DNA from: Pseudomonas sp. ADAK13
Lineage (GTDB): Bacteria; Pseudomonadota; Gammaproteobacteria; Pseudomonadales; Pseudomonadaceae
Length of the DNA stretch: 64,000 bases
Direction: 5' to 3'
Assembly (NCBI RefSeq): GCF_012935715.1
Contig: NZ_CP052860.1
Span: 4,836,001-4,900,000 of the forward strand
The notes beneath the pieces were generated by a model. That model did not search any database, was not told the DNA's origin, and worked only from the letters and a program-made list of their open reading frames with translations. Position numbers and translations under genes: made by a program. The first letter of the stretch is position 1. Every line of letters starts with the position of its first letter. Shown piece after piece: positions 1 to 64,000 of this stretch.

Positions 1-910
1 AGTGCACATGGGCGGCGTCGCCGGCCAGCAGTATCCGGCCTTGACGGTAGGTGTTTGCCAGGCGGGTGTTGTCTGCCCAGCGGCTGGCGCTTTGCAGGCT
101 GTTCACGCGGATGTCTTGGCCGCTGACCCGGCGAAGCACGGTTTCGATTTCTTCATGGGTGACCGCCGCCTCACGATTTGCCGGGGGGCCGGTGAAGTCC
201 AGCATGAACAATCGACCGGGAATTGGGCCGTAGGAAAATACTCCCCCGGACGTCCGACGCCAACCAATGGGCAATAGGCATTCAGGACGATCGACTTCGG
301 CGATCACTTGGTAGAACGTGGAGGTAGGTGCTGTGCCGGGAAATTCGAAGCCGGCCACTTTTCGTACCCGACTGCGTCCTCCGTCGCAGCCCACCAGGTA
401 GGCGCAGTGAACCTGGTCTGCACCGTTGGGTGTTTGCCACGTCACGCTGACGCCCTCTGTCATCGGTTTGATTTCAGTGACATCACACCCTCGGCGCACC
501 TCAATCCCAAGGCTGCGGGCACGCTCGGCGAGCATCGACTCCAGAGCCTGTTGATCTACGGCATGAGCGCGCCGTGGCGGCTCGAGTTGGGCCAGTTTCC
601 GGATAGGCAAGCCAGCAAAATGCCCACTGAATTTGGCCGCCCGGCCCCGCAGATCGGCGCCGGTCTGGGTGCTGAACGCCTGCATCCGCGCGAGGCTGTC
701 AGTCTCTGCGCGGATAATGGCCGCGGCCATGCCCCGGCGTTGCAGTGCTTCGCTGCCAAGCGGCACCAGCGACATCGCCTTCATCCCCTGGCTCGGTGCG
801 GCCAGGCGTTCAAGCACAAGGACTTGTACGCCCCCCAGGGTCAGTTCGATAGCGGTCAGAAGCCCAACCGGACCGGCGCCTACAACCACGGCATCAATGT
901 AGTTTATCAT
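1..910 (-). CDS. FAD-dependent aromatic-ring monooxygenase (3' end beyond window)
   Basis: I translated this frame directly: it opens at the ATG complementary to 908-910 and stays open to the window edge (about 303 codons). The N-terminus carries the dinucleotide-binding motif GAGPVG at residues 11-16. A mid-protein GCDGGRSRVRK segment and a late LLAGDAAH segment are the second and third FAD motifs of the PheA/TetX/UbiH hydroxylase family. These enzymes use NAD(P)H and O2 to hydroxylate aromatic or polyketide-type substrates; the substrate here is unknown. The gene is divergent from a TetR regulator, and the shared gap holds a palindrome overlapping this start codon, so TetR repression is likely. 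The C-terminal part is not visible. Confidence 0.85.
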   Translation of the reverse strand, partial: MINYIDAVVVGAGPVGLLTAIELTLGGVQVLVLERLAAPSQGMKAMSLVPLGSEALQRRGMAAAIIRAETDSLARMQAFSTQTGADLRGRAAKFSGHFAGLPIRKLAQLEPPRRAHAVDQQALESMLAERARSLGIEVRRGCDVTEIKPMTEGVSVTWQTPNGADQVHCAYLVGCDGGRSRVRKVAGFEFPGTAPTSTFYQVIAEVDRPECLLPIGWRRTSGGVFSYGPIPGRLFMLDFTGPPANREAAVTHEEIETVLRRVSGQDIRVNSLQSASRWADNTRLANTYRQGRILLAGDAAHVH

Positions 911-940
911 GTACTTTATCCAAATATATACTAAGTACAT
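909..940. promoter_or_regulatory. Palindromic operator between monooxygenase and tetR
   Basis: Perfect 8-bp inverted repeat ATGTACTT (909-916) / AAGTACAT (933-940) with a 16-bp AT-rich spacer. It overlaps the start codon of the minus-strand monooxygenase and lies 28 bp before the TetR start. Position and symmetry suit a TetR dimer site controlling both directions; binding is inferred. Confidence 0.6.
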
Positions 941-968
941 AATTTGTTGCATGAAGGGAGTTCTGTCA

Positions 969-1601
969 ATGCCATCCGGTCGTCAATCTCGCAAGCGCCT
1001 TGCCACGCGGCAACTTATCTCCAATGTGGCCACGGGTCTGTTCCTTGAGCGCGGCTTTGATCAGGTGACCGTGGATGAGATCGCAACCGCTGCCGACGTG
1101 GGTCGGATGACGGTGTTCAACCACTTTCCACGCAAGGAGGACATGTTCTTCGACCGGGACGAAGACGGTCGCGAGCTTTTGCGTGAGGTGTTGCGCCAGC
1201 GTGACCCAGGCGTCGGGCCGATCGAGACGCTGCGTTTGCTGGCTCATCAGTTGGTCGCGCAACAAAGCCCTTACGTGCGCTTTTCTGCCGGGAGCCAAGG
1301 TTTCATAGCGACCATCGAGGGCAGCGAAACCCTCAAGGCCCGGGCCCGGGCGATACGTGGGGAGGTGGCGAACGTGGCCGCACTGGCGCTGTCGGAGTGC
1401 GTAGGGCGAACCCCTGGTGACCCAGACGCCCACTTGGTGGCCGACTTGCTCCTGGCAACGTGGACCGTAGCCCTTATCCAGGCCCACGGGGCCTTCCGAC
1501 AGAAGGGAGATGCCGAGGGCGCGAAGGCCGTTTTCCTTTCCATCGTCGACAAAGGGTCCGTGGGCTTGAGCGTTGCAATGGCAGGCACGCCTTACGCCTG
1601 A
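969..1601 (+). CDS. TetR family regulator (210 aa)
   Basis: The N-terminal TetR helix-turn-helix lies at about residues 33-58 (VDEIATAADVGRMTVFNHFP), followed by an all-helical ligand-binding domain of normal length. I chose the ATG at 969 because AAGGGAG (953-959) is well spaced before it; an in-frame ATG at 951 has no such site and would add six residues. It is divergent from a flavin monooxygenase, the classic arrangement of a local repressor whose inducer is the enzyme's substrate or a related toxic aromatic. The palindrome at 909-940 is its probable operator. The ligand is unknown. Confidence 0.85.
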   Translation: MPSGRQSRKRLATRQLISNVATGLFLERGFDQVTVDEIATAADVGRMTVFNHFPRKEDMFFDRDEDGRELLREVLRQRDPGVGPIETLRLLAHQLVAQQSPYVRFSAGSQGFIATIEGSETLKARARAIRGEVANVAALALSECVGRTPGDPDAHLVADLLLATWTVALIQAHGAFRQKGDAEGAKAVFLSIVDKGSVGLSVAMAGTPYA

Positions 1602-1748
1602 GCACCTCACTTCGCCCGCACAAAGCGGTACGCGAGCCCCTTTGTGCGCGCTCGTCAGGCAAATCTTATATTTCAGTAAAATATTTGGTTGCTGATTAAA
1701 TTCGTTTAAGATTTGACCAATTGACTGAGTATAAAATTTGGGGAAGTC

Positions 1749-2351
1749 GTGAGCGGATTGCGTGAAAGGCAGAAGGAGCAGCGCAGGGAGGCGATCCTGG
1801 TCGCGGCCATCGATCTCTTTGATAAAAACGGTTACAGCGCTGCCACCGTCGAGCAGATCGCCGCGGCGGCTGGCGTTTCCTCTCCAACGGTCTTCAACTA
1901 TTTTGGCAGCAAGCAGGAAATCCTGTTCGCGCTGGTGGACAGGGCGGACCGAGCCGCTGTCAGCCGGGCCCGCCTGCGAAGGCCACAGTTCGACAATGCC
2001 ATTGATGCACTCTGCAACCTCAACGCGGCCATCATGGAAAGCGAGCTGGCCACGCTGCCTATTTCTATTTGGCGCGAGCTGATGACGTTCGGTTTTCAGA
2101 GCCCCATTTCCGCAGGGCTGAGTCTGTTCGATCAGTACCTGGCCAAGGAGGCTGCCGAACTACTGCGGGATCTGCAGGCGCGAGGTATGGTTCGCGCAGA
2201 TTTTGACGCCGACTTTGTGGCCAACTTCTTGAACGACCACTGCATTTTGCTTTTTGCCAAGTACGTTCAGCAGGAGGCGCCGAATATGGACGCCCACCTC
2301 GCCCATGTGCGCCAACTGGCGGAACTGGTTTTCTCCGGGCTAAAGCCTTAG
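1749..2351 (+). CDS. TetR family regulator (200 aa)
   Basis: TetR DNA-binding domain at about residues 10-55, including VEQIAAAAGVSSPTVFNYFG, then a helical effector domain. A GTG start at 1749 fits the protein N-terminus, but the Shine-Dalgarno-like GGGGAAG (1740-1746) is only two bases away, so the start is less certain than the identity. It follows another tetR by 147 bp in the same direction without clear co-transcription. It shares the fold with the 969 gene but is not a close duplicate. The palindrome at 2437-2468 downstream is one possible target. Regulated genes and ligand are unknown. Confidence 0.82.
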   Translation: MSGLRERQKEQRREAILVAAIDLFDKNGYSAATVEQIAAAAGVSSPTVFNYFGSKQEILFALVDRADRAAVSRARLRRPQFDNAIDALCNLNAAIMESELATLPISIWRELMTFGFQSPISAGLSLFDQYLAKEAAELLRDLQARGMVRADFDADFVANFLNDHCILLFAKYVQQEAPNMDAHLAHVRQLAELVFSGLKP

Positions 2352-2436
2352 GCCCCAAGGGCTTTCGTACACGTTTCCCCTCCCTGCAAGTCTCCCTGCG
2401 CTGCGGTTTTGACCGCCGTTGAGGGAGCGCTTTGTC

Positions 2437-2468
2437 TTTAGTCAGGTATTTTATTTTACTTGACTAAA
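2437..2468. promoter_or_regulatory. Near-perfect palindrome, possible TetR-type operator
   Basis: Arms TTTAGTCAGGTA (2437-2448) and TACTTGACTAAA (2457-2468) match at 11 of 12 positions around an 8-bp AT spacer. It lies in the 386-bp gap between the second tetR and the porin gene. Upstream, 2390-2430 can form an imperfect GC-rich hairpin that may terminate the tetR transcript. The assignment to a particular regulator is inference. Confidence 0.45.
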
Positions 2469-2623
2469 AAATTACACCGAGATAAAAATACTCACCGTGA
2501 ACGCTCGGGTGCATGGCAGTCATCCCGATCAGCGAAAAGGCGGTAATGGTCATCGTTTGTCAGCGGTGGCGCGTTCGCGTGGATTATTAAAAGTTATCTG
2601 AAACTTATAAAAATGGTTTTTCC

Positions 2624-2641
2624 CTTTCAAGCGCCTTTGAA
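2624..2641 (+). promoter_or_regulatory. Direct repeat with 11-bp period upstream of TorF-type porin
   Basis: CTTTCAA (2624-2630) and CTTTGAA (2635-2641) are spaced exactly 11 bp apart, about 97 bp before the porin start. OmpR-family regulators typically bind such tandem half-sites. It resembles, but is not identical to, the triple repeat before pagL at 6735-6763. Confidence 0.3.
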
Positions 2642-2737
2642 TGCGCAGAGGTATCGACTCGCCCTTAAAATAATTAATAGCGCCCTATGATTTAGTAACA
2701 ATGCCCACCCTGACAACAATAATTAGAGGATGAGTGG

Positions 2738-3478
2738 ATGATGAAGATGACACTTGTAGTACTCGTGGCTGCGGGTTTACTGCCCCCGAGCGTTTATGCA
2801 GTTGAGTTGAATGATGAGTTGGCATTGGATGCCACGTTCAGCTTGCTGAGCCAGTATCGAACCCGTGGTATTTCACAAACTCAAAATGATCCCGCCGTTC
2901 AGTTCGATGGCATGCTTTCCAGCAACACCACGGGGCTTTACCTCGGAACATGGACATCCAATGTGAATTACGGTGGCGGCTCCAATGTTCGACAGGAGCT
3001 GGACTACTATGCCGGTTGGTCTGTGCCCTTCACCCAAGACATCAATATGGACGTGGGTTACATAAAGTACACCTATACCCGGGGCAATGAAGCCAACTTT
3101 TCCGAGACCTACGGGATATTGACCGCCTATGGTTTCAAAGTGGCGGCGCAATACTCGGAAAATGCCTTAAGTTTTGATAAGGGGCAAAGCACGATGTATA
3201 CGTGGGTGGGCTATGAGCATGATATTCCATATGGCTTGAAACTTGCTACTCGCTACGGAAAAATGGATTTCAAGGATCCAGTTTTTTTCAGTGCTGACGG
3301 TTCTACTCGGAATTTGTATCACGAGTGGGAAGTAAAACTGTCTCGGATTTATTCAGGCTTGAACTGGGCGCTAAGTTATGTTGATACCGACCTTTCCAAG
3401 CATGAGTGTTACAACACCATCGGCTTTGGTGATGCCTGCACCGCAACGTTGGTTGCAAGTGTCAGCAAAAAGTTCTGA
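2738..3478 (+). CDS. TorF family putative porin (246 aa)
   Basis: A Sec signal peptide is visible (hydrophobic residues 4-18, likely cleavage after VYA at 22). The mature part is beta-strand-rich with the TorF family (TIGR02001) opening LSQYRTRGISQTQNDPAVQ and a terminal phenylalanine, as expected for an outer-membrane barrel. The start follows AGAGGATGAG. A secreted serine hydrolase follows 39 bp downstream and a two-component system lies beyond. A paralogue at 22735-23472 is also paired with a secreted hydrolase. The family name does not define a substrate; passage of a hydrolase substrate or product is only inferred. Confidence 0.85.
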   Translation: MMKMTLVVLVAAGLLPPSVYAVELNDELALDATFSLLSQYRTRGISQTQNDPAVQFDGMLSSNTTGLYLGTWTSNVNYGGGSNVRQELDYYAGWSVPFTQDINMDVGYIKYTYTRGNEANFSETYGILTAYGFKVAAQYSENALSFDKGQSTMYTWVGYEHDIPYGLKLATRYGKMDFKDPVFFSADGSTRNLYHEWEVKLSRIYSGLNWALSYVDTDLSKHECYNTIGFGDACTATLVASVSKKF

Positions 3479-3517
3479 TCCGAGATATTTACCGTCAACT
3501 ATGCTCTGGAGTATTTC

Positions 3518-4732
3518 ATGAAATTTATACCTATTGCCTTCGCAGTCGTGCTGGCGTTCACCGGTGGGGTTCAGGCCGAGACTTTGAATCGCGCTAACAA
3601 TACGGGTGAGTTTGTTGGCAACCTTTTCACCGGAGCCGAGCAGTATTCTAACTTTTATCGGCTGGAAGAGATTTTCCCTTCTGACAAGACACAAAAATCC
3701 AGCCATCCGGTTGAATGGCCGGAGGGTAAAGCAATCAGCCTACCCAAGGAGTACACCTATGACGGCCGTCGTCACCTGACCCAGGACTTGCTCTCGCAGA
3801 CCGAAACTTCCGCTTTGCTGATTATCAAGAACGGCCAGGTCCGCTATGAAAATTACTGGCTGACCGGCGGCAAGGAGCGGCACTGGACCTCGATGTCTGT
3901 CGCCAAGAGCTTTGTGTCCGCGCTCTACGGCATCGCGATTGCCGAAGGGACCATTAACAGTATCGAAGATCCCGCCTCCAGGTATCTCCCTGCCTTGAAG
4001 GGTTCTGCCTATGACGGCGTCAAGCTCAAGGACATTCTGCAGATGTCATCCGGCGTTCATTGGGACGAGGATTACGCCAATGCTGACAGTGATATCGCGC
4101 ACCTGGGGCAGGTGATGGCCACCGGTTCGTCGCTGTTGGATTTCGTGAAGACACTGAAGCGCGAATTGCCGCCGGGAACCTTCAACCGCTACTGCTCCGC
4201 AGACACCCTGGTCCTGGGTTTGGTGCTTGAGGCGGCTACCGGGAAAACGCTTGCGGCGTATACCCAGGAAAAACTGTGGGCGCCACTGGGAGCCACCCAG
4301 GACGCCTACTGGATCAAGGACAATTTCAGCCATACCTTGGCTTTTGGCGGTTACAACGCCACGGCTCGTGACTATGCAAGGCTTGGCGAAATGTATCGCC
4401 TGAACGGTAAGTTCAATGGCAAGCAGATCGTTCCGGCCAGTTGGGTCAAGGCTTCTCTGACCCCGGACGCTGCGCACCTGGTCCCGGGTAAACGCAGCAG
4501 CAGTGACAGCACCATGGGCTACGGCTATCAGTGGTGGCTGCCGGAAGGGGAAGAGCATGACTATTCTGCTATCGGCATCTTTAACCAGTTCACCTATGTA
4601 GACCCTGGCCACAATACGGTGATCGTCAAGTTGTCGGCTTCACGTAACTACGCCGAAACCGACAACGAGTCTTCCTGGCGGGAAAAAGAAACCATCGAGC
4701 TATTTCGACAGATTGCCAAGCGTATTGATTGA
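3518..4732 (+). CDS. Secreted SxxK serine hydrolase (class C beta-lactamase-like fold), copy 1
   Basis: 404 residues with a signal peptide (cleavage near VQA, residue 20). The nucleophile motif SVAK is at 127-130 (Ser127, Lys130) and the second motif YCS at 225-227, the arrangement of the beta-lactamase/6-aminohexanoate-dimer hydrolase superfamily. The C-terminal region has a tryptophan-rich GYQWWLPEG segment. Such enzymes act in the periplasm on amide or ester bonds; a true beta-lactamase role is not supported. It lies 39 bp after the porin and 81 bp before the response regulator. A second copy of equal length at 8518-9732 is about 80 percent identical by eye, so one duplication framed the kinase-PagL block. 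Confidence 0.85.
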   Translation: MKFIPIAFAVVLAFTGGVQAETLNRANNTGEFVGNLFTGAEQYSNFYRLEEIFPSDKTQKSSHPVEWPEGKAISLPKEYTYDGRRHLTQDLLSQTETSALLIIKNGQVRYENYWLTGGKERHWTSMSVAKSFVSALYGIAIAEGTINSIEDPASRYLPALKGSAYDGVKLKDILQMSSGVHWDEDYANADSDIAHLGQVMATGSSLLDFVKTLKRELPPGTFNRYCSADTLVLGLVLEAATGKTLAAYTQEKLWAPLGATQDAYWIKDNFSHTLAFGGYNATARDYARLGEMYRLNGKFNGKQIVPASWVKASLTPDAAHLVPGKRSSSDSTMGYGYQWWLPEGEEHDYSAIGIFNQFTYVDPGHNTVIVKLSASRNYAETDNESSWREKETIELFRQIAKRID

Positions 4733-4760
4733 TACCGTATCGAGTACCGCTGATTAATGT

Positions 4761-4778
4761 GGGGCAGATGACTGCCCC
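4761..4778 (+). terminator. Hairpin after serine hydrolase, weak terminator or attenuator
   Basis: GGGGCAG / CTGCCCC perfect 7-bp stem with loop ATGA, extended by an outer CTGATT (4750-4755) / AATCAG (4784-4789) pair. Only a short GTTTG follows, so termination would be partial. It lies between the hydrolase and the response-regulator ribosome-binding site. Confidence 0.45.
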
Positions 4779-4813
4779 GTTTGAATCAGCGCCATCACCC
4801 ATTGAGGTTACAC

Positions 4814-5503
4814 ATGATGCACAAGCGAATATTAATAGTGGAGGATGATGCTGATGGTGCCAGTATATTAGAGGCCTACCTGAAAAAAGATGGCTTCGAG
4901 GTTTTCCTGGCAGAAGATGGCGCAAAAGGGTTAATGCTGTTTCGACAACTGGCACCTTCATTGGTATTGCTGGACATGATGCTGCCCAAGATGAGCGGGG
5001 CAGAGTTACTTTCAGAAATCAGGCGTGCTGGAGATACGCCCGTCATCATGGTGACCGCCATTGGTGACGAACCTGAAAAAATTGGCGCCTTGCGCTATGG
5101 GGCTGATGATTATGTGGTTAAACCCTGTAATCCCCGAGAGGTGGTGGCCAGGGTCTATGCCGTATTGCGCAGGTATTACGGAAGTTCCAATGCCAAGAGC
5201 CTGATTGAGTGCGATGGTGTGTGGGTTGACAGTGACAGCGTTATCGCCGGTGTGCGCAACCCCAATAACGACTCCGCTACGCTGGACCTTACCCGCTCGG
5301 AGTTTCTGTTGCTGGCGGCGTTGGTTCGAACACCTAACAAGGCGTTTACCCGCGAAGAGCTTCTGGAGATATGCATGCCTGAAAGTGATGCATTGAGCCG
5401 GGTGGTGGATGCCCATGTGCATAACCTGCGCAAGAAGCTCGAAAGTGCCGGTGTTGTTGATGCGTTGGTCACCGTTCGTTCTGTTGGGTACAGGTTTAAA
5501 TAA
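4814..5503 (+). CDS. OmpR/BaeR-type response regulator (229 aa)
   Basis: Receiver domain: acidic pocket EDD at 10-12, phospho-acceptor Asp54 in LLDMMLP, Thr81, Lys103 in DDYVVKP. The following NPREVVARV stretch resembles BaeR. A winged-helix output domain (about 135-229) ends in VDAHVHNLRKKL and VRSVGYRFK. I start at ATG 4814, preceded by TTGAGGTT; an earlier in-frame ATG at 4781 lacks a ribosome site. The kinase gene follows by 8 bp. Neighbouring envelope genes suggest it controls surface modification in response to envelope stress. The 11-bp-periodic repeats before pagL and the porin are its best candidate sites. Confidence 0.9.
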   Translation: MMHKRILIVEDDADGASILEAYLKKDGFEVFLAEDGAKGLMLFRQLAPSLVLLDMMLPKMSGAELLSEIRRAGDTPVIMVTAIGDEPEKIGALRYGADDYVVKPCNPREVVARVYAVLRRYYGSSNAKSLIECDGVWVDSDSVIAGVRNPNNDSATLDLTRSEFLLLAALVRTPNKAFTREELLEICMPESDALSRVVDAHVHNLRKKLESAGVVDALVTVRSVGYRFK

Positions 5504-5511
5504 CCGAGGTT

Positions 5512-6708
5512 ATGATGAGAGCAAGCCCGCTTTGGTTATGGATTGGTTTGAGGATGACGCTTCTTGCCGTGGGTACGGTGATCACAATCACGGTCTGCGT
5601 CTATTCCTATTTTTGGATTACTGAATATCAAACTCAACAGTCCATGACACCGGACGATCGGTCCAAGTACATCTCCGCCCTGGGGGATGTTGAACATAAT
5701 CAGGCTCGCCTCTGGGACATTGTTCAGCGCTATTACGATATAGGTGATTTTATCTCGGGTGCGAGCAACCATTCGAGTTGGTGGGTCGTGTTCATTTTCT
5801 CGGTGATCGTTATCCCCATTACCATCATCATTGGCCTCCTGTTGTCCAAACCGCTATCGGGTCAGTTCGGCAAGCTTGCCGAGGCGGCAAAAAAAGTAGC
5901 GAGGGGGGACCTTGCGGTACGGGTTACCGGAAACAAGCGGCAGCCGACGGAAATGCAGGCGTTGTGTGAAAACTTTAACAGCATGGTGGAAAAGCTTTCC
6001 CTGTATGAGAAGGAGGTCAAGGAGTCCAGTTCCAATTTGGCCCATGAGTTGAGAACGCCGCTCAACGCGGCCCTGGGCAGAATCCAAGGCATGCTTGATG
6101 ATGTGTTTCCGCAGTCATCGGAACAGCTGAGGTTGGTACAAGACCAATTGCAGAATCTGAACACGCTTGTCGGTGATCTCCATCTACTCTCCCTTGTACA
6201 CGCAGGCGAATTTAAAATTCACGCAGCGTCGCTTTCATTAAATAGGCTGATTATGGAGCGTCTGGCCTGGTTTTCACCCCAGTTTAAAAACAATGAAATG
6301 AACATTGTCACGGCGCTGGAGTTTACCGATTCCATTGAAGGTGATCGGGGGCGGCTGGGACAGTTGGTCAATATTCTGATAGAAAACGCAATCAAGTATG
6401 CATCCGAAGGCCGGGAGCTTGCCGTGGCCACCTATGGTGAGAACGGCATGGCGTGCCTGGAGTTTCTGGATAAGGGCCAGGCCGTCGACGAAAAAGACCT
6501 GCGCAACATGTTCACCCGATTTTGGCGCGCCGAACAATCGCGGGCGCGGCTTACCGGTGGTGGGGGGCTTGGGCTTTCGATCGCGCAGGCGATTTGTGAA
6601 GCGCACGGCGGGAAAATTCAGGCCCTCCACAGGCCTGCCGGCGGTTTGACGCTAAAAGTGCTTTTGCCTTTAAGGCCGCCTGCCGTGAACTGTTACTCCC
6701 GTCGTTGA
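5512..6708 (+). CDS. Sensor histidine kinase, inner membrane (398 aa)
   Basis: Two transmembrane segments (about 10-35 and 90-111) bracket a short periplasmic sensor of about 55 residues. A HAMP domain follows (about 112-163), then the H-box SNLAHELRTPLNA with His178, an N-box around LVNILIENAIKYA, and a G-box GGGGLGLSIAQAI. It is cognate to the regulator just upstream. Two adjacent ATGs (5512, 5515) are possible; the second is better spaced from GAGG. A decayed partial copy at 50870-51630 has Arg in place of His178. The small sensor suggests a membrane or envelope-stress cue rather than a large ligand. Confidence 0.92.
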   Translation: MMRASPLWLWIGLRMTLLAVGTVITITVCVYSYFWITEYQTQQSMTPDDRSKYISALGDVEHNQARLWDIVQRYYDIGDFISGASNHSSWWVVFIFSVIVIPITIIIGLLLSKPLSGQFGKLAEAAKKVARGDLAVRVTGNKRQPTEMQALCENFNSMVEKLSLYEKEVKESSSNLAHELRTPLNAALGRIQGMLDDVFPQSSEQLRLVQDQLQNLNTLVGDLHLLSLVHAGEFKIHAASLSLNRLIMERLAWFSPQFKNNEMNIVTALEFTDSIEGDRGRLGQLVNILIENAIKYASEGRELAVATYGENGMACLEFLDKGQAVDEKDLRNMFTRFWRAEQSRARLTGGGGLGLSIAQAICEAHGGKIQALHRPAGGLTLKVLLPLRPPAVNCYSRR

Positions 6709-6734
6709 ATACATTTTTTCGTTATTGATCAGAT

Positions 6735-6763
6735 CTTAACAAAGCCTGAACAGCCTCTTCAGT
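6735..6763 (+). promoter_or_regulatory. Triple 11-bp-periodic repeat upstream of pagL, candidate response-regulator site
   Basis: CTTAACA (6735-6741), CTGAACA (6746-6752) and CTTCAGT (6757-6763) recur at exactly 11-bp steps, the helical phasing used by OmpR-family proteins. The repeats lie in the 205-bp gap between the kinase stop and the pagL start. The same 29 bases occur unchanged at 51658-51686 beside the decayed kinase/pagL copy, while flanking bases have drifted. Binding is inferred. Confidence 0.5.
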
Positions 6764-6913
6764 ATCAACCCTCAGAATGCCGTTATCACATACGGCAGAG
6801 CAAAAAGCGCGTCGAAGTGTCACAGTTCATTCTTGGAACATTATAAAACTGTGGCCCCTCGGCAACGTTGACCTGTCGGATTAAAACCCATTCTTTTCAG
6901 GTCAATGACAGCC

Positions 6914-7438
6914 ATGAAAAAACAAGCTTCCTTCGCTGTTGCCGCGGCCATTCTTTTAGTCGTTAGCGGCAACTGCTTGGCGCAAGAGATCAGCGGGGCA
7001 ATTGGCGGTACCGGCCAAGGTGGCTATACCGGTCGCATAGGTCTCGGTTTCGATTGGGGGCGCAGTTGGCTGCAAAGCGAGACTGGCCGGCTGACAGGCT
7101 ATTGGGATGCCGGAGTGACCCACTGGGAAGGCGGCCGGCAGGCGTCGGCCCGCACCTCGTTCTCGTTCGCCCCGGTGTTTGTCTATGAATTCACAACGCT
7201 GTCGACCATCAAGCCGTTCATCGAGGCCGGTGTTGGCGTGTCGCTGTTTTCAGGCACTCGGGCAGGCGATCGTCATCTTGGCTCTTCCTTCAACTTTGAA
7301 GATCGGCTGGGCGTGGGTGTAAAGTTTGCCAATAACGATCGAGTGGGACTGCGGGTGATTCATTATTCCAATGCAGGGCTGAAAGAGCCGAACGCGGGCA
7401 TTGAGTCTTATGCGTTGTTCTATGCCCATGTTTTTTAA
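6914..7438 (+). CDS. pagL: PagL-type lipid A 3-O-deacylase
   Basis: 174-residue outer-membrane beta-barrel enzyme that removes the 3-position acyl chain from lipid A. Signal peptide 1-23 (cleavage after CLA). Catalytic residues match PagL: His150 and Ser152 in the HYSNAG stretch, and Glu164 at the spacing known for the Pseudomonas enzyme. It ends in a terminal Phe. I chose the ATG at 6914 over one at 6905 because it gives a normal MKK signal start and is the only one kept in the decayed copy (51840). It follows the two-component pair and leads a cluster with a lipoprotein-like protein and MipA, so it is the likeliest output of that system. Confidence 0.9.
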   Translation: MKKQASFAVAAAILLVVSGNCLAQEISGAIGGTGQGGYTGRIGLGFDWGRSWLQSETGRLTGYWDAGVTHWEGGRQASARTSFSFAPVFVYEFTTLSTIKPFIEAGVGVSLFSGTRAGDRHLGSSFNFEDRLGVGVKFANNDRVGLRVIHYSNAGLKEPNAGIESYALFYAHVF

Positions 7439-7465
7439 GAAAGGTTGGCGCAGCGGCTTGTTGAT

Positions 7466-7666
7466 ATGAACGTAAAGTCAATCTTCAAGTTAGTCACGCT
7501 GTTTGTCGTGGGTGTCCTAGTACTGACCAATTGCACCGAAAAGAAGGGCTGGCGAGGTCGTCCTTTCCTGCATATAAGCAGCGCGGACCTGGAACCGTGG
7601 GCAAAAGCTTTTGACGATCAATACGCTTTTAATCAACACCGTATCGACACTGGAACTTCCTTATGA
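7466..7666 (+). CDS. Small lipoprotein-like membrane protein
   Basis: About 66 residues. A strongly hydrophobic N-terminus (FKLVTLFVVGVLVLTN) ends in a cysteine at 23, resembling a lipobox, although Asn at the -1 position is unusual. The rest is short and polar with no recognised domain. The start is uncertain: ATG 7466 has no strong ribosome site, and an upstream TTG (7445) sits too close to AAAGG. The stop overlaps the next start by 4 bp, so translational coupling with the MipA-like gene is likely. Function unknown; membrane location is inferred. Confidence 0.6.
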   Translation: MNVKSIFKLVTLFVVGVLVLTNCTEKKGWRGRPFLHISSADLEPWAKAFDDQYAFNQHRIDTGTSL

Positions 7667-8502
7667 AAAGCCACACTGCTTCCCCCGCGTCTCACCTTGG
7701 GATTATAAAAACGCTGGTAATTTGCACGAGCCTTATTGCGCTGCCGCCAGGTCATCTGCTGGCTGCTGAAGAAAGTGCTTCGCAAAGCCTTTGGGGCGAC
7801 AAAACCGACATTACCTTGGGGTTAGGGGCTGCCGTCACGCCACGTTTCATGGGCGCCAATCACTACCGCAGTGTGCTGTTGCCGACCTTAAGTATCCAGC
7901 GCGGGATTTTCTTTGCCGACAGCCTGCGTGGGCTGGGCGTGCAATGGCAAAGCCACTCGGGGTTCGCTGCCAGCGCTGCATTCAACTACGACATGGGGCG
8001 CAGCACTAAAAACAACGGCATTCGCTATGGCTCAAGCGAGCTCAAAGGCATGGGGACGGTTGGCGGCGCGACAGTGGCCGATATCAACCTGAGTCAGCAA
8101 CTCCTTCCATGGCTGTCAATCAATGGCGAGGCCGAGTTGCGCACGGGCGGTGAACATCGTGGCAATCGTTATCGGTTGAGTGTCGAGGGGCTTGTTTTCC
8201 ACGGCAGCGCGGACACGGTCACGTTGGATGTTGATGCCCATGCGGGAGATGGTCGTTATAACCAAACTTATTTCGGCGTTTCCCAGGAACAGAGTCAGAC
8301 CGCCAGCTTCAAGCGCTTCAACTCCGATGCCGGAATCTATGCCTATTCTGCCGCGCTCAGCTGGCAGCACACGTTCGATAACCATTGGTCCGGAGTGATC
8401 AGCGCAGTTGTCACGCAGTACACCGACCAAGCCCACGACAGTCCGTTGGTACAAACCGAGACCGGGGCAATGGGCCTGGCTGCCATCAATTACAGCTTTT
8501 AA
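7663..8502 (+). CDS. MipA/OmpV family outer-membrane protein (279 aa)
   Basis: Signal peptide (hydrophobic 17-34, cleavage near LLA/AEE) followed by a beta-rich barrel with the MipA/OmpV opening ITLGLGAAVTPRFMG and a terminal aromatic (NYSF). MipA scaffolds murein hydrolase and synthase in E. coli, and other members are linked to antimicrobial-peptide response; which applies here is unknown. It overlaps the small lipoprotein-like gene by 4 bp and precedes the second serine hydrolase by 15 bp, so pagL-lipoprotein-mipA-hydrolase probably form one operon. Confidence 0.85.
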   Translation: MKSHTASPASHLGIIKTLVICTSLIALPPGHLLAAEESASQSLWGDKTDITLGLGAAVTPRFMGANHYRSVLLPTLSIQRGIFFADSLRGLGVQWQSHSGFAASAAFNYDMGRSTKNNGIRYGSSELKGMGTVGGATVADINLSQQLLPWLSINGEAELRTGGEHRGNRYRLSVEGLVFHGSADTVTLDVDAHAGDGRYNQTYFGVSQEQSQTASFKRFNSDAGIYAYSAALSWQHTFDNHWSGVISAVVTQYTDQAHDSPLVQTETGAMGLAAINYSF

Positions 8503-8517
8503 CAGAAGTCAAACATC

Positions 8518-9732
8518 ATGAAATCAGCCTCTATAGCCTTGGCGCTAATGCTCGCCTTGAGCGGTACAGTCCACGCAGAAAGTGTTAATCGAGCCGCTAA
8601 TACCCGCGATTTCGTCGGCAAGCTGTTTACCGGTGCCGAACAATATTCGAATTTCTATCGGATGGAGGCGCTTTTTCCTTCCGAATTGGTTCAGAAGTCC
8701 AGTCAGCCGGTGGAGTGGCCATCGGGCGCATTCGTAGAGTTGCCCAAGGAGTACAGCTTTGAGGGCCGTCGCCACCTTACCCGAAACCTGCTCAAGGACA
8801 CCGATACGTCGGCCTTGCTGGTAATCAAGAATGGCCAGGTACGTTATGAGCACTATTGGCTCACGGGAGGGAAACAGCAGCACTGGACATCAATGTCTGT
8901 AGCGAAGAGCTTTGTATCCGCGCTCTATGGTATCGCGGTTGCGGAGGGCACTATCCATAGCATCGAAGACCCAGCGTCAAAGTACCTTCCGGCGTTGAAA
9001 GGTTCCGCATATGACGGCGTCAGGCTCAAGGACATTCTGCAGATGTCGTCCGGCGTTCGGTGGGACGAGGATTATTCGAACCCCAACAGCGACGTTGCCC
9101 GCCTGGGCGGCGTCATGGCCTCTGGCTCGTCCTTGTTGAATTTTGTAAGGACACTGAAGAACGAACGCCAGCCCGGCTCCTTCAATCACTATTGTTCGGC
9201 CGACACGCTGGTGCTTGGGCTGGTTCTTGAAGCGGCTACGGGTCAATCCCTTGCTGCTTACATGCAGGAAAAGTTGTGGCAGCCTCTGGGCGCCACCGAC
9301 GATGGTTATTGGCTGAAAGATAACTATGGGCATACGTTGACGTTCGGTGGATACAACGCCACTGCGCGTGATTACGCGCGGCTGGGAGAGTTGTATCGCC
9401 TCAACGGCAAACTCAACGGCAAGCAAATTGTTCCTGCCGAATGGATTAAGGACTCCCTGACTCCGGATGCCCCTTACCTAATGCCCGGCAAGCGAAACAA
9501 CAGCGACAGTACCATGGGCTATGGCTACCAATGGTGGCTTCCAGAGGGGCAGGAGCATGACTACTCTGCCATCGGCATTTTCAACCAGTTCATCTACGTC
9601 AGCCCAGACCAGCAAACCGTGATCGTTAAGCTATCGGCCTCGCGTAACTACGCCAAAGCGGATAAGGAGTCGTCGTGGCGCGAGAAAGAGACCATCGAGC
9701 TTTTCCGGCAGATTGCCAAGAGTATCGATTGA
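8518..9732 (+). CDS. Secreted SxxK serine hydrolase, copy 2
   Basis: 404 residues, same length and motif positions as 3518-4732: signal peptide ending VHA at 20, SVAK at 127-130, YCS at 225-227, GYQWWLPEG near the C-terminus. The two are about 80 percent identical by eye, with many synonymous differences, so the duplication is not recent and both have been kept intact. Signal peptide and some surface segments differ most. It is the last gene of the pagL-mipA cluster. Substrate unknown; a peptidoglycan, amide or ester target in the periplasm is plausible given its neighbours. Confidence 0.85.
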   Translation: MKSASIALALMLALSGTVHAESVNRAANTRDFVGKLFTGAEQYSNFYRMEALFPSELVQKSSQPVEWPSGAFVELPKEYSFEGRRHLTRNLLKDTDTSALLVIKNGQVRYEHYWLTGGKQQHWTSMSVAKSFVSALYGIAVAEGTIHSIEDPASKYLPALKGSAYDGVRLKDILQMSSGVRWDEDYSNPNSDVARLGGVMASGSSLLNFVRTLKNERQPGSFNHYCSADTLVLGLVLEAATGQSLAAYMQEKLWQPLGATDDGYWLKDNYGHTLTFGGYNATARDYARLGELYRLNGKLNGKQIVPAEWIKDSLTPDAPYLMPGKRNNSDSTMGYGYQWWLPEGQEHDYSAIGIFNQFIYVSPDQQTVIVKLSASRNYAKADKESSWREKETIELFRQIAKSID

Positions 9733-10063
9733 AGCAATTGTTTAGGCTTTGGTAGTTTTGGATTGGGCGACCACCCCCTTTTTTTCACCATGACTCCAGC
9801 ACCGAAATTTTCTGCACTACGCCACTGCAATATAAAGTAGGCATATTAATGATTTGGGTGGTTTATTCTATGTTAGTGCTTTCCGAAACCTGACCTAACT
9901 TCCAACCACCTGACTCCTATCCGACCAATGTTGCGTGGTTAAAACGCTCACCCATTTAACTGTTGACTCTGATAGGAATATGCAATGTTCAGAGACAAAC
10001 CGGCATAGTTGACCCGTTTTTAGATAGATATCATCGCCTCGTACCTACTTATTGGAGTTCATC
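9733..10063. other. Intergenic gap
   Basis: About 330 bp separating the envelope locus from the SDR gene. I see no gene, clear hairpin or repeat; a T-run at 9779-9785 could aid termination. A GGAG ribosome site for the next gene lies at its end. Confidence 0.5.
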
Positions 10064-10897
10064 ATGAACAGCAGAAAAACTTTATTCATCACGGGGGTGA
10101 GCAGTGGCTTTGGACACGCTCTGGCGCAGGCAGCTCTAGCAGCGGGCCACCGTGTAATCGGTACCGTGCGTAGTGAAACCGCCTTGCAGGACTTTCAGGC
10201 GCTCTCCGTGGATCATGCTCATGGTGTAATTCTGGATGTCACTGATTTCGCCCGGATCGACAGCGTAGTCGCTGCTATTGAAGCAACCTACGGCCCGGTC
10301 GACGTGTTGGTTAACAACGCCGGCTACGGTCATGAGGGCATCTTCGAAGAGTCGCCGCTGGAAGAGATGCGTCGCCAATTCGACGTCAACGTGTTCGGTG
10401 CGGTAGCAGTGACTAAGGCTTTCGTGCCTTATTTTCGTAAGCGTCGTGCCGGTCACATCCTCAACATCACCTCCATGGGCGGCACAATCACGATGCCGGG
10501 TATTGCGTACTATTGCGGGAGCAAGTTTGCTCTCGAAGGTATTTCCGATACGCTGAGCAAGGAACTTTTGCCTTTCAACATCTTTGTGACCGCCGTGGCG
10601 CCTGGTTCGTTTCGCACTGACTGGGCCGGTCGTTCGATGCAGCGCACTCCGAGGAGCATTGCCGATTACGACGCCAGCTTCGATCCGGTGCGCAAAGCTC
10701 GCGAAGAGAAGAGCGGAAAGCAGCTAGGCGATCCGCAAAAGGCTGCGCTAGCGATGTTGCAAGTTATTGCCAGCCCGACGCCACCGGCACACTTACTGTT
10801 GGGCAGTGATGCGCTGGGTCTGGTACGTGAAAAGCTGAATCGCGCGGCCAGTGAGATTGATCAGTGGGAAGCACTGACCCGTTCAACCGACGGTTGA
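10064..10897 (+). CDS. Short-chain dehydrogenase/reductase (277 aa)
   Basis: Classical SDR: NAD(P) motif TGVSSGFG near residues 10-17, NNAG in the middle, active-site Ser in ITSMGG, then YYCGSK giving the YxxxK pair. An extended C-terminus resembles the oxidoreductases often found next to AraC regulators in Pseudomonas. ATG 10064 is preceded by TTGGAG; the TTG at 10052 is part of that site. An AraC regulator follows 22 bp downstream. It probably reduces or oxidises a small carbonyl or alcohol; substrate unknown. Confidence 0.87.
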   Translation: MNSRKTLFITGVSSGFGHALAQAALAAGHRVIGTVRSETALQDFQALSVDHAHGVILDVTDFARIDSVVAAIEATYGPVDVLVNNAGYGHEGIFEESPLEEMRRQFDVNVFGAVAVTKAFVPYFRKRRAGHILNITSMGGTITMPGIAYYCGSKFALEGISDTLSKELLPFNIFVTAVAPGSFRTDWAGRSMQRTPRSIADYDASFDPVRKAREEKSGKQLGDPQKAALAMLQVIASPTPPAHLLLGSDALGLVREKLNRAASEIDQWEALTRSTDG

Positions 10898-10919
10898 GTG
10901 GCAGGCAGAGGGGACACCA

Positions 10920-11858
10920 ATGACTCAGGCTGGTCCACGCACCTCAAGCATGGTGCATTTGATGGAAAAGCTCGCGCCAGTCGAGGGCTACAATCTGAGC
11001 GAGTTGGAGGATATACGCTTTTTGCGTTCAAACCGCCCGCTGGTTCGCACTCCGGTTTTGTACGACCCCGGTATAGTGATCCTGTGCCAAGGGCGCAAGC
11101 GCGGCTATTTAGGCGATGATGTCTACATTTACGATGCCCAGCACTACCTGGTGGTGTCCGTCCCTGTAGCTTTCACAATAGAGACTGATGCCAGCGAAGC
11201 GGAACCGATGCTAGCGGTCTACATGCGCCTAAATTTCCGGCTTGCCAGCGAGCTGATGCCGCAAGTGGATGAAGCTCTGGGGCCAAGTGATGCTCAGCCC
11301 AAGGGCATGTATGCCTCACCAATGGACGATTTGCTGCGCACCTCGACGCAGCGATTTCTCGAGGCGATGAGCAATCCGATCGAAGCGCAAATACTCGGGC
11401 CGTCACTGGTGCGCGAGATCTACTACCGGATCCTAACCGGCGAGCAGGGTGGCTCAATGCGCGCCGCGCTCAATTGTCAGGGGCATTTCGGTAAGGTCAC
11501 TCGCGCGATCCGCAAGATCCACTGTTCCTACCAGGAGCGCCTGGATGTTGTGTCCCTTGCTCAAGAGGCGAATATGAGCGTGCCCAGTTTTCATCTGCAC
11601 TTTCGCAGAGTGACGGACCTGTCACCGATGCAGTACCTGAAGTCGACGCGCCTGCACCAGGCGCGATTGCTGATGCTACGCAACGCAATGACTGCTTCGA
11701 CGGCTGCGTTCAATGTCGGCTACGAAAGCGCCTCGCAATTCAGCCGCGAATTCAAACGTTTCTTTGGGCGAACGCCCCACGCAGAGATCGAATGGATGAA
11801 TGCGACCTATGCACTGCCTGCGCCGTCTACGCCGTCTATTTACGTCTCGTCGCATTAG
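10920..11858 (+). CDS. AraC family regulator with AraC_N-type sensor domain (312 aa)
   Basis: The N-terminal half (about 15-170) matches the AraC_N domain of small-molecule-responsive regulators (LSELEDIRF, GIVILCQGRKRGYLGDD). The C-terminus has two AraC helix-turn-helix units (about 205-295), including FNVGYESASQFSREFKRFFG. It lies 22 bp after the SDR gene in the same direction, so the pair is probably one unit with self-regulation. The inducer may be an aldehyde or alcohol, as in related pairs, but this is inference. Confidence 0.85.
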   Translation: MTQAGPRTSSMVHLMEKLAPVEGYNLSELEDIRFLRSNRPLVRTPVLYDPGIVILCQGRKRGYLGDDVYIYDAQHYLVVSVPVAFTIETDASEAEPMLAVYMRLNFRLASELMPQVDEALGPSDAQPKGMYASPMDDLLRTSTQRFLEAMSNPIEAQILGPSLVREIYYRILTGEQGGSMRAALNCQGHFGKVTRAIRKIHCSYQERLDVVSLAQEANMSVPSFHLHFRRVTDLSPMQYLKSTRLHQARLLMLRNAMTASTAAFNVGYESASQFSREFKRFFGRTPHAEIEWMNATYALPAPSTPSIYVSSH

Positions 11859-12034
11859 GAATGGGTCTACCCATTGCACCATCGTCTTGGGCGTCCCGGG
11901 GGGGGGCAGGGTCAGGGTCAGCAGGATGTGCTGCCCAGACGCTTACGAAGGACGCGCGAAATTGGCAATTGCTAATCGAGTACGCGGCGGGCGGGGCGCG
12001 TAATAGCGCCGTGCTTGGAGTGGCTGTTCAAACG

Positions 12035-12399
12035 TCAGTAACGTCGAAGGTCATTCGGGGGGCCACCTTCCGCGTGCAGCAGGATGCGCGCGCCGGGTTC
12101 TACGCCGGGAATGCGCTGCACCTCGTCCAGCGGCGTGCAGGCCCGCATCACCATGAGCTGCCAGCGTAGCGGATGCGACGGAAGATGAATGCAGGCAGGA
12201 ACACCGAGCTGCGCCGCCAGCGGTCAAGCTGGCTGGTGCGCACCGGGTTGCCGAAGCGCATATAGAGGTTGATGCGCTTATTCACATAAGCGAGCGCCAC
12301 ACGGGTCAACTGCATCTTGCTTGCGTGGCCATTGAAAGCGTGCTACGAAGCTGCCACCGCTGCCTTTGTTGGTATTTGGTCCTGAGTATTTGTAGTCAT
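12035..12399 (-). pseudogene. Broken gene of unrecognised family with intact ribosome-binding site
   Basis: On the minus strand a GGAG (12408-12411) is ideally spaced before ATG 12399, but codon 19 is TAG (12343-12345). Reading on, the frame gives a coherent basic protein (KMQLTRVALAYVNKRINLYM...). A frameshift near 12165 leads into RWQLMVMRACTPLDEVQRIP, ending at a stop at 12035. This looks like one gene of about 120 codons with a nonsense and a frameshift lesion. I do not recognise the family. The flanking stretch 11859-12034 holds a G-run and no gene I can support. Confidence 0.4.
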
Positions 12400-12483
12400 G
12401 ATGTCTACTCCGGGAACTCCCGATCCAGCATGGCGCGCAGCATTTCGGACACAGTGTTACGGGGACTGCCCCCTGGACGTTGC

Positions 12484-13104
12484 TCAGCATTTCTCGCAAA
12501 CCACATTAATGAACGGCAGAGAGCCGCCACCTGGCGTCGGCTCATCGATCTCGGAGAACTCGAACAGGCCGTGCGGGCCGAACTCCCGCTCAATCGAGGC
12601 AGCATCGTAGAAGAACATCGTCAGGCCAGGCAGTCTTTCGTACCAATCGTCGTCCAGCCTTGCTCCTTGGCCATACATCGGAGCTGCCTTCGAGATGACC
12701 GTGAAGATCATCTGCCCACCGGGCGTCAGCTGGCGGTAGCAGTCTCGGATGAGTTTGGCGCGCCCTTCGGCATCTAGAAGATAGATAAGCCCGTAGCAGA
12801 AGATGCCGTCGTACTGCCTGCTGTCATACGGCATGTTCGCCACCGAGCCTTGGTGGATGGGAATGTGGAGGCCGAGCTGCGATCGGGCGAGAGCGATCGC
12901 CTTGTCTGAGATCTCGATCCCAGTGACTGACATCCCGTGATCGACGAACACCTTCGCGTTCCTGCCGTACCCAACCCCGGGGATCAGGACATCCTTGACG
13001 CCCATTCGAGCGAAGTGGTCGCTCGCGAAGATGGCAGAGGAGGTCGGCTCGCTCCCCCACATCAGTTGCTTCTCGGTGAAGGCGGTTTCCCAGAACTCAG
13101 TCAT
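12484..13104 (-). CDS. Class I SAM-dependent methyltransferase (206 aa)
   Basis: Contains the SAM-binding motif I as VLIPGVGYGRNA, an acidic motif VTGIEIS, and YDGIFCYGLIYLL / LTPGGQMIFTVIS post-motifs. The opening FWETAFTEKQLMWG resembles methyltransferases related to thiopurine/tellurite-type detoxification. I prefer ATG 13104; a GTG at 13113 would leave only two bases to the GGAG. It lies downstream of an Rrf2 regulator on the same strand, 178 bp away, so it may be its target. Substrate unknown. Confidence 0.8.
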   Translation of the reverse strand: MTEFWETAFTEKQLMWGSEPTSSAIFASDHFARMGVKDVLIPGVGYGRNAKVFVDHGMSVTGIEISDKAIALARSQLGLHIPIHQGSVANMPYDSRQYDGIFCYGLIYLLDAEGRAKLIRDCYRQLTPGGQMIFTVISKAAPMYGQGARLDDDWYERLPGLTMFFYDAASIEREFGPHGLFEFSEIDEPTPGGGSLPFINVVCEKC

Positions 13105-13282
13105 GTTGGTCACGGCTCCGATCTCGTTTGTCGCGCCTTGTGATGGTTTGCGTAATCACTCGCTTCGAGTGAGTCGCGAGTCGTCGGTCTCGTTCACCGT
13201 GCCGTCATCGTTGCGCCGTGTGCCCGACAACCGTCGGACGTGGCCTTCGCCCCGCTCGGCGAGACTCTTGCTCCAGGAGCAC

Positions 13283-13744
13283 CTACTCATGATCCATCTC
13301 CGGATGATGGAATCCGCCAGGGGCAGCAAGGTGGCCGCTAACGTCAGCACTCAGCATTGCAAGCGTCACTTTGCCAAGGCTCGAAAGCAGTAGCCCCTCC
13401 GCGTCCTGAAATGACTTATTGAGAGCGGCATTTACCGCCTGTTCGACAAGACAGCCGGGCGCCTCCGTTCGGTTGCCAATGGCGAGTAGCGATGGGCAGC
13501 CGAGCGCGTTGTAGATGTCGCGTAAAGTTACCCGTGATAGGTCGCAGGCGAGCGTCCACCCGCCGCCATGTCCCTTTTCTGATCGGACGTATCCGGCGTC
13601 CCGAAGTCCCGCCATGTTCTGGCGGATCACCACCGGGTTGGTGTCCATCGCTTTCGCCAGAACCTCGGACGTAACGGGGCCATCCTGCTGCACCATGTGC
13701 AGCAGGATGTGAAGTACTCCTGATAATCGGCTATCTCGTCTCAT
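13283..13744 (-). CDS. Rrf2 family transcriptional regulator (153 aa)
   Basis: Rrf2 winged helix: [35 protein letters not shown], then a [16 protein letters not shown] wing. No three-cysteine Fe-S cluster of the IscR/NsrR kind is visible; only isolated cysteines remain, so it is closer to YwnA-type members. Start is ATG 13744. A palindrome at 13742-13764 overlaps the start, suggesting autoregulation. The methyltransferase downstream on the same strand is the probable partner. Confidence 0.82.
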
Positions 13745-13764
13745 GTAAATTACAATATTACATG
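13742..13764. promoter_or_regulatory. Palindrome at Rrf2 gene start
   Basis: CATGTAA (13742-13748) and TTACATG (13758-13764) form a perfect 7-bp inverted repeat with a 9-bp AT spacer, overlapping the start codon of the rrf2-type gene. It is a plausible self-operator. Confidence 0.5.
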
Positions 13765-13974
13765 ATGTCGAAAATATCAACGGCGTGGAGCGAATTCGTC
13801 GCAAGCGCCTTGAGTTCAGTGAGGGCCACGAGCGCAGCGCGTAGTGCGCGACGTCGCCATTAGTCTGCATCACCTAAACCGTGCGTGCATCGTCATTCAA
13901 TAGCGAAGGGCCGCGCTGCCGGCTGAAACTCCACGACGTACCACCTCCGCGCACAATAGCTGTAGTTGTCTTTC

Positions 13975-14171
13975 CTAACCGCAGATCATTGGCTTCCCCG
14001 GCAACAGGCTGAATCCCACGCCATCATCCAGTATGTCGAAACGGCCGCTGACGATTTGTACGCTACAGCGATAGGTGCCGCTGATGCGCTCCCCATCGGC
14101 TACTGGTCGATGAGTCATGCCGGTTTCTGTAGCGATGGCTTTGGCTACGGAATCGATCTCGCGCCCCCCGT
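13975..14171 (-). pseudogene. C-terminal remnant of a plasmid/ICE relaxase (DUF3363 type)
   Basis: Minus-strand translation gives a GGREIDSVAKAIATETG segment, then THRPVADGERISGTY, then SGRFDILDDGVGFSLLPGKP and a stop. This order matches the C-terminal DUF3363 region of VirD2-like relaxases as I know them. Everything upstream is missing; the join at about 14172 meets an IS3 remnant. It indicates that a mobilisable element once extended through this region. Confidence 0.55.
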
Positions 14172-14640
14172 AATGTCCTCAACAGACTGCGTGCCAAGAT
14201 CACGCGCTGGCCTGATCAAACGCTTGCGGCTAGAGAGCGGCGGTGTGTACGGCTACCGCAAAATCCATGATGATCTGCGCGAGCTTGGCGAACAGTGCGG
14301 CAGGCATCGAGTTGCTCGACTAAGGCGTCAGGAAGGGATGCGCTCGTACACGTGTTACCGACGTCGACCGTGGCGTTACTGTGGCAAGCCTCCAGTCGCT
14401 TCGCCGAATTACCTGGAGCGTCGATTCAATGCCTCCGAATCTAACAAAGTCTGGGTCACGGACATAACCTACATTCGCACCTATGAGGGTTGGTTATTTT
14501 AGGCGGTGGTGCTCGTTTTGTTTTTTCGGCAGGTGATTGGCTGGTCGATGAAGCCGCAGATGACCAGCGATCTGGCTATTGACGCATTGTTGATGGCCGT
14601 TTGGCGGCTTAAACCGGGGCGATTCACTAATCTTGTCCAC
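14172..14640 (+). pseudogene. IS3 family transposase (orfB) remnant with internal stop
   Basis: Frame opening with LIKRLRLESGGVYGYRKIHDD, then VWVTDITYIRTYEGWLF, a TAG at 14500-14502, and in the same frame after it [12 protein letters not shown] and [14 protein letters not shown]. This is the DDE integrase core of an IS3-group orfB: the first catalytic Asp lies in TDITYI, and the rest of the triad is lost. Both ends and orfA are missing. A related fragment lies at 46986-47160. Confidence 0.7.
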
Positions 14641-14757
14641 TAATAAATTCGGGTGCACGCGCAGAAAAACCTGGCACTACAAACTGCCCTTATTCCGGTC
14701 AAGGCATTGTCGTCGACAGCGGTACATCAAGTTTTCCTGCCACGATTCGATTCGAAA

Positions 14758-14815
14758 GTAGCGTCCAGGCAATACACCTCCGAACTCCAGTATTAAGGAC
14801 GATGGTGTCCGAATA
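14758..14815 (+). mobile_element. IS66-type left-end fragment
   Basis: The stretch from GTAGCG at 14758 through CAATACACC and TATTAAGGACGATGGTGTCC lines up with the left ends at 45187 (plus) and 21179 (minus). No transposase gene remains. The rest of 14641-14951 holds no gene I can support. Confidence 0.55.
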
Positions 14816-14951
14816 TTTTTAAGCGGGCGCGATTGACCTTCACTTCAGGCCCCCAATACACCAACGAAAATTTTACCCAAAACCTGTCAAGTCCTAGGTT
14901 GTTCAGGAGTGTCTGCAACTAGGCGCGACGGTGTCAGAGATCTATGGAGTG

Positions 14952-15878
14952 TCAGCGCGTGGGCAGAGTAATCTCCGGCACATGCCTGATCATCAACTCC
15001 ATTACCCAGTCCATGAACACACGTAATTTTAGGCTAACATGGCGGTTCGGTGCATAGGCCATATATAGCGGCATCGACGCGATGTCCCAGTCCTCGAACA
15101 GCGGCACAAGTTCGCCACTCGCCACTGGTTGCAAAGCCATATATCGCGGTAGCCATAGTACCCCCAGGCCAGCCTGTCCCGCTGCTAGATAGGCATTGCC
15201 ATCGTCTACGGCCAGCACATGTCGGCCGTGCACTTCCAACTGTTCGCCCATGCGCCGCAAGGTGTAAGGGAGCGCTTTGCCTGTTCGCGCCCATCGATAC
15301 CCCACGACACGATGCTCGCCTTCCTGCAATTCGCGCGGATGTGCCGGCACGCCATAGAGGGCTAGGTACGAGGGTGCTGCGTACACTCCCAGCGGCAGGT
15401 CGGCGATGTGCCGCGCGACCAGGGAGGTGTCGGTGATTTCTCCGCCACGAATCACGCAATCGACGCTCTCATCTATCAGGCTTACATGACGGTCGCTCAC
15501 GCCTAGATCCAGCTGGATATCCGGGTAGAGCTCATGGAATGCCGGTAGAGCCGGAATCAGTAGCAACCGGGCCAGCGGACTGGGCACATCCACCCGCAGT
15601 CGCCCACGCGGCGCAGCTGCGGCACTGGATAGCGCGGTTTCAGCATCATCTAACGCCGCCAACAAGAATTGCACCCGCTCGTAGTAGACGGTGCCATCGG
15701 CGGTCATTTTCACCTTGCGCGTGGTGCGATTGAGCAGCTTCACGCGCAAGCGCGCCTCCAGTTGCTGGACGAGTTGGCTCACTGTGGTTTTGCTCATGTG
15801 CAAGGTGTGGGCGGCCCGAGTAAAGCTACCGGTCTCTACCACCCGCGCGAAGGCTTGCATGGCATCGAAACGATCCAT
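14952..15878 (-). CDS. LysR family transcriptional regulator (308 aa)
   Basis: N-terminal LysR helix-turn-helix (residues 1-60: FDAMQAFARVVETGSFTRAA, MSKTTVSQLVQQLEARL) and a periplasmic-binding-like effector domain (about 90-300). It is divergent from a RidA-family gene whose start is 117 bp away, a common arrangement for a LysR regulator and its target. Ligand unknown. The C-terminus is complete. Confidence 0.9.
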   Translation of the reverse strand: MDRFDAMQAFARVVETGSFTRAAHTLHMSKTTVSQLVQQLEARLRVKLLNRTTRKVKMTADGTVYYERVQFLLAALDDAETALSSAAAAPRGRLRVDVPSPLARLLLIPALPAFHELYPDIQLDLGVSDRHVSLIDESVDCVIRGGEITDTSLVARHIADLPLGVYAAPSYLALYGVPAHPRELQEGEHRVVGYRWARTGKALPYTLRRMGEQLEVHGRHVLAVDDGNAYLAAGQAGLGVLWLPRYMALQPVASGELVPLFEDWDIASMPLYMAYAPNRHVSLKLRVFMDWVMELMIRHVPEITLPTR

Positions 15879-15994
15879 GGGTGCTCCATATTGTTTGGGT
15901 ATTACAAACAGTGATGGCCAGCATTGCCTGTTTATCGCACCCGAGCAAGCGCCGTAAAGTGTTCATGTCGTTTCCCAACTGCTGGAGTTTTCTG

Positions 15995-16390
15995 ATGAAC
16001 CAACGAGATGTTGTATTCCCCGCCCGCCGTCAGGCCCTTTACGAGCGCAACCGTTATTCAGCTGCGGTACGTGCCAATGGCTTGCTCTTCGTTTCCGGGC
16101 AAGTGGGCAGCCGTGAAGATGGGTCACCGGAGCCAGAGCTCAAAGCACAAGTTCGACGCGCTTTTGAGAATCTCAACGCGGTGCTGTCCGCAGCAGGTTG
16201 CAGCTTTGATGATGTCCAAGACGTTACCGTCTTCATGGTTGAGCCGCAGAAGATCTTCGAACAGGTGTGGGAAGTCGTGCCGGAGTATTGGGGCGAAGCG
16301 CCTTTCCCCACCGTAACGGCGGTAGGGGTCACTTGGCTGTACGGTTTCGATGTTGAGATCAAGGTTGTCGCTAAACTCCCTAACGACTGA
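15995..16390 (+). CDS. RidA family protein (131 aa)
   Basis: RidA/YjgF fold: ANGLLFVSGQVG, ENLNAVLSAAGCSFDDV, then the family's conserved tail with FPTVTAVGV. RidA proteins hydrolyse reactive enamine/imine intermediates or act in related deaminations in the cytoplasm. ATG 15995 has GGAG at 15984-15987. The substrate arginine of canonical RidA is not evident at the usual late position, so this may be a divergent member (Rid2-7 type). It is divergent from the LysR gene and ends just before an IS66 fragment, so any downstream partner may have been lost. Confidence 0.82.
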   Translation: MNQRDVVFPARRQALYERNRYSAAVRANGLLFVSGQVGSREDGSPEPELKAQVRRAFENLNAVLSAAGCSFDDVQDVTVFMVEPQKIFEQVWEVVPEYWGEAPFPTVTAVGVTWLYGFDVEIKVVAKLPND

Positions 16391-16410
16391 GTCTATGCCT
16401 GCTCACCTTA

Positions 16411-16644
16411 AGCGAAAAGGCATAACTCAACGACTTCACTTGCGCGCTGCGTTGGCAGTCGCTCCATAACGTCCTTCAAGTAGGGATACGGGTCATGCCT
16501 ACTAAGCTTGGCCGACTGAATCAGGCTCATTAACGCGTCAGCACGTTTGCCGCTGCGCAGCGCCCGAGCAAGAGCCGACTTTGGCACCCCAGTGTAAATG
16601 TCCCGGCATCCCACCTTGCGCTGAGATGTCGACGATTTACTCAT
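16411..16644 (-). pseudogene. tnpC: IS66 TnpC 3' fragment plus right end
   Basis: Encodes the C-terminal tail of the IS66 transposase on the minus strand: LARALRSGKRADALMSLIQS, HDPYPYLKDVMERLPTQRAS. The element end reads TTAAGCG at about 16411, one mismatch from the GTAAGCG terminus. The 5' part is missing. The same tail occurs in the opposite orientation at 18760-19090, so the two outward-facing tails bracket the SDR-HxlR-VOC genes. Confidence 0.7.
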
Positions 16645-16706
16645 CGTTTTGATCCATGGCGAACAAGGAGTTGCTGTTGTGGCCGGACCTCGCGCTGCAA
16701 AAATCG

Positions 16707-17522
16707 TTAGAGTACGGGAGATAGGCCGCCATCAATCCGCAAGTTGATGCCGGTTATATAGCCCGCGATGGGGCTGGCAAGGAACGCGACGGCCGCTGCA
16801 ATTTCGTCGAGCCGCCCGACCCGCCCAACGGGAACCTGGGCAAACATCGGCAGGACAGCACGTTCGATTTCTTCCCATGGCGCGCCCTTGCTCGCCACGC
16901 CATGCTCGTGGGCCACTTCGCGAAAACGTGCTTCAAGTGTCGAGCTGTGTATCGTGCCGGGAGAAACAGCATTGACGGTTACCCCATCGCCTGCGACGGC
17001 TTTCGCCATCGAGGCCGTCATCGCGTTTATCGCCGCCTTGCACGCCGAATAGTCGGGTGCCGTGGGGGGGGGCATCGTTGCAGCAAGGCTAGAAATATTG
17101 ATCACCCGCCCCCATTGCGCGGCCTGCATGTTGGGCAGTAAGCGCGTGGTGACGCGTAGGGCAGCGAGGACATTACGATCATAGGCACGGGCCCATGAGG
17201 CAGGCTGCGTGTCTTTCCAGGTTTCTTTCACACCGCCTGAACCGCCCGCATTGTTGATCAATATATCGATAGGCCCCGCGAGCTTTTCTGCCGAGTCCAC
17301 CAACCGCCGCACCTCATCCTCGTCTGTCAGATCACCCACCACGACATACGCGCTCCCGCCCCGCATAATGATATCGGCGGCCACTTGTTCTGCCAGGGCT
17401 TCGTCACGACCGTGCACGACGACGACGGCGCCCTCAAGTGCGAGTTTCCTGACAATGGCTTCGCCAATTCCCTTGCTGCTGCCGGTGACCAGCGCCTTCT
17501 TACCGCTCAACTTCAAATCCAC
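16707..17522 (-). CDS. SDR family oxidoreductase, FabG-like (271 aa)
   Basis: Classical SDR: TGSSKGIG cofactor motif, NNAGGSGG, active-site Ser in INISSLA, YSACK giving YxxxK, and the C-terminal GYITGINLRIDGG typical of FabG-like enzymes. I start at GTG 17522, preceded by AGGGG at good spacing; a TTG at 17540 is less likely. It is divergent from an HxlR regulator (46 bp between starts), which probably controls it. The enzyme would interconvert a ketone or aldehyde and alcohol with NAD(P)H. Substrate unknown. Confidence 0.87.
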   Translation of the reverse strand: MDLKLSGKKALVTGSSKGIGEAIVRKLALEGAVVVVHGRDEALAEQVAADIIMRGGSAYVVVGDLTDEDEVRRLVDSAEKLAGPIDILINNAGGSGGVKETWKDTQPASWARAYDRNVLAALRVTTRLLPNMQAAQWGRVINISSLAATMPPPTAPDYSACKAAINAMTASMAKAVAGDGVTVNAVSPGTIHSSTLEARFREVAHEHGVASKGAPWEEIERAVLPMFAQVPVGRVGRLDEIAAAVAFLASPIAGYITGINLRIDGGLSPVL

Positions 17523-17568
17523 CTGCCAACCCCTTTTCAATGATGTTCACTTAGCAAGGTAGAGAGAG

Positions 17569-18003
17569 ATGATGGACGAGACCAGTACGCACTTTTATGT
17601 GCCCATCCCTCACGAGGAGCGGGAAATCTGCCTTGGGCCGGAGGGCTCGGTCGCACACGTGGCCCGAGTGATACGAATGATCCAGGGGCGCTGGAAATTA
17701 CCCATTCTTTTCAGGCTCTACGCCGATCCCTCAATGCGCACCCTACAACTGAAACGGGATTTGCCAGGCGTCTCCCAGAAAATGTTGACGGAGCATCTGC
17801 GTGAGCTGGCCCAAGATGGCTTGATTGAGCGGATAGATTTCGATGTGAAGCCGCGCCGGGTCGAATATCAATTGTCGGAAACGGGCAGGCAACTCCTGCC
17901 CGTGCTCATAGCGGTGCGCAGATTTTCGGTAAGCCACCTTGCATCCACCGCGATATCGCGAGCCACAGGTCGAACGCTACTGTCAGAAACTGACACTGAC
18001 TAG
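17569..18003 (+). CDS. HxlR family regulator (144 aa)
   Basis: Single HxlR winged-helix domain (about 35-120): MIQGRWKLPILFRLYADPS, GVSQKMLTEHLRELAQDGLI, PRRVEYQLSETG. It is divergent from the SDR gene and 39 bp upstream of a VOC-family gene, so it likely governs both. Members respond to aldehydes or quinone-like electrophiles, often through cysteine; one Cys is present near residue 21, but its role is unproven. Confidence 0.85.
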   Translation: MMDETSTHFYVPIPHEEREICLGPEGSVAHVARVIRMIQGRWKLPILFRLYADPSMRTLQLKRDLPGVSQKMLTEHLRELAQDGLIERIDFDVKPRRVEYQLSETGRQLLPVLIAVRRFSVSHLASTAISRATGRTLLSETDTD

Positions 18004-18042
18004 AGTTAAAGTGAGGGCCCTTCACTTCTGTCAGGTCAAACC

Positions 18043-18405
18043 ATGAATTTCTCGTCTGTTCGCCTAGTGACCAACAACTTTCAACAGCTCGTCCAGTTCT
18101 ATCAGGACCTCTCGATCATTGAGGCGACCCATCTTGCTGATGGGTTCGCCGAAATCCACTTCGACGGGGCAGTGTTGGCTTTCAGTGATGAACGTCTGAT
18201 CCGCCTTCATAACAAGGGACTGGCAAGTGCAGCCAGCAACCGGTCGGCCATCCTGGAGTTTCAAGTGGACGATGTCGAGGCCGTGCTCCATAGAGTAAGT
18301 GATGCAAAGATTGTGATGCCCGTTACGAAAATGCCTTGGGGTAATATTTCCCTGATGCTCCGTGATCCAGATGGAAACTTGGTCAACGTATTTTCAAAGC
18401 CATAA
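18043..18405 (+). CDS. VOC (glyoxalase/bleomycin-resistance) family protein (120 aa)
   Basis: One VOC module with the paired beta-alpha-beta-beta-beta pattern: VRLVTNNFQQLVQFYQDL, LEFQVDDVEAVLHRV, ISLMLRDPDGNLVNVFSKP. It could be a metal-dependent lyase/dioxygenase-like enzyme or a binding-type resistance protein; metal ligands are not clear enough to decide. It is 39 bp after the HxlR gene and probably co-transcribed. The following 18406-18759 stretch has no gene I can support. Confidence 0.8.
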   Translation: MNFSSVRLVTNNFQQLVQFYQDLSIIEATHLADGFAEIHFDGAVLAFSDERLIRLHNKGLASAASNRSAILEFQVDDVEAVLHRVSDAKIVMPVTKMPWGNISLMLRDPDGNLVNVFSKP

Positions 18406-18759
18406 AAAATGGCCCGTATCAAGCGCTCCGATTGAATGCAGATCGCATCAGAAGCCTCTACAGGGCAACGGATAGACGGGATTAAAGTTTGTTTGAGGAC
18501 TTCCGACTCTATGAGCGAGGAGCCGCATAAAAGCGTAGCGCCAGCAACCCTCATCGTGTCATGGCGAGCGATCAGGCGACCGTCCAAGGATAATCTCATC
18601 CTCTCTTTGCCGCCAAAAGCAGACGCGCAACCTTAAGCTGCGCGTTCGCCAGCTGTGACCGATAGTATTAACAGACTTCGTCACACCCGTTTTGGAGGTA
18701 ACCTCTTGAACCCACCTTTTTTATTGAATCCTCGACCTCCGCCCATGAACGCCTAGCAT

Positions 18760-19090
18760 ATGTGGGATCAGCATCGTGGAATCGACAGCTTCGCCATAGA
18801 TAAGGTCATGAATACTCGCTGCGCGGTGCCAGGTTACGCCGTCGACGCGAAACCGTGGGCGCTTGGACGTTCCAATTGGCTGTTCGCTAGGTCTCTGCGC
18901 ACTGGTGAACGGGCGGCGGCGATCATGAGCCCGATCCAGTCGGCGCGTATGAACGGGCATCATCCGTATGCGTACATAAAGGAAGTACCGACGCGGTCGC
19001 CGATGCAGAAAGCCAGTGAGATCGAACAGCTATTGCCGCATCAGTGGATGGCTGGCTGATCTGCGCGAGGCGTATTCCTCGCACGCTTAC
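18760..19090 (+). pseudogene. tnpC: IS66 TnpC 3' fragment plus right end
   Basis: Carries GRSNWLFARSLRTGERAAAI, MSPIQSARMNGHHPYAYIKE and ASEIEQLLPHQW, the conserved tail of IS66 TnpC, with a stop at 19057-19059. The element terminus CGCTTAC at 19084-19090 is the inverse of the left-end GTAAGCG. Only the last third or less of the transposase gene remains, so it is inactive. Confidence 0.7.
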
Positions 19091-19530
19091 TCCCTACCGG
19101 GGGATTTAATGATCGAACGACCTAGGGAGATAACTGCAGCCGCGTTAGAGGGCTCTGAGGCGCGCGATGGTATGCCGAGCCCTCTTACGCCTGCGGAGTT
19201 CGACGCAATTATGCGGAAGTTCCAAGACGCCGAAGACTGAATGCTGAATCAACTGCGGTTAAAAAGATCCACGAATACGCGCGGCTCGACCACGTGATCA
19301 AAAGCTTAAAAAATCTTACGGGACAGTGACAGACAAACTGGCGCTAACCCTTGACTCGCCAACCCGGCTCTTCAAGACCTCACAAGCCAGTGCACCGACA
19401 TTGATAGTCGAGCTGACAGTTCGGCCGGTGAAGCACGAAAATGCCGACGAAAATCGAAGTGTCTGAAGATTCATGATTACTTGTGGCCCTGATGACACTG
19501 CGCAAGGTGTATTGACCGTACGCTTACCTT
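19091..19530. other. Non-coding or decayed stretch
   Basis: It follows an IS66 right end. A 43-codon frame (ATG 19109 to 19240, ending PAEFDAIMRKFQDAED) has a GGGGGA before it but no recognised family, and it could be the start or tail of a broken gene. At 19501-19530 the minus strand reads GTAAGCG...CAATACACC, a possible further IS66 left-end scrap. Confidence 0.3.
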
Positions 19531-20253
19531 TTATGCAGGGCCAGCGACCATACGTTTGATAGTAGAGGGAGCAACGCGAAGAAGCAGGGGGAGGAATCGG
19601 GTCTGTCCAGGCAGAGCCAATTCGTTTCGTGCTGCCAACGCTTTCAGTGTGATGGCGGCCACTTTGGCAGCGGGAAGCATTGGCATCGTTTTGCCTGCAT
19701 TCATCGGCGTATCCACTGCGGGGGGAAGGACTTCCAGCACGTGTGTGCCCTTCGGCGCTAGTTGCCGCCGCAGCCCTTCGGCGAATCCACGTAGACCAGC
19801 TTTGACCGCGCCGTATGTGGGAGCTTTCGTCGGAGACACCAAAGCGTATCCGGCAGTCACAAACACAATGGCTTCCATCGAATGCCATCGACTCAATACA
19901 TCGCCGGTGAGAGCAATGGGGGCGGTCAAATTGACAGATACCTCTTGCTCAAGTCCGTGAATGGCATCCACACCTGCTGCGAAGTCTCGTTCGACGTATG
20001 TTCCAGCGTTGCTCACCAGAATGTCAAGGCGACCAAACCGACTTGCTATGGTGTCCAGCATTGCGCGCCGGTCAGGCTCGCACGTGATGTCAGCCTTCAA
20101 GGCGAGTGCGCCCGGATGCTTCTGCGAAAAGCGCAGCACGGATTCTTCGCTGCGCGCGCACACCACCACATCGGCTCCTTGCAGTAGGAACGCTTCAGCC
20201 AGTGCAAGGCCAATCCCGGACGTTCCGCCGGTAATAAGAACTACTTTTTTCAT
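19531..20253 (-). CDS. SDR family oxidoreductase, DltE-like (240 aa)
   Basis: Cofactor motif TGGTSGIG at residues 8-15, SNAGTY (in place of NNAG), and a region around VFVTAGYALVSPTKAPTYGAVK supplying the YxxxK. The active-site Ser position appears as Thr/Ala in VTAGYA, which may lower or change activity. The short C-terminus with VLPPAVDTPM resembles DltE-type SDRs. It is divergent from an HxlR regulator 91 bp away. Substrate unknown. Confidence 0.83.
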   Translation of the reverse strand: MKKVVLITGGTSGIGLALAEAFLLQGADVVVCARSEESVLRFSQKHPGALALKADITCEPDRRAMLDTIASRFGRLDILVSNAGTYVERDFAAGVDAIHGLEQEVSVNLTAPIALTGDVLSRWHSMEAIVFVTAGYALVSPTKAPTYGAVKAGLRGFAEGLRRQLAPKGTHVLEVLPPAVDTPMNAGKTMPMLPAAKVAAITLKALAARNELALPGQTRFLPLLLRVAPSTIKRMVAGPA

Positions 20254-20344
20254 GTGTCCTGACGCTCGATAGAGGGAGGCGGTATGATCTCCTTTAGATA
20301 CTTACTTTATGTTCGATACTAAATCTTGCAAAGGAGGCACTTTT

Positions 20345-20728
20345 TTGGAACAAAGTAACTTACAAGACACCACCCACTGCCAGCGGGTTACGAGCGCCTT
20401 GGCACGGGTCGGCGACAAATGGTCGGTATTGACAGTGGTCCAGCTCGAGGCCAGCCCCAAACGTTTTAGCGAACTGCGGCGGGCCATTGGAGCGATTTCT
20501 CAGAAGATGCTGACGACCACATTACGGGGCTTGGAGCGGGATGGCCTCATTTCGCGCACCGTGTATCCAACCAAGCCCCCGAGCGTGGAATATGCGTTGA
20601 CGGACATGGGGTTGGAGCTAGTGATGCCTGTACGGGCCTTGGGCACGTGGGTCATCAAAAACTTGGAGCGCATTGAAACGGCTCGTGCGGCGTTTGATTC
20701 GTCACTCTCGCCAGCACGTGGGCTGTAA
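20345..20728 (+). CDS. HxlR family regulator (127 aa) with TTG start
   Basis: HxlR winged helix: VTSALARVGDKWSVLTVVQL, FSELRRAIGAISQKMLTTTL, VEYALTDMG. The start is decided by the ribosome site: AAAGGAGG (20330-20337) lies exactly 7 bp before TTG 20345, whereas an ATG at 20309 would place that perfect site inside the gene. It is divergent from the SDR gene at 19531-20253. The promoter gap contains GATACT twice in direct orientation (20296 and 20314 areas), which may be part of an operator. Confidence 0.83.
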   Translation: MEQSNLQDTTHCQRVTSALARVGDKWSVLTVVQLEASPKRFSELRRAIGAISQKMLTTTLRGLERDGLISRTVYPTKPPSVEYALTDMGLELVMPVRALGTWVIKNLERIETARAAFDSSLSPARGL

Positions 20729-20959
20729 GGTCGGATTCGCGCGCTGTACGGCGTTGCTTTGACGCTTACCCGATGATTTAAGCCACTCGACGCAGCCGAG
20801 ATTTTCCCAGGATGCGCCTCGTCCAGCTTCCGTAATTTGGCCGAAAGCAGCCGATTGGGACACTTCGCCGGCCAAGGACGGCTTTGAACCACAATCGGCA
20901 AATTCCGCCCATAAATGGACCTACCCAGGGGCACACTGCCACTCGCCTTTGGCGTTTCC

Positions 20960-21179
20960 AAACATAGTGGAGCATTGATGACCTTGCTGATGGCGACAAC
21001 GGAAACTGAGGCGCCAGGTTGCAGAGTCTCTGCACGACCTGGGCTTTGAAGGGCTTCGGGTAAGAGCTTCGTTGGCGCATGGAAATCCTGGCGATAAGGG
21101 TGATCACGTCCGCTAAAAAATAGACGGACAACATCGCCCTAATGCTGGAGTCGGAAAGGTGTGTTCGCCAGGCGCTTAC
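20960..21179 (-). pseudogene. tnpA: IS66 left end and decayed tnpA
   Basis: On the minus strand the left end starts GTAAGCG at 21179, followed by ACACACC, CCAGCATTAGGGCGATG and then a TnpA start at 21080 (MRQRSSYPKPFKAQVVQ). A frameshift follows after about 17 codons: the expected continuation LQPGASVSVVAI is in another frame. The remainder to 20760 is unrecognised. The left end abuts a truncated esterase exactly, so this IS insertion probably broke that gene. Confidence 0.65.
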
Positions 21180-21774
21180 GCCAGTTCGGCGAGTCGGGTT
21201 GAGCGACTTCCTCAAGGTCTATCCGGCTGACTCCAGGCAAACAGATAAACGATCTGCCCAGCTGTTGATCGGCGATCTGCTCTTCAGCGAGCAAACCTGG
21301 GAGTGGCTAGGCACACATCACGCGACATCGACATCACAGGTCTTAGTCTACAACTACCAGCATTCTTCGGATTACTCGCCTCATCCCGTACATAGCGCAG
21401 AACTTTCATTCATATTCGGCAGCATCAATGATCACCGAGATCCCTCCAGGCCGCGGGCGGGGCCGCCCGTTGAGGCCTTGTCAGCATTGATGATGCCCTA
21501 CTGGACCAACTTCGTGCGGAATGACAACCCGAACGGCCCGGGTCTTCCGGCTTGGCTGGCCTATGAAGGCCCCGGCTTGCAGGTGATGCACTTCGGTGCG
21601 GCCCCAGGCGCTGCTGCCGAGGATGGAACGGAGCGATATCGCTCGATCCACTCGTTTCGGAAACGGACAACTTCCGGAGAATTGGAGAAACGTCAACGCG
21701 GGAATGCCAATACCTGTCGCAGCAATGCTCGCAAGATTGATCCTCCTGGCGAGGTAGCCATGATGACTCCTTGA
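21180..21774 (+). pseudogene. 5'-truncated type-B carboxylesterase
   Basis: The frame reads straight in from the IS66 end: DFLKVYPADS, SEQTWEWLGTHH, VLVYNYQHSSDYSP, then HSAELSFIFGSI with the catalytic-triad His, and MMPYWTNFVRNDNPNG. These are the C-terminal landmarks of para-nitrobenzyl-esterase-type enzymes. The nucleophile Ser and oxyanion half are missing, so it is dead. It is not a copy of the intact esterase at 23536-25209: they align only in family features. The last part (after RYRSI) also looks frameshifted. Confidence 0.7.
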
Positions 21775-21929
21775 AAAAACCCGGTTCCAAGGGTGTTGGT
21801 TTTAAGCGGCTGTCGCATTCCTCGCCTGCCCAATTGCAGGCTACATAACCGGGATTAAACTTGCGAATTGATGGCGGCCTTTCTCCCGTTCTCTAACGAT
21901 GGTTGCCGCCTGAGGTTGGCGCACGTCCA

Positions 21930-22715
21930 TCAGGCAAGGCAATTGACTAACAACAACTTCTTGTCTGCCATGGATCGCTGTGGGCCGAAGTACTGGGCGA
22001 TGGTTCTGTAACCGTGGGAGTCATCGTAGAAACCTGCTGATTGCAGCGATTCGTGGGTGTTCCAGTTATAAATCGGACCTTGTGTTCTAACGATTTGACA
22101 GAGCATCACATGCAACTGATTCCAAGTCTTGTACTTGGACAATGTGATACCGGTTTGCTGCTTGAACAGGTGCCGTAAATAATCAGCCGAGAAACCCACC
22201 ATACCGGCCAGTCGTTTCAGGTCGAGCCGTCCCACCGGGTTCTCGGAAAGCGCTCTCGCTACGCACTCCAGGCGTGGGTCCTCCATTTGACGAGCACCGG
22301 TCGCTTCAATACCCGTGCGAAGCGCAGCCGTGAACAGCGTCGCATCGTGGGCACTGAAATCTGCACGGCAGATTCTATCGAAATCCTCCGCGTAGTTTGG
22401 CAAGCGTTCTAGGACCTGAGCAGATGATCTGGGTGAACCCGAGCCGCATTGAATCTTGCGGCCGGAGGTGGACATGGGGTCCAGGTAGATCACGATGAAA
22501 GGGGCAGCGCTGACTGTGCTCCACATGCCCGCCGGATGCAGCAGGCACGACGCCGAAAGTTCGCCGCCACTGAACTGGCACAACAGCGGTTTACCGGGCT
22601 CTCCCAGCAGGATGGCCGCAGACAGCATCTGCGAACGCTCGTAGCCGTCCGGCCCGGCATACATGATCCAGTCGGGCCCTATGTAAAGCGACTGTGTGGG
22701 CATGGAATTCTGCAC
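21930..22715 (-). CDS. AraC family regulator (261 aa)
   Basis: C-terminal AraC DNA-binding domain (about 155-255): LDLKRLAGMVGFSADYLRHL for the first helix-turn-helix, while the second is less canonical (HESLQSAGFYDDSHGYRTIA). The N-terminal half is a cupin-like sensor without a named family. It is 19 bp downstream of the TorF-type porin on the same strand, so it is probably co-transcribed with the esterase and porin and regulates them. Inducer unknown, perhaps an ester. Confidence 0.8.
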   Translation of the reverse strand: MQNSMPTQSLYIGPDWIMYAGPDGYERSQMLSAAILLGEPGKPLLCQFSGGELSASCLLHPAGMWSTVSAAPFIVIYLDPMSTSGRKIQCGSGSPRSSAQVLERLPNYAEDFDRICRADFSAHDATLFTAALRTGIEATGARQMEDPRLECVARALSENPVGRLDLKRLAGMVGFSADYLRHLFKQQTGITLSKYKTWNQLHVMLCQIVRTQGPIYNWNTHESLQSAGFYDDSHGYRTIAQYFGPQRSMADKKLLLVNCLA

Positions 22716-22734
22716 GATTGCGCCCCCTTGACGA

Positions 22735-23472
22735 TCAGAAGTGCTTGCTCACGCTGACCACGACGTTCCCGGAACAGAGGTTGTCATAGCCCTGGAAGTT
22801 GTAGCATTCCATTTTCGATAGGTCCGTATCGACGTAACTAGCCTTCCAGGTCATGCCCCGAAGGTCCTTTTCGACCCCTGCCTCCCACTCATGATAACGA
22901 GACCGGGTTTCACCGCTTGCTGAATAAAACACCTGATCCTTAGCGTCGATCACACCATAACGGGCTTTGAACCGAGTGCTGTCGTTGACTGTGTAGGTGT
23001 AGCCGACGGTGGCGTAGCTGCCACTCTGATTGCCATCGCGGTCGCCGGTGTACTGGTAAGTCAGTTCAAGCCCCTTGTATTTGACCACCCCATAGGTGCT
23101 TGTCTGGTTCAGTTCGCTGCTTCGGGGGTACTCGTATTTGAGCAATCCCACATCAATGGACAGCTCGTCTGTGATCGGGATAAACCATCCCAGATAGTAA
23201 TCCTGTTCGCGGCGCGTGTTCACCCCGCGACCATAGTCCACCGACGAACCCCAGATACCGACATGCAGGCCGATGGGCGATGCCAGGGCCAGCCCGGCCT
23301 GTAGCGCTGGGTTTCGCTGATTCTGGGAAATCCCCATGTAACGGTAGTCGCTGACGGCCGTGAGTTCTATATCCAGGTCGAATCCCTTGCCGAGGGAAAC
23401 CGCACTTGCGTCATGGGCGATTAGGAATGACAGGCACACGCCAGCCGCTATGGAGGAGAGATTACATTTCAT
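22735..23472 (-). CDS. TorF family putative porin, paralogue (245 aa)
   Basis: Signal peptide (cleavage after ASA, about residue 24), TorF-type opening VSDYRYMGISQNQRNPALQ, beta-rich body and terminal Phe. It aligns along its length with the porin at 2738-3478, including the ending with a DTDLSK.ECYN motif and two cysteines (MECYN and DNLCSG) that may form a disulphide. It sits between a secreted esterase (63 bp upstream) and an AraC gene (19 bp downstream). Transport specificity is not known. Confidence 0.85.
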   Translation of the reverse strand: MKCNLSSIAAGVCLSFLIAHDASAVSLGKGFDLDIELTAVSDYRYMGISQNQRNPALQAGLALASPIGLHVGIWGSSVDYGRGVNTRREQDYYLGWFIPITDELSIDVGLLKYEYPRSSELNQTSTYGVVKYKGLELTYQYTGDRDGNQSGSYATVGYTYTVNDSTRFKARYGVIDAKDQVFYSASGETRSRYHEWEAGVEKDLRGMTWKASYVDTDLSKMECYNFQGYDNLCSGNVVVSVSKHF

Positions 23473-23535
23473 GAGGTCACCGTTTTTATTGTTTGTTTCC
23501 TGCTCAATGGCGAGCGGGATTTTTATCGGCAGTTA

Positions 23536-25209
23536 TCAGAGGAAAGAACCGAAATCTTCGTTTTGCCAGAGTTTGCGCCGCTCTGATTCGGGATCGGATT
23601 CGGCGTTTGAGTGTTCGCTCCAGATCATGGTATTTCGTTGGGACGTCTCGTATTGAGGCCACTGGGGAACGTTCGCCCCGTTGGGGTTGCCGGTGCGGGC
23701 AAAGTTGGTCCAGGCGGACATCATCTGGGCGCTGAGCCGCGCCTCAACGTCGCGCCTGGCCTGTTCAAGCCTGATCCCGCCCGGTACCCAACCCAAGTCC
23801 AGGGTGCCGAACACGAAGGGCAGGTCCAGCGCATGGACCGCACCGAGGTCTGGCACGCCTTTGGGTAGATATTCGGTGGGGACTTTCCATTGGAAGCGGT
23901 AAAGATAGACGTTGGCGTTTCGAGCGCTCTGGCGCTCAGCCATGCGGTCCATAGGCTGGATCATCGCATAATCGTCGTTTTGAGCCTGTCGGATGAGGTT
24001 GTGCTGGTCGAGCTTTAATATAGCGGCGTAGCGCTGATCCAACTTGGTGCCAAGTCGGCTTTCCAGCTCCGTGCGGTACTGCAAGGGGATTGCCGTAGTG
24101 GCGGGCCCGAAGTCGGTGTTCTCGACGAACATATTTCGGTATTGGCCGTCGTACAGGCTCCAATAGTTCAGCTCGTTTTGAGTGGCGCCGAGCATCAGGT
24201 CGATACCTTGAGCGTTGCCGTCGCTCAGCTGCTTGTTAGGCTCATCGGCGATGAGCGTACCGTCAATGAAGGGGGCGAACAGCAAGTCGCCGACACCTAC
24301 TGCGGCCACTGCGTTCTTTTGCGTCTCCAGTAACTGCTGGGGAGTGGCCTTCAGCAGTTGTTCTACAGACTGATAGCCACCGACTTGGGCAATGGTCCTG
24401 CCGGAACCTAGGGCGAAGTCCTTCGAGTGTATGAAGTTGCTGGCACCGCTTTGGGCGATGGCACGCTTGAACCATTTTGATGGCTGTTGGATGGACAGAA
24501 GCGCAGTGATCGAAATACTACCCGCGGACTCACCGAAGACCGTGACATTGTCGGGGTCACCACCGAAGGCTGCCGCGTTACGCTTGACCCACTCAATGGC
24601 GGCAATTTGGTCGCGCAGACCATTGTTGCCGCTACCGGCGTAATTTTTGTCGAGAGCGCCCAACTCCATGAAACCGAACAGGCCGACCCGATAGTTGAGT
24701 GTCACCACCACTACGTCGTGGCCGGCCAATCGGCTGCCGTCATAGAAGTTGGACGAGCCGTTTCCTACTACGAATGCGCCGCCGGGAATGAAAATCATGA
24801 TGGGCCGCTTCTTGTGGTCCGCAGTTGGCGTCCAGACACTCAACTGAAGGCAGTCTTCATTCTCGTAGATTTCGTTCTGATTTCCGTCTGAGTAGTGAAT
24901 GGTCTTTCCAGGGAAGGGGTATCTTTCCAGCGGGTCTTTCGACTGGGGGCAGGTGGCGCGGTATTGGCTGGCATCGCGCAAACCATCCCACTTGTCTGCA
25001 GCTTGTGGCGGGCGGAAGCGCAATTCCCCCACCGGAGCCTTGGCATAAGGTATGCCCTTGAACGCGATCACCGAACCTGACGCGGTGCCTTTGATCTCAC
25101 CGTTTTCGGTGCGTGTGCAGGCGGAACAGTCTTGGCTGGCCAGCAGCTCATGGCTGATTCCCACGCAGGACAAGAGAGCGCCGATGACCGCGATTGTTCT
25201 TTTATCCAC
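23536..25209 (-). CDS. Secreted type-B carboxylesterase (557 aa)
   Basis: Alpha/beta-hydrolase of the carboxylesterase/para-nitrobenzyl-esterase family. Signal peptide about 1-25. Oxyanion loop PGGAF at 142-146. Nucleophile elbow GESAGS with Ser228. EDCLQLSVW at 118-126 is a family landmark. The late HALDLPFVFG supplies the His. The GTG start at 25209 has GGAG at good spacing. It heads a likely operon with a TorF porin and an AraC regulator, suggesting use or detoxification of an ester in the periplasm or outside. Confidence 0.9.
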   Translation of the reverse strand: MDKRTIAVIGALLSCVGISHELLASQDCSACTRTENGEIKGTASGSVIAFKGIPYAKAPVGELRFRPPQAADKWDGLRDASQYRATCPQSKDPLERYPFPGKTIHYSDGNQNEIYENEDCLQLSVWTPTADHKKRPIMIFIPGGAFVVGNGSSNFYDGSRLAGHDVVVVTLNYRVGLFGFMELGALDKNYAGSGNNGLRDQIAAIEWVKRNAAAFGGDPDNVTVFGESAGSISITALLSIQQPSKWFKRAIAQSGASNFIHSKDFALGSGRTIAQVGGYQSVEQLLKATPQQLLETQKNAVAAVGVGDLLFAPFIDGTLIADEPNKQLSDGNAQGIDLMLGATQNELNYWSLYDGQYRNMFVENTDFGPATTAIPLQYRTELESRLGTKLDQRYAAILKLDQHNLIRQAQNDDYAMIQPMDRMAERQSARNANVYLYRFQWKVPTEYLPKGVPDLGAVHALDLPFVFGTLDLGWVPGGIRLEQARRDVEARLSAQMMSAWTNFARTGNPNGANVPQWPQYETSQRNTMIWSEHSNAESDPESERRKLWQNEDFGSFL

Positions 25210-25682
25210 GAGTAGCTCCGATCTTCTTATTAGAGGCTCGTAGGATGTGACGCATCTCGAACCGCGTATTGTACGAGACGGTTACCGATCAGATGCTAGC
25301 CACAATGCTCCAGGACGGCGATGTCGACACGCACCAGTGCGGTCGGTCTATGGCCGATTGCGGTGCGAAACTATCACGACGCCAATGGCGTAAATCCCGC
25401 TAGCTTTTATTACTAAAAATCAATACGACTCAGATTTTAGCGATTTGATTACTAAGCTGTGACATATGACTTAAGCACAGTTACTGTTTCGTAAGAGCTC
25501 ACTGAGCTGTTTGATAACTAACTCAAAGGGTCGAGATATAGCGATAAGACCTCCCGAATACTGGTTGGGCGGCAATGCAAATGCTCAGGTGCATCATAAG
25601 CTCGTCCTAAAGTGTGCGATCAAGGCAACAGGACGCACAGTTTTGAGTCTGTGGTATTGAGTGAAATAGCTCAAATAAGTAT
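25210..25682. other. Gap between accessory operon and ICE module
   Basis: About 470 bp, AT-richer than its surroundings, with no gene, tRNA, att repeat or hairpin that I can support. It marks the switch from cargo-like genes to the conserved ICE backbone. Confidence 0.5.
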
Positions 25683-26414
25683 TTAAAGATATTTTTTGAA
25701 CGTCATCGATGTGAGCGTTACTGCTGCTCCAAGTAGTACTGCACAAGGCAAAAGAATAGCGAAGGGGTCGAGCGAAAAGGGCAGGGATAGGTAAATGATC
25801 CAGGGCACCATCAACAGTGGTAACACTGCTCGCTTAGCGCGGTGATAGACAAAACTGCTTTCACGCCCGGCGCCAAACTTACGCAGGTCGCGGCGCATCA
25901 AACCATCGACAAAACCGGTGAGCGAAGCCAACAAAAATAGTGGTGTAGTCAGGACTAGAATCGTCAGGCGCACCACGAAGGTAAAGATCACATACACCGT
26001 TGACAGTACGAAGTCCTCAATGCTCACGTAGAGAAGATTGGTCCAGCCCCAGAAGCCATTACTCTGGCTCGACACGCGCGCCTGCTGGGCAAAATCCGCT
26101 AAGCCAGTCTTGACCAATAACCATTGATTGAGAAAATCCAGCCACTGGACAATCGTCTGTCCAGGTTGTTGGAGGATGAGAGAAGATTTGAAGTGCTCGC
26201 TGAGCCAGCCCAGCTCACTGGTTAGCATGGCCTGACTATGCCGCCAGCCCTGATCACCCCAGAACAGCAGCAGTCCGACGAACTCAATGAAGATTGAGAA
26301 CAGCAAAGAGGCAATCAGCAATCCGATGATGCGCAGGACCAGGTTGATCGCCGAGATGATCAACCCAGGGCGCTGGATCGGTTGTGGCGGCGTGTTTTGG
26401 GAGGAAGTCGCCAT
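25683..26414 (-). CDS. TIGR03747 family ICE membrane protein (243 aa)
   Basis: Integral membrane protein with hydrophobic segments at about 20-50, 140-175 and 200-235; the family's characteristic region around GFVDGLMRRDLRKFGAGRES is present. It matches the PFGI-1-type ICE membrane protein that follows traD. Its role in conjugation is not defined. It lies 89 bp after traD and is the last backbone gene visible on this strand; in many related elements cargo is inserted next to it. Confidence 0.8.
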   Translation of the reverse strand: MATSSQNTPPQPIQRPGLIISAINLVLRIIGLLIASLLFSIFIEFVGLLLFWGDQGWRHSQAMLTSELGWLSEHFKSSLILQQPGQTIVQWLDFLNQWLLVKTGLADFAQQARVSSQSNGFWGWTNLLYVSIEDFVLSTVYVIFTFVVRLTILVLTTPLFLLASLTGFVDGLMRRDLRKFGAGRESSFVYHRAKRAVLPLLMVPWIIYLSLPFSLDPFAILLPCAVLLGAAVTLTSMTFKKYL

Positions 26415-26503
26415 CGTTCACTCCATTGCGCGTTGCAGAGTTGATGTGGGCAATTCGTCTCCTGGATCGTTTTCTGCTGAATCGAAACCTGTAGCGGGGC
26501 GGG

Positions 26504-28609
26504 CTACCCCACCTGATCCAGATCGAAGTTGGTTGTTGGGCCGCCACCGCTTGCGCTCCACCACTGTCCCGCCTGCGCGTTGTAGGTCGTCCGCATCCGT
26601 TGAGTGAGTTCTTGTAGGTCCTTGGGCATGGCGTCGTCGTTGGAGGGTTTGGGTAAAGGCATGCGGACTTTCCAGAGCTGCCCACCGGCCTGGAAGGAGA
26701 ACATTTGCCCCTTGGGCAAACTGACGATATGAGCAGGCTCGATCAGCGGCACACTGGTGCTGCTGACACGGTCCTGTGAGGACGAGGTGAAGTCGGTGTT
26801 GGCCTCAGGATCGGAGGTGTCGGTGGCACCCGACACCAGGGTCTTGGTCAGCACGTTGACCTTGGGTAACTGCTGGGTGAGCAGTTCAGCAGTGGCGGTC
26901 TCGCGTACCCGCAGCATCTGCAAGGTGTTGAAGTTACCGATGACCTGGCCGGCCTTGGCCCGGTTGCCGATTCGCGCTTCGATATCGCTGAGGGTCTGGG
27001 TGTAGGCCGTCACCTGGATGCCGGCGCCGCCGCCCTTGTTGATCAGCGGGATGAATTCATCACCCATCAACTCGTTGAACTCATCGGCGTGGAGGTTGAT
27101 CGGCAACTTGTCACTGTTGTTACCCGATTGGGGCAGGCCATGGTCGATGCCGTGTTTGTAGATGTGTCCGGCGACCGAGACCAAGTCGGCGAACATGGAG
27201 TTGCCCACCGCGGCGGCCACCTCGGCGTCGGTCAGTGCATCCAAGCCGACGTAGACGATGCCGCGTTTTCGGATGATCTGCATCCAGTCGAATATCGGCC
27301 GCGGGTCATCCAGGTCGGTGTAGTTAGGGGCCAGTAACTGGGCGGTCTTGCCGGTGGTGAGTTTCTCCAGCAGCGGCAGTAGCGAGGCAACGATCTTGTC
27401 GAAGTAAGTACGGTCGTAGCGCACTGCCGAACGCAGTCCGTCCATTACCGGATCAAATACCCGTTTGGCCGCCAGGTACTGCTCGATGGCCACCACGCGC
27501 TTTTCGCGTCCCACCATATGCCGGGGAATGTTTTTCTCGTTGAGCTTGCCTTCAAGCTGGACGATCACTTCCCACGCTTTTGGGTCGGTCTTGGCGAAAA
27601 ACTGCTGGGCGTATTCGATAAACAGTGCGTCGATGTTGACCACATGTCGCTGGATCTGCAGGTAGTCCGGACGTCGGCCCAGCTCGATCAGAGCGCGGGC
27701 AATAATGTTGACGAAACGCCAGGCGAACTCGCGAAAGGCCGCGGAGTTGCCTTCACCGCTGAGCTGCCCGGCGATGCGCGACGCCACTTCCGAAATGCGC
27801 CCGAAACGTCCTACGGCGTTGTAACGCGCGGAGATCTCTGGCCAGCCTAGATGGAAAACATAGAATTCCTTTTCCCGACCGGCGCGTTTGGCTTCGACGT
27901 ACATGCGTTTGAGCAGGTCGGCATCGCCCTTCGGATCGAAGACGATGACCACCTCATGATCGATGCGATGAATGTCCTGGGTGATGTACACCTCGGCGAG
28001 CCGCGTCTTGCCTACGCGGGTCGTGCCGAGCACCAGGGTGTGTCCGACCCGTTCGCTCAGCGGCAGACTAACTTCCGTTTCATTGGGCTCGACCCCATGC
28101 AACAGCGGCGAGCCACCAACCGGGGGCAAAGGGCGCAACGGATTGAAGGCACTGTCCCAGGCGGTGACACGCGCCAATGTCGAGAGCGGAAACGGTGCAT
28201 GTTCCAGGCGCCGTTCGAGTCCACGGGCCAGGCGGTAACAGGTCGATTGGTCGACATAGTGGGCGACCGCCGGATCCTGGGCTTCGACCAGGCGCTGGGT
28301 GTGCAGGCGGGTCCAGCGAAAGCCGCGGCCCATGAACAGACGCTTGCGGCTGACCGGAATCTGGCGGCTGGTCAGCTCGTAGCGGGGCAGCCGACGGATA
28401 TTGCGCCGATAACGCAGCACCTCCCAAGCTTGTCGCAGGCGGATAAGGCCGAACAGGGCATAGGCCAGCGCTGCGACCAGACCGATCTCGGGTGACAGGG
28501 CCACAGCCCAGGGCGAGTACACGCACAGCACTGCGGCCGCGATGCAGATCGCTACGGTGTACAGCTCCACCGCTGGCCGGAGCTTGGATTCCATCGCATG
28601 CTCGGCCAT
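26504..28609 (-). CDS. traD: Conjugative coupling protein TraD, ICE type (701 aa)
   Basis: VirD4/TraD-like ATPase that brings DNA to the secretion channel. Two N-terminal membrane helices (about 15-58), Walker A GTTRVGKT at 195-202, Walker B-like VVIVFDPKGD, and a C-terminal region with LHADEFNELMGDEF and QVTAYTQTLSDIEARIG. Length and order match the ICE-specific TraD family (SXT/PFGI-1). It is coupled to the upstream PFL_4695-type gene with a 9-bp gap. No lesions seen. Confidence 0.92.
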   Translation of the reverse strand: MAEHAMESKLRPAVELYTVAICIAAAVLCVYSPWAVALSPEIGLVAALAYALFGLIRLRQAWEVLRYRRNIRRLPRYELTSRQIPVSRKRLFMGRGFRWTRLHTQRLVEAQDPAVAHYVDQSTCYRLARGLERRLEHAPFPLSTLARVTAWDSAFNPLRPLPPVGGSPLLHGVEPNETEVSLPLSERVGHTLVLGTTRVGKTRLAEVYITQDIHRIDHEVVIVFDPKGDADLLKRMYVEAKRAGREKEFYVFHLGWPEISARYNAVGRFGRISEVASRIAGQLSGEGNSAAFREFAWRFVNIIARALIELGRRPDYLQIQRHVVNIDALFIEYAQQFFAKTDPKAWEVIVQLEGKLNEKNIPRHMVGREKRVVAIEQYLAAKRVFDPVMDGLRSAVRYDRTYFDKIVASLLPLLEKLTTGKTAQLLAPNYTDLDDPRPIFDWMQIIRKRGIVYVGLDALTDAEVAAAVGNSMFADLVSVAGHIYKHGIDHGLPQSGNNSDKLPINLHADEFNELMGDEFIPLINKGGGAGIQVTAYTQTLSDIEARIGNRAKAGQVIGNFNTLQMLRVRETATAELLTQQLPKVNVLTKTLVSGATDTSDPEANTDFTSSSQDRVSSTSVPLIEPAHIVSLPKGQMFSFQAGGQLWKVRMPLPKPSNDDAMPKDLQELTQRMRTTYNAQAGQWWSASGGGPTTNFDLDQVG

Positions 28610-28618
28610 GATCTGGAC

Positions 28619-29134
28619 TCACTGTTCCAGTGAGGTGGCAGTGATCAAGACGGGGTAGTGCTCGATCTGCAGGCGGGCGGCGATGTCGTTGCCATTGACC
28701 GGCAGGATGGTGACGCCCGGAGCGGCTGCTCGGATACGGGCCAGGGCTTCATTATCGGCCACTTCGACGGCGAGGCCAGCCGCGCCCATTTCCTGAAGTT
28801 CAGCCGCACGTTGACGCAGCCAAGTCAACGACTGGGGATCGCCGCCCACCAGAAAGAAGGGTTGCAGGCCCGGCATGTTCAGGGCGCGAGACGTGATTTG
28901 GCCGGGGCTCAAGTGAGAGCTGCGGACGGGTAGTATCCAGGCTTCATCGGCAAACGTGGACAGGTCCGCATGCATGGCCCGATCAGGCAGGATCTTGTTG
29001 TTTATTGGCGGCCTGACGACCTGAAAATGGGGGCGGGTGAAGTCGCTAGGCTGATCCCCGGCTACGATCAGTTCCGGCTGGGCGAAAGGTGCCAAGAGCA
29101 GGATGAAATAGCAGATAAGGGATATTCGCTTCAT
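28619..29134 (-). CDS. PFL_4695 (TIGR03765) family ICE protein (171 aa)
   Basis: Signal-peptide-like N-terminus (ISLICYFILLLAPFA), then a domain with SSHLSPGQITSRALNMPGLQ and LRQRAAELQEMGAAGLAVEV. It corresponds to the secreted TIGR03765 protein encoded just before traD in PFGI-1-class elements. I start at ATG 29134, which overlaps the preceding gene's stop by 4 bp (ATGA), showing translational coupling. The function in mating is unknown. Confidence 0.78.
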   Translation of the reverse strand: MKRISLICYFILLLAPFAQPELIVAGDQPSDFTRPHFQVVRPPINNKILPDRAMHADLSTFADEAWILPVRSSHLSPGQITSRALNMPGLQPFFLVGGDPQSLTWLRQRAAELQEMGAAGLAVEVADNEALARIRAAAPGVTILPVNGNDIAARLQIEHYPVLITATSLEQ

Positions 29135-29679
29135 GGTGGTGTGCCCTGTTTGAAGGAAACCTGCAGTCGTTCGAGTTGTCGGGAAAAGCCGGCGCGGTAA
29201 CGCGCGGCTGGCGTTCCTCCTGCCGGGCGGTGATAACGTCCGGCAGCCAACACCCAATCACCGGTGGCAGCGTGATGCTCCTGCAACAGCGCGGCGGTGA
29301 CGGCGAGATTTCGGTAGGGGTCGAGGGCTTCGCAGGGATTGGAGAAACGTTGTCCGTGGTAACCCAAGTTGGTTTGCCCGATTCCGGCATCGACCCGCTT
29401 GGGGTCATGTCGGGCGAGCGCTTGAAGCAAGGCGTGACAGGCAGCCTGGCGAGTGGCGAAGCGGTAAGGACTACCGGCGATGTTCAGGGTCCACGGCCAG
29501 GGCAGCAGTCGACCACGGACGCGGATACCGCTCTCCTGCAGGGCAATCGCGAACAGCACCGTAGAAGGGATGTCGGCGTCATGCGCCGCCAGTTGGTAGG
29601 CTGGCGGCGGAAGCTCCTCGGCCTGAGCCGCCAGCATCGCCAACATCAGCGCAATACCGCTCAGTCGAGGCGTTGCCAT
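29131..29679 (-). CDS. Lytic transglycosylase, SLT fold (182 aa)
   Basis: Signal peptide (MLAMLAAQAEE), then an SLT-type domain with the catalytic Glu in FAIALQESGIR, VDAGIGQTNLGYH, and CEALDPYRNLAVTAALLQEH with YH near the end. Its role is to open peptidoglycan locally for assembly of the conjugation machinery in the periplasm. It overlaps the TIGR03759 gene by 19 bp and the next gene by 4 bp, so the cluster is one transcript. Confidence 0.87.
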   Translation of the reverse strand: MATPRLSGIALMLAMLAAQAEELPPPAYQLAAHDADIPSTVLFAIALQESGIRVRGRLLPWPWTLNIAGSPYRFATRQAACHALLQALARHDPKRVDAGIGQTNLGYHGQRFSNPCEALDPYRNLAVTAALLQEHHAATGDWVLAAGRYHRPAGGTPAARYRAGFSRQLERLQVSFKQGTPP

Positions 29680-30380
29680 TGTCCATTCACCTGTTGAAAT
29701 GTGGCAGGCAATGGCCCCGGGGCCCCCAGGCTGAACCAGCGACCACGGTCATGGTTCAGGGTGATCTGCCGGCGTTGAACCTTGGCCGGATCGATGTCCG
29801 CTTGCCGAGCCCAGCTACGGACGCGTTCATCCTCGCCTTGGCTGCCCACCAGGTAGATATCGAACGCCGTGTCACTGTTTTGCAAACGTTGTGCTTCAGC
29901 GGAGCATGCAGGGCAGTGGTCCTCCACAAACAGAGCTGGGCGCGGCGCGACCGATGAGCTGGTAGGGGACGGGGATGCCATGCCCTGGATCGGCAGCAGC
30001 CCGGGAAATAGCTTGGCCCAGGCCGTGGTGTAAGCGTTTTGGTAGGCCAACTCACGCTCGGCGCGTTTGGCTTCCAGCGCTACCTGCAATTCGGCATAGC
30101 GCTGGCGCTCTTGGTCGGTCTGGGCTTCGACTCCAAGTGCGGTCAACGGATCGAGGTTCGGGCTCCAGAAACCGCGTGGGCCGGCTTGGATCTGTTCGAA
30201 GCGCGTCCACTCCTGCTCTGTCAGCCCCCAGCTCGACGCCTGTTCAGAGTGAGAGCGCCCCAAGGGCGCGACCTGCGTGCCCTGATTCCGTGACTGTATC
30301 GTGAGGGGTTGGCTCATCGCAGCGCCCGTGGTCAATAGCGAAACGAGACAAACGACGGCGGGCAGTAACGCTCTGTTCAT
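29661..30380 (-). CDS. TIGR03759 family ICE protein (239 aa)
   Basis: Signal peptide (about 1-23, cleavage near AMS/Q), the family signature WGLTEQEWTRFEQI...GPRGFWSPNLDPLTALGVEA, and a C-terminal thioredoxin-like part with CPAC (in EDHCPACSAEA). The CxxC pair suggests a periplasmic disulphide role, which is inference. It is part of the tightly packed operon between the coiled-coil gene and the transglycosylase. Confidence 0.85.
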   Translation of the reverse strand: MNRALLPAVVCLVSLLTTGAAMSQPLTIQSRNQGTQVAPLGRSHSEQASSWGLTEQEWTRFEQIQAGPRGFWSPNLDPLTALGVEAQTDQERQRYAELQVALEAKRAERELAYQNAYTTAWAKLFPGLLPIQGMASPSPTSSSVAPRPALFVEDHCPACSAEAQRLQNSDTAFDIYLVGSQGEDERVRSWARQADIDPAKVQRRQITLNHDRGRWFSLGAPGPLPATFQQVNGQWQRLD

Positions 30381-30389
30381 GATCGCTTC

Positions 30390-31061
30390 TCAAGGGAGGT
30401 GCACGGTCTGATCTGGTTGAGCGGCCACCGTGAAGATGGCTGAGTTCGGCTCCAGCACTTTCAGGTGCCAGGCGCCGAGCTGCTCGCCGTTATGCAGCAG
30501 CCGAACATCCATGAGCGAGCGACTGTCATGAGGTGCGACTGCCAAAAAGCGCTCACCACCACGGGATTCGACCCCCAACACCGAGAACGGTGGCGGGAGC
30601 GGGACGGGCTTGGGGTGAGCGGTCTTTTTCGGTTTGGTCGCGGAAGGCGATGGCGGTGGGGATGATGGCTGGGTCTTGATGTCCAGGAACTGCTGCTCGA
30701 CCTGTTCAAGACGTGCGCGTAGCACTGTCAGGTCTGCCATGGTGGCACGGGCCGCCAGGCCATCGCGCAGTTCCTGTATCTCTTGCGCCCACTGATCCAG
30801 CATCGGATCGAGGGTATTGGCCTGTTGCTCACCAGTATCGACCATCTGCTTCAGGTCTTTCAGCGCGTACTGCAGCTTCTCCTGGGCGTCCTTGAGGGCG
30901 TTTGAGTCACGTTGCAGGGTGTCCAGGGTTTGTCGGTATTGCGTGTCCGTGCTCTGAAGGTCTGCCATGCGCTGGTACTGGTTATACAAACCACCGCTTA
31001 GCCCGGCGACCGCCAGGCAAAGTAAGCCGACAATGAGGGTTTGAAACGTCGAGGCTCTCAT
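30390..31061 (-). CDS. Membrane-anchored coiled-coil protein of the ICE (223 aa)
   Basis: One N-terminal transmembrane helix (about 8-28), then a long heptad-rich helix (about 30-135; YQRMADLQSTDTQYRQTLDT, LRARLEQVEQQFLDI), a proline-rich linker (SSPPPSPSATKPKKTAHPKP) and a compact beta domain. Not a family I can name with certainty; related elements carry a similar protein between PilL and TIGR03759. It overlaps the pilL stop by 4 bp. The topology suggests a periplasm-spanning spacer. Confidence 0.7.
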   Translation of the reverse strand: MRASTFQTLIVGLLCLAVAGLSGGLYNQYQRMADLQSTDTQYRQTLDTLQRDSNALKDAQEKLQYALKDLKQMVDTGEQQANTLDPMLDQWAQEIQELRDGLAARATMADLTVLRARLEQVEQQFLDIKTQPSSPPPSPSATKPKKTAHPKPVPLPPPFSVLGVESRGGERFLAVAPHDSRSLMDVRLLHNGEQLGAWHLKVLEPNSAIFTVAAQPDQTVHLP

Positions 31062-31600
31062 GGGAGTGCCTCCAACAGATGGGGCGAGACGGGTGTGATC
31101 AGCGCGACGCCGGCCTCCGTTTTCTGCTGTTCGAAGCAGACCGAACGGCTGACTTCATCGGTCGTGAGTTGCCAGGCGGGGCCAGCCAGCACTTGTAGCG
31201 CGCTGCGCAAAGGGATTGGGCCAAGCCGGTAATGGGCCGCCGGCAGGGGCCGGGTAAACAGCACCTTCACCGACGCGGTAACGGGACAGAGCGAATAGCC
31301 CGAGCGCTGCAATACGTACTGCAATGCATCCTGCACCGAAGGATTCAGATTGGACGGGATACTCACATCGATGATCTGGGTGAGAAGGTCGCGTTGTTCC
31401 GTGGTGGGCTCGGTGCTGACCAGCGTATAACGGCCATAGCGGAGTTCCGCCGTATGGCTTCCTTCAATTGGCCCCCTCGAGAGCTGGGCCCGATTGGAGC
31501 TACTGTCGATCTCGGGATGGGTCGAAAATGGGTTGGGAGTTTGCGCGGTGCAAGCGCTCAACAAACCCAGCAGGCAGACAGGCGGGAAAAAGCGCTCCAT
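31058..31600 (-). CDS. pilL: PFGI-1 class ICE type IV pilus protein PilL
   Basis: 180-residue lipoprotein: lipobox-like LLSACTA with Cys at about 17. The conserved body has QRDLLTQIIDVSIPSNLNPS, DALQYVLQRSGYSLCP, PAAHYRLGPIPLRSALQVL and GPAWQL. It matches the PilL N-terminal module of PFGI-1-type elements. No pilM-pilV genes follow here; as in some other elements of this class, PilL stands without a full type IV pilus set. GAGG precedes the ATG at 31600. Confidence 0.83.
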   Translation of the reverse strand: MERFFPPVCLLGLLSACTAQTPNPFSTHPEIDSSSNRAQLSRGPIEGSHTAELRYGRYTLVSTEPTTEQRDLLTQIIDVSIPSNLNPSVQDALQYVLQRSGYSLCPVTASVKVLFTRPLPAAHYRLGPIPLRSALQVLAGPAWQLTTDEVSRSVCFEQQKTEAGVALITPVSPHLLEALP

Positions 31601-31705
31601 GGAAAAACCTCAAGTCAGATTCAGTGCAGAACCTGGCATGAGGTGAAGGAGCGATTCAGTGAGAAAGTTGATTTAAGGTGGGTCGTGTTAACGCTGAACA
31701 CGTTG

Positions 31706-32452
31706 CTATTCATCGAAAATGGCGAGCCCATCCAAGACGGCAGCGTCGGGGTCGAAGATCAACAATCGCACATCCGCCAATGCCGCCAAATACAGTACGT
31801 TGACCAAGGCTTCCGGTGTGCCTGCGTCGAGTTGTTCTTGTCTCAAGCTCGAATAACGATTGCCCTCAATGTTCAGCAAGTTCTCGTCCGTCCAGGGTGT
31901 GCCGATCAGTTTGCAACCGATACCGCAGCAATCTGGCAGCGTAAAAAGCTCGAACAAGAGGCCGGTTTGCCTCGGCGCGGAGTGACTGACCCACTCTTCC
32001 AGATAAAGCATCGCTTCTTCAGGAAGATGTGCGGTACTGATCTCCCAGGCTCGACTGTAGTGTCCCGTTCCAAAGCTCAAGCGATGGACCATGGCTTGGG
32101 CTTCTTCCAGGGAGTACAGGTCGCCGACGTGATGCCGCTCGTTGAGCATTTCGCCCATCACAGCGTAGATTACTTGGCGCACTAGCCCGGTGGACGGGCA
32201 GCGTCCATCCAAATCATCCGAAATGGATTGGCCTTCGCTGATCAAGGCGAAATCGTCATTGAACAGGCAGGGGAATAGTTGCAGTGCATGGTCGAGCAGA
32301 TGGGTCTGTGAGTCGTGTACGGGGCGAAAGCAAGGAGGACAGTCGTCTTCGTAGGTGATCAGTAGCAGCCGTTCGATATGCAGGTTGTCGTAGCCGCGAG
32401 CAAATGGATTTGAGGCCGGCAGCAGGGCTGCAGCTTGGGGGGCGCGGTTCAT
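31706..32452 (-). CDS. Hypothetical ICE protein (248 aa)
   Basis: Not a family I recognise. I start at ATG 32452, which has GGAG at good spacing; the frame extends upstream without a ribosome site. Visible features: a CPPC pair (DDCPPCFRP), a double cysteine CCGIGC, no signal peptide and no membrane helix, mixed alpha/beta character. It lies between radC and pilL, separated from radC by a terminator-like hairpin, so it may have its own promoter or be expressed by read-through. Confidence 0.65.
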   Translation of the reverse strand: MNRAPQAAALLPASNPFARGYDNLHIERLLLITYEDDCPPCFRPVHDSQTHLLDHALQLFPCLFNDDFALISEGQSISDDLDGRCPSTGLVRQVIYAVMGEMLNERHHVGDLYSLEEAQAMVHRLSFGTGHYSRAWEISTAHLPEEAMLYLEEWVSHSAPRQTGLLFELFTLPDCCGIGCKLIGTPWTDENLLNIEGNRYSSLRQEQLDAGTPEALVNVLYLAALADVRLLIFDPDAAVLDGLAIFDE

Positions 32453-32479
32453 GAGGGTTCTCCAGGATGAAAATGAATA

Positions 32480-32497
32480 AGGCGCCCGAAGGCGCCT
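32480..32497 (-). terminator. Terminator-like hairpin after radC
   Basis: Read on the minus strand, AGGCGCC-TTCG-GGCGCCT (7-bp stem, stable TTCG tetraloop) is followed by TATTCATTTT. It lies just after the radC stop. The tail is only moderately T-rich, so read-through is likely. Confidence 0.6.
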
Positions 32498-32504
32498 GTG
32501 AGGG

Positions 32505-32999
32505 TTAAAGCCAGCCATATTCGGCAAGGGAGAGCGGACGACCTTCACCCACGATGAAGTGATCCAGTACGCGCACTTCGATCAAGGCCAAGGCCTCCTT
32601 CAGCCGTGCGGTCAAAACGCGATCCGCCTGGCTGGGTTCCGTACAACCTGAGGGATGGTTGTGAACAAAAATGGCGGCGGCAGCGTTGTGCGCTAGGGAA
32701 CGCTTAACGACTTGGCGGGGGTAAACGCTGGCGCCATCAATGCTGCCGTGAAAGAGAACTTCGAACGCCAGCGCCCGGTGCTTGGCATCGAGGAAAATCA
32801 CTCCGAAGACTTCATGCTCTTGTTGCACAAGGTGCAGTTTTAGGTAGGAGGCCACGGCGTCAGGCGACGTCAGGATAGGGCCGCGGGCGAACAGCCGACG
32901 ATCCAGAATATGCAGTGCTTCGTCGATCACCTGGTTTTCTTGGACGATACGATCAGCCTCGAAATCCGAGGTCTCAATCAGTGTGAGTGGGGTGCTCAT
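32505..32999 (-). CDS. radC: RadC/JAB-domain protein of the ICE (164 aa)
   Basis: JAMM metalloprotease-like fold with [14 protein letters not shown] giving the HxHPSG...SxxD motif intact, and a [20 protein letters not shown] core. The short form lacks the N-terminal helix-hairpin-helix region of chromosomal RadC, as usual for mobile-element copies. Role in the ICE is unproven (DNA processing or anti-restriction-like effects have been proposed). ATG 32999 is preceded by GGAG. A structured leader (33000-33075) precedes it. Confidence 0.88.
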
Positions 33000-33075
33000 G
33001 GTGGTATCTCCGAAGGGAACCATCAGGGGTACACGCCCGAGGGGAGTGGTGTCCCCGAGGTGGGTGTGGAGTCGC
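33000..33075 (-). promoter_or_regulatory. Structured leader of radC, shared with DUF3577 gene
   Basis: The minus-strand leader contains GGGGACACCACTCCCC (33041-33056; 5-bp stem, 6-nt loop) followed by GGGCGTGTAC and a TTCCCTTCGGAGA ribosome region. The DUF3577 leader (34011-34080) has the same order: CCACAC, GGGGAC.CACT.CCCC, TTCCCTT, GGAGA, ACCATG. A common regulatory element is likely but unproven. Confidence 0.45.
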
Positions 33076-33099
33076 GGGCGTTAGCCGATGGCGCGCTGT

Positions 33100-33357
33100 T
33101 TACAGCCGAGTGAATCGGTGGCGTTGACCGTGCAGGGGCGAACCACAGCCGTCGCAGGGCAATGGGGAAAAAGCTTTTATTCCCCAGCCAGTTTCGGGAT
33201 CGAAGTCGGCACTGATGGGCATTAACCGAACCAGTTCTCGATGGATGCCGGCGATGCGTTTCTCAATTTCATCCGTCGTGTAATAGAGCGATAACGTGCT
33301 GTAGTCCTCGTAAGCAGTAGCAAACAGGCAGTCGTCGCAAAGCCAGAAGGATTCCAT
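33100..33357 (-). CDS. Small hypothetical ICE protein with paired CxxC motifs (85 aa)
   Basis: MESFWLCDDCLFATAYED at the N-terminus and LPCDGCGSPLHG near the C-terminus supply two CxxC pairs, consistent with a zinc-ribbon-like fold. No other domain. ATG 33357 has AGGAG at good spacing. It lies between the DUF3577 gene (terminator-like hairpin between) and radC. Similar small proteins occur in related elements; function unknown. Confidence 0.7.
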   Translation of the reverse strand: MESFWLCDDCLFATAYEDYSTLSLYYTTDEIEKRIAGIHRELVRLMPISADFDPETGWGIKAFSPLPCDGCGSPLHGQRHRFTRL

Positions 33358-33384
33358 GTTGGTTCTCCTGTGCGGATTGAAGAA

Positions 33385-33406
33385 AAGGCGCTCGACGGAG
33401 CGCCTT
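33385..33406 (-). terminator. Intrinsic terminator after DUF3577 gene
   Basis: On the minus strand AAGGCGCTC-CGTC-GAGCGCCTT (9-bp perfect stem, 4-nt loop) is followed by TTCTTC. It lies 23 bp after the DUF3577 stop and before the next gene's start. Confidence 0.65.
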
Positions 33407-33428
33407 GATGAGGAACATCGTGGACTGT

Positions 33429-34010
33429 TCAGGCGGACTGAACGGTACGGGTGGCATCACGGCGGGCCGTGCGGGGAGTGGGTGGAGATTCAGGTTCGAC
33501 CCGAGCCTCTGTTGGGTTTGCGGTCTCCTCAGCTTCGGTATCAGCCGATGAAGGGGATGGCTCACTGTTTGGCGCTTGCTCTGCAGGTGCTGTTACTTCC
33601 TGCCTGGCGGGCGCTTTGTATTCGAACGTGCCGTTGACCTTGATCCAGTCAATGAACAGCAAACGACCTTTCAGGCTGGCGCCCGGTTGGCCTTGTTTAT
33701 CGCCTTTCTCGTAGAGAAACGGATCGATCCACAGGTCGCCGATACGGAACGACAGCAAGACCTTTTTCTCGGCGTTGACGGCGTCCCTATAGAGACGAAT
33801 CAAGCGTTCAGCTTCACCTCCAGCGACTTTGCAGTCGAAGCGGGTGTACTCCACCGCATCAGTGGCACCGTGCAGGGCTGCGATATCGCAGGCCATGAAT
33901 GGCTGGCCGCGGCGGACTTGTACTTCACGAACACGGTTGAGGTAGCCGATACCGACGGTGTGCAGATTGAAGTAAGTGGTCGCTTCTTGGGAGTGGTTGG
34001 CGTGGGCCAT
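33429..34010 (-). CDS. DUF3577/STY4534 family ICE replication-associated protein (193 aa)
   Basis: N-terminal two thirds match the STY4534 family: YFNLHTVGIGYLNRVREV, RRGQPFMACDIAALHGATD, FDCKVAGGEAERLI. The C-terminal third is a low-complexity acidic/proline tail (PAEQAPNSEPSPSSADTE). The family is named for its place in ICE replication modules; a single-strand-binding-like role is suggested by the fold but not shown here. GGAGAACTACC precedes ATG 34010. It is separated from topB by a 0.9-kb hairpin-rich gap. Confidence 0.8.
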   Translation of the reverse strand: MAHANHSQEATTYFNLHTVGIGYLNRVREVQVRRGQPFMACDIAALHGATDAVEYTRFDCKVAGGEAERLIRLYRDAVNAEKKVLLSFRIGDLWIDPFLYEKGDKQGQPGASLKGRLLFIDWIKVNGTFEYKAPARQEVTAPAEQAPNSEPSPSSADTEAEETANPTEARVEPESPPTPRTARRDATRTVQSA

Positions 34011-34080
34011 GGTAGTTCTCCTGTTTCAAGGGAAAACGGCGACGCACAATCCCTTACGGGGAAGTGAGTCCCCGTCAGTG
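34011..34080 (-). promoter_or_regulatory. Structured leader of DUF3577 gene
   Basis: ACGGGGA (34056-34062) / TCCCCGT (34069-34075) form a perfect 7-bp stem with a 6-nt loop. Sequence order and spacing to the start match the radC leader at 33000-33075, including CCCTT and GGAGA before the ATG. Confidence 0.45.
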
Positions 34081-34914
34081 TGGGTAAGGCGAAGGCAAGC
34101 GATGAACGACTCGCCACCGGCAAGCCGATGACGATCAGAACAATGCGTCTGGGGGAATAGCGGCACAGCAGAGGAACGTCTGCTGTGGTGATCCGCAGGC
34201 ATGGGGTAGTGGGCATTCATCACCGCTGAAGCGGTAACCGCGCGAGCTTCCGAATGCTGATCGCACTTGGGTGAACCACCACGAACGTGGCGTAGCCTTG
34301 AAGGTTCAAGCTACTTGGGCTGGGCTGTCAACGACAGCGAACCACGCCCTTTGTATAAGCCTGTCAAAGGGGAGCGTCAAGACGCTGCAACCCGATTTTT
34401 TAAGGCCGGAATACGGTGGAAGTCACTGGGATTAAGAAAATGAAAAAAATGAAGAGTGGGCCTGGAGGGGGCGCCAGGCGAGGAAGAGAAAAGCCACCTT
34501 TGGCGGTCTTACGCAGTCGACAAACTCCTCGCAAAACTTGGTTTAACTGCGCCATGATTCGCCAACCGACCCTTGTCGTGGCCTGGGTCGGAACATGCTG
34601 GCACGCATCCGCGCACAAAGGGTGCCCAGTGTTTCCCCGGTGGGCTCCGGGACTGAATGCGATCGCCGAAGCGGATGACCGCTGTTGCCCTAGAGGCAAC
34701 AGTGGTCATCCGCCACTACGATCAGGTCGAGCAAAATACGGGAATGAAATTCCGCAGAACAGAAGGCTCCGAACTCAAGGAGTCCGACCGAGCTACCCGG
34801 AGCGAATCGGTCTTGGGTCGCCGTTGGCGATAATCCTGAGGTACTACAGCAGAGAGGATGGGACGAGGTCAAGGCAGAGAGCGCACCATTCTCATGATGA
34901 TCGTCCCATGACCA
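34081..34914. other. Hairpin-rich non-coding gap between topB and DUF3577 gene
   Basis: About 830 bp without a credible gene. Inverted repeats include GCTGTC/GACAGC (34324-34338), a 19-bp stem at 34671-34713 (listed separately), and CTCATGATG/CATCATGAG (34891-34921) overlapping the topB stop. Clustering of such structures among replication genes makes it a candidate for a replication or transfer origin; no nic-site or iteron set is recognisable. Confidence 0.35.
34671..34713. repeat. 19-bp stem / 5-nt loop hairpin
   Basis: Left arm 34671-34689 begins GCGGATGACC and right arm 34695-34713 ends GGTCATCCGC; 18 of 19 pairs match, with a G.T at the odd position. Loop CTAGA. No T-run on either side, so it is not a simple terminator. 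Confidence 0.75.
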
Positions 34915-36882
34915 TCATGAGCGACGCGTATCTTTACTGATCGACACAGTGCCCTTGCAATCCGGGTAGTAGGAGCACGACCAGAACGGCCCTGATTTTC
35001 CCGTTCGCCTGAGCATTGAGGCGTTGCACTTGGGGCAGCTCGGGCTCGTTTCGACCGCTATTGCCAAAGTGAGCGAGCGGTAGTGTGCGACCAACTGCGC
35101 GATCCAGCTCGCCTGCTTGGCAACGAACGCATCCAGGGTCAGGCGTCCCGATTCGATTTCGTCCAGAGCCTGTTCCCAGATTGCGGTCATACCTGGATCG
35201 GCGACTGCTGCCGGTACCGCCTCGATCAGGGTATGGGCCGCGGCGGAGGCCATTAAGGCGCGTTTTTTCTTCAGTAAATAACCGCGATCAATCAACCCTT
35301 TGATAATGCCGGCTCGCGTGGCTTCGGTGCCGATACCGGTGGTGTCCCGAAGTTTCTGTTTCAGGCGTGGGTCGTTGACTAGCTTGGCCACATTTTTCAT
35401 CGCCTTGATCAGATCGCCCTCGGTGAGCGGTTTGGGAGCGGCGGTGCGCATGAACTTGAGTTCGACGTCGTTTACGGCGCACTGAGTACCCTGTTGCAAG
35501 ACGGGCAATACTTGGTGCTTTTGACTGGGCTCATCGTCCTCGGTGTTGTCGGAGAGCAAGCCTTTCCAGCCCTGGATCAGGATCTGTTTGCCGACAGCGG
35601 TCAAACGTTCTTCGCCACATTTCAGTTCTACTTGGGTTCGATCAAACTCATGATGCGGAAGAAATTGCGCCAGGTAGTGGCTACGGATCAGTTCGTAGAC
35701 CTGGCGTTCTTGTTCGGACATCCGCACCAGGTTTGCGGGCTCGGTGGTGGGAATGATGCCGTGGTGCGCGGTGACCTTGGCATCGTTCCATACGCGGGCG
35801 CGCAATGATCGATCGAGGCTCCCGAATGCAGGTCTGAGTGCAGGATCCGTTTTGAGCAGGGCATCGAGTACCGCGGGTGCCTCGTTGAACATACTCTCTG
35901 GCAAATAGCGGCAATCGCTGCGCGGGTAGGTGGTGGCTTTGTGGGTTTCATACAGGGCTTGGGTGATGTTCAGGGTTTCCTGAACACCGAGCCCCAGCTT
36001 ACGCGAGCAGACTTCTTGCAACGTGCTCAGGTCGAAGGGCTGGGGCGGTGGTTCTCGGAACTGCTCAGTCTGCAACGAGAGTACCGTGGCGGACTTCTCG
36101 CCGGTGATTGTTTGGACCGCGTGATGGGCAAGCGCCTGTTGCAGGCAACGCCCCGCTTCGTCCCGTCCTGAACGTGGTGGTAACCACGACGCGATGAATC
36201 GCTGGCCCATCGACGATAGGTGCACGTCAACGTTCCAGTAAGGCACCGGGACGAAGCTGGCAATCGCGCGATCCCGATCGACCACCAGACGTAAGGTGGG
36301 TGTCTGGACGCGCCCCACTGACAAAACGCCGTCGTAACCTACTCGCCGACCGAGAAGGGTAAACAAACGACTGAGGTTCATGCCGATCAGCCAGTCGGCA
36401 CGGCTGCGGGCGAGCGCCGAGTGATAGAGCGGGAAAGTCTCCTGATCAGACTTCAGCGAGGACAGGGCTTTGCGAATCGACGCCTCGTTGAGGGCGGACA
36501 ACCAGAGGCGCTGAACCGGGCCTCGGTACTTGCAGAGCTCCAGCAACTCACGGGCAATCATTTCACCTTCGCGATCGGCGTCGGTCGCGATGACAACACT
36601 TGAGGCTTCACTCAGCAGGCGTTTGATGATTTCGAACTGCGCGGCGGTCTTGGGTTTGACCTCGACCTGCCACTGCACGGGAATGATTGGTAGATGATCC
36701 AGCGACCAGGATTTGTACTGAGCACCATAAGCGTCAGGTGGGGCCGTTTCCAGCAGGTGGCCGATACACCAGGTGACGGTTGTCTCTGTGCCGATTAGGC
36801 AACCGTCACCACGCCGAGTGGCCCCGAGCACCTTGGCGATGTCACGACCTTGGGACGGTTTCTCGCAGAGGAAGAGACGCAT
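34915..36882 (-). CDS. topB: DNA topoisomerase III (ICE-type TopB), 655 aa
   Basis: Type IA topoisomerase: Toprim with Glu7 in LCEKPSQ and DADREGE at 101-107; active-site Tyr319 in TTYPRSDCRYL; HHGIIPTTE downstream. A C-terminal zinc ribbon (CPKC...SCSYYPDC) follows. It resolves replication or recombination intermediates of the element. I start at ATG 36882 (after GGAGCAG), since the protein then begins directly with MRLFLCEKPSQ; the upstream extension reads through the palindrome at 36927-36977. Complete, with no lesions. Confidence 0.93.
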   Translation of the reverse strand: MRLFLCEKPSQGRDIAKVLGATRRGDGCLIGTETTVTWCIGHLLETAPPDAYGAQYKSWSLDHLPIIPVQWQVEVKPKTAAQFEIIKRLLSEASSVVIATDADREGEMIARELLELCKYRGPVQRLWLSALNEASIRKALSSLKSDQETFPLYHSALARSRADWLIGMNLSRLFTLLGRRVGYDGVLSVGRVQTPTLRLVVDRDRAIASFVPVPYWNVDVHLSSMGQRFIASWLPPRSGRDEAGRCLQQALAHHAVQTITGEKSATVLSLQTEQFREPPPQPFDLSTLQEVCSRKLGLGVQETLNITQALYETHKATTYPRSDCRYLPESMFNEAPAVLDALLKTDPALRPAFGSLDRSLRARVWNDAKVTAHHGIIPTTEPANLVRMSEQERQVYELIRSHYLAQFLPHHEFDRTQVELKCGEERLTAVGKQILIQGWKGLLSDNTEDDEPSQKHQVLPVLQQGTQCAVNDVELKFMRTAAPKPLTEGDLIKAMKNVAKLVNDPRLKQKLRDTTGIGTEATRAGIIKGLIDRGYLLKKKRALMASAAAHTLIEAVPAAVADPGMTAIWEQALDEIESGRLTLDAFVAKQASWIAQLVAHYRSLTLAIAVETSPSCPKCNASMLRRTGKSGPFWSCSYYPDCKGTVSISKDTRRS

Positions 36883-36926
36883 AGAGCTGCTCCGGATTGA
36901 TTTAGGAGCAGCGTTGTTCGAAGTAG

Positions 36927-36977
36927 CGCGGACTAATATGAGAAACCTGAATGGCAGGTTCCTCATATTAGTCCGTG
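36927..36977. repeat. Long palindrome upstream of topB (about 23-bp stem, 5-nt loop)
   Basis: GGACTAATATGAG (36930-36942) pairs with CTCATATTAGTCC (36962-36974), one mismatch, then AACCTG/CAGGTT around loop AATGG (36950-36954). Pairing extends to 36927/36977 with one G.T. It lies 45 bp before the topB start and lacks a T-run. Confidence 0.8.
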
Positions 36978-37107
36978 ATGGCAGCCTTGAATGGGTCGAA
37001 GCTGCTACCTTGTTGTAGCGTGGACGACAGGGCGGGGCTTCACGAGCAGCCAGTAATAACTGGCCAGCAACTTCGCGTAAAGGCGCAATTTTTATGCCTG
37101 ATGTCTG

Positions 37108-37563
37108 TCAGGCCGTAGGTGGTTGCCCTCTGCGTTTCTTGGGTTTCGACGCAGGTGAACCGGCCGGCTCTGTATTTTGAGAGGCCGCCGGTTCACTGGA
37201 GCGCTCGCGCATGACCACGCCGTTTAACCGGTGAGGTAGGATACCGACGCGACGGGCCTCGATCTTGAAGGTCACCCGCGCGTTATCTTCGCTGTCCTCC
37301 CACTCATCGCGCACGGTACGACCTTCAACCAGCACGCGCATGCCTTTCTGGTACAGCGTGCTCCAGTGTTCAGCCTCGCGGTGCCAGAGCTCAACCGGCG
37401 CCCAATAACCGCCCCGATCTTCATAGTTACCCTCGCGTGGCACGGGGTTGTCGAAGTACACATTCAGCCGTAGCAAACGTCGTGGCTCGTCATTGCCTGA
37501 TGGAAATACCTGGAACTCTGGCGCACTGCCGATATTGCCTTCGCCGACGAAAAAAGTACTCAT
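37108..37563 (-). CDS. ssb: Single-stranded DNA-binding protein, ICE type (151 aa)
   Basis: OB-fold SSB: MSTFFVGEGNIGSAPEFQVF, LLRLNVYFDNPVP, GYWAPVELWHREAEHW, KGMRVLVEGRTVRDEW. The C-terminus is a basic tail (KPKKRRGQPPTA) instead of the acidic DDDIPF tip of cellular SSB, so it probably does not recruit the usual host partners. The start overlaps the DUF3158 stop by 4 bp. It acts with TopB and the replication proteins during element replication. Confidence 0.88.
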   Translation of the reverse strand: MSTFFVGEGNIGSAPEFQVFPSGNDEPRRLLRLNVYFDNPVPREGNYEDRGGYWAPVELWHREAEHWSTLYQKGMRVLVEGRTVRDEWEDSEDNARVTFKIEARRVGILPHRLNGVVMRERSSEPAASQNTEPAGSPASKPKKRRGQPPTA

Positions 37564-38078
37564 CGTGATACCTCCATTGCGGGTGTGAACTGGCGCAGCA
37601 GCTGTTCGGCACTGGCCATTTTGATCGCGCAGGTCGAGGCCTGGCGGTAAAGCGAATGCACCACGCTCATCTGCAGGTTCAGTGCAATGCGCTCGCATTC
37701 GAAACGGTGCAATCTCTCGCGTACGACCTGCGGCAAGGCTTTGTTGCAGACCTGGCGTTCCCAGACCGAGACTCCCATACGGGCAAAATCACGGGTGCGC
37801 CAACGCAAAAAGGTGCTGCCAGCGCTGGTGTTCTGCAGCACCAATCGGATATCCAGCAGTGAGTAAGGAGGCTGTCCGGCCTGCTGCACCACAGCCTCCA
37901 TCAGGTGACATAACTGCGCCTCGATTTCCCTCGCTACCTGCGCCAGCTGTTCCAACTCCCCCTTACCCTTAAAAGGTTTTAAAAGGCCTTTTAGGTAGGC
38001 TGCGTGTTCGAGTTGTCGATAGGCATCCGGTGTTAACGCTTCGAAGGGCATTGGTTGAGCCGGGATCATCGGATTCAT
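37560..38078 (-). CDS. DUF3158 family ICE protein (172 aa)
   Basis: Recognised by LKGLLKPFKGKGELEQLAQV near residue 30 and the mostly helical body with RLVLQNTSAGSTFLRWR. No catalytic motif. It is always found between the PFL_4669-type gene and ssb in this ICE class, and the same 4-bp overlaps occur on both sides here. Role in replication or maintenance is inferred from position only. Confidence 0.78.
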   Translation of the reverse strand: MNPMIPAQPMPFEALTPDAYRQLEHAAYLKGLLKPFKGKGELEQLAQVAREIEAQLCHLMEAVVQQAGQPPYSLLDIRLVLQNTSAGSTFLRWRTRDFARMGVSVWERQVCNKALPQVVRERLHRFECERIALNLQMSVVHSLYRQASTCAIKMASAEQLLRQFTPAMEVSR

Positions 38079-38830
38079 GCTTCGTCCTCCGGCTCATTCA
38101 CTGTCGCAGAAGACACTCCCACGTCCTCTGCCAACGCGTCGGCGTCATGCACTGCCACCGCACCACGGCGAGTGATTGGCGGCGCGAACTGGGAGCGGCG
38201 ATGACCCTCCAGGATGTCCATCGGGGGCAAACCCATCTTCTCGATAGCCGCAATGGCACGGGCGTTGTTCGCCGCCATGTCATCGCGTGTGACGCCGGCA
38301 TGCCGATAGCGCTGGGCCTGGCCGAATAGGCTGCGCAGCAGATGGGCGCCTTCGTCGATCCAGGCTTCCATGTCGATGCGGCCGATCAAGGCGGTGTGAT
38401 GGGCCAATAGGGTACGACGCACCAGGGTGTCGTAGTCGGTCAGCAGGTAGACCGCCAGAAAACCCAGCTGGCTGCCGATGTACAACGGCAAGGTGACGGG
38501 GTGGATGTTGAGGTTGTCGCCCATGTCGATCTGTGTCGGCAGATCCTGTCTGATTCGGTCCAGCTGCTGGGTCAGTTCCAGCATCCCAGCTTTTGCCTGC
38601 ATCAGCTTTTCTTCGAGTTGCACGATGGCCCAGTCGGCATAGGGGTCGTCTTGGGCCGCGGTTTGTTTGATCAGGTTGGTGACACTGATGTAGCCGGCCA
38701 TGCCCATGATCGAGTGGACGCCTTCACGTGCGGCCCGACCTTGCCAGATACGGGCGGCGTGGTGGGTGTGCAGGGTCAGGGTGATGCTGCTGCGCAGTGA
38801 ACCCAGGTTGAGTTGATAGTGATCGGCCAC
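38075..38830 (-). CDS. PFL_4669 (TIGR03761) family ICE protein (251 aa)
   Basis: Matches the family by HTHHAARIWQGRAAREGVHS, MGMAGYISVTNLI, and FEDxLxxxxxxx-like internal helices; mainly helical and cytoplasmic. I chose GTG 38830, which has GAGG eight bases before it, over the longer frame starting at 38893. Function unknown; part of the conserved replication/maintenance block with the 4-bp-overlap gene chain down to ssb. Confidence 0.8.
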   Translation of the reverse strand: MADHYQLNLGSLRSSITLTLHTHHAARIWQGRAAREGVHSIMGMAGYISVTNLIKQTAAQDDPYADWAIVQLEEKLMQAKAGMLELTQQLDRIRQDLPTQIDMGDNLNIHPVTLPLYIGSQLGFLAVYLLTDYDTLVRRTLLAHHTALIGRIDMEAWIDEGAHLLRSLFGQAQRYRHAGVTRDDMAANNARAIAAIEKMGLPPMDILEGHRRSQFAPPITRRGAVAVHDADALAEDVGVSSATVNEPEDEA

Positions 38831-39022
38831 GGTATTGTCCTCGCATAAGCTTGGACGGGAACGTTGCGACAGATGAGGGTCAAGGGCAGCCAAAAAGCTG
38901 AATGCGGTCTGTTCGGTTTGGTTTAAAAGGGCTAACTAAGGAGACGTCAGTGAAGGGTGAACCGGCTTTTCCCTAAGAGTTTCATAGTTTGGTCCGATGT
39001 GTTCGTAGAGTGGAATTCCATG

Positions 39023-39047
39023 GATTTGATGCCAGTGGCATCAAATC
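39023..39047. repeat. 11-bp perfect inverted repeat at 3' end of replication gene
   Basis: GATTTGATGCC (39023-39033) and GGCATCAAATC (39037-39047) with a 3-nt loop, touching the stop codon of the STY4528-type gene. No T-run follows on the minus strand. Confidence 0.7.
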
Positions 39048-40237
39048 TACTGACGTCCACCGCGTTTACCGCGCAGTTGGCGCAGCTCATTCAGGCACGC
39101 TTGGGCGAGGGCGGATGCGGGTTCGCCCTGTTTTCGAATGGGGCGCGAGGGAGTCGGTGCCGGCGGCTCTGCAATGGGGGACGGTTTGGCCTGACCTGCC
39201 CAAGGATGAAAGTCACCTTTCAGCGCACGCTGGATCAGACCCATCAGATACGCCGCTGGCTTGCGGATTCCACCGGCCGCACAGCGTGCCCCTGCTTCGT
39301 TGAGCACCACCTGCCGATCCGCGGGTTTGAGCTTGTTTAGCGCCACGGCGACGGCCTGACGCTCGCTTGGGCTCAGTTGCAGCGCAGCGGGCCAGTGCAG
39401 GTTATCTACCGCTGGGGTCGCGCGTGGTACTGTACAAATACTTTCTTTTAATACAGTACAGGCGGCGCTCGGATTCCGAACGGTGCCGGAAACGCTGGCG
39501 TTCAAGCCTGGTTCGGAATCCGAACCAGGGCCTGCACGATTCAGAACCTGGTGATTTGCTCCCAGTTCGGAATCGTGGAAGGCATCATCGGCCGTCTGGT
39601 CCAGTCCTTGCTGTGTCCAGTGTTCGCCCCAGCTGTCGAGTCGCGTCGGTAACCGATCTCGCTCGATATTCTTATCCTGGCGGACTTCCTCCACAATGTG
39701 CTGAGCGACAATGCGCACCGCCTTCGTCGCATGACCCAGGGCATGTCCGACCAGCTCCAGGTAATCCTGATCCAGCTCCAAGGCTTCGGCAGGAGTTAAC
39801 GGCTCATCGTGCAGAACATACAGTGAACCTTGAAGACGTCCACTGAGCGGGTCGCGTCCGCGACTCACCAAGCTGAGCCAACGAGTTAGTCTGAGCATCG
39901 TCAACACGCGGGCGATGGTTTCACGGGAGGCTGATGCGCCGTAGGGCACGCTCGACAGGTAAGGCTGCAAATCTTCATAGCGCGGCGTAACCACGCCGTT
40001 GCCTTGCAGCATGAGCCGAAACACTTGCCAGGCATTACGCTCCAACGGCGTCAACCGACAATCCAACAGCAGCCGACGTGGCACGACTTCGTGAGCTTGG
40101 CCACTGAACAGAAAGCCAGCTTGCATGGCTTGATTGGAGGGATGCTCAGTGGTGGGGCGTGCCGGCCAGCGTTCACTCAGTTGTTGGGTGCATTGCTGCA
40201 GGACACGCTGCCAGCGATTGGACGGGGCAGCGTTCAT
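39047..40237 (-). CDS. STY4528 family ICE replication protein (396 aa)
   Basis: Family landmarks: RRLLLDCRLTPLERNAWQVF, PYGASASRETIARVLTMLRL (a winged-helix-like region), GRLQGSLYVLHDEPLTPAEA, and a C-terminal ADRQVVLNEAGARC / GGIRKPAAYLMGLIQRALKG region resembling replication-initiator C-termini. A low-complexity linker lies at about 220-270. Likely initiator or accessory factor for autonomous replication of the excised element. The start overlaps the DUF2857 stop by 4 bp. Complete. Confidence 0.82.
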   Translation of the reverse strand: MNAAPSNRWQRVLQQCTQQLSERWPARPTTEHPSNQAMQAGFLFSGQAHEVVPRRLLLDCRLTPLERNAWQVFRLMLQGNGVVTPRYEDLQPYLSSVPYGASASRETIARVLTMLRLTRWLSLVSRGRDPLSGRLQGSLYVLHDEPLTPAEALELDQDYLELVGHALGHATKAVRIVAQHIVEEVRQDKNIERDRLPTRLDSWGEHWTQQGLDQTADDAFHDSELGANHQVLNRAGPGSDSEPGLNASVSGTVRNPSAACTVLKESICTVPRATPAVDNLHWPAALQLSPSERQAVAVALNKLKPADRQVVLNEAGARCAAGGIRKPAAYLMGLIQRALKGDFHPWAGQAKPSPIAEPPAPTPSRPIRKQGEPASALAQACLNELRQLRGKRGGRQ

Positions 40238-40782
40238 GTGCCGTTGCTGTACTGGTCAATCTGCTGCCAGACGATGGTCAGGCTGATCTGCTGCTCTTCG
40301 GCCAGCATCATCATGGCGTCGAGCTGGTCGCCGGTACTGTCCTGAGCGCGCAGCTGGCACCATCGCTGCCAGAGCGCATGTTCCTGGGCTTCGCTCAAAT
40401 TTTGTGGACGGCCTTTACGGGTTTCTATCTTGAGCATTCGTCGACGTAGGGCGGTTTCCGAATGCGCCAAGCCGAAGCACTGATACATGATTGTGCTGCT
40501 GGCGCCCAGCTTGAGCGCTCGATTGATCAATCGCTCGTTCTGCTCGTCACGTTCGGCCTGCTCGATCAAGCGATGCAGCACCGGCGAATCAATTTTGATC
40601 TCAACCCAAGGGATGACGGCATGGGCCAGGCGCGACAACGTAGTGGGCGGTAAGGACTGCAACAGGTAGATGTCGTCCTCACTCAGTCCGAGGGCCTTGC
40701 AGCGCTTCAGGTTACCTTGGCGCAGCTCATGCAACACCTGGGTCAGCATGGCCTGGTTGAGGACATTGAAGGACAGGCTCAT
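40234..40782 (-). CDS. DUF2857 family protein (182 aa)
   Basis: DUF2857 signature: LTQVLHELRQGNLKRCKALGL near the start, then LGASSTIMYQCFGLAHSE, a helix-turn-helix-like stretch suggesting DNA binding. It is one of the invariant genes between parB and the replication gene in this ICE class and overlaps both neighbours by 4 bp. A regulator or partition accessory role is inferred only. Confidence 0.8.
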   Translation of the reverse strand: MSLSFNVLNQAMLTQVLHELRQGNLKRCKALGLSEDDIYLLQSLPPTTLSRLAHAVIPWVEIKIDSPVLHRLIEQAERDEQNERLINRALKLGASSTIMYQCFGLAHSETALRRRMLKIETRKGRPQNLSEAQEHALWQRWCQLRAQDSTGDQLDAMMMLAEEQQISLTIVWQQIDQYSNGT

Positions 40783-42365
40783 GGCAGCTCCTTCGGTGAG
40801 TTGTCTTCAGGGCAAAGCGTTAAATCGATCAGGCGGCGGGCCAGGCGGATCAGACGATACAGCCTGATGAGCAGACCGTCGGGCAGTCGTTCCAGGCCCA
40901 CATCCGCCGCGGGACGGTTTGGCAGGGGGATTTGGTAAACCCCGAGCAATAGTTGGCCGAACAGGGCAGAGGGCAGCTGCTTGCGATCGTCCCAGTTCAC
41001 GTCGTCTTGAGCACGCAACAGGGCCAGGAGCAGTAGGTGAATGCCGGTCGAGCGGGACGCGGCAAGATCGAGCCGCTCGATATCCAGAGTGAAGCCCAAG
41101 CCGTGCGGTTGATCGATGACGCTTTCGGGATCTCCAGCATAAGCGGCCATTTCACGAGCCAGCTGGGCAACGGCTAAACGCAGTTGCTCGGGGCTATCCA
41201 GTGTTGGCGCGATGATCCAGATGTCATCGGTCGTGAAGGCTTCGATGATAGATGTTGCTTTGGTGTTGGTCTCGCGATCGATCTGTTCGCGAATCTGTTG
41301 AACACGTGAGAGCGGGCTGGGCACTGATAGGGCATTGGTCTCAGGCGGTGCGAGCAGCTCCTCTCGAGCGGTTTCGGTCTGGGTTCTGGTCTCGGCTGAT
41401 TGAGTGTGGGACTCGTAGGAGAGGGGTCCTGCCGCGGCTTCATCAACGCCCGGCAGACGGTTGTTCTCTGAGGGTGTGGTCACGACGATGCCCGGCGTTG
41501 AGATGACTCGCTGGGTGTCGCTCAGCTCCAGGGCCAACATGCGGTAGGACTGTCCGAGCAAACGGCTCATGCGCTCGAGCAGTTCATCTTGGAGCTGCTC
41601 AAGATCGAAGGACTCGGGGTCGGCATCGACGTAGACCAGAGTCTCGAGCCAAAATTCGGCGAACGTAATGGTGGCTGTTGGATAACGGTTCCAGGTTCGC
41701 TCTGCCTGACTACGTAGAGCGATCAGGCGTTCGATCTGGGGCTTGCCCAAACCGGCATACAGGGTGTGTGGAATGGCGGGCAATAAGTGTTCGAGGGTGT
41801 CGAGCATCCGGCTGATGTGCGACTGTGAAATAGGGTAACCCCCAGCGGCAAGACGTCGTGCCAGTTCACGTTGCGAGAGCACCGCTCCCTCTGCTTCGAG
41901 CATGGTTTTGAGTTTGGCCACCGCCAGAGCCCGTTCGATGAAGGTGAGTTGACCGTGCAGATCGCTTTCGGCCAGATGGCCTAGCAGGGCAGTGATTTCA
42001 TTGCTCCAAGGTCGGAACAGGCAATGAATGCGAAAGAAGCGCTCGTCGCGGGTTTCCTGCCACAGCTCGCCGAGAATTGCCAAACGCGTATTACCGCCGT
42101 TGCGGATGATGAAATAGGTTTCACCCGGGCGGCGGGTAATCGGTGGCGGTTGATCCAGCCCGCGTTCACGGATCGAAGCCTTGATATCGTCATATAGCGG
42201 ATTACGGATGAAGCGCGGGTTATGTTCGTAGGGCCGCAACTGCTCCAGCGTGACCAGCATCGGCGTGTCAGTAAGTGGATCGGACAGCCGCTCCAGTTCT
42301 GGCCCTCGAGGGAAATGGTCCTGGTGCAGCTTGCCGGTGATCTCCTCCTGACTGAGCTTCTTCAT
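40779..42365 (-). CDS. parB: ParB family partition protein of the ICE (528 aa)
   Basis: ParB N-terminal fold (LVTLEQLRPYEHNPRF, DDIKASIRERGLDQPPPIT, YFIIRNGGNTRLAILGELW) with the nuclease-like GGNTR core in place of the GERR/GHRR box. A KorB/ParB-type helix-turn-helix follows (LSQRELARRLAAGGYPISQSHI). The C-terminal half is long, variable and partly low-complexity. It works with ParA to keep the excised element in daughter cells; no parS candidate is evident nearby. Confidence 0.85.
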   Translation of the reverse strand: MKKLSQEEITGKLHQDHFPRGPELERLSDPLTDTPMLVTLEQLRPYEHNPRFIRNPLYDDIKASIRERGLDQPPPITRRPGETYFIIRNGGNTRLAILGELWQETRDERFFRIHCLFRPWSNEITALLGHLAESDLHGQLTFIERALAVAKLKTMLEAEGAVLSQRELARRLAAGGYPISQSHISRMLDTLEHLLPAIPHTLYAGLGKPQIERLIALRSQAERTWNRYPTATITFAEFWLETLVYVDADPESFDLEQLQDELLERMSRLLGQSYRMLALELSDTQRVISTPGIVVTTPSENNRLPGVDEAAAGPLSYESHTQSAETRTQTETAREELLAPPETNALSVPSPLSRVQQIREQIDRETNTKATSIIEAFTTDDIWIIAPTLDSPEQLRLAVAQLAREMAAYAGDPESVIDQPHGLGFTLDIERLDLAASRSTGIHLLLLALLRAQDDVNWDDRKQLPSALFGQLLLGVYQIPLPNRPAADVGLERLPDGLLIRLYRLIRLARRLIDLTLCPEDNSPKELP

Positions 42366-42379
42366 TTGAATTGCCTCAG

Positions 42380-42589
42380 TTAAGTTCTGTTGCGCAAATG
42401 GTCACCGACCTCGAACTTGACGATCTCGGCAGTCCCTGAACCTTCGAAATGTTGGGAAAGTTCTGCGAGGAACCGACCCATGGCCGAGCGCCCACCCTGG
42501 AGGCGAAAGACCACGGTGCAGTATTCTTCGCAAGGTGGATGATGTGATCGAATGGAGGGTGGAACGGTGATGGGAAGCTGATCCAACAT
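42380..42589 (-). CDS. Small hypothetical ICE protein (69 aa)
   Basis: MLDQLPITVPPSIRSHHPPC at the start, CTVVFRLQGGRSAMGRFLAE and VKFEVGDHL later; no named domain. AGGAG lies seven bases before ATG 42589. It sits in the partition operon between parA (79 bp upstream) and parB (14 bp downstream), a place where related elements carry a similarly small gene. Function unknown. Confidence 0.65.
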   Translation of the reverse strand: MLDQLPITVPPSIRSHHPPCEEYCTVVFRLQGGRSAMGRFLAELSQHFEGSGTAEIVKFEVGDHLRNRT

Positions 42590-42668
42590 TAAATAACTCC
42601 TTGCCAAACGCCGTTGGCCTCAAGGTCGATAAAAATGGTTTCGAGAGATGCCGGCTTGGTGCCTCATT

Positions 42669-43511
42669 TCATCGAGCGTTCGGGCACTTGCCCACCTTAG
42701 AGATCGCCTCGCGCCATTCCGGAAACAACTCGATGGCCAGCGCTTGCATGGTTTCCAGCGCTGATGGCGAGCGTCGTTCACGTGACTGGCGCGTCTCGAT
42801 TCGGTGGACCGGTAGGCCTAGGGAGGCGGCATTGAGATATGCCACTCGGTCTGGAACCACAGTGTCTAAAACCGAGATGTTGGTAGCCTCAGCGAAGGTC
42901 TCACGCAGACCACGGATGATCATCCGTGTATCCACTCGAATGGTATTCACCTGGTTCAGTAGCAATCGGAAGGAGGGCAGTGGAATGCCCAGATGACGGA
43001 ACGGCTCGAGTTCGCTCATTAGCTTCACGGTACCGCGGCGCAGTTCGCGGGCGGCGAGCATTTCCGGGGTTATGGGAGATAGGGCGAGATCGGAGGCCAG
43101 GATGGCCATCTCCAGCAACACGCTGCGTGTGCCCTGAGTGTCGATCAAAAGCAGGTCATAGTTGAGACGGAAGTTGTCGAGCAGATTGCGCAGTCGTAAA
43201 CGTCCGTCAGGTGCATGCAGCAGCAAGTTGCTCAGTCGGCCTTGATCGTCGTTGGAGAGGATCAGATCGAGCCCTGCAATCACTGTCCTGGAAATAATCT
43301 GGGCAGGAGTTGTTAGGTTGAGGGCGATGATTTCATACGCACCTGCATTAGCCTTCTGGCTCAAGGCGTAATAGCTGGAGAGGGTGGGTTGATTATCCAG
43401 ATCGAGCAGCAGAACGCGTTGGCCAGCATCTGCCAGCAGACCACCGAGGTTGGCAGCTATTGTGGTTTTGCCAACCCCACCTTTGGTGGATACCACCGAT
43501 ACCACACGCAT
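42669..43511 (-). CDS. parA: ParA/Soj partition ATPase of the ICE (280 aa)
   Basis: Deviant Walker A KGGVGKT at 10-16 with the signature Lys at 10, LLLDLDNQPTLSSYYAL (Walker A'), and YDLLLIDTQGTRS (Walker B). Length and the ARELRRGTVKLMSELEPF stretch fit the Soj protein of PAPI-1/PFGI-1-type islands, needed for maintenance of the excised circle. I start at ATG 43511; upstream codons overlap alpA. It lies 4 bp after alpA. Confidence 0.9.
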   Translation of the reverse strand: MRVVSVVSTKGGVGKTTIAANLGGLLADAGQRVLLLDLDNQPTLSSYYALSQKANAGAYEIIALNLTTPAQIISRTVIAGLDLILSNDDQGRLSNLLLHAPDGRLRLRNLLDNFRLNYDLLLIDTQGTRSVLLEMAILASDLALSPITPEMLAARELRRGTVKLMSELEPFRHLGIPLPSFRLLLNQVNTIRVDTRMIIRGLRETFAEATNISVLDTVVPDRVAYLNAASLGLPVHRIETRQSRERRSPSALETMQALAIELFPEWREAISKVGKCPNAR

Positions 43512-43515
43512 GGCA

Positions 43516-43746
43516 TCAGGCCTGCTGCGCCAAGCGCTCGCTGACCCACCGCTCGATTTCCAGCGAGTCCCAGCCCACAGCGCGCAATCCAATGCGTTTA
43601 GCCTGAGGAAATTTCCCTTCCTTCATCAGGTTGTAAATGTGCGCACGCTTGAAGCCGGTTTTACGCTCCACCTCGTCACGCCGCATGATGTGACGTTCGA
43701 CCTGCAGTTGAGGTGCTTCAACGATGGGTGAGGATTGGCTGGACAT
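43516..43746 (-). CDS. AlpA family DNA-binding regulator (76 aa)
   Basis: MerR-like/AlpA helix-turn-helix: RRDEVERKTGFKRAHIYNLM, then AKRIGLRAVGWDSLEIERWV. Such proteins act as excisionase-like or transcription regulators of integrative elements. AGGAG precedes ATG 43746. It heads the alpA-parA-parB operon, and a 20-bp perfect inverted repeat lies 70 bp upstream, a plausible control site. Confidence 0.82.
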   Translation of the reverse strand: MSSQSSPIVEAPQLQVERHIMRRDEVERKTGFKRAHIYNLMKEGKFPQAKRIGLRAVGWDSLEIERWVSERLAQQA

Positions 43747-43816
43747 GCTGGTCACTCCTGGCGCCGATTGGCACTTGGTGGGAAGTGGCCTGAATTGAAT
43801 AGTAGAAGTGGGGGGA

Positions 43817-43861
43817 GAGTCATTGCACTGCAATCGTTGGGATTGCAGTGCAATGACTCTG
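43817..43861. repeat. Perfect 20-bp inverted repeat, 5-nt loop, upstream of alpA
   Basis: Left arm 43817-43836 (AGAGTCATTGCACTGCAATC) is the exact complement of right arm 43842-43861, loop GTTGG. It begins 2 bp after the stop of the preceding gene and ends 70 bp before alpA. On the minus strand a C-rich, not T-rich, stretch follows, so a standard terminator is unlikely. Confidence 0.85.
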
Positions 43862-43862
43862 T

Positions 43863-44612
43863 CTATTGGTTTTTTTTGAGGCTGCGATTCGCCGCGGCGA
43901 ACTTTTCATCCAGCGTTCGTTTGCTGAGACCAGGGGTATCTGTATGGCGTGCGGTAATCGCATCTACAATTGCTGCTTGATTCTTGAATACGGAGAGAGG
44001 CTTACCAGCAGGTGATTGGTCCAGAAAGAGGTTGAGCAAAGCACCGATGATATTCTGATAGGTGAGTTCGCTACGATCGCTGAGCTGTCCGTGCGTTTTG
44101 ACCATTGCTTTGAGGTCATCTCGTTCAAGTCCGATTGCCCGGAGGTCTACCAAAATATCTTGGAGGTGGTGCTGTAGCGTGCTCACCTCTCGCAGGAGGG
44201 TATCCCGGTCCGCTTGTAGCGCAAGAAAGGTCCCGAAACTGACTTTTTCATGAGCGTCTCCGTCGGATTCAAACAGAAAGCCGGGCTTCTGATCGGGATA
44301 GTAAACCTGCATCCAATGGCGCAAATCAGAGTGGCGTATTGCCAGTTGAAAGGGCTCCACGTAACTTCCCCTGAAAACCGAAATACCGAGACAGCCATAG
44401 GGCAATTCTCCATGGCGTATTGCGTCGTAGATTTTTTCGGTAGTCGCGTGAAGAGCTGGCCATTGAGGGAACAGTGCGGCAAGGTTTTCGGGGGCGGACC
44501 AAGCCGCTTGCACTATCTGTGCTTCGTAACGGATGAGATTGCATCAACGCAACGCCGCGTCGATGGGACGATAGAAGGTTTTGGGTTGCGGATTGAAAAT
44601 ATAACCTGACAT
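43863..44612 (-). pseudogene. ICE left-end hypothetical gene broken by a premature TGA
   Basis: The frame starts at ATG 44612 (MSGYIFNPQPKTFYRPIDAA, with GGAGG upstream) and is interrupted by TGA at 44544-44546 (codon 23, where TGG would fit). It continues in the same frame CNLIRYEAQIVQAAW... to 43863. The body is 250 codons, mostly helical, with a coiled-coil-like stretch (LREVSTLQHHLQDILVDLRA) and a basic tail. I do not know its function; such proteins flank alpA in related elements. A GTG at 44513 could still give a shortened 216-aa product. Confidence 0.6.
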
Positions 44613-44714
44613 CTGCGGATAGACCTCCATATCTTGATGAATAGACCTCCCCTGAAACGTCTCTACATCGCAAACCGGCAAACCGAAAATGCTGTGGCTG
44701 ATTCACTCGGATTT

Positions 44715-45113
44715 TTACTCAGTGAGGTCATCCCATTTAACTATCTTTACGGTCAACAAAGTCCTCGCCGGGTAATCATCACCGACGGGCAAGGCTCCTG
44801 CCAGTTTATTGAAGGCCTCTGGGACTTGGGGGGCGGCCTGGTTGATCAGCGCTTCGTTTCCGCCGCTGTCTATGAAAGGCTCTAGAAAGGGCGCGAAACG
44901 ATCATTCCGATTGAGTAAGGTATTTATGGAATTTGTATCTTGATAACCGAAGGCCTTAACGTAGCTGGCAAAGGCGCAGCACTGGCTCATGGCTGCACGA
45001 AGCAGCAGGTCTGAGAACACCGTCTCCATTAGACGATAGACCTGCGGGTCGAGGTCCTTCATGACCACGGCGTCAATTACGACCTGTTTCATCGTTTCAG
45101 CAAGAGTATGCAT
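44715..45113 (-). CDS. Hypothetical protein at ICE edge (132 aa)
   Basis: Mostly helical, soluble, no recognised domain; contains CCAFASYVKAFG and a C-terminal TLLTVKIVKWDDL. No strong ribosome site is obvious before ATG 45113. It is the outermost ICE-oriented gene before the IS66 copy, so any integrase/attachment end lies beyond or was lost. Confidence 0.5.
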   Translation of the reverse strand: MHTLAETMKQVVIDAVVMKDLDPQVYRLMETVFSDLLLRAAMSQCCAFASYVKAFGYQDTNSINTLLNRNDRFAPFLEPFIDSGGNEALINQAAPQVPEAFNKLAGALPVGDDYPARTLLTVKIVKWDDLTE

Positions 45114-45284
45114 CGACCCCTTCTCGGTTTCAGTACGATTAGACCTGTCTTAGTCGTAAATAACTCGTTATTCGATCTGAGCCTATGTAAACGGCCGGCG
45201 AATACACCTTCAAAACCCCAGCATTAAGGACGATGGTGTCCATCAAAATACGTGGACACCATCGCCCTTATTGTCAGGATCACC

Positions 45285-45608
45285 ATGCGCCAGTGCACCA
45301 CTTATCCCAAGCTCTTCAAGTCTCAAATCGTCCAGGAATGCCTACAACCTGACGTCTCGATTGCCAGCGTTGCCCTGCGCCATGGCATCAACGCCAACCT
45401 GGTTCGCAAATGGATACCGCTTTACCGTGACGGGAAACCAGTCTCTTTACCGGCATTCGTTCCATTGAATATGGAAGCCGCGCCAGTGTCTTCCCCGCAG
45501 AGCATGGCCAGCATCGAAATTCCCCTCGGCCCGCAAACGCTCAGAATGAGCTGGACGATCACCGATCCAGAGGGCTGCGCTCGTTTCGTGCGTGGTCTTT
45601 TCCAATGA
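45285..45608 (+). CDS. tnpA: IS66 accessory protein TnpA (107 aa)
   Basis: Starts MRQCTTYPKLFKSQIVQE; the helix-turn-helix reads VSIASVALRHGINANLVRKW, followed by PLYRDGKPVSLPAFVPL and a tail DPEGCARFVRGLFQ. This is the DNA-binding accessory protein of IS66 elements. A slightly longer frame from 45252 runs through the leader hairpin and is less likely. It overlaps tnpB by 4 bp (ATGA). Confidence 0.85.
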   Translation: MRQCTTYPKLFKSQIVQECLQPDVSIASVALRHGINANLVRKWIPLYRDGKPVSLPAFVPLNMEAAPVSSPQSMASIEIPLGPQTLRMSWTITDPEGCARFVRGLFQ

Positions 45609-45940
45609 TTCGTGTCGATGCTATCTGGCTCGCCACCGAGCCCATGGACATGCGCGCCGGCACTGAGACCGCGTTGGCCAGAGTGGTCGCGGTGTTCGGT
45701 GTGGCGAAGCCGCACTGCGCTTACCTCTTTGCCAACCGCCGGGCCAACCGGATGAAAGTCCTAGTGCACGACGGTGTCGGTATCTGGCTGGCGGCGCGGC
45801 GCTTGAACCAAGGTAAGTTTCATTGGCCAGGCATCCATCGTGGGATGGAAGTCGAACTTGACCCCGAACAATTTCAGGCGCTGATACTTGGATTGCCTTG
45901 GCAGCGAGTCGGTGCGGGTGGCGCAATTACAGTGCTTTAA
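45605..45940 (+). CDS. tnpB: IS66 accessory protein TnpB (111 aa)
   Basis: Typical TnpB core: IWLATEPMDMRAGTETALAR, HCAYLFANRRANRMKVLVHD, WLAARRLNQGKFHWPG. Needed with TnpA and TnpC for IS66 transposition; the biochemical role is unclear. Open and of full length, coupled to tnpA by a 4-bp overlap, but useless for transposition here because tnpC is broken. Confidence 0.87.
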   Translation: MIRVDAIWLATEPMDMRAGTETALARVVAVFGVAKPHCAYLFANRRANRMKVLVHDGVGIWLAARRLNQGKFHWPGIHRGMEVELDPEQFQALILGLPWQRVGAGGAITVL

Positions 45941-45990
45941 GTGTCGCCTTTTAGCTGTAGCGGTCGGGCTGTTTTGGTAAAATCCACCCC

Positions 45991-46556
45991 ATGACTTCCT
46001 TGCCCGATCTCGACCGAATGCCCCCGAACAACTGCGCACGCTGGCAGCGCAGTTGATGTCCAAGGTCGACTCCATGAGCCAGAAAATCCAACGCCTCGAA
46101 ACGGTCAACGAGCAACTGGCTCATGAAATCGCCATCCTCAAGCGACACAAGTTCGCCAAGCGCAGGGAGCAACTGAGCCCCGACCAAGGCAGTCTGCTCG
46201 ATGATCTGCTCGATACCGATATCGCGGCGATTGAGACTGAGCTTCAGGCATTGCAAACGAGACAAAGCAAAAACCTAAACGCACTGCATTCCGGCTGAGT
46301 TTCCACGCACACTGATACATCGCGAACCGGACAATACGCACTGCCCATGCGGCTGCGCACTGAAACGCATAGGTGAAGATGTCAGTGAAAAGCTGGGCTA
46401 CACTCCGGGCGAGTTTACCGTTGAGCGCCATGTGCGTGGCAAGTGGGTTTGCGATGACTGCGAAACGCTGATCCAGGCACGGGTTCCGGCGCAGGTCATC
46501 GACAAGGGCATCCCAACGCCGGGTTACTTGCTCACGTCATGATTGCCAAGTTTGCT
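45991..46556 (+). pseudogene. tnpC: IS66 transposase TnpC, frameshifted and truncated
   Basis: Begins MTSLPDLDRM at 45991. The C5 run at 46021-46025 adds one base; the proper frame then continues PEQLRTLAAQLMSKVDSM, HEIAILKRHKFAKRREQ. It shifts again near 46250-46300, then reads HCPCGCALKRIGEDVSEKLG and VERHVRGKWVCDDCETLIQ (zinc-binding cysteines kept), and shifts once more near 46530. The DDE domain is missing altogether. Confidence 0.8.
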
Positions 46557-46562
46557 GACCAC

Positions 46563-46985
46563 CGTGTGTCACGAACACAACCTCCATAGCTGAACGGAGA
46601 GTTGTGGTGCTTTATTGAAGATGAGGGTGGGCCCCTCGGAGTCGGTTTGCAGGAGCAGGCTCCAAACCACCTCAAGCTGCTGGGGTAAAGAGCCTTGGTG
46701 GTGAGCGTTGAGGAAAAGGCGCGGCATTGACCGCGTCAGGTGCGGTACAGAGAGACGAATGAAAATGAACCGTCGATGTGGTGTCGAAACGTATTCAGAT
46801 GGTGTCGAAACCGGGCTTTGGTGGTTGGCCCGGGATGAAGGTCGAGGGATGCCTGCCGACTGCTCGACCGGCGCCCGGCATGAAGGCGGCGTGACTCTGT
46901 ACCAGGCTTCAGTAAGGAACGTGAGAACCTGTCGTCCCGATGTTAAGGGAGAAGTGAATCGCCCCGGGTTTCTTAGGCGCCTCAA
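46563..46985. other. Unassigned insertion-like sequence
   Basis: It begins where IS66 tnpC is cut. The minus strand has a 138-codon frame whose end (LEVVWSLLLQTDSEGP, LIFNKAPQLSVQLW) looks protein-like, and GTGTCGAAAC occurs twice on the plus strand (46780-46810). I cannot name the element. Confidence 0.3.
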
Positions 46986-47160
46986 TGCCTTAAACCGAGG
47001 GCAATTAGGAGTCGCCTCATCCAGTTTACTGAAGCGTCAGTTTGATGTCTTGGAACCGAGTAAAGTTTGGGGCACGGACATCGCCTACATCCGCGGGTAT
47101 GAAGGCGGGCTGTATTTGGCGGTGTGTACTGCCGCGAGCTTCGGCTGCTCTGTGTATTTT
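46986..47160 (+). pseudogene. IS3 orfB fragment
   Basis: QFDVLEPSKVWGTDIAYIRG and YEGGLYLAVCTA match the same integrase-core region as the remnant at 14172-14640 (SNKVWVTDITYIRTYEGWLF). Only about 50 codons remain, flanked by unrelated debris. Confidence 0.6.
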
Positions 47161-47174
47161 TTCATCCCCTCTTA

Positions 47175-47264
47175 TATTGATGTCCAGCATTTGGGGGGCA
47201 GATCATTTTTAAGTGGATACCATCGTCCTTATGGCTGGGATCGGGTAGGTGTTCGCCCGCTTAC
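47175..47264 (-). mobile_element. IS66-type left-end fragment, inverted
   Basis: Read on the minus strand from 47264: GTAAGCGGGCGAACACC, then CAGCCATAAGGACGATGG and TATCC. It aligns with the left ends at 45187 and 21179. No transposase gene follows. The rest of the gap to 47590 contains no gene I can support. Confidence 0.55.
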
Positions 47265-47590
47265 TGACGCGCGCCTATGTCGCGCGATGTTCGATAAGAT
47301 CCGCAGTGGCATTGTCCAGAATCGTGGGCTAATGGCCTGACTCAATATGACCTCGAAACAAGGGCTTGGCGTGGCCAGCGTTATCTAGCTTGTCAATGAG
47401 TTCTTGACATTAAAGTGGACTTTAGATTTAAGGGTATCGTGGGCCAATGACTTTGAAGTCGAGATCATGATCGCTCAAAGCGTCTCTCCAGCGACCGGTG
47501 CCGGCCTACCTGCTGGCGTGCATCACACGTATCCCACTCCGCGCCGTGGCTACGTTCTATCTTTCTTTCTCAATGATCTAAGGACGCAAC

Positions 47591-48523
47591 ATGCAAACTA
47601 TCCTCGGAGCTACCGGCCAGATCGCCGTTGAACTGGCGCGAGAACTACACCGGATCTTTACGGATGACATACGTCTTGTGAGCCGGAACCCGCTCAAGGT
47701 GAACGAATCCGACACTCTGGTACCGGCGGATTTGCTGGATGCCGGTCAGGCAGCTAATGCAGTCAAGGGCAGCAGCATCGTTTACTTCACCGTAGGTTTA
47801 CCGCCGGATACAGAGATGTGGGAAACGCAGTTCTTATTAATGCTGCAAAACTCCCTAAATGCGACTCGCGCAGCTAACGCCAGATTTGTCTATTTCGACA
47901 ACACCTACATGTATCCGCAAAATAATCGCGTGCTGACCGAGGGCGCACCCTTCGAGCCAGTCGGTCGCAAATGCAAGGTACGTGCCGCAATGGCATACTT
48001 GGTGCTACAGGAGATGGAGCGAGGTGATATTCCCGTCGTGATTGGCCGGGCACCCGAGTTCTATGGCCCCAGCAAAACGCAGAGCGTCACCAATAGGTTG
48101 GTCATCGACAATTTGAAAGCTGGCAAGATACCTCGTGTGCCCGTACGAGACGATACGAAGCGCACGCTCATATGGACTCCAGACGCGAGCCGCGCGTTGG
48201 CAGCCTTGGGAAACGCAGCAAGCACATATGGGCAAACCTGGCACCTTCCATGCGACGACAACCGTCTGACCTACAGGCAGTTTGTAACTCTGGCAACCGA
48301 AATTTTTGGCAGACCCCAATCTTACCGAGTCCTCGGCAAGCTCACATTAACGATGGCTGGCCTTGTCTCCAAGCAGGTGAGGGAGCTTCAGGAACTATTG
48401 CCACGATACGAGTACGATAACCTATTCGACTCTTCGAAGTTCAAGGAGCGTTTTCCTGAGTTTGACGTGACTACCTATCGTCAGGGGCTTGAACAGATTC
48501 TGGCCGAGTCGAATTGCATTTAG
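47591..48523 (+). CDS. NAD-dependent epimerase/dehydratase family protein (310 aa)
   Basis: Extended-SDR Rossmann start MQTILGATGQIAVELARELH (GxxGxxG form), IRLVSRNP, YFTVGLPPD, and a FDNTYMYPQNN segment where the usual YxxxK helix is replaced by a Tyr-Met-Tyr stretch; RAPEFYGP follows. AAGGA lies about six bases before the ATG. Likely an NAD(P)-binding oxidoreductase or epimerase of unknown substrate. No functional neighbours; IS debris lies upstream. Confidence 0.82.
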   Translation: MQTILGATGQIAVELARELHRIFTDDIRLVSRNPLKVNESDTLVPADLLDAGQAANAVKGSSIVYFTVGLPPDTEMWETQFLLMLQNSLNATRAANARFVYFDNTYMYPQNNRVLTEGAPFEPVGRKCKVRAAMAYLVLQEMERGDIPVVIGRAPEFYGPSKTQSVTNRLVIDNLKAGKIPRVPVRDDTKRTLIWTPDASRALAALGNAASTYGQTWHLPCDDNRLTYRQFVTLATEIFGRPQSYRVLGKLTLTMAGLVSKQVRELQELLPRYEYDNLFDSSKFKERFPEFDVTTYRQGLEQILAESNCI

Positions 48524-49189
48524 TTAAGAAGAGTATATCCATGACCTGCAGCCAAATGGCAGCAGGCCGGTAATTTCCTCGAGGGCTGTGTAGAAAGTCG
48601 GGCAGTGCCTCTTTGCGTTAGGCATACGGGTCAAGTGTAGTAATGTGCATATAATTGAGTCAAGCTTATTCTTACTACTACCTGATTGCCGCTTTGTAGC
48701 AAGCCAACGAACACCAGTTCGGGTGTCTAATTGCCCACGCTTTATCTGATACTGACTGCCTTACTATCTATGAGTACCGTACCGCCCTCGATGGGGTCAG
48801 CGCTGTCCAGCACTTGATGGGTGAAATCAAAAAAAATGGCGATAATCGATCCTTTGGCTAATCAGGTGGGGCCTTGATATTTTCCATAAGATGGGGCTCA
48901 GTGCGAATGCGTGACAACAATGCATAAAGTTTTTTAAGTAGTGAAAGAAGCTCCTGCTAGGATTAGTATGTTGTCGCCATGCTCACTGCGGTTTTCTCAG
49001 GAAGTTCAAGATGAATAGCCTCAGTTCACTACTGCAGACTATCTAACTAATCACTTTGCGCATTGGTGAAGATCGGGTCTAAGGCAGCAGACGTTTCGCC
49101 GGGCAGAATGGGCATCGCGTTGCAAGCAGACGCGGCGCTTGTATAAAGTGAATCATGCCAACAGGATCTGACCTAAGCTAATGTTCGGC
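48524..49189. other. Intergenic gap
   Basis: About 670 bp, AT-richer and with stops in all frames. I found no gene, RNA structure or repeat family. Both flanking genes point toward it, so it is where their transcripts would end. Confidence 0.45.
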
Positions 49190-50194
49190 TCAATCGCTAG
49201 CCGACATGGACGCAAGCGGCGCAGGGGCATACAGCGCACTCTGGAAGTCCGGCACGTACTCGTACTTCATCATCTTGCCTAGCTTCAGCGATTCGATGTA
49301 CTTGGACAGGCTACCGCCGTTCAACGTCAGCTTCACGGAATCAGCGTCCGAGTTGGAGGCGTGACTCAACAGGCGGGAGACGGCGTAGCCGTACTGTAGT
49401 TGACCATTCTTGTCGGCATTGGTGAAGTTGCTCGTCACCATATTAACTTTGTCTGAAAGGTCCTCGAGTTTCTTGGTTTCAAGGGTGATGTCGAGCTTGC
49501 CGGTCTCGCTGTCTATGATTTCATAAGTGACTGTACTGTCGCTTTCCCGACGGTTGATACCTGTCAGCCACTTTGGTAGGTTGTAACCAACGACGCCCCT
49601 AACTCGGGCTATCTCTGTGTTGACCGGAAGCTTGACTACATATCCCCAAAGGTCATCCGACATGGACTGGCTGATCAGGCTGATGGGGCCGAGGTTCGAT
49701 CTGCCGGGCTTGTTCGTGGCGATCGCAAGCGCAACCTCGTGGTATGAGTCGTTATCGCAGTAGTTGTACGAGAAGGCAGTCAAGGCGACCACCCCCCTGC
49801 CTGGCCATATTTGAATGGGTTGGATATGATTTTGCATTTCGGCAGGTATGAGTTCGCGCAGCCTATCCAGATCAGCAGTGTATATAGCTGTCACCCGGCT
49901 GTTTTGGTAGAAGAAGTTAGGAGAATAGGATTCGAAGCCCATGTCGACTTTCTTCTTATCGAGTCCCTTGAACCAACTCAGATCAATGCTAGGAGCTTCG
50001 GCCGCGATGACCGAGAGCGGCGGGTTAGAGCGATAGCGATCATACAGTCCCCCCGCAACGACAGGTACTTTGTGGCCGGCGATATTGATGACCACGTTAC
50101 CGGGATGCTGGGTCTCCGGGGGCTGAGCCCAGGCGGGGATTACAATAACGTTCAGAAATAGTCCTGTTGCGAGCGCAATGCTTCTGAGTTCCAT
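49190..50194 (-). CDS. Secreted acetoacetate-decarboxylase-like protein (334 aa)
   Basis: N-terminal signal peptide (about 1-23, cleavage after AWA). The later part has the acetoacetate decarboxylase (ADC) fold pattern: AIYTADLDRLRELIPAEMQN, GVVALTAFSYNYCDNDSYHE, VAIAT-like strand and VVGYNLPKW. I could not place the catalytic Lys pair of true ADC with confidence, so it may bind rather than decarboxylate. A secreted ADC-like protein is unusual, since classical ADC is cytoplasmic. No operon partners. Confidence 0.6.
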   Translation of the reverse strand: MELRSIALATGLFLNVIVIPAWAQPPETQHPGNVVINIAGHKVPVVAGGLYDRYRSNPPLSVIAAEAPSIDLSWFKGLDKKKVDMGFESYSPNFFYQNSRVTAIYTADLDRLRELIPAEMQNHIQPIQIWPGRGVVALTAFSYNYCDNDSYHEVALAIATNKPGRSNLGPISLISQSMSDDLWGYVVKLPVNTEIARVRGVVGYNLPKWLTGINRRESDSTVTYEIIDSETGKLDITLETKKLEDLSDKVNMVTSNFTNADKNGQLQYGYAVSRLLSHASNSDADSVKLTLNGGSLSKYIESLKLGKMMKYEYVPDFQSALYAPAPLASMSASD

Positions 50195-50869
50195 GCTTTC
50201 CGTTTCTCCACTATCTATGACTTACTTGTGTTAGCACCTAACAGGGCTGATGCTACCGACGCTAACCTTAAACTAAGCTTTAAGGTCAAGCGGTTGCGTG
50301 CGCTACGAGGAGAAAACCCGGTCTGACTTACCCACCAACTTCGTTGAAAGGCCTGCCACATGGGAGTGCGAGGCACTTTACGGTAAGTGTTAATAAATGT
50401 GTAACGCTGCTCGATCATGACGCACCCCAGAGTCGTTCACATTCATGCCACCGCCGATGTCTATTTATCGAATTACCCCATCAAGAAAGGACAGCTTACA
50501 TGCAAACGTTTCCCGCAGTTCAAGTCAGGGCAGTACTCGGTCGCGGTTTCAAAGGGCGGGTGCGATGGTCGGTTTCGGATGAGTCCGAGCCTCGACGAAG
50601 TGCGCGAAATCCAGCCGTCGGCTATGTAGTTTTTTCCACAGAATTCCCAAGCGTTTGATGGCTTTGCGGAGTGGCCTAACATGAACACCGAACTTCTATC
50701 ACCTACTGGACCCGCGACGCCCACTTAATGTTCCTGGCATGCATTGGCCTACTACGTACGACATGGCCTGTGCCGCTTCCGACACTGTGTGTCCTCCTAC
50801 GCTACAGGGGCTTGATCCGTTCGATACTCCACCTTGATAGTCGCAACACACCATGGCATAGATGCAACA
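50195..50869. other. Intergenic gap before decayed kinase copy
   Basis: About 675 bp. Short frames on both strands have no family resemblance or good ribosome sites. Homology to the envelope locus starts only at about 50870. Confidence 0.4.
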
Positions 50870-51630
50870 CGCATCAGAAACGCAAGCGCTGAGTGAGAAA
50901 TTTAACCGCATGGTTGAAATTTTTTCCCTCTATGAAAAGGAAGTCAAAGAGTCCGGTTCCAATTTGGCCCGCGAATTGAGAGCACCGTTCAATGCCGCCC
51001 AGAGTAGAGTCCAAGGCATGCTGGATGACATGTTTCCGCAGTCAGTGGAACAGTGCGGTTGGTATCAGACCAGCTACAGAGCCTGAATACGTTGGTGGGT
51101 TATTTTCACTTACGCTCCCTGTTATGCGCTGGCGAATTTAAAATTCACGTAAGCCGCTTTCATTGCACCGACTGATTAAGGAGCGTCTGGCCTGGTTCTC
51201 ACTCCCGTTTAAAAAATGAAATGAATGTAATCACGGCGCTGGAATTTACCGAATTCATTGAAGGTGATCGGTTGCGCCTGTGGTAGTTGGTCAATATTCT
51301 GATCGAAAACGCAATCAAGTATGCACTCGAAGGCAGGGAGCTTGCTGTGGCTACCTATGGTGAGAGCGGCATGGTGTGCGTGGAGTTTCTGGATAAGGGG
51401 CAGGCTATCGATGAAAACGATCTGCGCACATGTTCACCCGATTTTGGCGTGCCGAACAATCGCGCGTGCGGATGACAGATGGCGTAGGGCTTGGGCTTTC
51501 GATCGTACAGGCGATTTGTGAAGCTCACGGCGGGAAAATTCTGGCTCTGTACAGGCCCGAAGGCGGTTTGACCCTAAAGGTGTTTTTGCCGTTAAAGCCT
51601 CCTGCCCTGAACTGTTACTCCTCTCGTTGA
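50870..51630 (+). pseudogene. Decayed copy of the envelope-locus histidine kinase
   Basis: Corresponds to the second half of 5512-6708. The opening part reads FNRMVEIFSLYEKEVKESGS, then NLARELRAPFNA: the phospho-acceptor His is Arg. Several frameshifts and stops follow at about 51053-51300. The ATP-binding part is again readable (NILIENAIKYALEGRELAVA; MFTRFWRAEQSRVRM; GVGLGLSIVQAICEAHGG). The sensor, membrane and HAMP parts are missing, so it cannot signal. Confidence 0.85.
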
Positions 51631-51657
51631 ATGTATTTTTCGCGTTATTGATCAGAT

Positions 51658-51686
51658 CTTAACAAAGCCTGAACAGCCTCTTCAGT
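51658..51686 (+). promoter_or_regulatory. Preserved copy of the triple 11-bp repeat
   Basis: CTTAACA, CTGAACA and CTTCAGT at 11-bp steps, base-for-base the same 29 bases as 6735-6763, although coding parts on both sides have decayed. It may still bind the response regulator as a decoy or weak site. Confidence 0.45.
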
Positions 51687-51839
51687 ATTAATCTTTAGAA
51701 TGCCTTTATCACATACGGCAGAGCAAAAAGCGTGTTGACGTGGTACGGTTTCTTCTTGAAAATTATAAAACTGTGGTGCTCGCAACAATGCTGATCTGTG
51801 GATTAAAAAACTTTTTATTCTTCCAGGTCAGCGACAGTC

Positions 51840-51993
51840 ATGAACAAAAAGTTTTTTTCGCCCTTGCAGCATCCATTCTTTTACTCGTCAGCGTTAGTTC
51901 CTTGGCGCAGGAAATCAGTGGGTCATCGGAGGTACCTGGAAAGGTGGGTTTACTGGGCGCATAGGCCTCGGTTACGACTGGCGCAGTTGAGAG
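51840..51993 (+). pseudogene. Decayed 5' fragment of pagL
   Basis: ATG 51840 (MNKK) aligns with the pagL start at 6914; a frameshift within the first five codons moves the rest (FFALAASILLLVSVSSLAQE, signal peptide) to another frame. Similarity fades after the region equivalent to mature residue 25. The gap to 52293 contains no gene. Confidence 0.75.
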
Positions 51994-52293
51994 GCACAGT
52001 TCACCACTAATCATCTGGGGCACTAAGACCTCGTGAATTTGCTATGCCTGCGCTCAAAGGTCGAGCAAGGGTAGTAGTGTCATCGGCGGGGCATCACCAA
52101 TTGGGTATCCGCTGGAACGATGTGCAATTTACGCAGGACTACGACAAGTGGTTGGCAAATGGGCAGCCGAGGACTGCAATTGCACCGTTTGCACCGATGA
52201 GGCTTTATCAGTTCACGTATCCGCGGATACTGGCCTGATTAGTGCATGACTAACGCAGGGCTAGAATTAGCGCCCAAATCCGAAGGGGATGCT

Positions 52294-53253
52294 ATGAATA
52301 ATTGGTCAGTAAATACGGAACATCACTCCCAGGATCGACGTGCTGATGCTTGGCGTCAAGCCTTGCAGCATGTCTATCTGAGTACTGTCTACGATTACGA
52401 CACCGAGCATTTGAAGGGGTATGTCAGCTACTGCATCTCTCCGCAGGGCATCGAGTTCGTTACCCTGTCCGGTAGCGCTCAGCTGCTGATCGGAGACTAT
52501 CCGCTGCAGACTGAAAGCCTTTGGTTATCGGTTGTCATCAAAGGCGAAGCCTACCTGCATATCGACGAGCAACGTACTGAGCTTGCCGCTGGAACAATTC
52601 TGTATGGCGCCACTGGGGGGGACACAGTCGCTCTTGAGTTAAACGACGATTTTTGCCTGCTGACGCTGGAGCTGCCCCATGCGCTTTTCTACAGGCGCTT
52701 GCTTAACCCTCTTTCCATCAGCCACGGCACACTTTCGGGTGAGTCGGCGACCAGCCGCCTTTTAGCTAAACTGCTGGTGTCTGTTGCCGAGGAGCTTGAA
52801 GCGCTGGATTCCAGCACCTTCCACCCCGTGGAAACGGCACTCACCGAGCTGCTGATTCAGGCTCTGTCCGAACGCAACGCTATCAATACCTTCAAGGATC
52901 CGGCGCACGCCAAACACTTCCAACAAATTTGCCATTGCATCGAACTGCGCCTTGGCGACTCACAATTGAGTTTGGGCAAGATTGCCGAGAAATGTCACAC
53001 CTCGGAACGCTATATCCAGAAGATCTTCAAAGAAGCGGGGCTTGGGTTTAACCAGTACCTCAGACGCCAGCGTCTGGAGCGTTGTAAGCGTGACATGGCA
53101 AGTCAACTGAACGGAGGACTGTCGTTATCGGAGATCTGTTTTCGCTGGGGCTTCAATGACCAGGCTTACTTCAGCCGGGTTTTCAGCGCTGAGTATGGGG
53201 TTTCGCCCAGGGCCTACCGCGCCAGGCAGCTGGACGTCCAGGCTAGCAACTAG
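52294..53253 (+). CDS. AraC family regulator, FeaR-like (319 aa)
   Basis: N-terminal AraC-binding-like sensor (about 30-170) and a C-terminal double helix-turn-helix (about 215-312; LSLGKIAEKCHTSERYIQKI, ICFRWGFNDQAYFSRVFSAE, YGVSPRAYR). ATG 52294 has AAGGGGAT just before it; the frame upstream from 52246 lacks this. It converges on the catabolic operon at 53274-58962 and is the only regulator within the locus, so it probably activates that operon and perhaps the ABC importer. Inducer probably the substrate, unknown. Confidence 0.85.
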   Translation: MNNWSVNTEHHSQDRRADAWRQALQHVYLSTVYDYDTEHLKGYVSYCISPQGIEFVTLSGSAQLLIGDYPLQTESLWLSVVIKGEAYLHIDEQRTELAAGTILYGATGGDTVALELNDDFCLLTLELPHALFYRRLLNPLSISHGTLSGESATSRLLAKLLVSVAEELEALDSSTFHPVETALTELLIQALSERNAINTFKDPAHAKHFQQICHCIELRLGDSQLSLGKIAEKCHTSERYIQKIFKEAGLGFNQYLRRQRLERCKRDMASQLNGGLSLSEICFRWGFNDQAYFSRVFSAEYGVSPRAYRARQLDVQASN

Positions 53254-53273
53254 CCCGGACGCGCATCTGCGCC

Positions 53274-53792
53274 TCACAAAATGAACTGGCCGCCGTGATA
53301 GACCAGCGGGGCCGCCTCGTCCATCACCTGCACTCCCTCTGGACGACCGACCAGGATGCAGTGATCACCACCCTCGTGGATGGCATCAATGTGACATTCG
53401 ATGCGGGTACAAACCTGTTCCAATAGGGGGCAACCCAAGGCTCCCCAATTGTGCGGGATGCCGACAAATTGCTGATCTCCCTTACGGGCGAAGACATACG
53501 CCAGCTCGGCGGCGTCGGCAGTCAGTACGTTGACTGCAAAGCTTCCATGCTGGCGGATGGCTGCGAGCGTGCGGCTGTTTTGGTCCAGGCACACCAGCAG
53601 CAGGCGTGGGCGCAACGACACACTACTGAAGGCGCTGACGGTGGTACCCAAGGGGTTGCCCTTGGGATCGGCCGTGGTGATGACCGTCACACCCGAGACA
53701 AATTGCCCCATACTGCGTTTCCACAAGAAAAGCTCCGCTTGCTCATCATCAGTAATGTTGTCACCGATGTGGACCAGGGTAGATTGGCTCAT
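53274..53792 (-). CDS. Flavin reductase family protein, RutF/HpaC-like (172 aa)
   Basis: FMN-binding split-barrel reductase: MGQFVSGVTVITTADPKGNP, GTTVSAFSSVSLRPRLLLVC, SFAVNVLTADAAELAYVFA, and the late HGGQFI. It would supply reduced FMN to the RutA-like monooxygenase in the same operon. Last gene of the operon, 10 bp after the M20 hydrolase. The name RutF-like rests on context; related HpaC/NtaB reductases serve other monooxygenases. Confidence 0.87.
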   Translation of the reverse strand: MSQSTLVHIGDNITDDEQAELFLWKRSMGQFVSGVTVITTADPKGNPLGTTVSAFSSVSLRPRLLLVCLDQNSRTLAAIRQHGSFAVNVLTADAAELAYVFARKGDQQFVGIPHNWGALGCPLLEQVCTRIECHIDAIHEGGDHCILVGRPEGVQVMDEAAPLVYHGGQFIL

Positions 53793-53802
53793 GTCACTTC
53801 CC

Positions 53803-55140
53803 TCAGGCTCGACCGCACACGGCCAAAGCCGTCAGTGCGTAAATTTGGGCGCTTTGCAGAAGGTCTTCCGGGGTTGGCAAGAACCGGGGCATACCGCATG
53901 TCACGGCCGGAATACGCTGCATATTGAACACGTTGTGGTCACGCCACATGCTCGAATACACCGGGTGAGCCAATTGCAATGGTTGTTCAAGAACCCTCTG
54001 TGTTGCTCTCTGGATAGCCGCCACCAGTGGCTCGACAACCTGTTGATCAGCCTCGAAGCCATGTCTGACGACCATCGGTTGCACAGCGAATTCACCGATG
54101 TGCATCGCTCGCAGCAGCGCTTCCAGCTCGCGCATGACAGGCGCCAGCGTTTGTTTGGGCGTCAACCCCAATTCCAGATAGAGAGAGAAAACCTCGCTAC
54201 CGGCACCAAAGGTATGAGGCATTCCAGCGCGGACCGAATCTATTTGCACCTTGGGCACTGAGATTCCGCCGGCTGATTCGTATCGATGTCTGAGTTCATA
54301 GCCAATACCCCAACGGTGTAACCCTTCGATCAGCTTGCCGCTGCGATAGATTGGGTTGGGATGTTGTTGCAGATCTTCGGGATGCTCCAGGATCGGTGTA
54401 AAGGCCCCTTCCCCCAGTAGGTCGATGCGCAGAAGCGCATAGCCGCATCCCTGCCATGTCACGCCAAAGTCAGTACCTTCTGCCGCAATCGCGTAGTCGG
54501 CTGCAACACCGCCATGATGAAACAGGTAGTGGGCACCAATGTCCTTGCCCAGGTTATCCAGCCCGCGATGTTCCTCGATCGGTTCAGGGCCTATTTCCCC
54601 GGGGCAGGCGGTCAGGTAAAGCCGCCCCGCCAGTTCGATACCGGCTTTGCGTAATGCCTTGGCAGCGATCAAAAAGCAGCTCATTGGCCCGCGGTCGTTA
54701 CTGATGGGATAGCCGTGCAGGCGATTGTTCTCCAGCCAGCAACGCGTCCAGTCAGGCCGCTGTACGGTGTTTTCGCGGTACTTGTATTTGTCCAGATCAG
54801 GGTTAAATGTTGGACTTTCAGTATCTAGATGCGCGGTGAACAGCAGGTTGGCACCCACGCCGCGACCACCATATTCGCCAATGATGTTAGGTCGTTGCGC
54901 AGTAATGCCCACGGCACGAGGTGCTAGCCCCTCTTTCTGCATCCAGCCACGAACGAACTCGGCGGCTTGAAGCTCTTGGCCGGAGCGGCTGGGAATGTTG
55001 CCCAGAGTCAGCGCCAGCTGAGTCAGCTCTTCCTTGTCGATTGCCGCCTTGATCGCAGCCGACTCCTGATCCGTCACGTGATAAGGCGCCGGGCAGGCAG
55101 TGCGCACCAGCGCAGGTGGAATAACGTCGGGCTTATCCAT
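53803..55140 (-). CDS. M20 family metallo-hydrolase (445 aa)
   Basis: Zinc-dependent amidohydrolase/peptidase of the ArgE/DapE group: metal ligand His in LLFTAHLDTE, Asp in GYPISNDRGPM, catalytic/ligand Glu pair region LTACPGEIGPEPIEEHRG, later AAEGTDFGVTWQG and a C-terminal SMWRDHNVF. ATG 55140 has GGAG before it and overlaps the isochorismatase-like stop by 8 bp. In this operon it probably cleaves an N-acyl or N-carbamoyl intermediate made upstream; it could instead be a peptidase tied to the ABC importer. Confidence 0.82.
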   Translation of the reverse strand: MDKPDVIPPALVRTACPAPYHVTDQESAAIKAAIDKEELTQLALTLGNIPSRSGQELQAAEFVRGWMQKEGLAPRAVGITAQRPNIIGEYGGRGVGANLLFTAHLDTESPTFNPDLDKYKYRENTVQRPDWTRCWLENNRLHGYPISNDRGPMSCFLIAAKALRKAGIELAGRLYLTACPGEIGPEPIEEHRGLDNLGKDIGAHYLFHHGGVAADYAIAAEGTDFGVTWQGCGYALLRIDLLGEGAFTPILEHPEDLQQHPNPIYRSGKLIEGLHRWGIGYELRHRYESAGGISVPKVQIDSVRAGMPHTFGAGSEVFSLYLELGLTPKQTLAPVMRELEALLRAMHIGEFAVQPMVVRHGFEADQQVVEPLVAAIQRATQRVLEQPLQLAHPVYSSMWRDHNVFNMQRIPAVTCGMPRFLPTPEDLLQSAQIYALTALAVCGRA

Positions 55141-55774
55141 GTGGAGTACTCCAGGCATTGATGATTGCATCTGTGTCCAGGCGGATCGCAAAGCTCTCGG
55201 TCAAGACATTCAGGCTATGCCGGTGCTGTTCGAGGTCGTAGGCACCGCAGGCATCGCCGGCGATGAATACCGAAAAGTCCTGGTGAAACGCATCGCGCAC
55301 GGTTGAGTCCACACAGCACTCGGTGGTGAAGCCGCAAACTACCAGCGTGTCGATTCCGGCGTTGCGTAGTTGCGTAGCCAGGTCGGTGCCATAAAAAGAG
55401 CTATAGCGCTGTTTCCAGATCACCGGCTCACCTGCAAGGGGCTGGACCCCATAAAACTCAGCTCCAGGACTGCCTTCGCGGCACAAGCCATTGCTGATTT
55501 CCAACGCTCGGTTCGTGCGTTCCATCCACAGCTGCCAACTGGCCGGGCAACCCTCAGTTGGCTGGCGCAGACCGACAAAGTAAACGGGTACTGCGCTTGA
55601 TCGGGCCTTGGCCAACAGCGCCTGGACCTGAGCCAACGGCTGCTCCAGAGGAACTACATCCACTCCCAATAGACCCAGGCATCCCTGAGGAGAGATAAAG
55701 TCGACTTGCGCATCGATGACGCACAGCGCCGTGCGTTCGGCAGCCAACCAGTCATGCAAGGCCATCTGACTCAT
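55133..55774 (-). CDS. Isochorismatase-like cysteine hydrolase, RutB-type context (213 aa)
   Basis: Catalytic triad of the family: Asp21 in VIDAQVDF, Lys120 in VIWKQRYSSF, Cys153 in GFTTECCVDST (two adjacent cysteines; the second fits the usual spacing). RutB, the closest functional analogue, hydrolyses the ureidoacrylate made by RutA. Here the gene overlaps the RutA-like stop by 4 bp, giving tight coupling. Related enzymes include N-carbamoylsarcosine amidase and biuret hydrolase, so an amide or carbamoyl bond is the expected target. Confidence 0.85.
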   Translation of the reverse strand: MSQMALHDWLAAERTALCVIDAQVDFISPQGCLGLLGVDVVPLEQPLAQVQALLAKARSSAVPVYFVGLRQPTEGCPASWQLWMERTNRALEISNGLCREGSPGAEFYGVQPLAGEPVIWKQRYSSFYGTDLATQLRNAGIDTLVVCGFTTECCVDSTVRDAFHQDFSVFIAGDACGAYDLEQHRHSLNVLTESFAIRLDTDAIINAWSTPHG

Positions 55775-56832
55775 GAAAACTCCGCCCGCAGCTGTGGCAG
55801 GATTTGTTCACCAAACACTTTCAAGCCACTGGCATAGTCCGGGAAAATCAACATCACGCCATCTAGTTCGCATTCACGCAGCAACTGCGACAACAAGCGT
55901 CGACACGTGTCGGGGCTGCCGATAGCGGTGTGGGTCATGAACGCATTGCTGGCGCGCTCCACCATGGCGTTGCCCTTGCCTTCGGTGTCGATTCCGAAAC
56001 TGTTCAGCATGCCCCGTACCGCGCCCACATCCAGGCCGCTGCGGTAGTGGTCTGCCAGGGCATGAGCTTCTTCGTCAGTAGGAGCACAGATGATTGTAGA
56101 CATGCAGAATGTCTTGATCGTGGTGCCTTGGTTTGCCGCCATGCTCTTGGCTCGAAGGCTGATTTCCCGCGTTTCAGCATCGTCCTTGCCGCCGATGAAA
56201 CAGGCGTCTGTATGGCGAACGCTGAAGCCTAGCCCCCGGTCCGATTGTCCGGCACAGACCAAGTAAGGTCGTGGTGTACAGACCGGCTTGGGTTCGGAGA
56301 TACAATCGTCCAGGTTGAAGAATTCGCCTTTTTCGGTAACCCGAGGCTCGCTCCACAGACGCTTGATCATGCGCGTCCACTCTTCGGTCATCGCGTAGCG
56401 TTGGTCATGGGACAGGGAAGCGTCCCATTCCCCCATTTGCGTGAACTCACCCTTGAACGAGCCAGAGACGATATTCAGGCCTGCTCGTCCGCCACTGATC
56501 TGATCCAGGGTGGCAATCATTTTTGCGGTGACAGCAGGGTTGTGGAGGCCGGCATGCAGGGTGGCAATGATGCGCGCATGGCTGGTGGCCTCTGCGATCG
56601 CTGCCATCATGGTCACCGACTCCAGCGACGTACCCCAATGGTCCGTGTCGCCACCAAAGCCTCTCCACTTTGCCATGGACATGATGAAGTCCAGGCCTAA
56701 AGCATCGGCCAGTACCGCTGCCTCGCGGTTCTGCCGGTAAGAGGCATCCAGCGTCGGAGTGGTGGTGGATATGATCCAGCCGCCGTTGGCGATGGGCAGG
56801 AACACCCCGAATTCTTTAGTTGTTTGACTCAT
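55771..56832 (-). CDS. RutA-like LLM-class flavin monooxygenase (353 aa)
   Basis: Bacterial luciferase-like fold closely following RutA landmarks: FGVFLPIANGGWIIST, MSMAKWRGFGGDTDHWGTSL, AATLDQISGGRAGLNIVSGS-type core, EFTQMGEW, LDDCISEPKP, LVCAGQSDRGLGFS. RutA uses FMNH2 and O2 to open uracil between N3 and C4; members of this branch attack amides and similar bonds. With a flavin reductase and an isochorismatase-like hydrolase in the same operon, oxidative opening of a cyclic amide is the best inference. Start taken at ATG 56832; one at 56844 is possible. Confidence 0.85.
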   Translation of the reverse strand: MSQTTKEFGVFLPIANGGWIISTTTPTLDASYRQNREAAVLADALGLDFIMSMAKWRGFGGDTDHWGTSLESVTMMAAIAEATSHARIIATLHAGLHNPAVTAKMIATLDQISGGRAGLNIVSGSFKGEFTQMGEWDASLSHDQRYAMTEEWTRMIKRLWSEPRVTEKGEFFNLDDCISEPKPVCTPRPYLVCAGQSDRGLGFSVRHTDACFIGGKDDAETREISLRAKSMAANQGTTIKTFCMSTIICAPTDEEAHALADHYRSGLDVGAVRGMLNSFGIDTEGKGNAMVERASNAFMTHTAIGSPDTCRRLLSQLLRECELDGVMLIFPDYASGLKVFGEQILPQLRAEFS

Positions 56833-56866
56833 ACTTTTACCCATTACGTTTGGTGCAAGAAAATGT

Positions 56867-58132
56867 TCAGTTCACGACTGCAGCGGCGTCAGCCTGGACA
56901 AGCTTCGGTGGGCGCATCGCCAGGATTGCCAGCAACACCAGCACCGGCACGATGACAATGCTCAAGAACGCAGTGGTGAAGCTCCCGGTACTGTCCTTGA
57001 TCGCGCCCGCCAGCAGCGGCGAAAAGCAGGCCAGCGTCGAGATCAGGTTCATGACGGAGAACAGCTCAAGGTAAGGGCCACGGCCGAAGTAGTTGGACAA
57101 CATCACGCTGGTGGCCAGGAACGTCATGCCGTAGCCAATACCGATTCCGCCGCAGAACACCAGAAGGCTCGACCAGGAAGTACCCAGGCTCAGGGCCAGA
57201 ACGCCGGCGATCAGCAGCGCCAGGCTGCCTGCGAGAAGTTTTTTGGGCTCGAAAATTTCACCGATGGCACCGCCAACAACGCGCGACAGGGCGTTCAGAA
57301 AAGCTTGGGCGCTGAGCAGCCCAGCGGCCATTTCAGGGCTGAAACCGCGATCAGTAATGTGCGCCACCGCAAAACTGTTGACCGTGATGCCACACAGCAG
57401 AAAGGAGGTGTACGCAGCAGCGATGACATAGAACTGCCAGGTGCGTAGTGCCTGAGAAGCGGTCCACTGATCGTCGGTACGATAAATGCCGGCTTTACCT
57501 TGAGACTTACTGTGCTTGGCAACTTGGGCGGCATGCGCCTGCTCGCGCTCACCTTCACGCAGTACCAGGCAGGTAAGTACTCCGGCCACTGCCAGCAGGA
57601 CACCACACAGGCCCCAGTGCATGCGCCAGCTGCCCCAGACATTAACCGCCAGAAAGTAGATCCAAGGCCCCACCACACCGCCCAGACCACCGAGGGTGAA
57701 GTACACGCCGAAAGCCAACGACTGCTTCTCGAACAGGCGACCCAGCACGTGGGTGCCTGGCACGGTGGCGACAAAACTGAAGCCAATCCCCAGCAGTGTC
57801 GTGCCAACAAAGTAGGCCGTAATACCGTGAGCGTTATAGAGAGAAGCAAACCCAACAGTCAGGATAAGCGTGCCCAGAAACAGAGTTACGCGTACTCCCG
57901 CACGACGGATTATTATCGCTGGCAGGTAACTGGATAGTCCGCACGCTAAACCGAGAAAAGTGAAGCCCAGGCCGGCATCGGCCCAACTCCAGTTCAACTC
58001 TTTGATCATGCTCGGCAATACCACGCCAAGGGAGGTAAAGGTCGCTGCGGAAACAAGAAAGAACAACAGGCTGAACAGCGAAAGTACTGTCCATTGATAA
58101 TATGTGGAATACGAACTGTAAGTGTTGGGCAT
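56867..58132 (-). CDS. MFS transporter (421 aa)
   Basis: Twelve hydrophobic segments typical of the major facilitator family, with VVLPSMIKELNWSWADAGLG near the first helices, a cytoplasmic middle loop rich in charged residues (about 195-225), and a GIGIGYGMTFLATSVMLSNY segment late. ATG 58132 has GGAG at good spacing. It lies between the Tsx-like channel and the RutA-like gene, so it probably imports the organic (likely acidic) substrate through the inner membrane. Direction and substrate are inferred. Confidence 0.87.
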   Translation of the reverse strand: MPNTYSSYSTYYQWTVLSLFSLLFFLVSAATFTSLGVVLPSMIKELNWSWADAGLGFTFLGLACGLSSYLPAIIIRRAGVRVTLFLGTLILTVGFASLYNAHGITAYFVGTTLLGIGFSFVATVPGTHVLGRLFEKQSLAFGVYFTLGGLGGVVGPWIYFLAVNVWGSWRMHWGLCGVLLAVAGVLTCLVLREGEREQAHAAQVAKHSKSQGKAGIYRTDDQWTASQALRTWQFYVIAAAYTSFLLCGITVNSFAVAHITDRGFSPEMAAGLLSAQAFLNALSRVVGGAIGEIFEPKKLLAGSLALLIAGVLALSLGTSWSSLLVFCGGIGIGYGMTFLATSVMLSNYFGRGPYLELFSVMNLISTLACFSPLLAGAIKDSTGSFTTAFLSIVIVPVLVLLAILAMRPPKLVQADAAAVVN

Positions 58133-58179
58133 GGTATAAACTCCGGGCGCAGTCAGGTAATAACGGGTCCCCGTTGAAA

Positions 58180-58962
58180 TTAGAAGAAGCTGTAGCGGAT
58201 CGACGCCCCGTAACTGACTTGGTCGGTATCGTAATAGCGGGTGCTCTCTATCTTGTATTTGTTCTTGATCGGTTCCACGATCAAGCCGGCCCACAAGTGC
58301 CCAGGCTTCTGGCCCATTGCTTTACCCAAGTCATAGTGCAATTCGGGTTTAAAGTCGGTTGTTTTCGCCTGTCCGCTTCCGCCAAAGGTTTGGTCGAAGG
58401 TACCGACAATACGGAAGTCACCCAATTTAGTACTGAAGGGGTAGCCATAGTCGATATGAAGGCGACGGTCATTCCAGCCTAGTTGTTCGTTATGTTCAAA
58501 GTAGAACATGCTGCGCAGCCAGGCGAACCCAGAGACATTCCAGTCAAGACCGATACCCGGCATGTACTGGTAATCGTAGCCCTGAGTGCGATCAATCCAC
58601 TGGGCGAAGCTGATGTCCTTCAAGATTCCATAGGACAGGTCAGTATTGAATATCTTGGACATACTCAGGCGCGGCACAAGTTTGTAATAGTAGGTGCTGC
58701 CCGTTCCCTGATAGTTGTGGTTGAGGGCGTTCTGCCAGATGCTGTACACATACATGTCGCCAATACTGTAATCGCCAAAAGCCTCAAAGATAGGAGAGAT
58801 GGTGTCTTGTGGATCCACCTTGTTTCCGCCCTGAACATACAGGCTGGTGTCGAAGCTTTGATAATTTACAAAGTCGCCGGCCTGGGCGCCGAAGGCGGTA
58901 CACAACAGGGAGATGCAAGCAGCACCCAATGAACCTTTTACAGCAATAGTGGAGTAATTCAT
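58180..58962 (-). CDS. Tsx-like nucleoside-channel family outer-membrane protein (260 aa)
   Basis: Signal peptide (cleavage after AQA, about residue 28) and a beta-rich barrel with the Tsx-family pattern GDFVNYQSFDTSLYVQGGN, FEAFGDYSIGDMYVYSIW, and the terminal phenylalanine (RYSFF). It heads the catabolic operon, 47 bp before the MFS gene. Tsx passes nucleosides; a related pyrimidine- or amide-like compound would fit the RutA-like operon, but the channel specificity is not readable. Confidence 0.82.
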   Translation of the reverse strand: MNYSTIAVKGSLGAACISLLCTAFGAQAGDFVNYQSFDTSLYVQGGNKVDPQDTISPIFEAFGDYSIGDMYVYSIWQNALNHNYQGTGSTYYYKLVPRLSMSKIFNTDLSYGILKDISFAQWIDRTQGYDYQYMPGIGLDWNVSGFAWLRSMFYFEHNEQLGWNDRRLHIDYGYPFSTKLGDFRIVGTFDQTFGGSGQAKTTDFKPELHYDLGKAMGQKPGHLWAGLIVEPIKNKYKIESTRYYDTDQVSYGASIRYSFF

Positions 58963-59329
58963 GTTTTCTTCACCAAGATCGTTTTATGGCGCTTTTATAT
59001 AAAGCGTCCCAATAATTTCAACGGCAGGTGGAGTCCGCAAAGTAATAAGTTCAACCCGACTTCCGTGTTCCGCATACACAATGAAGTGCTGCTTTGTCAT
59101 CCTTGCTAGTCATGTTATGCAAAGCCTTCGCGGAAAACTTGTCCAAATCCGCACCACGTTTTGCACTGTTGCTCGCGATCATGTGTTGGTATATCTAGCC
59201 GCCCTGATCGCTATGCAGAGATTCTGCCAACGGCGCGCTTCTTGCAGATTTCCACCTGAAAGTTAAACGAGACTTCATCGGCGCATCTGACCGCACGGGT
59301 TATGGCGGTGCGTCAAGGGCAGACCATAG
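58963..59329. promoter_or_regulatory. Divergent promoter region of catabolic operon and ABC importer
   Basis: About 370 bp between two divergent transcripts. I cannot pick out clear -35/-10 pairs or a repeated AraC site by eye, but both promoters must lie here; AAGGG (59315-59319) serves the permease start. Confidence 0.5.
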
Positions 59330-60367
59330 ATGCAGATTTCACTTTATAGCGGCACCTTCAACGGGCTGACTCGCAGTTTTATCCCTCTGGCAAGGGTGCC
59401 GGTGATTCTGATCACCGTCGCGGCGTTAGTGTTCATGCTCTTACGGGTGCTGCCGCTAGATCCGGCAGCCATGCTGTTATCCCCTAATGCTACACACGAA
59501 CAAAGCACTCAAATGAGGCGGGTGCTGGGCCTTGATAGGCCCATAGTTGTGCAGCTTTGGTTGTGGGTCAGGAATGCCAGCCACGGCGACCTCGGACAAT
59601 CTCTTCAGTTTGACGACAGCGTATCCAGCCATATCCTGCATGCCCTGCCGGTTACCTTACAGTTGGTCGGGTGCAGCTTGCTGCTGGGCATTGTCTTGGG
59701 CGTGGCCAGTGGTGTGCTGGCGTTTTATAGTCGAAACACGCCCCTGAGGGGAGCACTCGACCTGCTCAATGGCCTGGCGCTGGCTATCCCTGAATACCTC
59801 TGGGGCATCGTGCTGATCCTCGTATTTGGCATCACCCTGAAAATGTTGCCTTTCTACGGGCAGATCGACCCTCAACTCCAGGTGCCTGAACATACGGGCC
59901 TTCTGCTGTTCGACTGTCTTTTGGCGGGCGATGGCCCTGCTCTGGGCAGTGTCTTCGCGCACCTCTTGCTTCCGGCAACGGCACTGGCGATGAGCATCGC
60001 GCCCCCACTAATGAGGGTGCTTTATTCAAGCCTGGACCAGGCCTTCGATCAAGAATATGTGCGCTACGGTCGTCTCAGGGGACTCTCGGAGCGGCGTCTT
60101 CTGGTCCATCACGCCCTGCGCAACGCATGGCTACCAGTGGTCACTCTGATGGGCGTGCAAGGCGGGTTATTGATCGGTGGCACACTGCTGGTAGAAAGCA
60201 TCTTCGGCCTGCCGGGGCTGGGCAATCTGATGATCGACGCCATTGCCAGTCAGGACTTGCCAATGATTCAGGGTGTGGCGCTGGTCTACACCATGGCGGT
60301 GTTGTTGAGTAATACCTGCGTGGAGTTGGCACTGGTTCACCTCGACCCTCGCCTGAGGCCGCTATGA
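59330..60367 (+). CDS. ABC importer permease, DppB/OppB type (345 aa)
   Basis: Six-helix peptide/nickel-type permease: RVLPLDPAAMLLSPNATHEQ near the N-terminus is the family's periplasmic landmark, and the EAA-like loop appears as EYVRYGRLRGLSERRLLVHH. GLPGLGNLMIDAIASQDLPM is the classic C-terminal signature. Its start codon overlap (4 bp) with the next permease shows one operon. Together with the fused ATPase and the substrate-binding protein it forms a complete importer for peptides or other small organic ligands. Confidence 0.9.
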   Translation: MQISLYSGTFNGLTRSFIPLARVPVILITVAALVFMLLRVLPLDPAAMLLSPNATHEQSTQMRRVLGLDRPIVVQLWLWVRNASHGDLGQSLQFDDSVSSHILHALPVTLQLVGCSLLLGIVLGVASGVLAFYSRNTPLRGALDLLNGLALAIPEYLWGIVLILVFGITLKMLPFYGQIDPQLQVPEHTGLLLFDCLLAGDGPALGSVFAHLLLPATALAMSIAPPLMRVLYSSLDQAFDQEYVRYGRLRGLSERRLLVHHALRNAWLPVVTLMGVQGGLLIGGTLLVESIFGLPGLGNLMIDAIASQDLPMIQGVALVYTMAVLLSNTCVELALVHLDPRLRPL

Positions 60368-61227
60368 GCGTTCGCATCGCCCTCGGCTGGCGAGTCAAAT
60401 GGGCATCGGGCTACTGGCTCATGTTGACGTTGGTGGCTCTGTTTGCCCCCGTTCTGGCCCCGCACTCCCCACAGATGCAGGATTTGACCCACACATTACA
60501 ACCCCTGGCGTGGTTACCCGGGGGCAATTGGCACTTCCCTTTGGGCACCGACGTACTGGGACGTTGTCAGTTTTCACGGCTGTTATTCGGCAGCCGTGTG
60601 GTGGTTCTGGTAGCGTTTCTGGCAGCACTGGGCAGCGCCGTGATCGGCACTACGCTTGGCTTGCTGGCCGGTTATTTCAAGGGTTCGATCGAACGCACAA
60701 TAATGTTTGTGGTGGACGTCTGGATGGCATTCCCGGCGGTAGTGCTGGCCATGCTGTTGATTGTCGCGCTCGGCCCAAGCCTGAGCAACGTCGTACTGGC
60801 AATCATCCTAGTGGACTGGACGCGTTTCTGTCGGGTGATACGCAGCGATACCCTGCAGTTGGCAAACCAACCCTACGTATTGGCCGCGCGCATTGCCGGG
60901 GCTTCGCAGCTGTCTGTGTTGTGTCGTGAATTGCTGCCTGGAGTTCTGCCGACTCTGATCGTGCTGTGCTCACTGCAGATGGGTTCGGCAATCGTTGCGG
61001 AAAGTATTCTGGCCTTTGTCGGCATGTCAGTCGGCCCGACTGAGGCCTCCTGGGGGGCGATGATCGCCCAAGGGCTGGGTTATGCGTTCAGCGCCCCATG
61101 GCTGGTATTGCCGCCCATCATTGCCACGGTCAGCGCAATACTCGCCAGTATCATGCTGGGGACCGGTCTACGCTATGCCGCCCGTACTACTTCACCACGT
61201 CGCTCCCCTAGAGAATCTGAAAGATGA
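60364..61227 (+). CDS. ABC importer permease, DppC/OppC type (287 aa)
   Basis: Second permease of the importer: HFPLGTDVLGRCQFSRLLFG (normally GTDxLGRDxxSR), GTTLGLLAGYFKG, and the EAA-loop PYVLAARIAGASQLSVLCRE. LAFVGMSVGPTEASWGAMIA is the late signature. It overlaps both neighbours by 4 bp, so permeases and ATPase are translated together. A Cys replaces the usual Asp after LGR (LGRCQ). Confidence 0.9.
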   Translation: MSVRIALGWRVKWASGYWLMLTLVALFAPVLAPHSPQMQDLTHTLQPLAWLPGGNWHFPLGTDVLGRCQFSRLLFGSRVVVLVAFLAALGSAVIGTTLGLLAGYFKGSIERTIMFVVDVWMAFPAVVLAMLLIVALGPSLSNVVLAIILVDWTRFCRVIRSDTLQLANQPYVLAARIAGASQLSVLCRELLPGVLPTLIVLCSLQMGSAIVAESILAFVGMSVGPTEASWGAMIAQGLGYAFSAPWLVLPPIIATVSAILASIMLGTGLRYAARTTSPRRSPRESER

Positions 61228-63050
61228 CGGCAGCCCATGCACAGTTTGTACCTCCGCACGTGCTCGAAATTCGTGGGCTCAGCGTCGATACGGAGCATGT
61301 TCAGATCCTGCAGGGCATTGATTTCAGTCTGGAGCAGGGTCGTATTCTTGGCATCGTAGGTGAATCCGGTGCAGGCAAGAGTCTGTTGAGCAAAGTGCTG
61401 GGCCGTGCCTTGCCAGAGGGTTTTCGGGTAAGTCGCGGCAGCCTGATTTTCGCCGGACAGGATTTGTTGGCCGGCCCGTCATCGGCCCATCGCGACTTGT
61501 TGGGCAAGCGCATCTGCTTCGTGCCCCAGGATGCCCAGCAGGCATTGAACCCGGTGCTGAGCATAGGCCAGCAACTCAATGAGCATTTCGAACGACTGGG
61601 CATACCCCCGGGATCTTGGCCGGCCATGGGGCAGGATACGTTGCGCAGCGTTCAACTGGCGCAACCCGAGCGCGTGTTGCGCCAGTTTCCTCACCAGTTG
61701 TCCGGTGGCATGTGCCAGCGCGTTTTGCTCGCCATGGTCTTCGTGAGCCAGCCTGACCTGATTGTCTGTGATGAAGCCACCACGGCGCTGGATCCTGTTA
61801 CCCAGCTTAAGATTGTCAGCCTGTTGCGTGATCTGCAGCGCGACCGGCGGACCTCAGTGCTTTTCATCACCCATGACCTGGACCTGGCGGCACACTTGTG
61901 TGACCAGTTGCTGGTGCTCTACGCGGGCACCATGGTCGAGTACGGGAATACCGAAAAAATTCTTTTGGCTCCTGGCCACCCCTATACCCGCGCGCTGCTC
62001 AATGCTCGACCAGCCCTGACCGGTGATTGGCAGCCATTGCAACCCCTTTCAGGGCAGATGCCGAGTATGGAAAGCCTCGCGAACCTTAAAGGCTGCCGCT
62101 TTGCGCCGCGCTGTGGCCAAGTCGAATCCTCCTGTCACCATCCGCCACCCCTGCAGCAACAGGCAGACGGCCGTTGGTTACGCTGCTGCGGTGGTCAACA
62201 GGTCAGCGTTGCAGCGGACAGCCCGGTAAACTTGGATGCGCGTTACGCCCTGGGACTGCTGGGTGGCGCGCCACCTTTCCTGCGCGTGGAGAACCTGAGT
62301 CAAAATGATCGCGTGGGTCGATGGCCCAATCGGCATCTGGAGCCGAGATTGCAAGGGATTGATTTCAGCATCGCTCCCGGCGAGTTCATCGGCTTGGTCG
62401 GCCCCAGCGGCAGCGGCAAGTCCAGCCTGGCGCGTATCCTGATGGGCTTGCATGCTCCCGACACCGGTCGCCTATGGCTCAATGGCGAACCACTTGGCCT
62501 TGACCGGGCCTCTTGGGAACGGCGCCGGCAAGCAGTTCAGCTCACTTTCCAGAATTCCAGCACCACGCTCAACCCGCGCCGTACCGTGAGCGAACTGTTG
62601 ACCCAGTCACTGGATCATCAGGCCGTGTTGCGCTCCGAACGCAAGGCTCGTGGCGAGACGTTGGCCAAGGCGGTCGGTTTGCCGCTGGAACTCTTTTCAC
62701 GGCTACCTGAGCAACTCTCGGGAGGGCAACGCCAGCGCCTGAATATAGGACGGGCGCTCTGTAATTTGCCTCAACTGCTGATAGCCGACGAAATTGTCTC
62801 GGGGCTCGACGTCTCGGTGCAGGCACAGATTCTCAATTTGTTGTTGGCGCTCAGGCGTGAGCACAAGATTGCCCTGTTGCTCATCAGTCATGACCTGGGC
62901 GTGGTGCGCTACTTGTGCGGCCGCGTGATGGTCATGGATCAGGGACGTATCGTCGAGTCTGGCGACACGGCAAAGGTCTTCTCTGCTCCCAAGCATCCGG
63001 TCACCCGGCAACTGCTGGAAGCGGCCCGTTATGAGGTAGAGCATGCTTGA
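61224..63050 (+). CDS. Fused double ABC ATPase, DppD-DppF type (608 aa)
   Basis: Two complete ATPase domains in one chain. First: Walker A GESGAGKS (about 46-53), signature LSGGMCQR, DLIVCDEATTALDP, then the oligopeptide-family C-terminal Cys cluster (CRFAPRCGQVESSCH). Second: Walker A GPSGSGKS (about 392-399), LSGGQRQR, LLIADEIVSGLDVS. In the related Dpp/Opp systems these are separate DppD and DppF; the fusion is also known in glutathione-type (GsiA) transporters. It powers the neighbouring permeases. Confidence 0.92.
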   Translation: MTAAHAQFVPPHVLEIRGLSVDTEHVQILQGIDFSLEQGRILGIVGESGAGKSLLSKVLGRALPEGFRVSRGSLIFAGQDLLAGPSSAHRDLLGKRICFVPQDAQQALNPVLSIGQQLNEHFERLGIPPGSWPAMGQDTLRSVQLAQPERVLRQFPHQLSGGMCQRVLLAMVFVSQPDLIVCDEATTALDPVTQLKIVSLLRDLQRDRRTSVLFITHDLDLAAHLCDQLLVLYAGTMVEYGNTEKILLAPGHPYTRALLNARPALTGDWQPLQPLSGQMPSMESLANLKGCRFAPRCGQVESSCHHPPPLQQQADGRWLRCCGGQQVSVAADSPVNLDARYALGLLGGAPPFLRVENLSQNDRVGRWPNRHLEPRLQGIDFSIAPGEFIGLVGPSGSGKSSLARILMGLHAPDTGRLWLNGEPLGLDRASWERRRQAVQLTFQNSSTTLNPRRTVSELLTQSLDHQAVLRSERKARGETLAKAVGLPLELFSRLPEQLSGGQRQRLNIGRALCNLPQLLIADEIVSGLDVSVQAQILNLLLALRREHKIALLLISHDLGVVRYLCGRVMVMDQGRIVESGDTAKVFSAPKHPVTRQLLEAARYEVEHA

Positions 63051-64000
63051 TCGTCGTACATTGTTGCGTCACACCCTGGCCTGCATGGCTTTAGGCACGA
63101 TGCAACGGTTGGCTGCGGCTGCGGATGATGGGGGCATGCCGTTGAGCATTGCCTATCCCACGGACATAAACAGTTGGGACCCCCTGCGCGTCAACCCGCT
63201 GCAGTCAGGCCTGATCAAGTGTTTATTTGACCAACCGTTGTCACTGCGTCGAGACCTCAGCCCAGGCCCTAGTGTTATTAGCCAGTATCGCTGGCTGGAC
63301 TCCAGTTGCCGACAGTTGGAAGTACAACTGCGTGAGGGCGTGCGCTTTCACAATGGTCAGCCGCTGGACGCAGAAGACTTGCGTTTCTCGTTGCTGGAAC
63401 GTGCACGCCTTGAGCCAGGATCCTTACTTGCCGGTATTTGGGGCGGTCTGGTAGATATCGAGTTGCGCACTCGCTACCGGGCCATCATGCGGCTGAGTTA
63501 CCCCATGGCCGTCGCCCCGGCAATGCTCGCCGATGTGCCGTCGTACCTTGTACCCAGCCAGTATTATCAGAGGGTAGGCAGCGCTGGTTTTGCTGCAGCG
63601 CCTATCGGTTCTGGTCCCTATCGCTTGCTGGAGTACGAGCAAGGCGTTCGTATCCTGTTCGAAGCCAACCGCGACTACTGGCAGGGCGCGCCGGCGATTC
63701 GACGTCTCAATGTGCTGATCAGCCGCGACCCGGTCGCCCGTGCGGCGATGCTGCAAGCGGGCAACGCTGGGCTGACAGTGAACCTTCCGGTGAGCGAGAG
63801 CCAGCGCCTGGGACGTTTACCGGGCCTGACGCAAACCATTAGCCCAAGTACGGCCATTGTTTTGCTGCAGATGGTCAATCAAGGGGCGTTGAGACGAATT
63901 GAGGTACGTCTTGCCTTGCATCATGCCATCGACAAAGTGGCCATTTCTCAGGGCCTGTTCGCGGGCTATGCCGTGCCGATCTGGGTGCCGGCCGGCCCTG
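63043..64000 (+). CDS. ABC importer substrate-binding protein (3' end beyond window)
   Basis: Open from ATG 63043 to the window edge (about 319 codons), overlapping the ATPase stop by 8 bp. The N-terminus LDRRTLLRHTLACMALG with RR followed by a hydrophobic stretch and AAAADD looks like a Tat signal. Family SBP_bac_5 landmarks follow: INSWDPLRVNPLQSGLI, LREGVRFHNGQPLDAEDLRF, APIGSGPYRLLEYEQGVRIL. It captures the ligand in the periplasm. A Tat-exported binding protein is less common than Sec and could indicate folding before export. Confidence 0.87.
   Translation, partial: MLDRRTLLRHTLACMALGTMQRLAAAADDGGMPLSIAYPTDINSWDPLRVNPLQSGLIKCLFDQPLSLRRDLSPGPSVISQYRWLDSSCRQLEVQLREGVRFHNGQPLDAEDLRFSLLERARLEPGSLLAGIWGGLVDIELRTRYRAIMRLSYPMAVAPAMLADVPSYLVPSQYYQRVGSAGFAAAPIGSGPYRLLEYEQGVRILFEANRDYWQGAPAIRRLNVLISRDPVARAAMLQAGNAGLTVNLPVSESQRLGRLPGLTQTISPSTAIVLLQMVNQGALRRIEVRLALHHAIDKVAISQGLFAGYAVPIWVPAGP

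Follow-up and report, generated by a model that had tools for sequence, protein, structure and literature searches.

A gene cassette with a RutA-like monooxygenase that probably opens a uracil-like ring and removes its nitrogen

Which compound is degraded by an operon that joins a RutA-type monooxygenase to a metalloenzyme foreign to the Rut pathway is the question raised by the window analysed here, a stretch of 64,000 nucleotides. Six minus-strand genes form one operon, encoding a Tsx/OmpK-like outer-membrane channel (58180..58962), an MFS transporter (56867..58132), a RutA-like FMNH2-dependent monooxygenase (55771..56844), a BiuH/RutB-like isochorismatase-type amidohydrolase (55133..55774), a metallohydrolase similar to 5-nitroanthranilate aminohydrolase (5NAA-A) and hereafter called the M20-like protein (53803..55140, start inferred), and a flavin reductase (53274..53792). 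All are intact in the list of open reading frames, at the positions given in the initial annotation of this DNA, whose gene set is thereby borne out; its statement that the operon lacks RutC, RutD, RutE and RutG also holds, none being found among the operon proteins in the ORF list or the Pfam and NCBIfam scans. The monooxygenase had been placed at 55771-56832, and the place is right; the gene lies on the minus strand (the plus-strand reading of 55771-56844 has 4 stops), with a longer start possible at 56844 and an alternative ATG at 56832. Judged from these sequences, the cassette probably opens a uracil-like ring and strips its nitrogen, the ring being perhaps fused to an aromatic one as in flavins and pterins. 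The reading that we prefer, with a probability of about 0.45, is that the operon takes up a compound that has a pyrimidinone ring and, most likely, an electron-poor (hetero)aromatic ring fused with it, and that it acts in three steps, namely ring opening, ureido removal and exchange of an amine for a hydroxyl; candidate substrates are a flavin, a pterin or a substituted pyrimidinone.

The monooxygenase, a member of the Bac_luciferase family, matches RutA (TIGR03612) best among NCBIfam models, with 251.9 bits and below the cut-off of 498.3, and RutA in the PDB with an E-value of 2.6e-64. Two cassette-bearing relatives carry a genuine RutA as well, those of G022 and G298 scoring 696.6 and 704.5 bits; the defining reaction of RutA is cleavage of uracil between N3 and C4. 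The phylogenetic check proposed with the initial annotation groups the monooxygenase with RutA (support 0.98) and leaves the SfnG-type sulfone enzymes outside, which places the cassette enzyme as the sister of RutA; DszA, HcbA1 and alkanesulfonate enzymes stood outside the tree and were compared by PDB score only (RutA 221 bits, best alkanesulfonate-named entry 75, HcbA1 59, DszA 40). An SfnG-type enzyme was set aside on account of this tree. The oxygen-pocket residues T105, N134 and V136, any change of which except T105S is described to abolish RutA activity (review PMC7662398), are retained in 59/59 full-length cassette rows, which stand for 55 of 58 loci, the window and three plasmid copies and comprise 58 distinct sequences. 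In the same rows the bulky W139, I68 and F226 of RutA are always replaced by G, A or S, with A or S in every case at position 139, while 68 and 226 are candidate pocket positions. Since W139 is described to border the si-side cavity (PMC10005588) in which the RutA ligand sits (PMC7662398), its replacement suggests a roomier pocket, even though the comparison with RutA as a whole gives seven large-to-small and eight small-to-large changes (A107H, A211R/K, S/G294W/Y/F and others), so that the pocket as a whole may or may not be larger. With the oxygen-pocket residues kept, their neighbours changed and RutA itself coexisting in two relatives, a cyclic amide other than that of RutA is plausible, and to this extent the proposal of "a different N-heterocycle or cyclic amide" stands. 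The FMNH2 is presumably supplied by the flavin reductase (Flavin_Reduct PF01613, 127.2 bits), which scores 71.3 bits on the RutF model (cut-off 254.75).

The isochorismatase-type hydrolase (PF00857, 137.4 bits) has the biuret hydrolase BiuH (NF050097) as its top NCBIfam model and RutB (TIGR03614) as its third, with 91.1 and 74.2 bits that do not reach the cut-offs of 370 and 377.95, and its PDB matches include both biuret hydrolase and RutB; its gene context differs from that of BiuH. Like the Rut pathway of E. coli (RutA, RutB, RutF), the operon thus unites a RutA-type monooxygenase with its oxygen pocket preserved, an isochorismatase-type hydrolase and a flavin reductase, but all three enzymes lie far under the curated Rut cut-offs, and a true Rut operon was rejected on these scores. 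The cassette differs further in its small residues at the three positions named above, in its extra 5NAA-A-like enzyme, in the missing RutC, D, E and G, and in that G022 and Variovorax have a real RutA in addition to it.

For the M20-like protein the sole solved homologue found was 5NAA-A (PDB 5k8p, E 2.2e-80; structures 5k8m-5k8p), 37% identical over 421 positions and sharing N150, G183, E184, E223 and an SMWRD motif. 5NAA-A is reported to swap an aromatic NH2 for OH with Mn2+ or Zn2+ (PMC9814641). The two differ in their operon partners and in that only 5NAA-A matches PF01546, and in the tree the cassette proteins form a clade apart from 5NAA-A (support 1.0); the joint clade of cassette proteins and 5NAA-A has a support of 0.087, and the 5NAA-A relatives alone 0.401.

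Gene content, families, conserved residues and co-conservation are observed here, and from them we infer the reactions, their order and the class of substrate. In the first step, the RutA-like enzyme with FMNH2 from the reductase would cleave the ring amide through a flavin-N5-peroxide, giving a 2-ureido-(hetero)aryl carboxylate, from which the isochorismatase-type hydrolase would split off the ureido carbon, freeing CO2 and NH3. The resulting 2-amino-(hetero)aryl carboxylate would then have its amine exchanged for OH by the 5NAA-A-like metalloenzyme, by metal-assisted aromatic substitution, for a total yield of two NH3. This scheme is drawn from the RutA clade, the retained pocket residues, the BiuH/RutB-like hydrolase and the 5NAA-A-like motifs, and also from the Lum route of Nocardioides simplex, since LumH, LumI and LumM are described to perform the same order of reactions on one substrate in vitro: the pyrimidine ring of 7-carboxylumichrome is opened, the urea hydrolysed to an amino-quinoxaline and the amine hydrolysed, after which Rieske and extradiol dioxygenases act (PMC12746152). 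The likeness lies in this predicted order, compared by the published description, and in the Rieske/extradiol enzymes that follow where a lower module is present; in contrast, LumH is described as a hydrolase, whereas the cassette has a flavin oxygenase and a reductase (PMC12746152). Among the annotated neighbours, which are part of all neighbours, we recognised no P450, TPP decarboxylase, xanthine oxidase, LumKL-like or LumJ-like gene, and the homologue search with 5NAA-A gave no Nocardioides name among the best 120 of 1343. The proposed route resembles known pathways, yet with a different mix of enzymes. Within the collection searched, looking for the gene combination gave a botanical paper, one on tropone biosynthesis (PMC8283759) and otherwise papers on adjoining topics.

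Three plasmids carry the cassette genes as well, and so do Caulobacterales, Variovorax, Alteromonadales and acetic acid bacteria. For the counts, loci were picked through their M20-like gene, most of them from Caulobacterales; 58 were fetched, 47 of them long. All 47 long loci hold the RutA-like, isochorismatase-type and M20-like genes together, and among all 58 the first is found in 55 and the second in 58, the three without a RutA-like gene being short contigs, so that the co-occurrence exceeds chance. Rieske, LigB and FmdA genes are found together in 26 of the 47 and point to an aromatic ring; the Lum route likewise continues with Rieske and extradiol dioxygenases. In genomes with this lower module, TauD, Rieske, LigB and FmdA enzymes would break down the hydroxy-acid; the genome of the window has distant matches only to Rieske, LigB and FmdA, and here the hydroxy-acid may be exported or processed by other genes. 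We count against the scheme the low support of the joint 5NAA-A clade, the 16/47 long loci with none of Rieske, LigB and FmdA within about 10 kb on each side, and the eight small-to-large changes in the monooxygenase. A ribokinase gene was also noted near the cassette in 6/47 long loci, the four scanned scoring 248 to 277 bits (cut-off 299.65); it might have hinted at a riboside, riboflavin for example, but was considered too rare to rely on.

The same three steps could act on a non-fused substituted pyrimidinone, e.g. uracil-5-carboxylate or a thiamine-derived hydroxypyrimidine carboxylate, the M20-like enzyme then hydrolysing a stabilised enamine (an aminomethylene acid) in place of RutC, with RutE or another reductase to finish. 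Such a substrate is unlikely, though the overall logic is Rut-like, the channel is of the Tsx family of nucleoside channels, and a RutE equivalog (malonic semialdehyde reductase, scoring 288.6 and 290.8 bits with a cut-off of 152) lies near the cassette in 5/47 long loci (7/58 overall), in L061 as the next gene downstream of the M20-like one. An ordinary substituted uracil would fit this RutE better than our fused-ring scheme does; against it, the window operon and 42/47 long loci lack RutE, and the Rieske, LigB and FmdA genes speak for an aromatic ring. Also unlikely, as a special case of the fused-ring scheme, is a pterin or lumazine substrate (deaminated folate or pterin) that would yield 3-hydroxypyrazine-2-carboxylates. 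Folate and pteroate are described to be deaminated by a soil Variovorax (PMC9513972), and the Sphingomonas cluster L051 contains an AtzA/deoxyadenosine-deaminase-like amidohydrolase; however, this is found in 1/47 long loci, lies below the cut-off of every model among the 25 listed of 44 matched, and has a nearest relative just 30% identical in the window's genome.

The initial annotation has a cyclic amide opened first and an acyl or carbamoyl group removed afterwards by an M20 enzyme, taken here as a classical one. Of this reading the different cyclic amide is plausible and the second half unsupported, and it has little chance of being right as a whole. A remote resemblance exists (best NCBIfam score 25.8 bits, cut-off 376), the sources of some relatives name them peptidase M20 or acetylornithine deacetylase-like, and PF01546 is found in a few among the 120 relatives listed. 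As marks of classical M20 amidases and peptidases (PF01546) we take the Glu-Glu pair and the C-terminal His, which are present in 9/9 classical M20s of this genome (L091 left out of the counts). Both the M20-like protein and 5NAA-A have Gly-Glu instead, lack the C-terminal His, carry the SMWRD that 0/9 of the classical enzymes have, and show Asn in place of the bridging Asp, which is clearly aligned in 4/9. The motifs separating the 5NAA-A family from classical M20s are found in 63/63 cassette rows and in 115 to 118 of 118 5NAA-A relatives (120 less 2 short ones). A Pfam scan of the protein matched no family, PF01546 included, and it is not at any of the genome's 15 PF01546 positions. The gene annotated as an M20 metallo-hydrolase is intact, but a classical M20 amidase at 53803-55140 was rejected; an amine-to-hydroxyl exchange appears likelier than acyl or carbamoyl removal, and for carbamoyl removal the isochorismatase-type hydrolase fits better. 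An LLM-type oxygenation of sulfur or another group (sulfone, sulfonate), with the hydrolases nearby unrelated, is scarcely credible, the 176.3 bits of the monooxygenase on the SfnG model being exceeded by its RutA score, its clade with RutA excluding SfnG, and T105 being replaced by Ala in both SfnG-like proteins compared.

Our three-step scheme may be extended to an as yet undescribed, horizontally spread Proteobacterial pathway for flavin- or pterin-type compounds, with RutA-type opening of the fused pyrimidine ring through a flavin-N5-peroxide, a ureidohydrolase, a natural 5NAA-A-type hydrolysis of an aromatic amine and Rieske/LigB/FmdA enzymes for the ring that is left, some hosts, the present one included, keeping a nitrogen-releasing upper module only; in this full form we consider it somewhat unlikely. 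That the cassette occurs on plasmids and beside an integrative conjugative element suggests that hosts pass the trait to one another; the ends of the element were not found, with no tRNA in the window or the next stretches. Few hydrolytic enzymes are thought to use aromatic substitution, a 2025 paper naming three including 5NAA-A (PMC11903332). 5NAA-A acts on a nitro compound, and the cassette would reveal the natural role of a large related group. Actinobacterial enzymes have served to reconstitute a riboflavin degradation route, and for Stadtman's Pseudomonas riboflavin route the same paper describes no enzyme as purified (PMC12746152), while a preprint reports anaerobic conversion of riboflavin to lumichrome in Lachnospiraceae (PMC12934955). 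If the substrate were a flavin or pterin, the cassette would provide a genetic basis for the degradation of such compounds in Proteobacteria, and Stadtman's route would become testable.

As to uptake, the channel reaches 33.3 bits on Channel_Tsx (cut-off 27.2) and the MFS protein (PF07690, 94.8 bits) is carboxylate-transporter-like, with 80.1 bits on an L-lactate MFS model (cut-off 320). Strands and ABC family matches agree with the initial annotation that the operon runs divergently from a Dpp-type importer: on the plus strand lie a Dpp/Nik-type permease (59330..60367; PF00528, 130.4 bits), a putative second permease (60364..61227; an ORF with a 72% identical homologue at the equivalent place beside the GR12-2 cassette), a fused double ATPase (61224..63050; ABC_tran, oligo_HPY) and a periplasmic binding protein of 511 aa (63043..64000, running past the window end; NikA/GsiB/DppA-like models, all below cut-off). 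The permease and fused double ATPase of 59330-63050 are of the Dpp/Opp/Nik type. At the other end lies, also on the plus strand, an AraC-family regulator (52246..53253, start possibly 52294; HTH_18, AraC_binding_2; FeaR model 117.9 bits, cut-off 199), homologues of which adjoin the cassette in other genomes too.

The operon near the right end of the window brings known enzyme families together in a combination that is real and conserved, and is predicted to encode a variant of pyrimidine-ring catabolism that is new relative to the literature searched, one article collection in which this combination was not found described. All the genes of the RutA-like locus named in the initial annotation were recovered by ORF reading, and none of RutC, RutD, RutE and RutG, reported there as missing, was found among the genes of the operon. 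The minus strand carries, in this order, genes for a Tsx-like channel, an MFS protein, the RutA-like monooxygenase, an isochorismatase-type hydrolase, an M20-like protein (53803-55140) and a flavin reductase, the last four overlapping or almost abutting. The monooxygenase is present where it had been placed, but its coding strand is the minus strand (55771-56844), and the gene families were as described except for the supposed M20 metallo-hydrolase, which matches no Pfam family. An AraC-type regulator lies on the plus strand beyond these six genes, and a Dpp/Nik-type importer, comprising two permeases, a fused double ATPase and a binding protein whose gene has its 3' end outside the window, is divergent from the Tsx gene. 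The MFS protein resembles carboxylate transporters, with scores below the cut-offs of those families, which makes export of a hydroxy-acid possible. The product of 49190-50194 starts with a signal-like segment, and its likeness to acetoacetate decarboxylase is weak, scoring below the Pfam cut-off.

Six exact peptide patterns of the M20-like protein, which detect close relatives only, were run against 84,980 species genomes and yielded 58 loci, many of them in Caulobacter and Phenylobacterium and others in Pseudomonas syringae GR12-2, Variovorax, Pseudoduganella, Hyphomonas, Alteromonadales, Komagataeibacter and Sphingomonas. Gene presence was scored by tblastn, with identity thresholds set by us, in the 47 of these 58 loci with at least 19.8 kb of sequence (long loci). 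The RutA-like, isochorismatase-type and M20-like genes, here called the cassette, each occur in 47/47, in a biased set selected via the M20-like gene, mostly from Caulobacterales and with a view limited to about 10 kb. Next in frequency come MFS (44/47), TauD2 (36) and FmdA (30). LigB, flavin reductase and VOC are each present in 29 of the long loci, TauD1 and Rieske each in 27, and an SDR in 26. The system is rare in even draws of genomes, being found in 2 of 298 Pseudomonas and, with 5-nitroanthranilate aminohydrolase (5NAA-A) as query, in 2 of 398 Pseudomonadota, the window's own genome counted in both; the second positive of the 398 carries the full cluster. Plasmid copies were found in Paraburkholderia graminis, Acinetobacter baumannii and Kozakia baliensis (3 of 72,556 plasmid records). 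The A. baumannii cassette (L070, 12424-18227) lies between insertion sequences and has a short MFS gene. Three Hyphomonas-type clusters (L042, L046 and L047) hold two different M20-like genes each, and a Sphingomonas cluster includes an AtzA/deoxyadenosine-deaminase-like amidohydrolase, possibly a pterin-type deaminase (L051, 7198-8604).

The cassette is distinct from rut, because P. syringae GR12-2 and Variovorax also hold a genuine RutA beside the cassette-type enzyme in the same genome, and the genomes of the window and of Pseudoduganella have none above the cut-off. The monooxygenase alignment comprised 59 full-length cassette sequences, 58 of them distinct: that of the window, three from plasmids and 55 from the 58 loci, of which L021, L038 and L039 are incomplete and were left out. 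In a tree that also included three RutAs, two SfnG-like proteins and, from the window's genome, six further luciferase-like proteins, the cassette enzymes form a clade (support 0.90) that joins RutA at 0.98, SfnG-like proteins falling outside. The proposed placement relative to RutA was obtained by phylogeny, and that relative to HcbA1 and DszA, absent from the tree, by PDB sequence score, where both trail RutA by a wide margin (RutA 221 bits, HcbA1 59, DszA 40). T105, N134, V136, F224, E143, M67 and K69 are kept in 59/59 cassette sequences, the T105 position being Ala in SfnG-like proteins; in RutA, according to a review, changes of T105, N134 or V136, T105S excepted, abolish activity (PMC7662398). 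W139, described in another paper as bordering the si-side cavity of RutA (PMC10005588), is replaced by A or S, and I68 and F226 by G, A or S, in all 59. Over the whole alignment seven positions change from bulky to small relative to RutA but eight from small to bulky, so that a larger pocket is reasonable, if unproven.

The only solved relative found for the M20-like protein is 5NAA-A (E 2.2e-80; 37% identity over 421 positions). In classical M20 enzymes an Asp bridges two metals. A Glu-Glu pair and a C-terminal His occur in all nine classical M20 proteins of the window's genome, and an SMWRD motif in none of them, whereas the M20-like protein and 5NAA-A share Gly-Glu and SMWRD and lack the C-terminal His. 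Both have Asn at the metal-bridging Asp position, which aligns clearly in four of the nine classical proteins, the other five being M20 types that align differently. The motif residues are kept in 63/63 cassette sequences and in 115 to 118 of 118 5NAA-A relatives (the best 120 of 1343 listed, minus two short ones). In the tree the cassette (1.0) and the 5NAA-A relatives (0.40) are separate and the node uniting both reaches 0.087, so the protein is 5NAA-A-like but is unproven as a 5NAA-A. 5NAA-A itself converts an aromatic amine to a hydroxyl using Mn2+ or Zn2+ (PMC9814641).

For the isochorismatase-type enzyme the best-scoring model is biuret hydrolase, with a generic hydrolase second and RutB third, and each of these scores falls far short of its cut-off. 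Biuret hydrolase and RutB both cut ureido-type groups. Together the three enzymes would fit one chain, in which the RutA-like monooxygenase would cleave a ring amide, the isochorismatase-type hydrolase would take off the ureido group and the M20-like enzyme would swap the amine for a hydroxyl. A study of lumichrome degradation shows, by in vitro reconstitution, opening of the pyrimidine ring of 7-carboxylumichrome by LumH, then urea hydrolysis by LumI to an amino-quinoxaline and hydrolysis of its amine by LumM, with Rieske and extradiol dioxygenases acting later; it mentions an older Pseudomonas riboflavin route lacking methyl oxidation, for which no enzyme was purified, and the words RutA, M20 and isochorismatase are absent from its main text (PMC12746152). 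The order of steps is the same as that predicted for the cassette, the likeness being one of reaction order. Hydrolytic amine exchange is chemically sensible only on electron-poor rings such as pyrazines, quinoxalines and pyrimidines, and for this reason a fused-ring substrate is preferred. Two observations count against this preference. In one relative locus RutE, the malonic semialdehyde reductase, is encoded directly downstream of the M20-like gene (L061, 11271-11960; above the curated cut-off), and RutE is close to the cassette in 5/47 long loci by tblastn, which would fit a simple substituted uracil; and no analogues of LumKL or LumJ were recognised among the annotated neighbours, which are part of all neighbours.

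The remaining ring would be the task of a lower module of Rieske, LigB, FmdA and TauD genes. In P. syringae GR12-2 the upper module (the cassette genes) and its importer are on one contig and the lower module on another, with LigB, a second Dpp-type importer, Rieske oxygenase, PDR-type reductase, FmdA and a TauD protein, gamma-butyrobetaine-hydroxylase-like. Both sets lie within about 21 kb in the Kozakia island, and Pseudomonas G085 has the lower module and no M20-like gene. Searches of the window's genome for lower-module proteins gave only distant matches (FmdA 44% identity over one quarter of the query, Rieske 29-32% over about half, LigB 43%, TauD2 44% at best), compared with about 49-78% identity to the Kozakia set in clusters elsewhere, so the window holds an upper module for which no dedicated lower module was found.

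Near the operon, 22700-44500 encodes parts of an integrative conjugative element of the PFGI-1 type. At about 25-44 kb these include TIGR03747 (316 bits), TraD TIGR03754 (1131 bits), an STY4528 family gene (341.5 bits), ParB TIGR03764 (385 bits) and topoisomerase III, and DUF2857 and ParA genes belong to the same set. Next to them lie a gene with a weak likeness to lipases and one for a TorF-type porin. Searches of the window and of the stretches that follow turned up no tRNA. The GR12-2 lower module (L079, 13400-18000) adjoins the same type of element, four of whose genes share 81-91% identity with their counterparts in the window. In L081, 6038-7570 reads by eye as an IS66-type transposase, about 4.5 kb beyond the importer, with more transposase-like genes after it.
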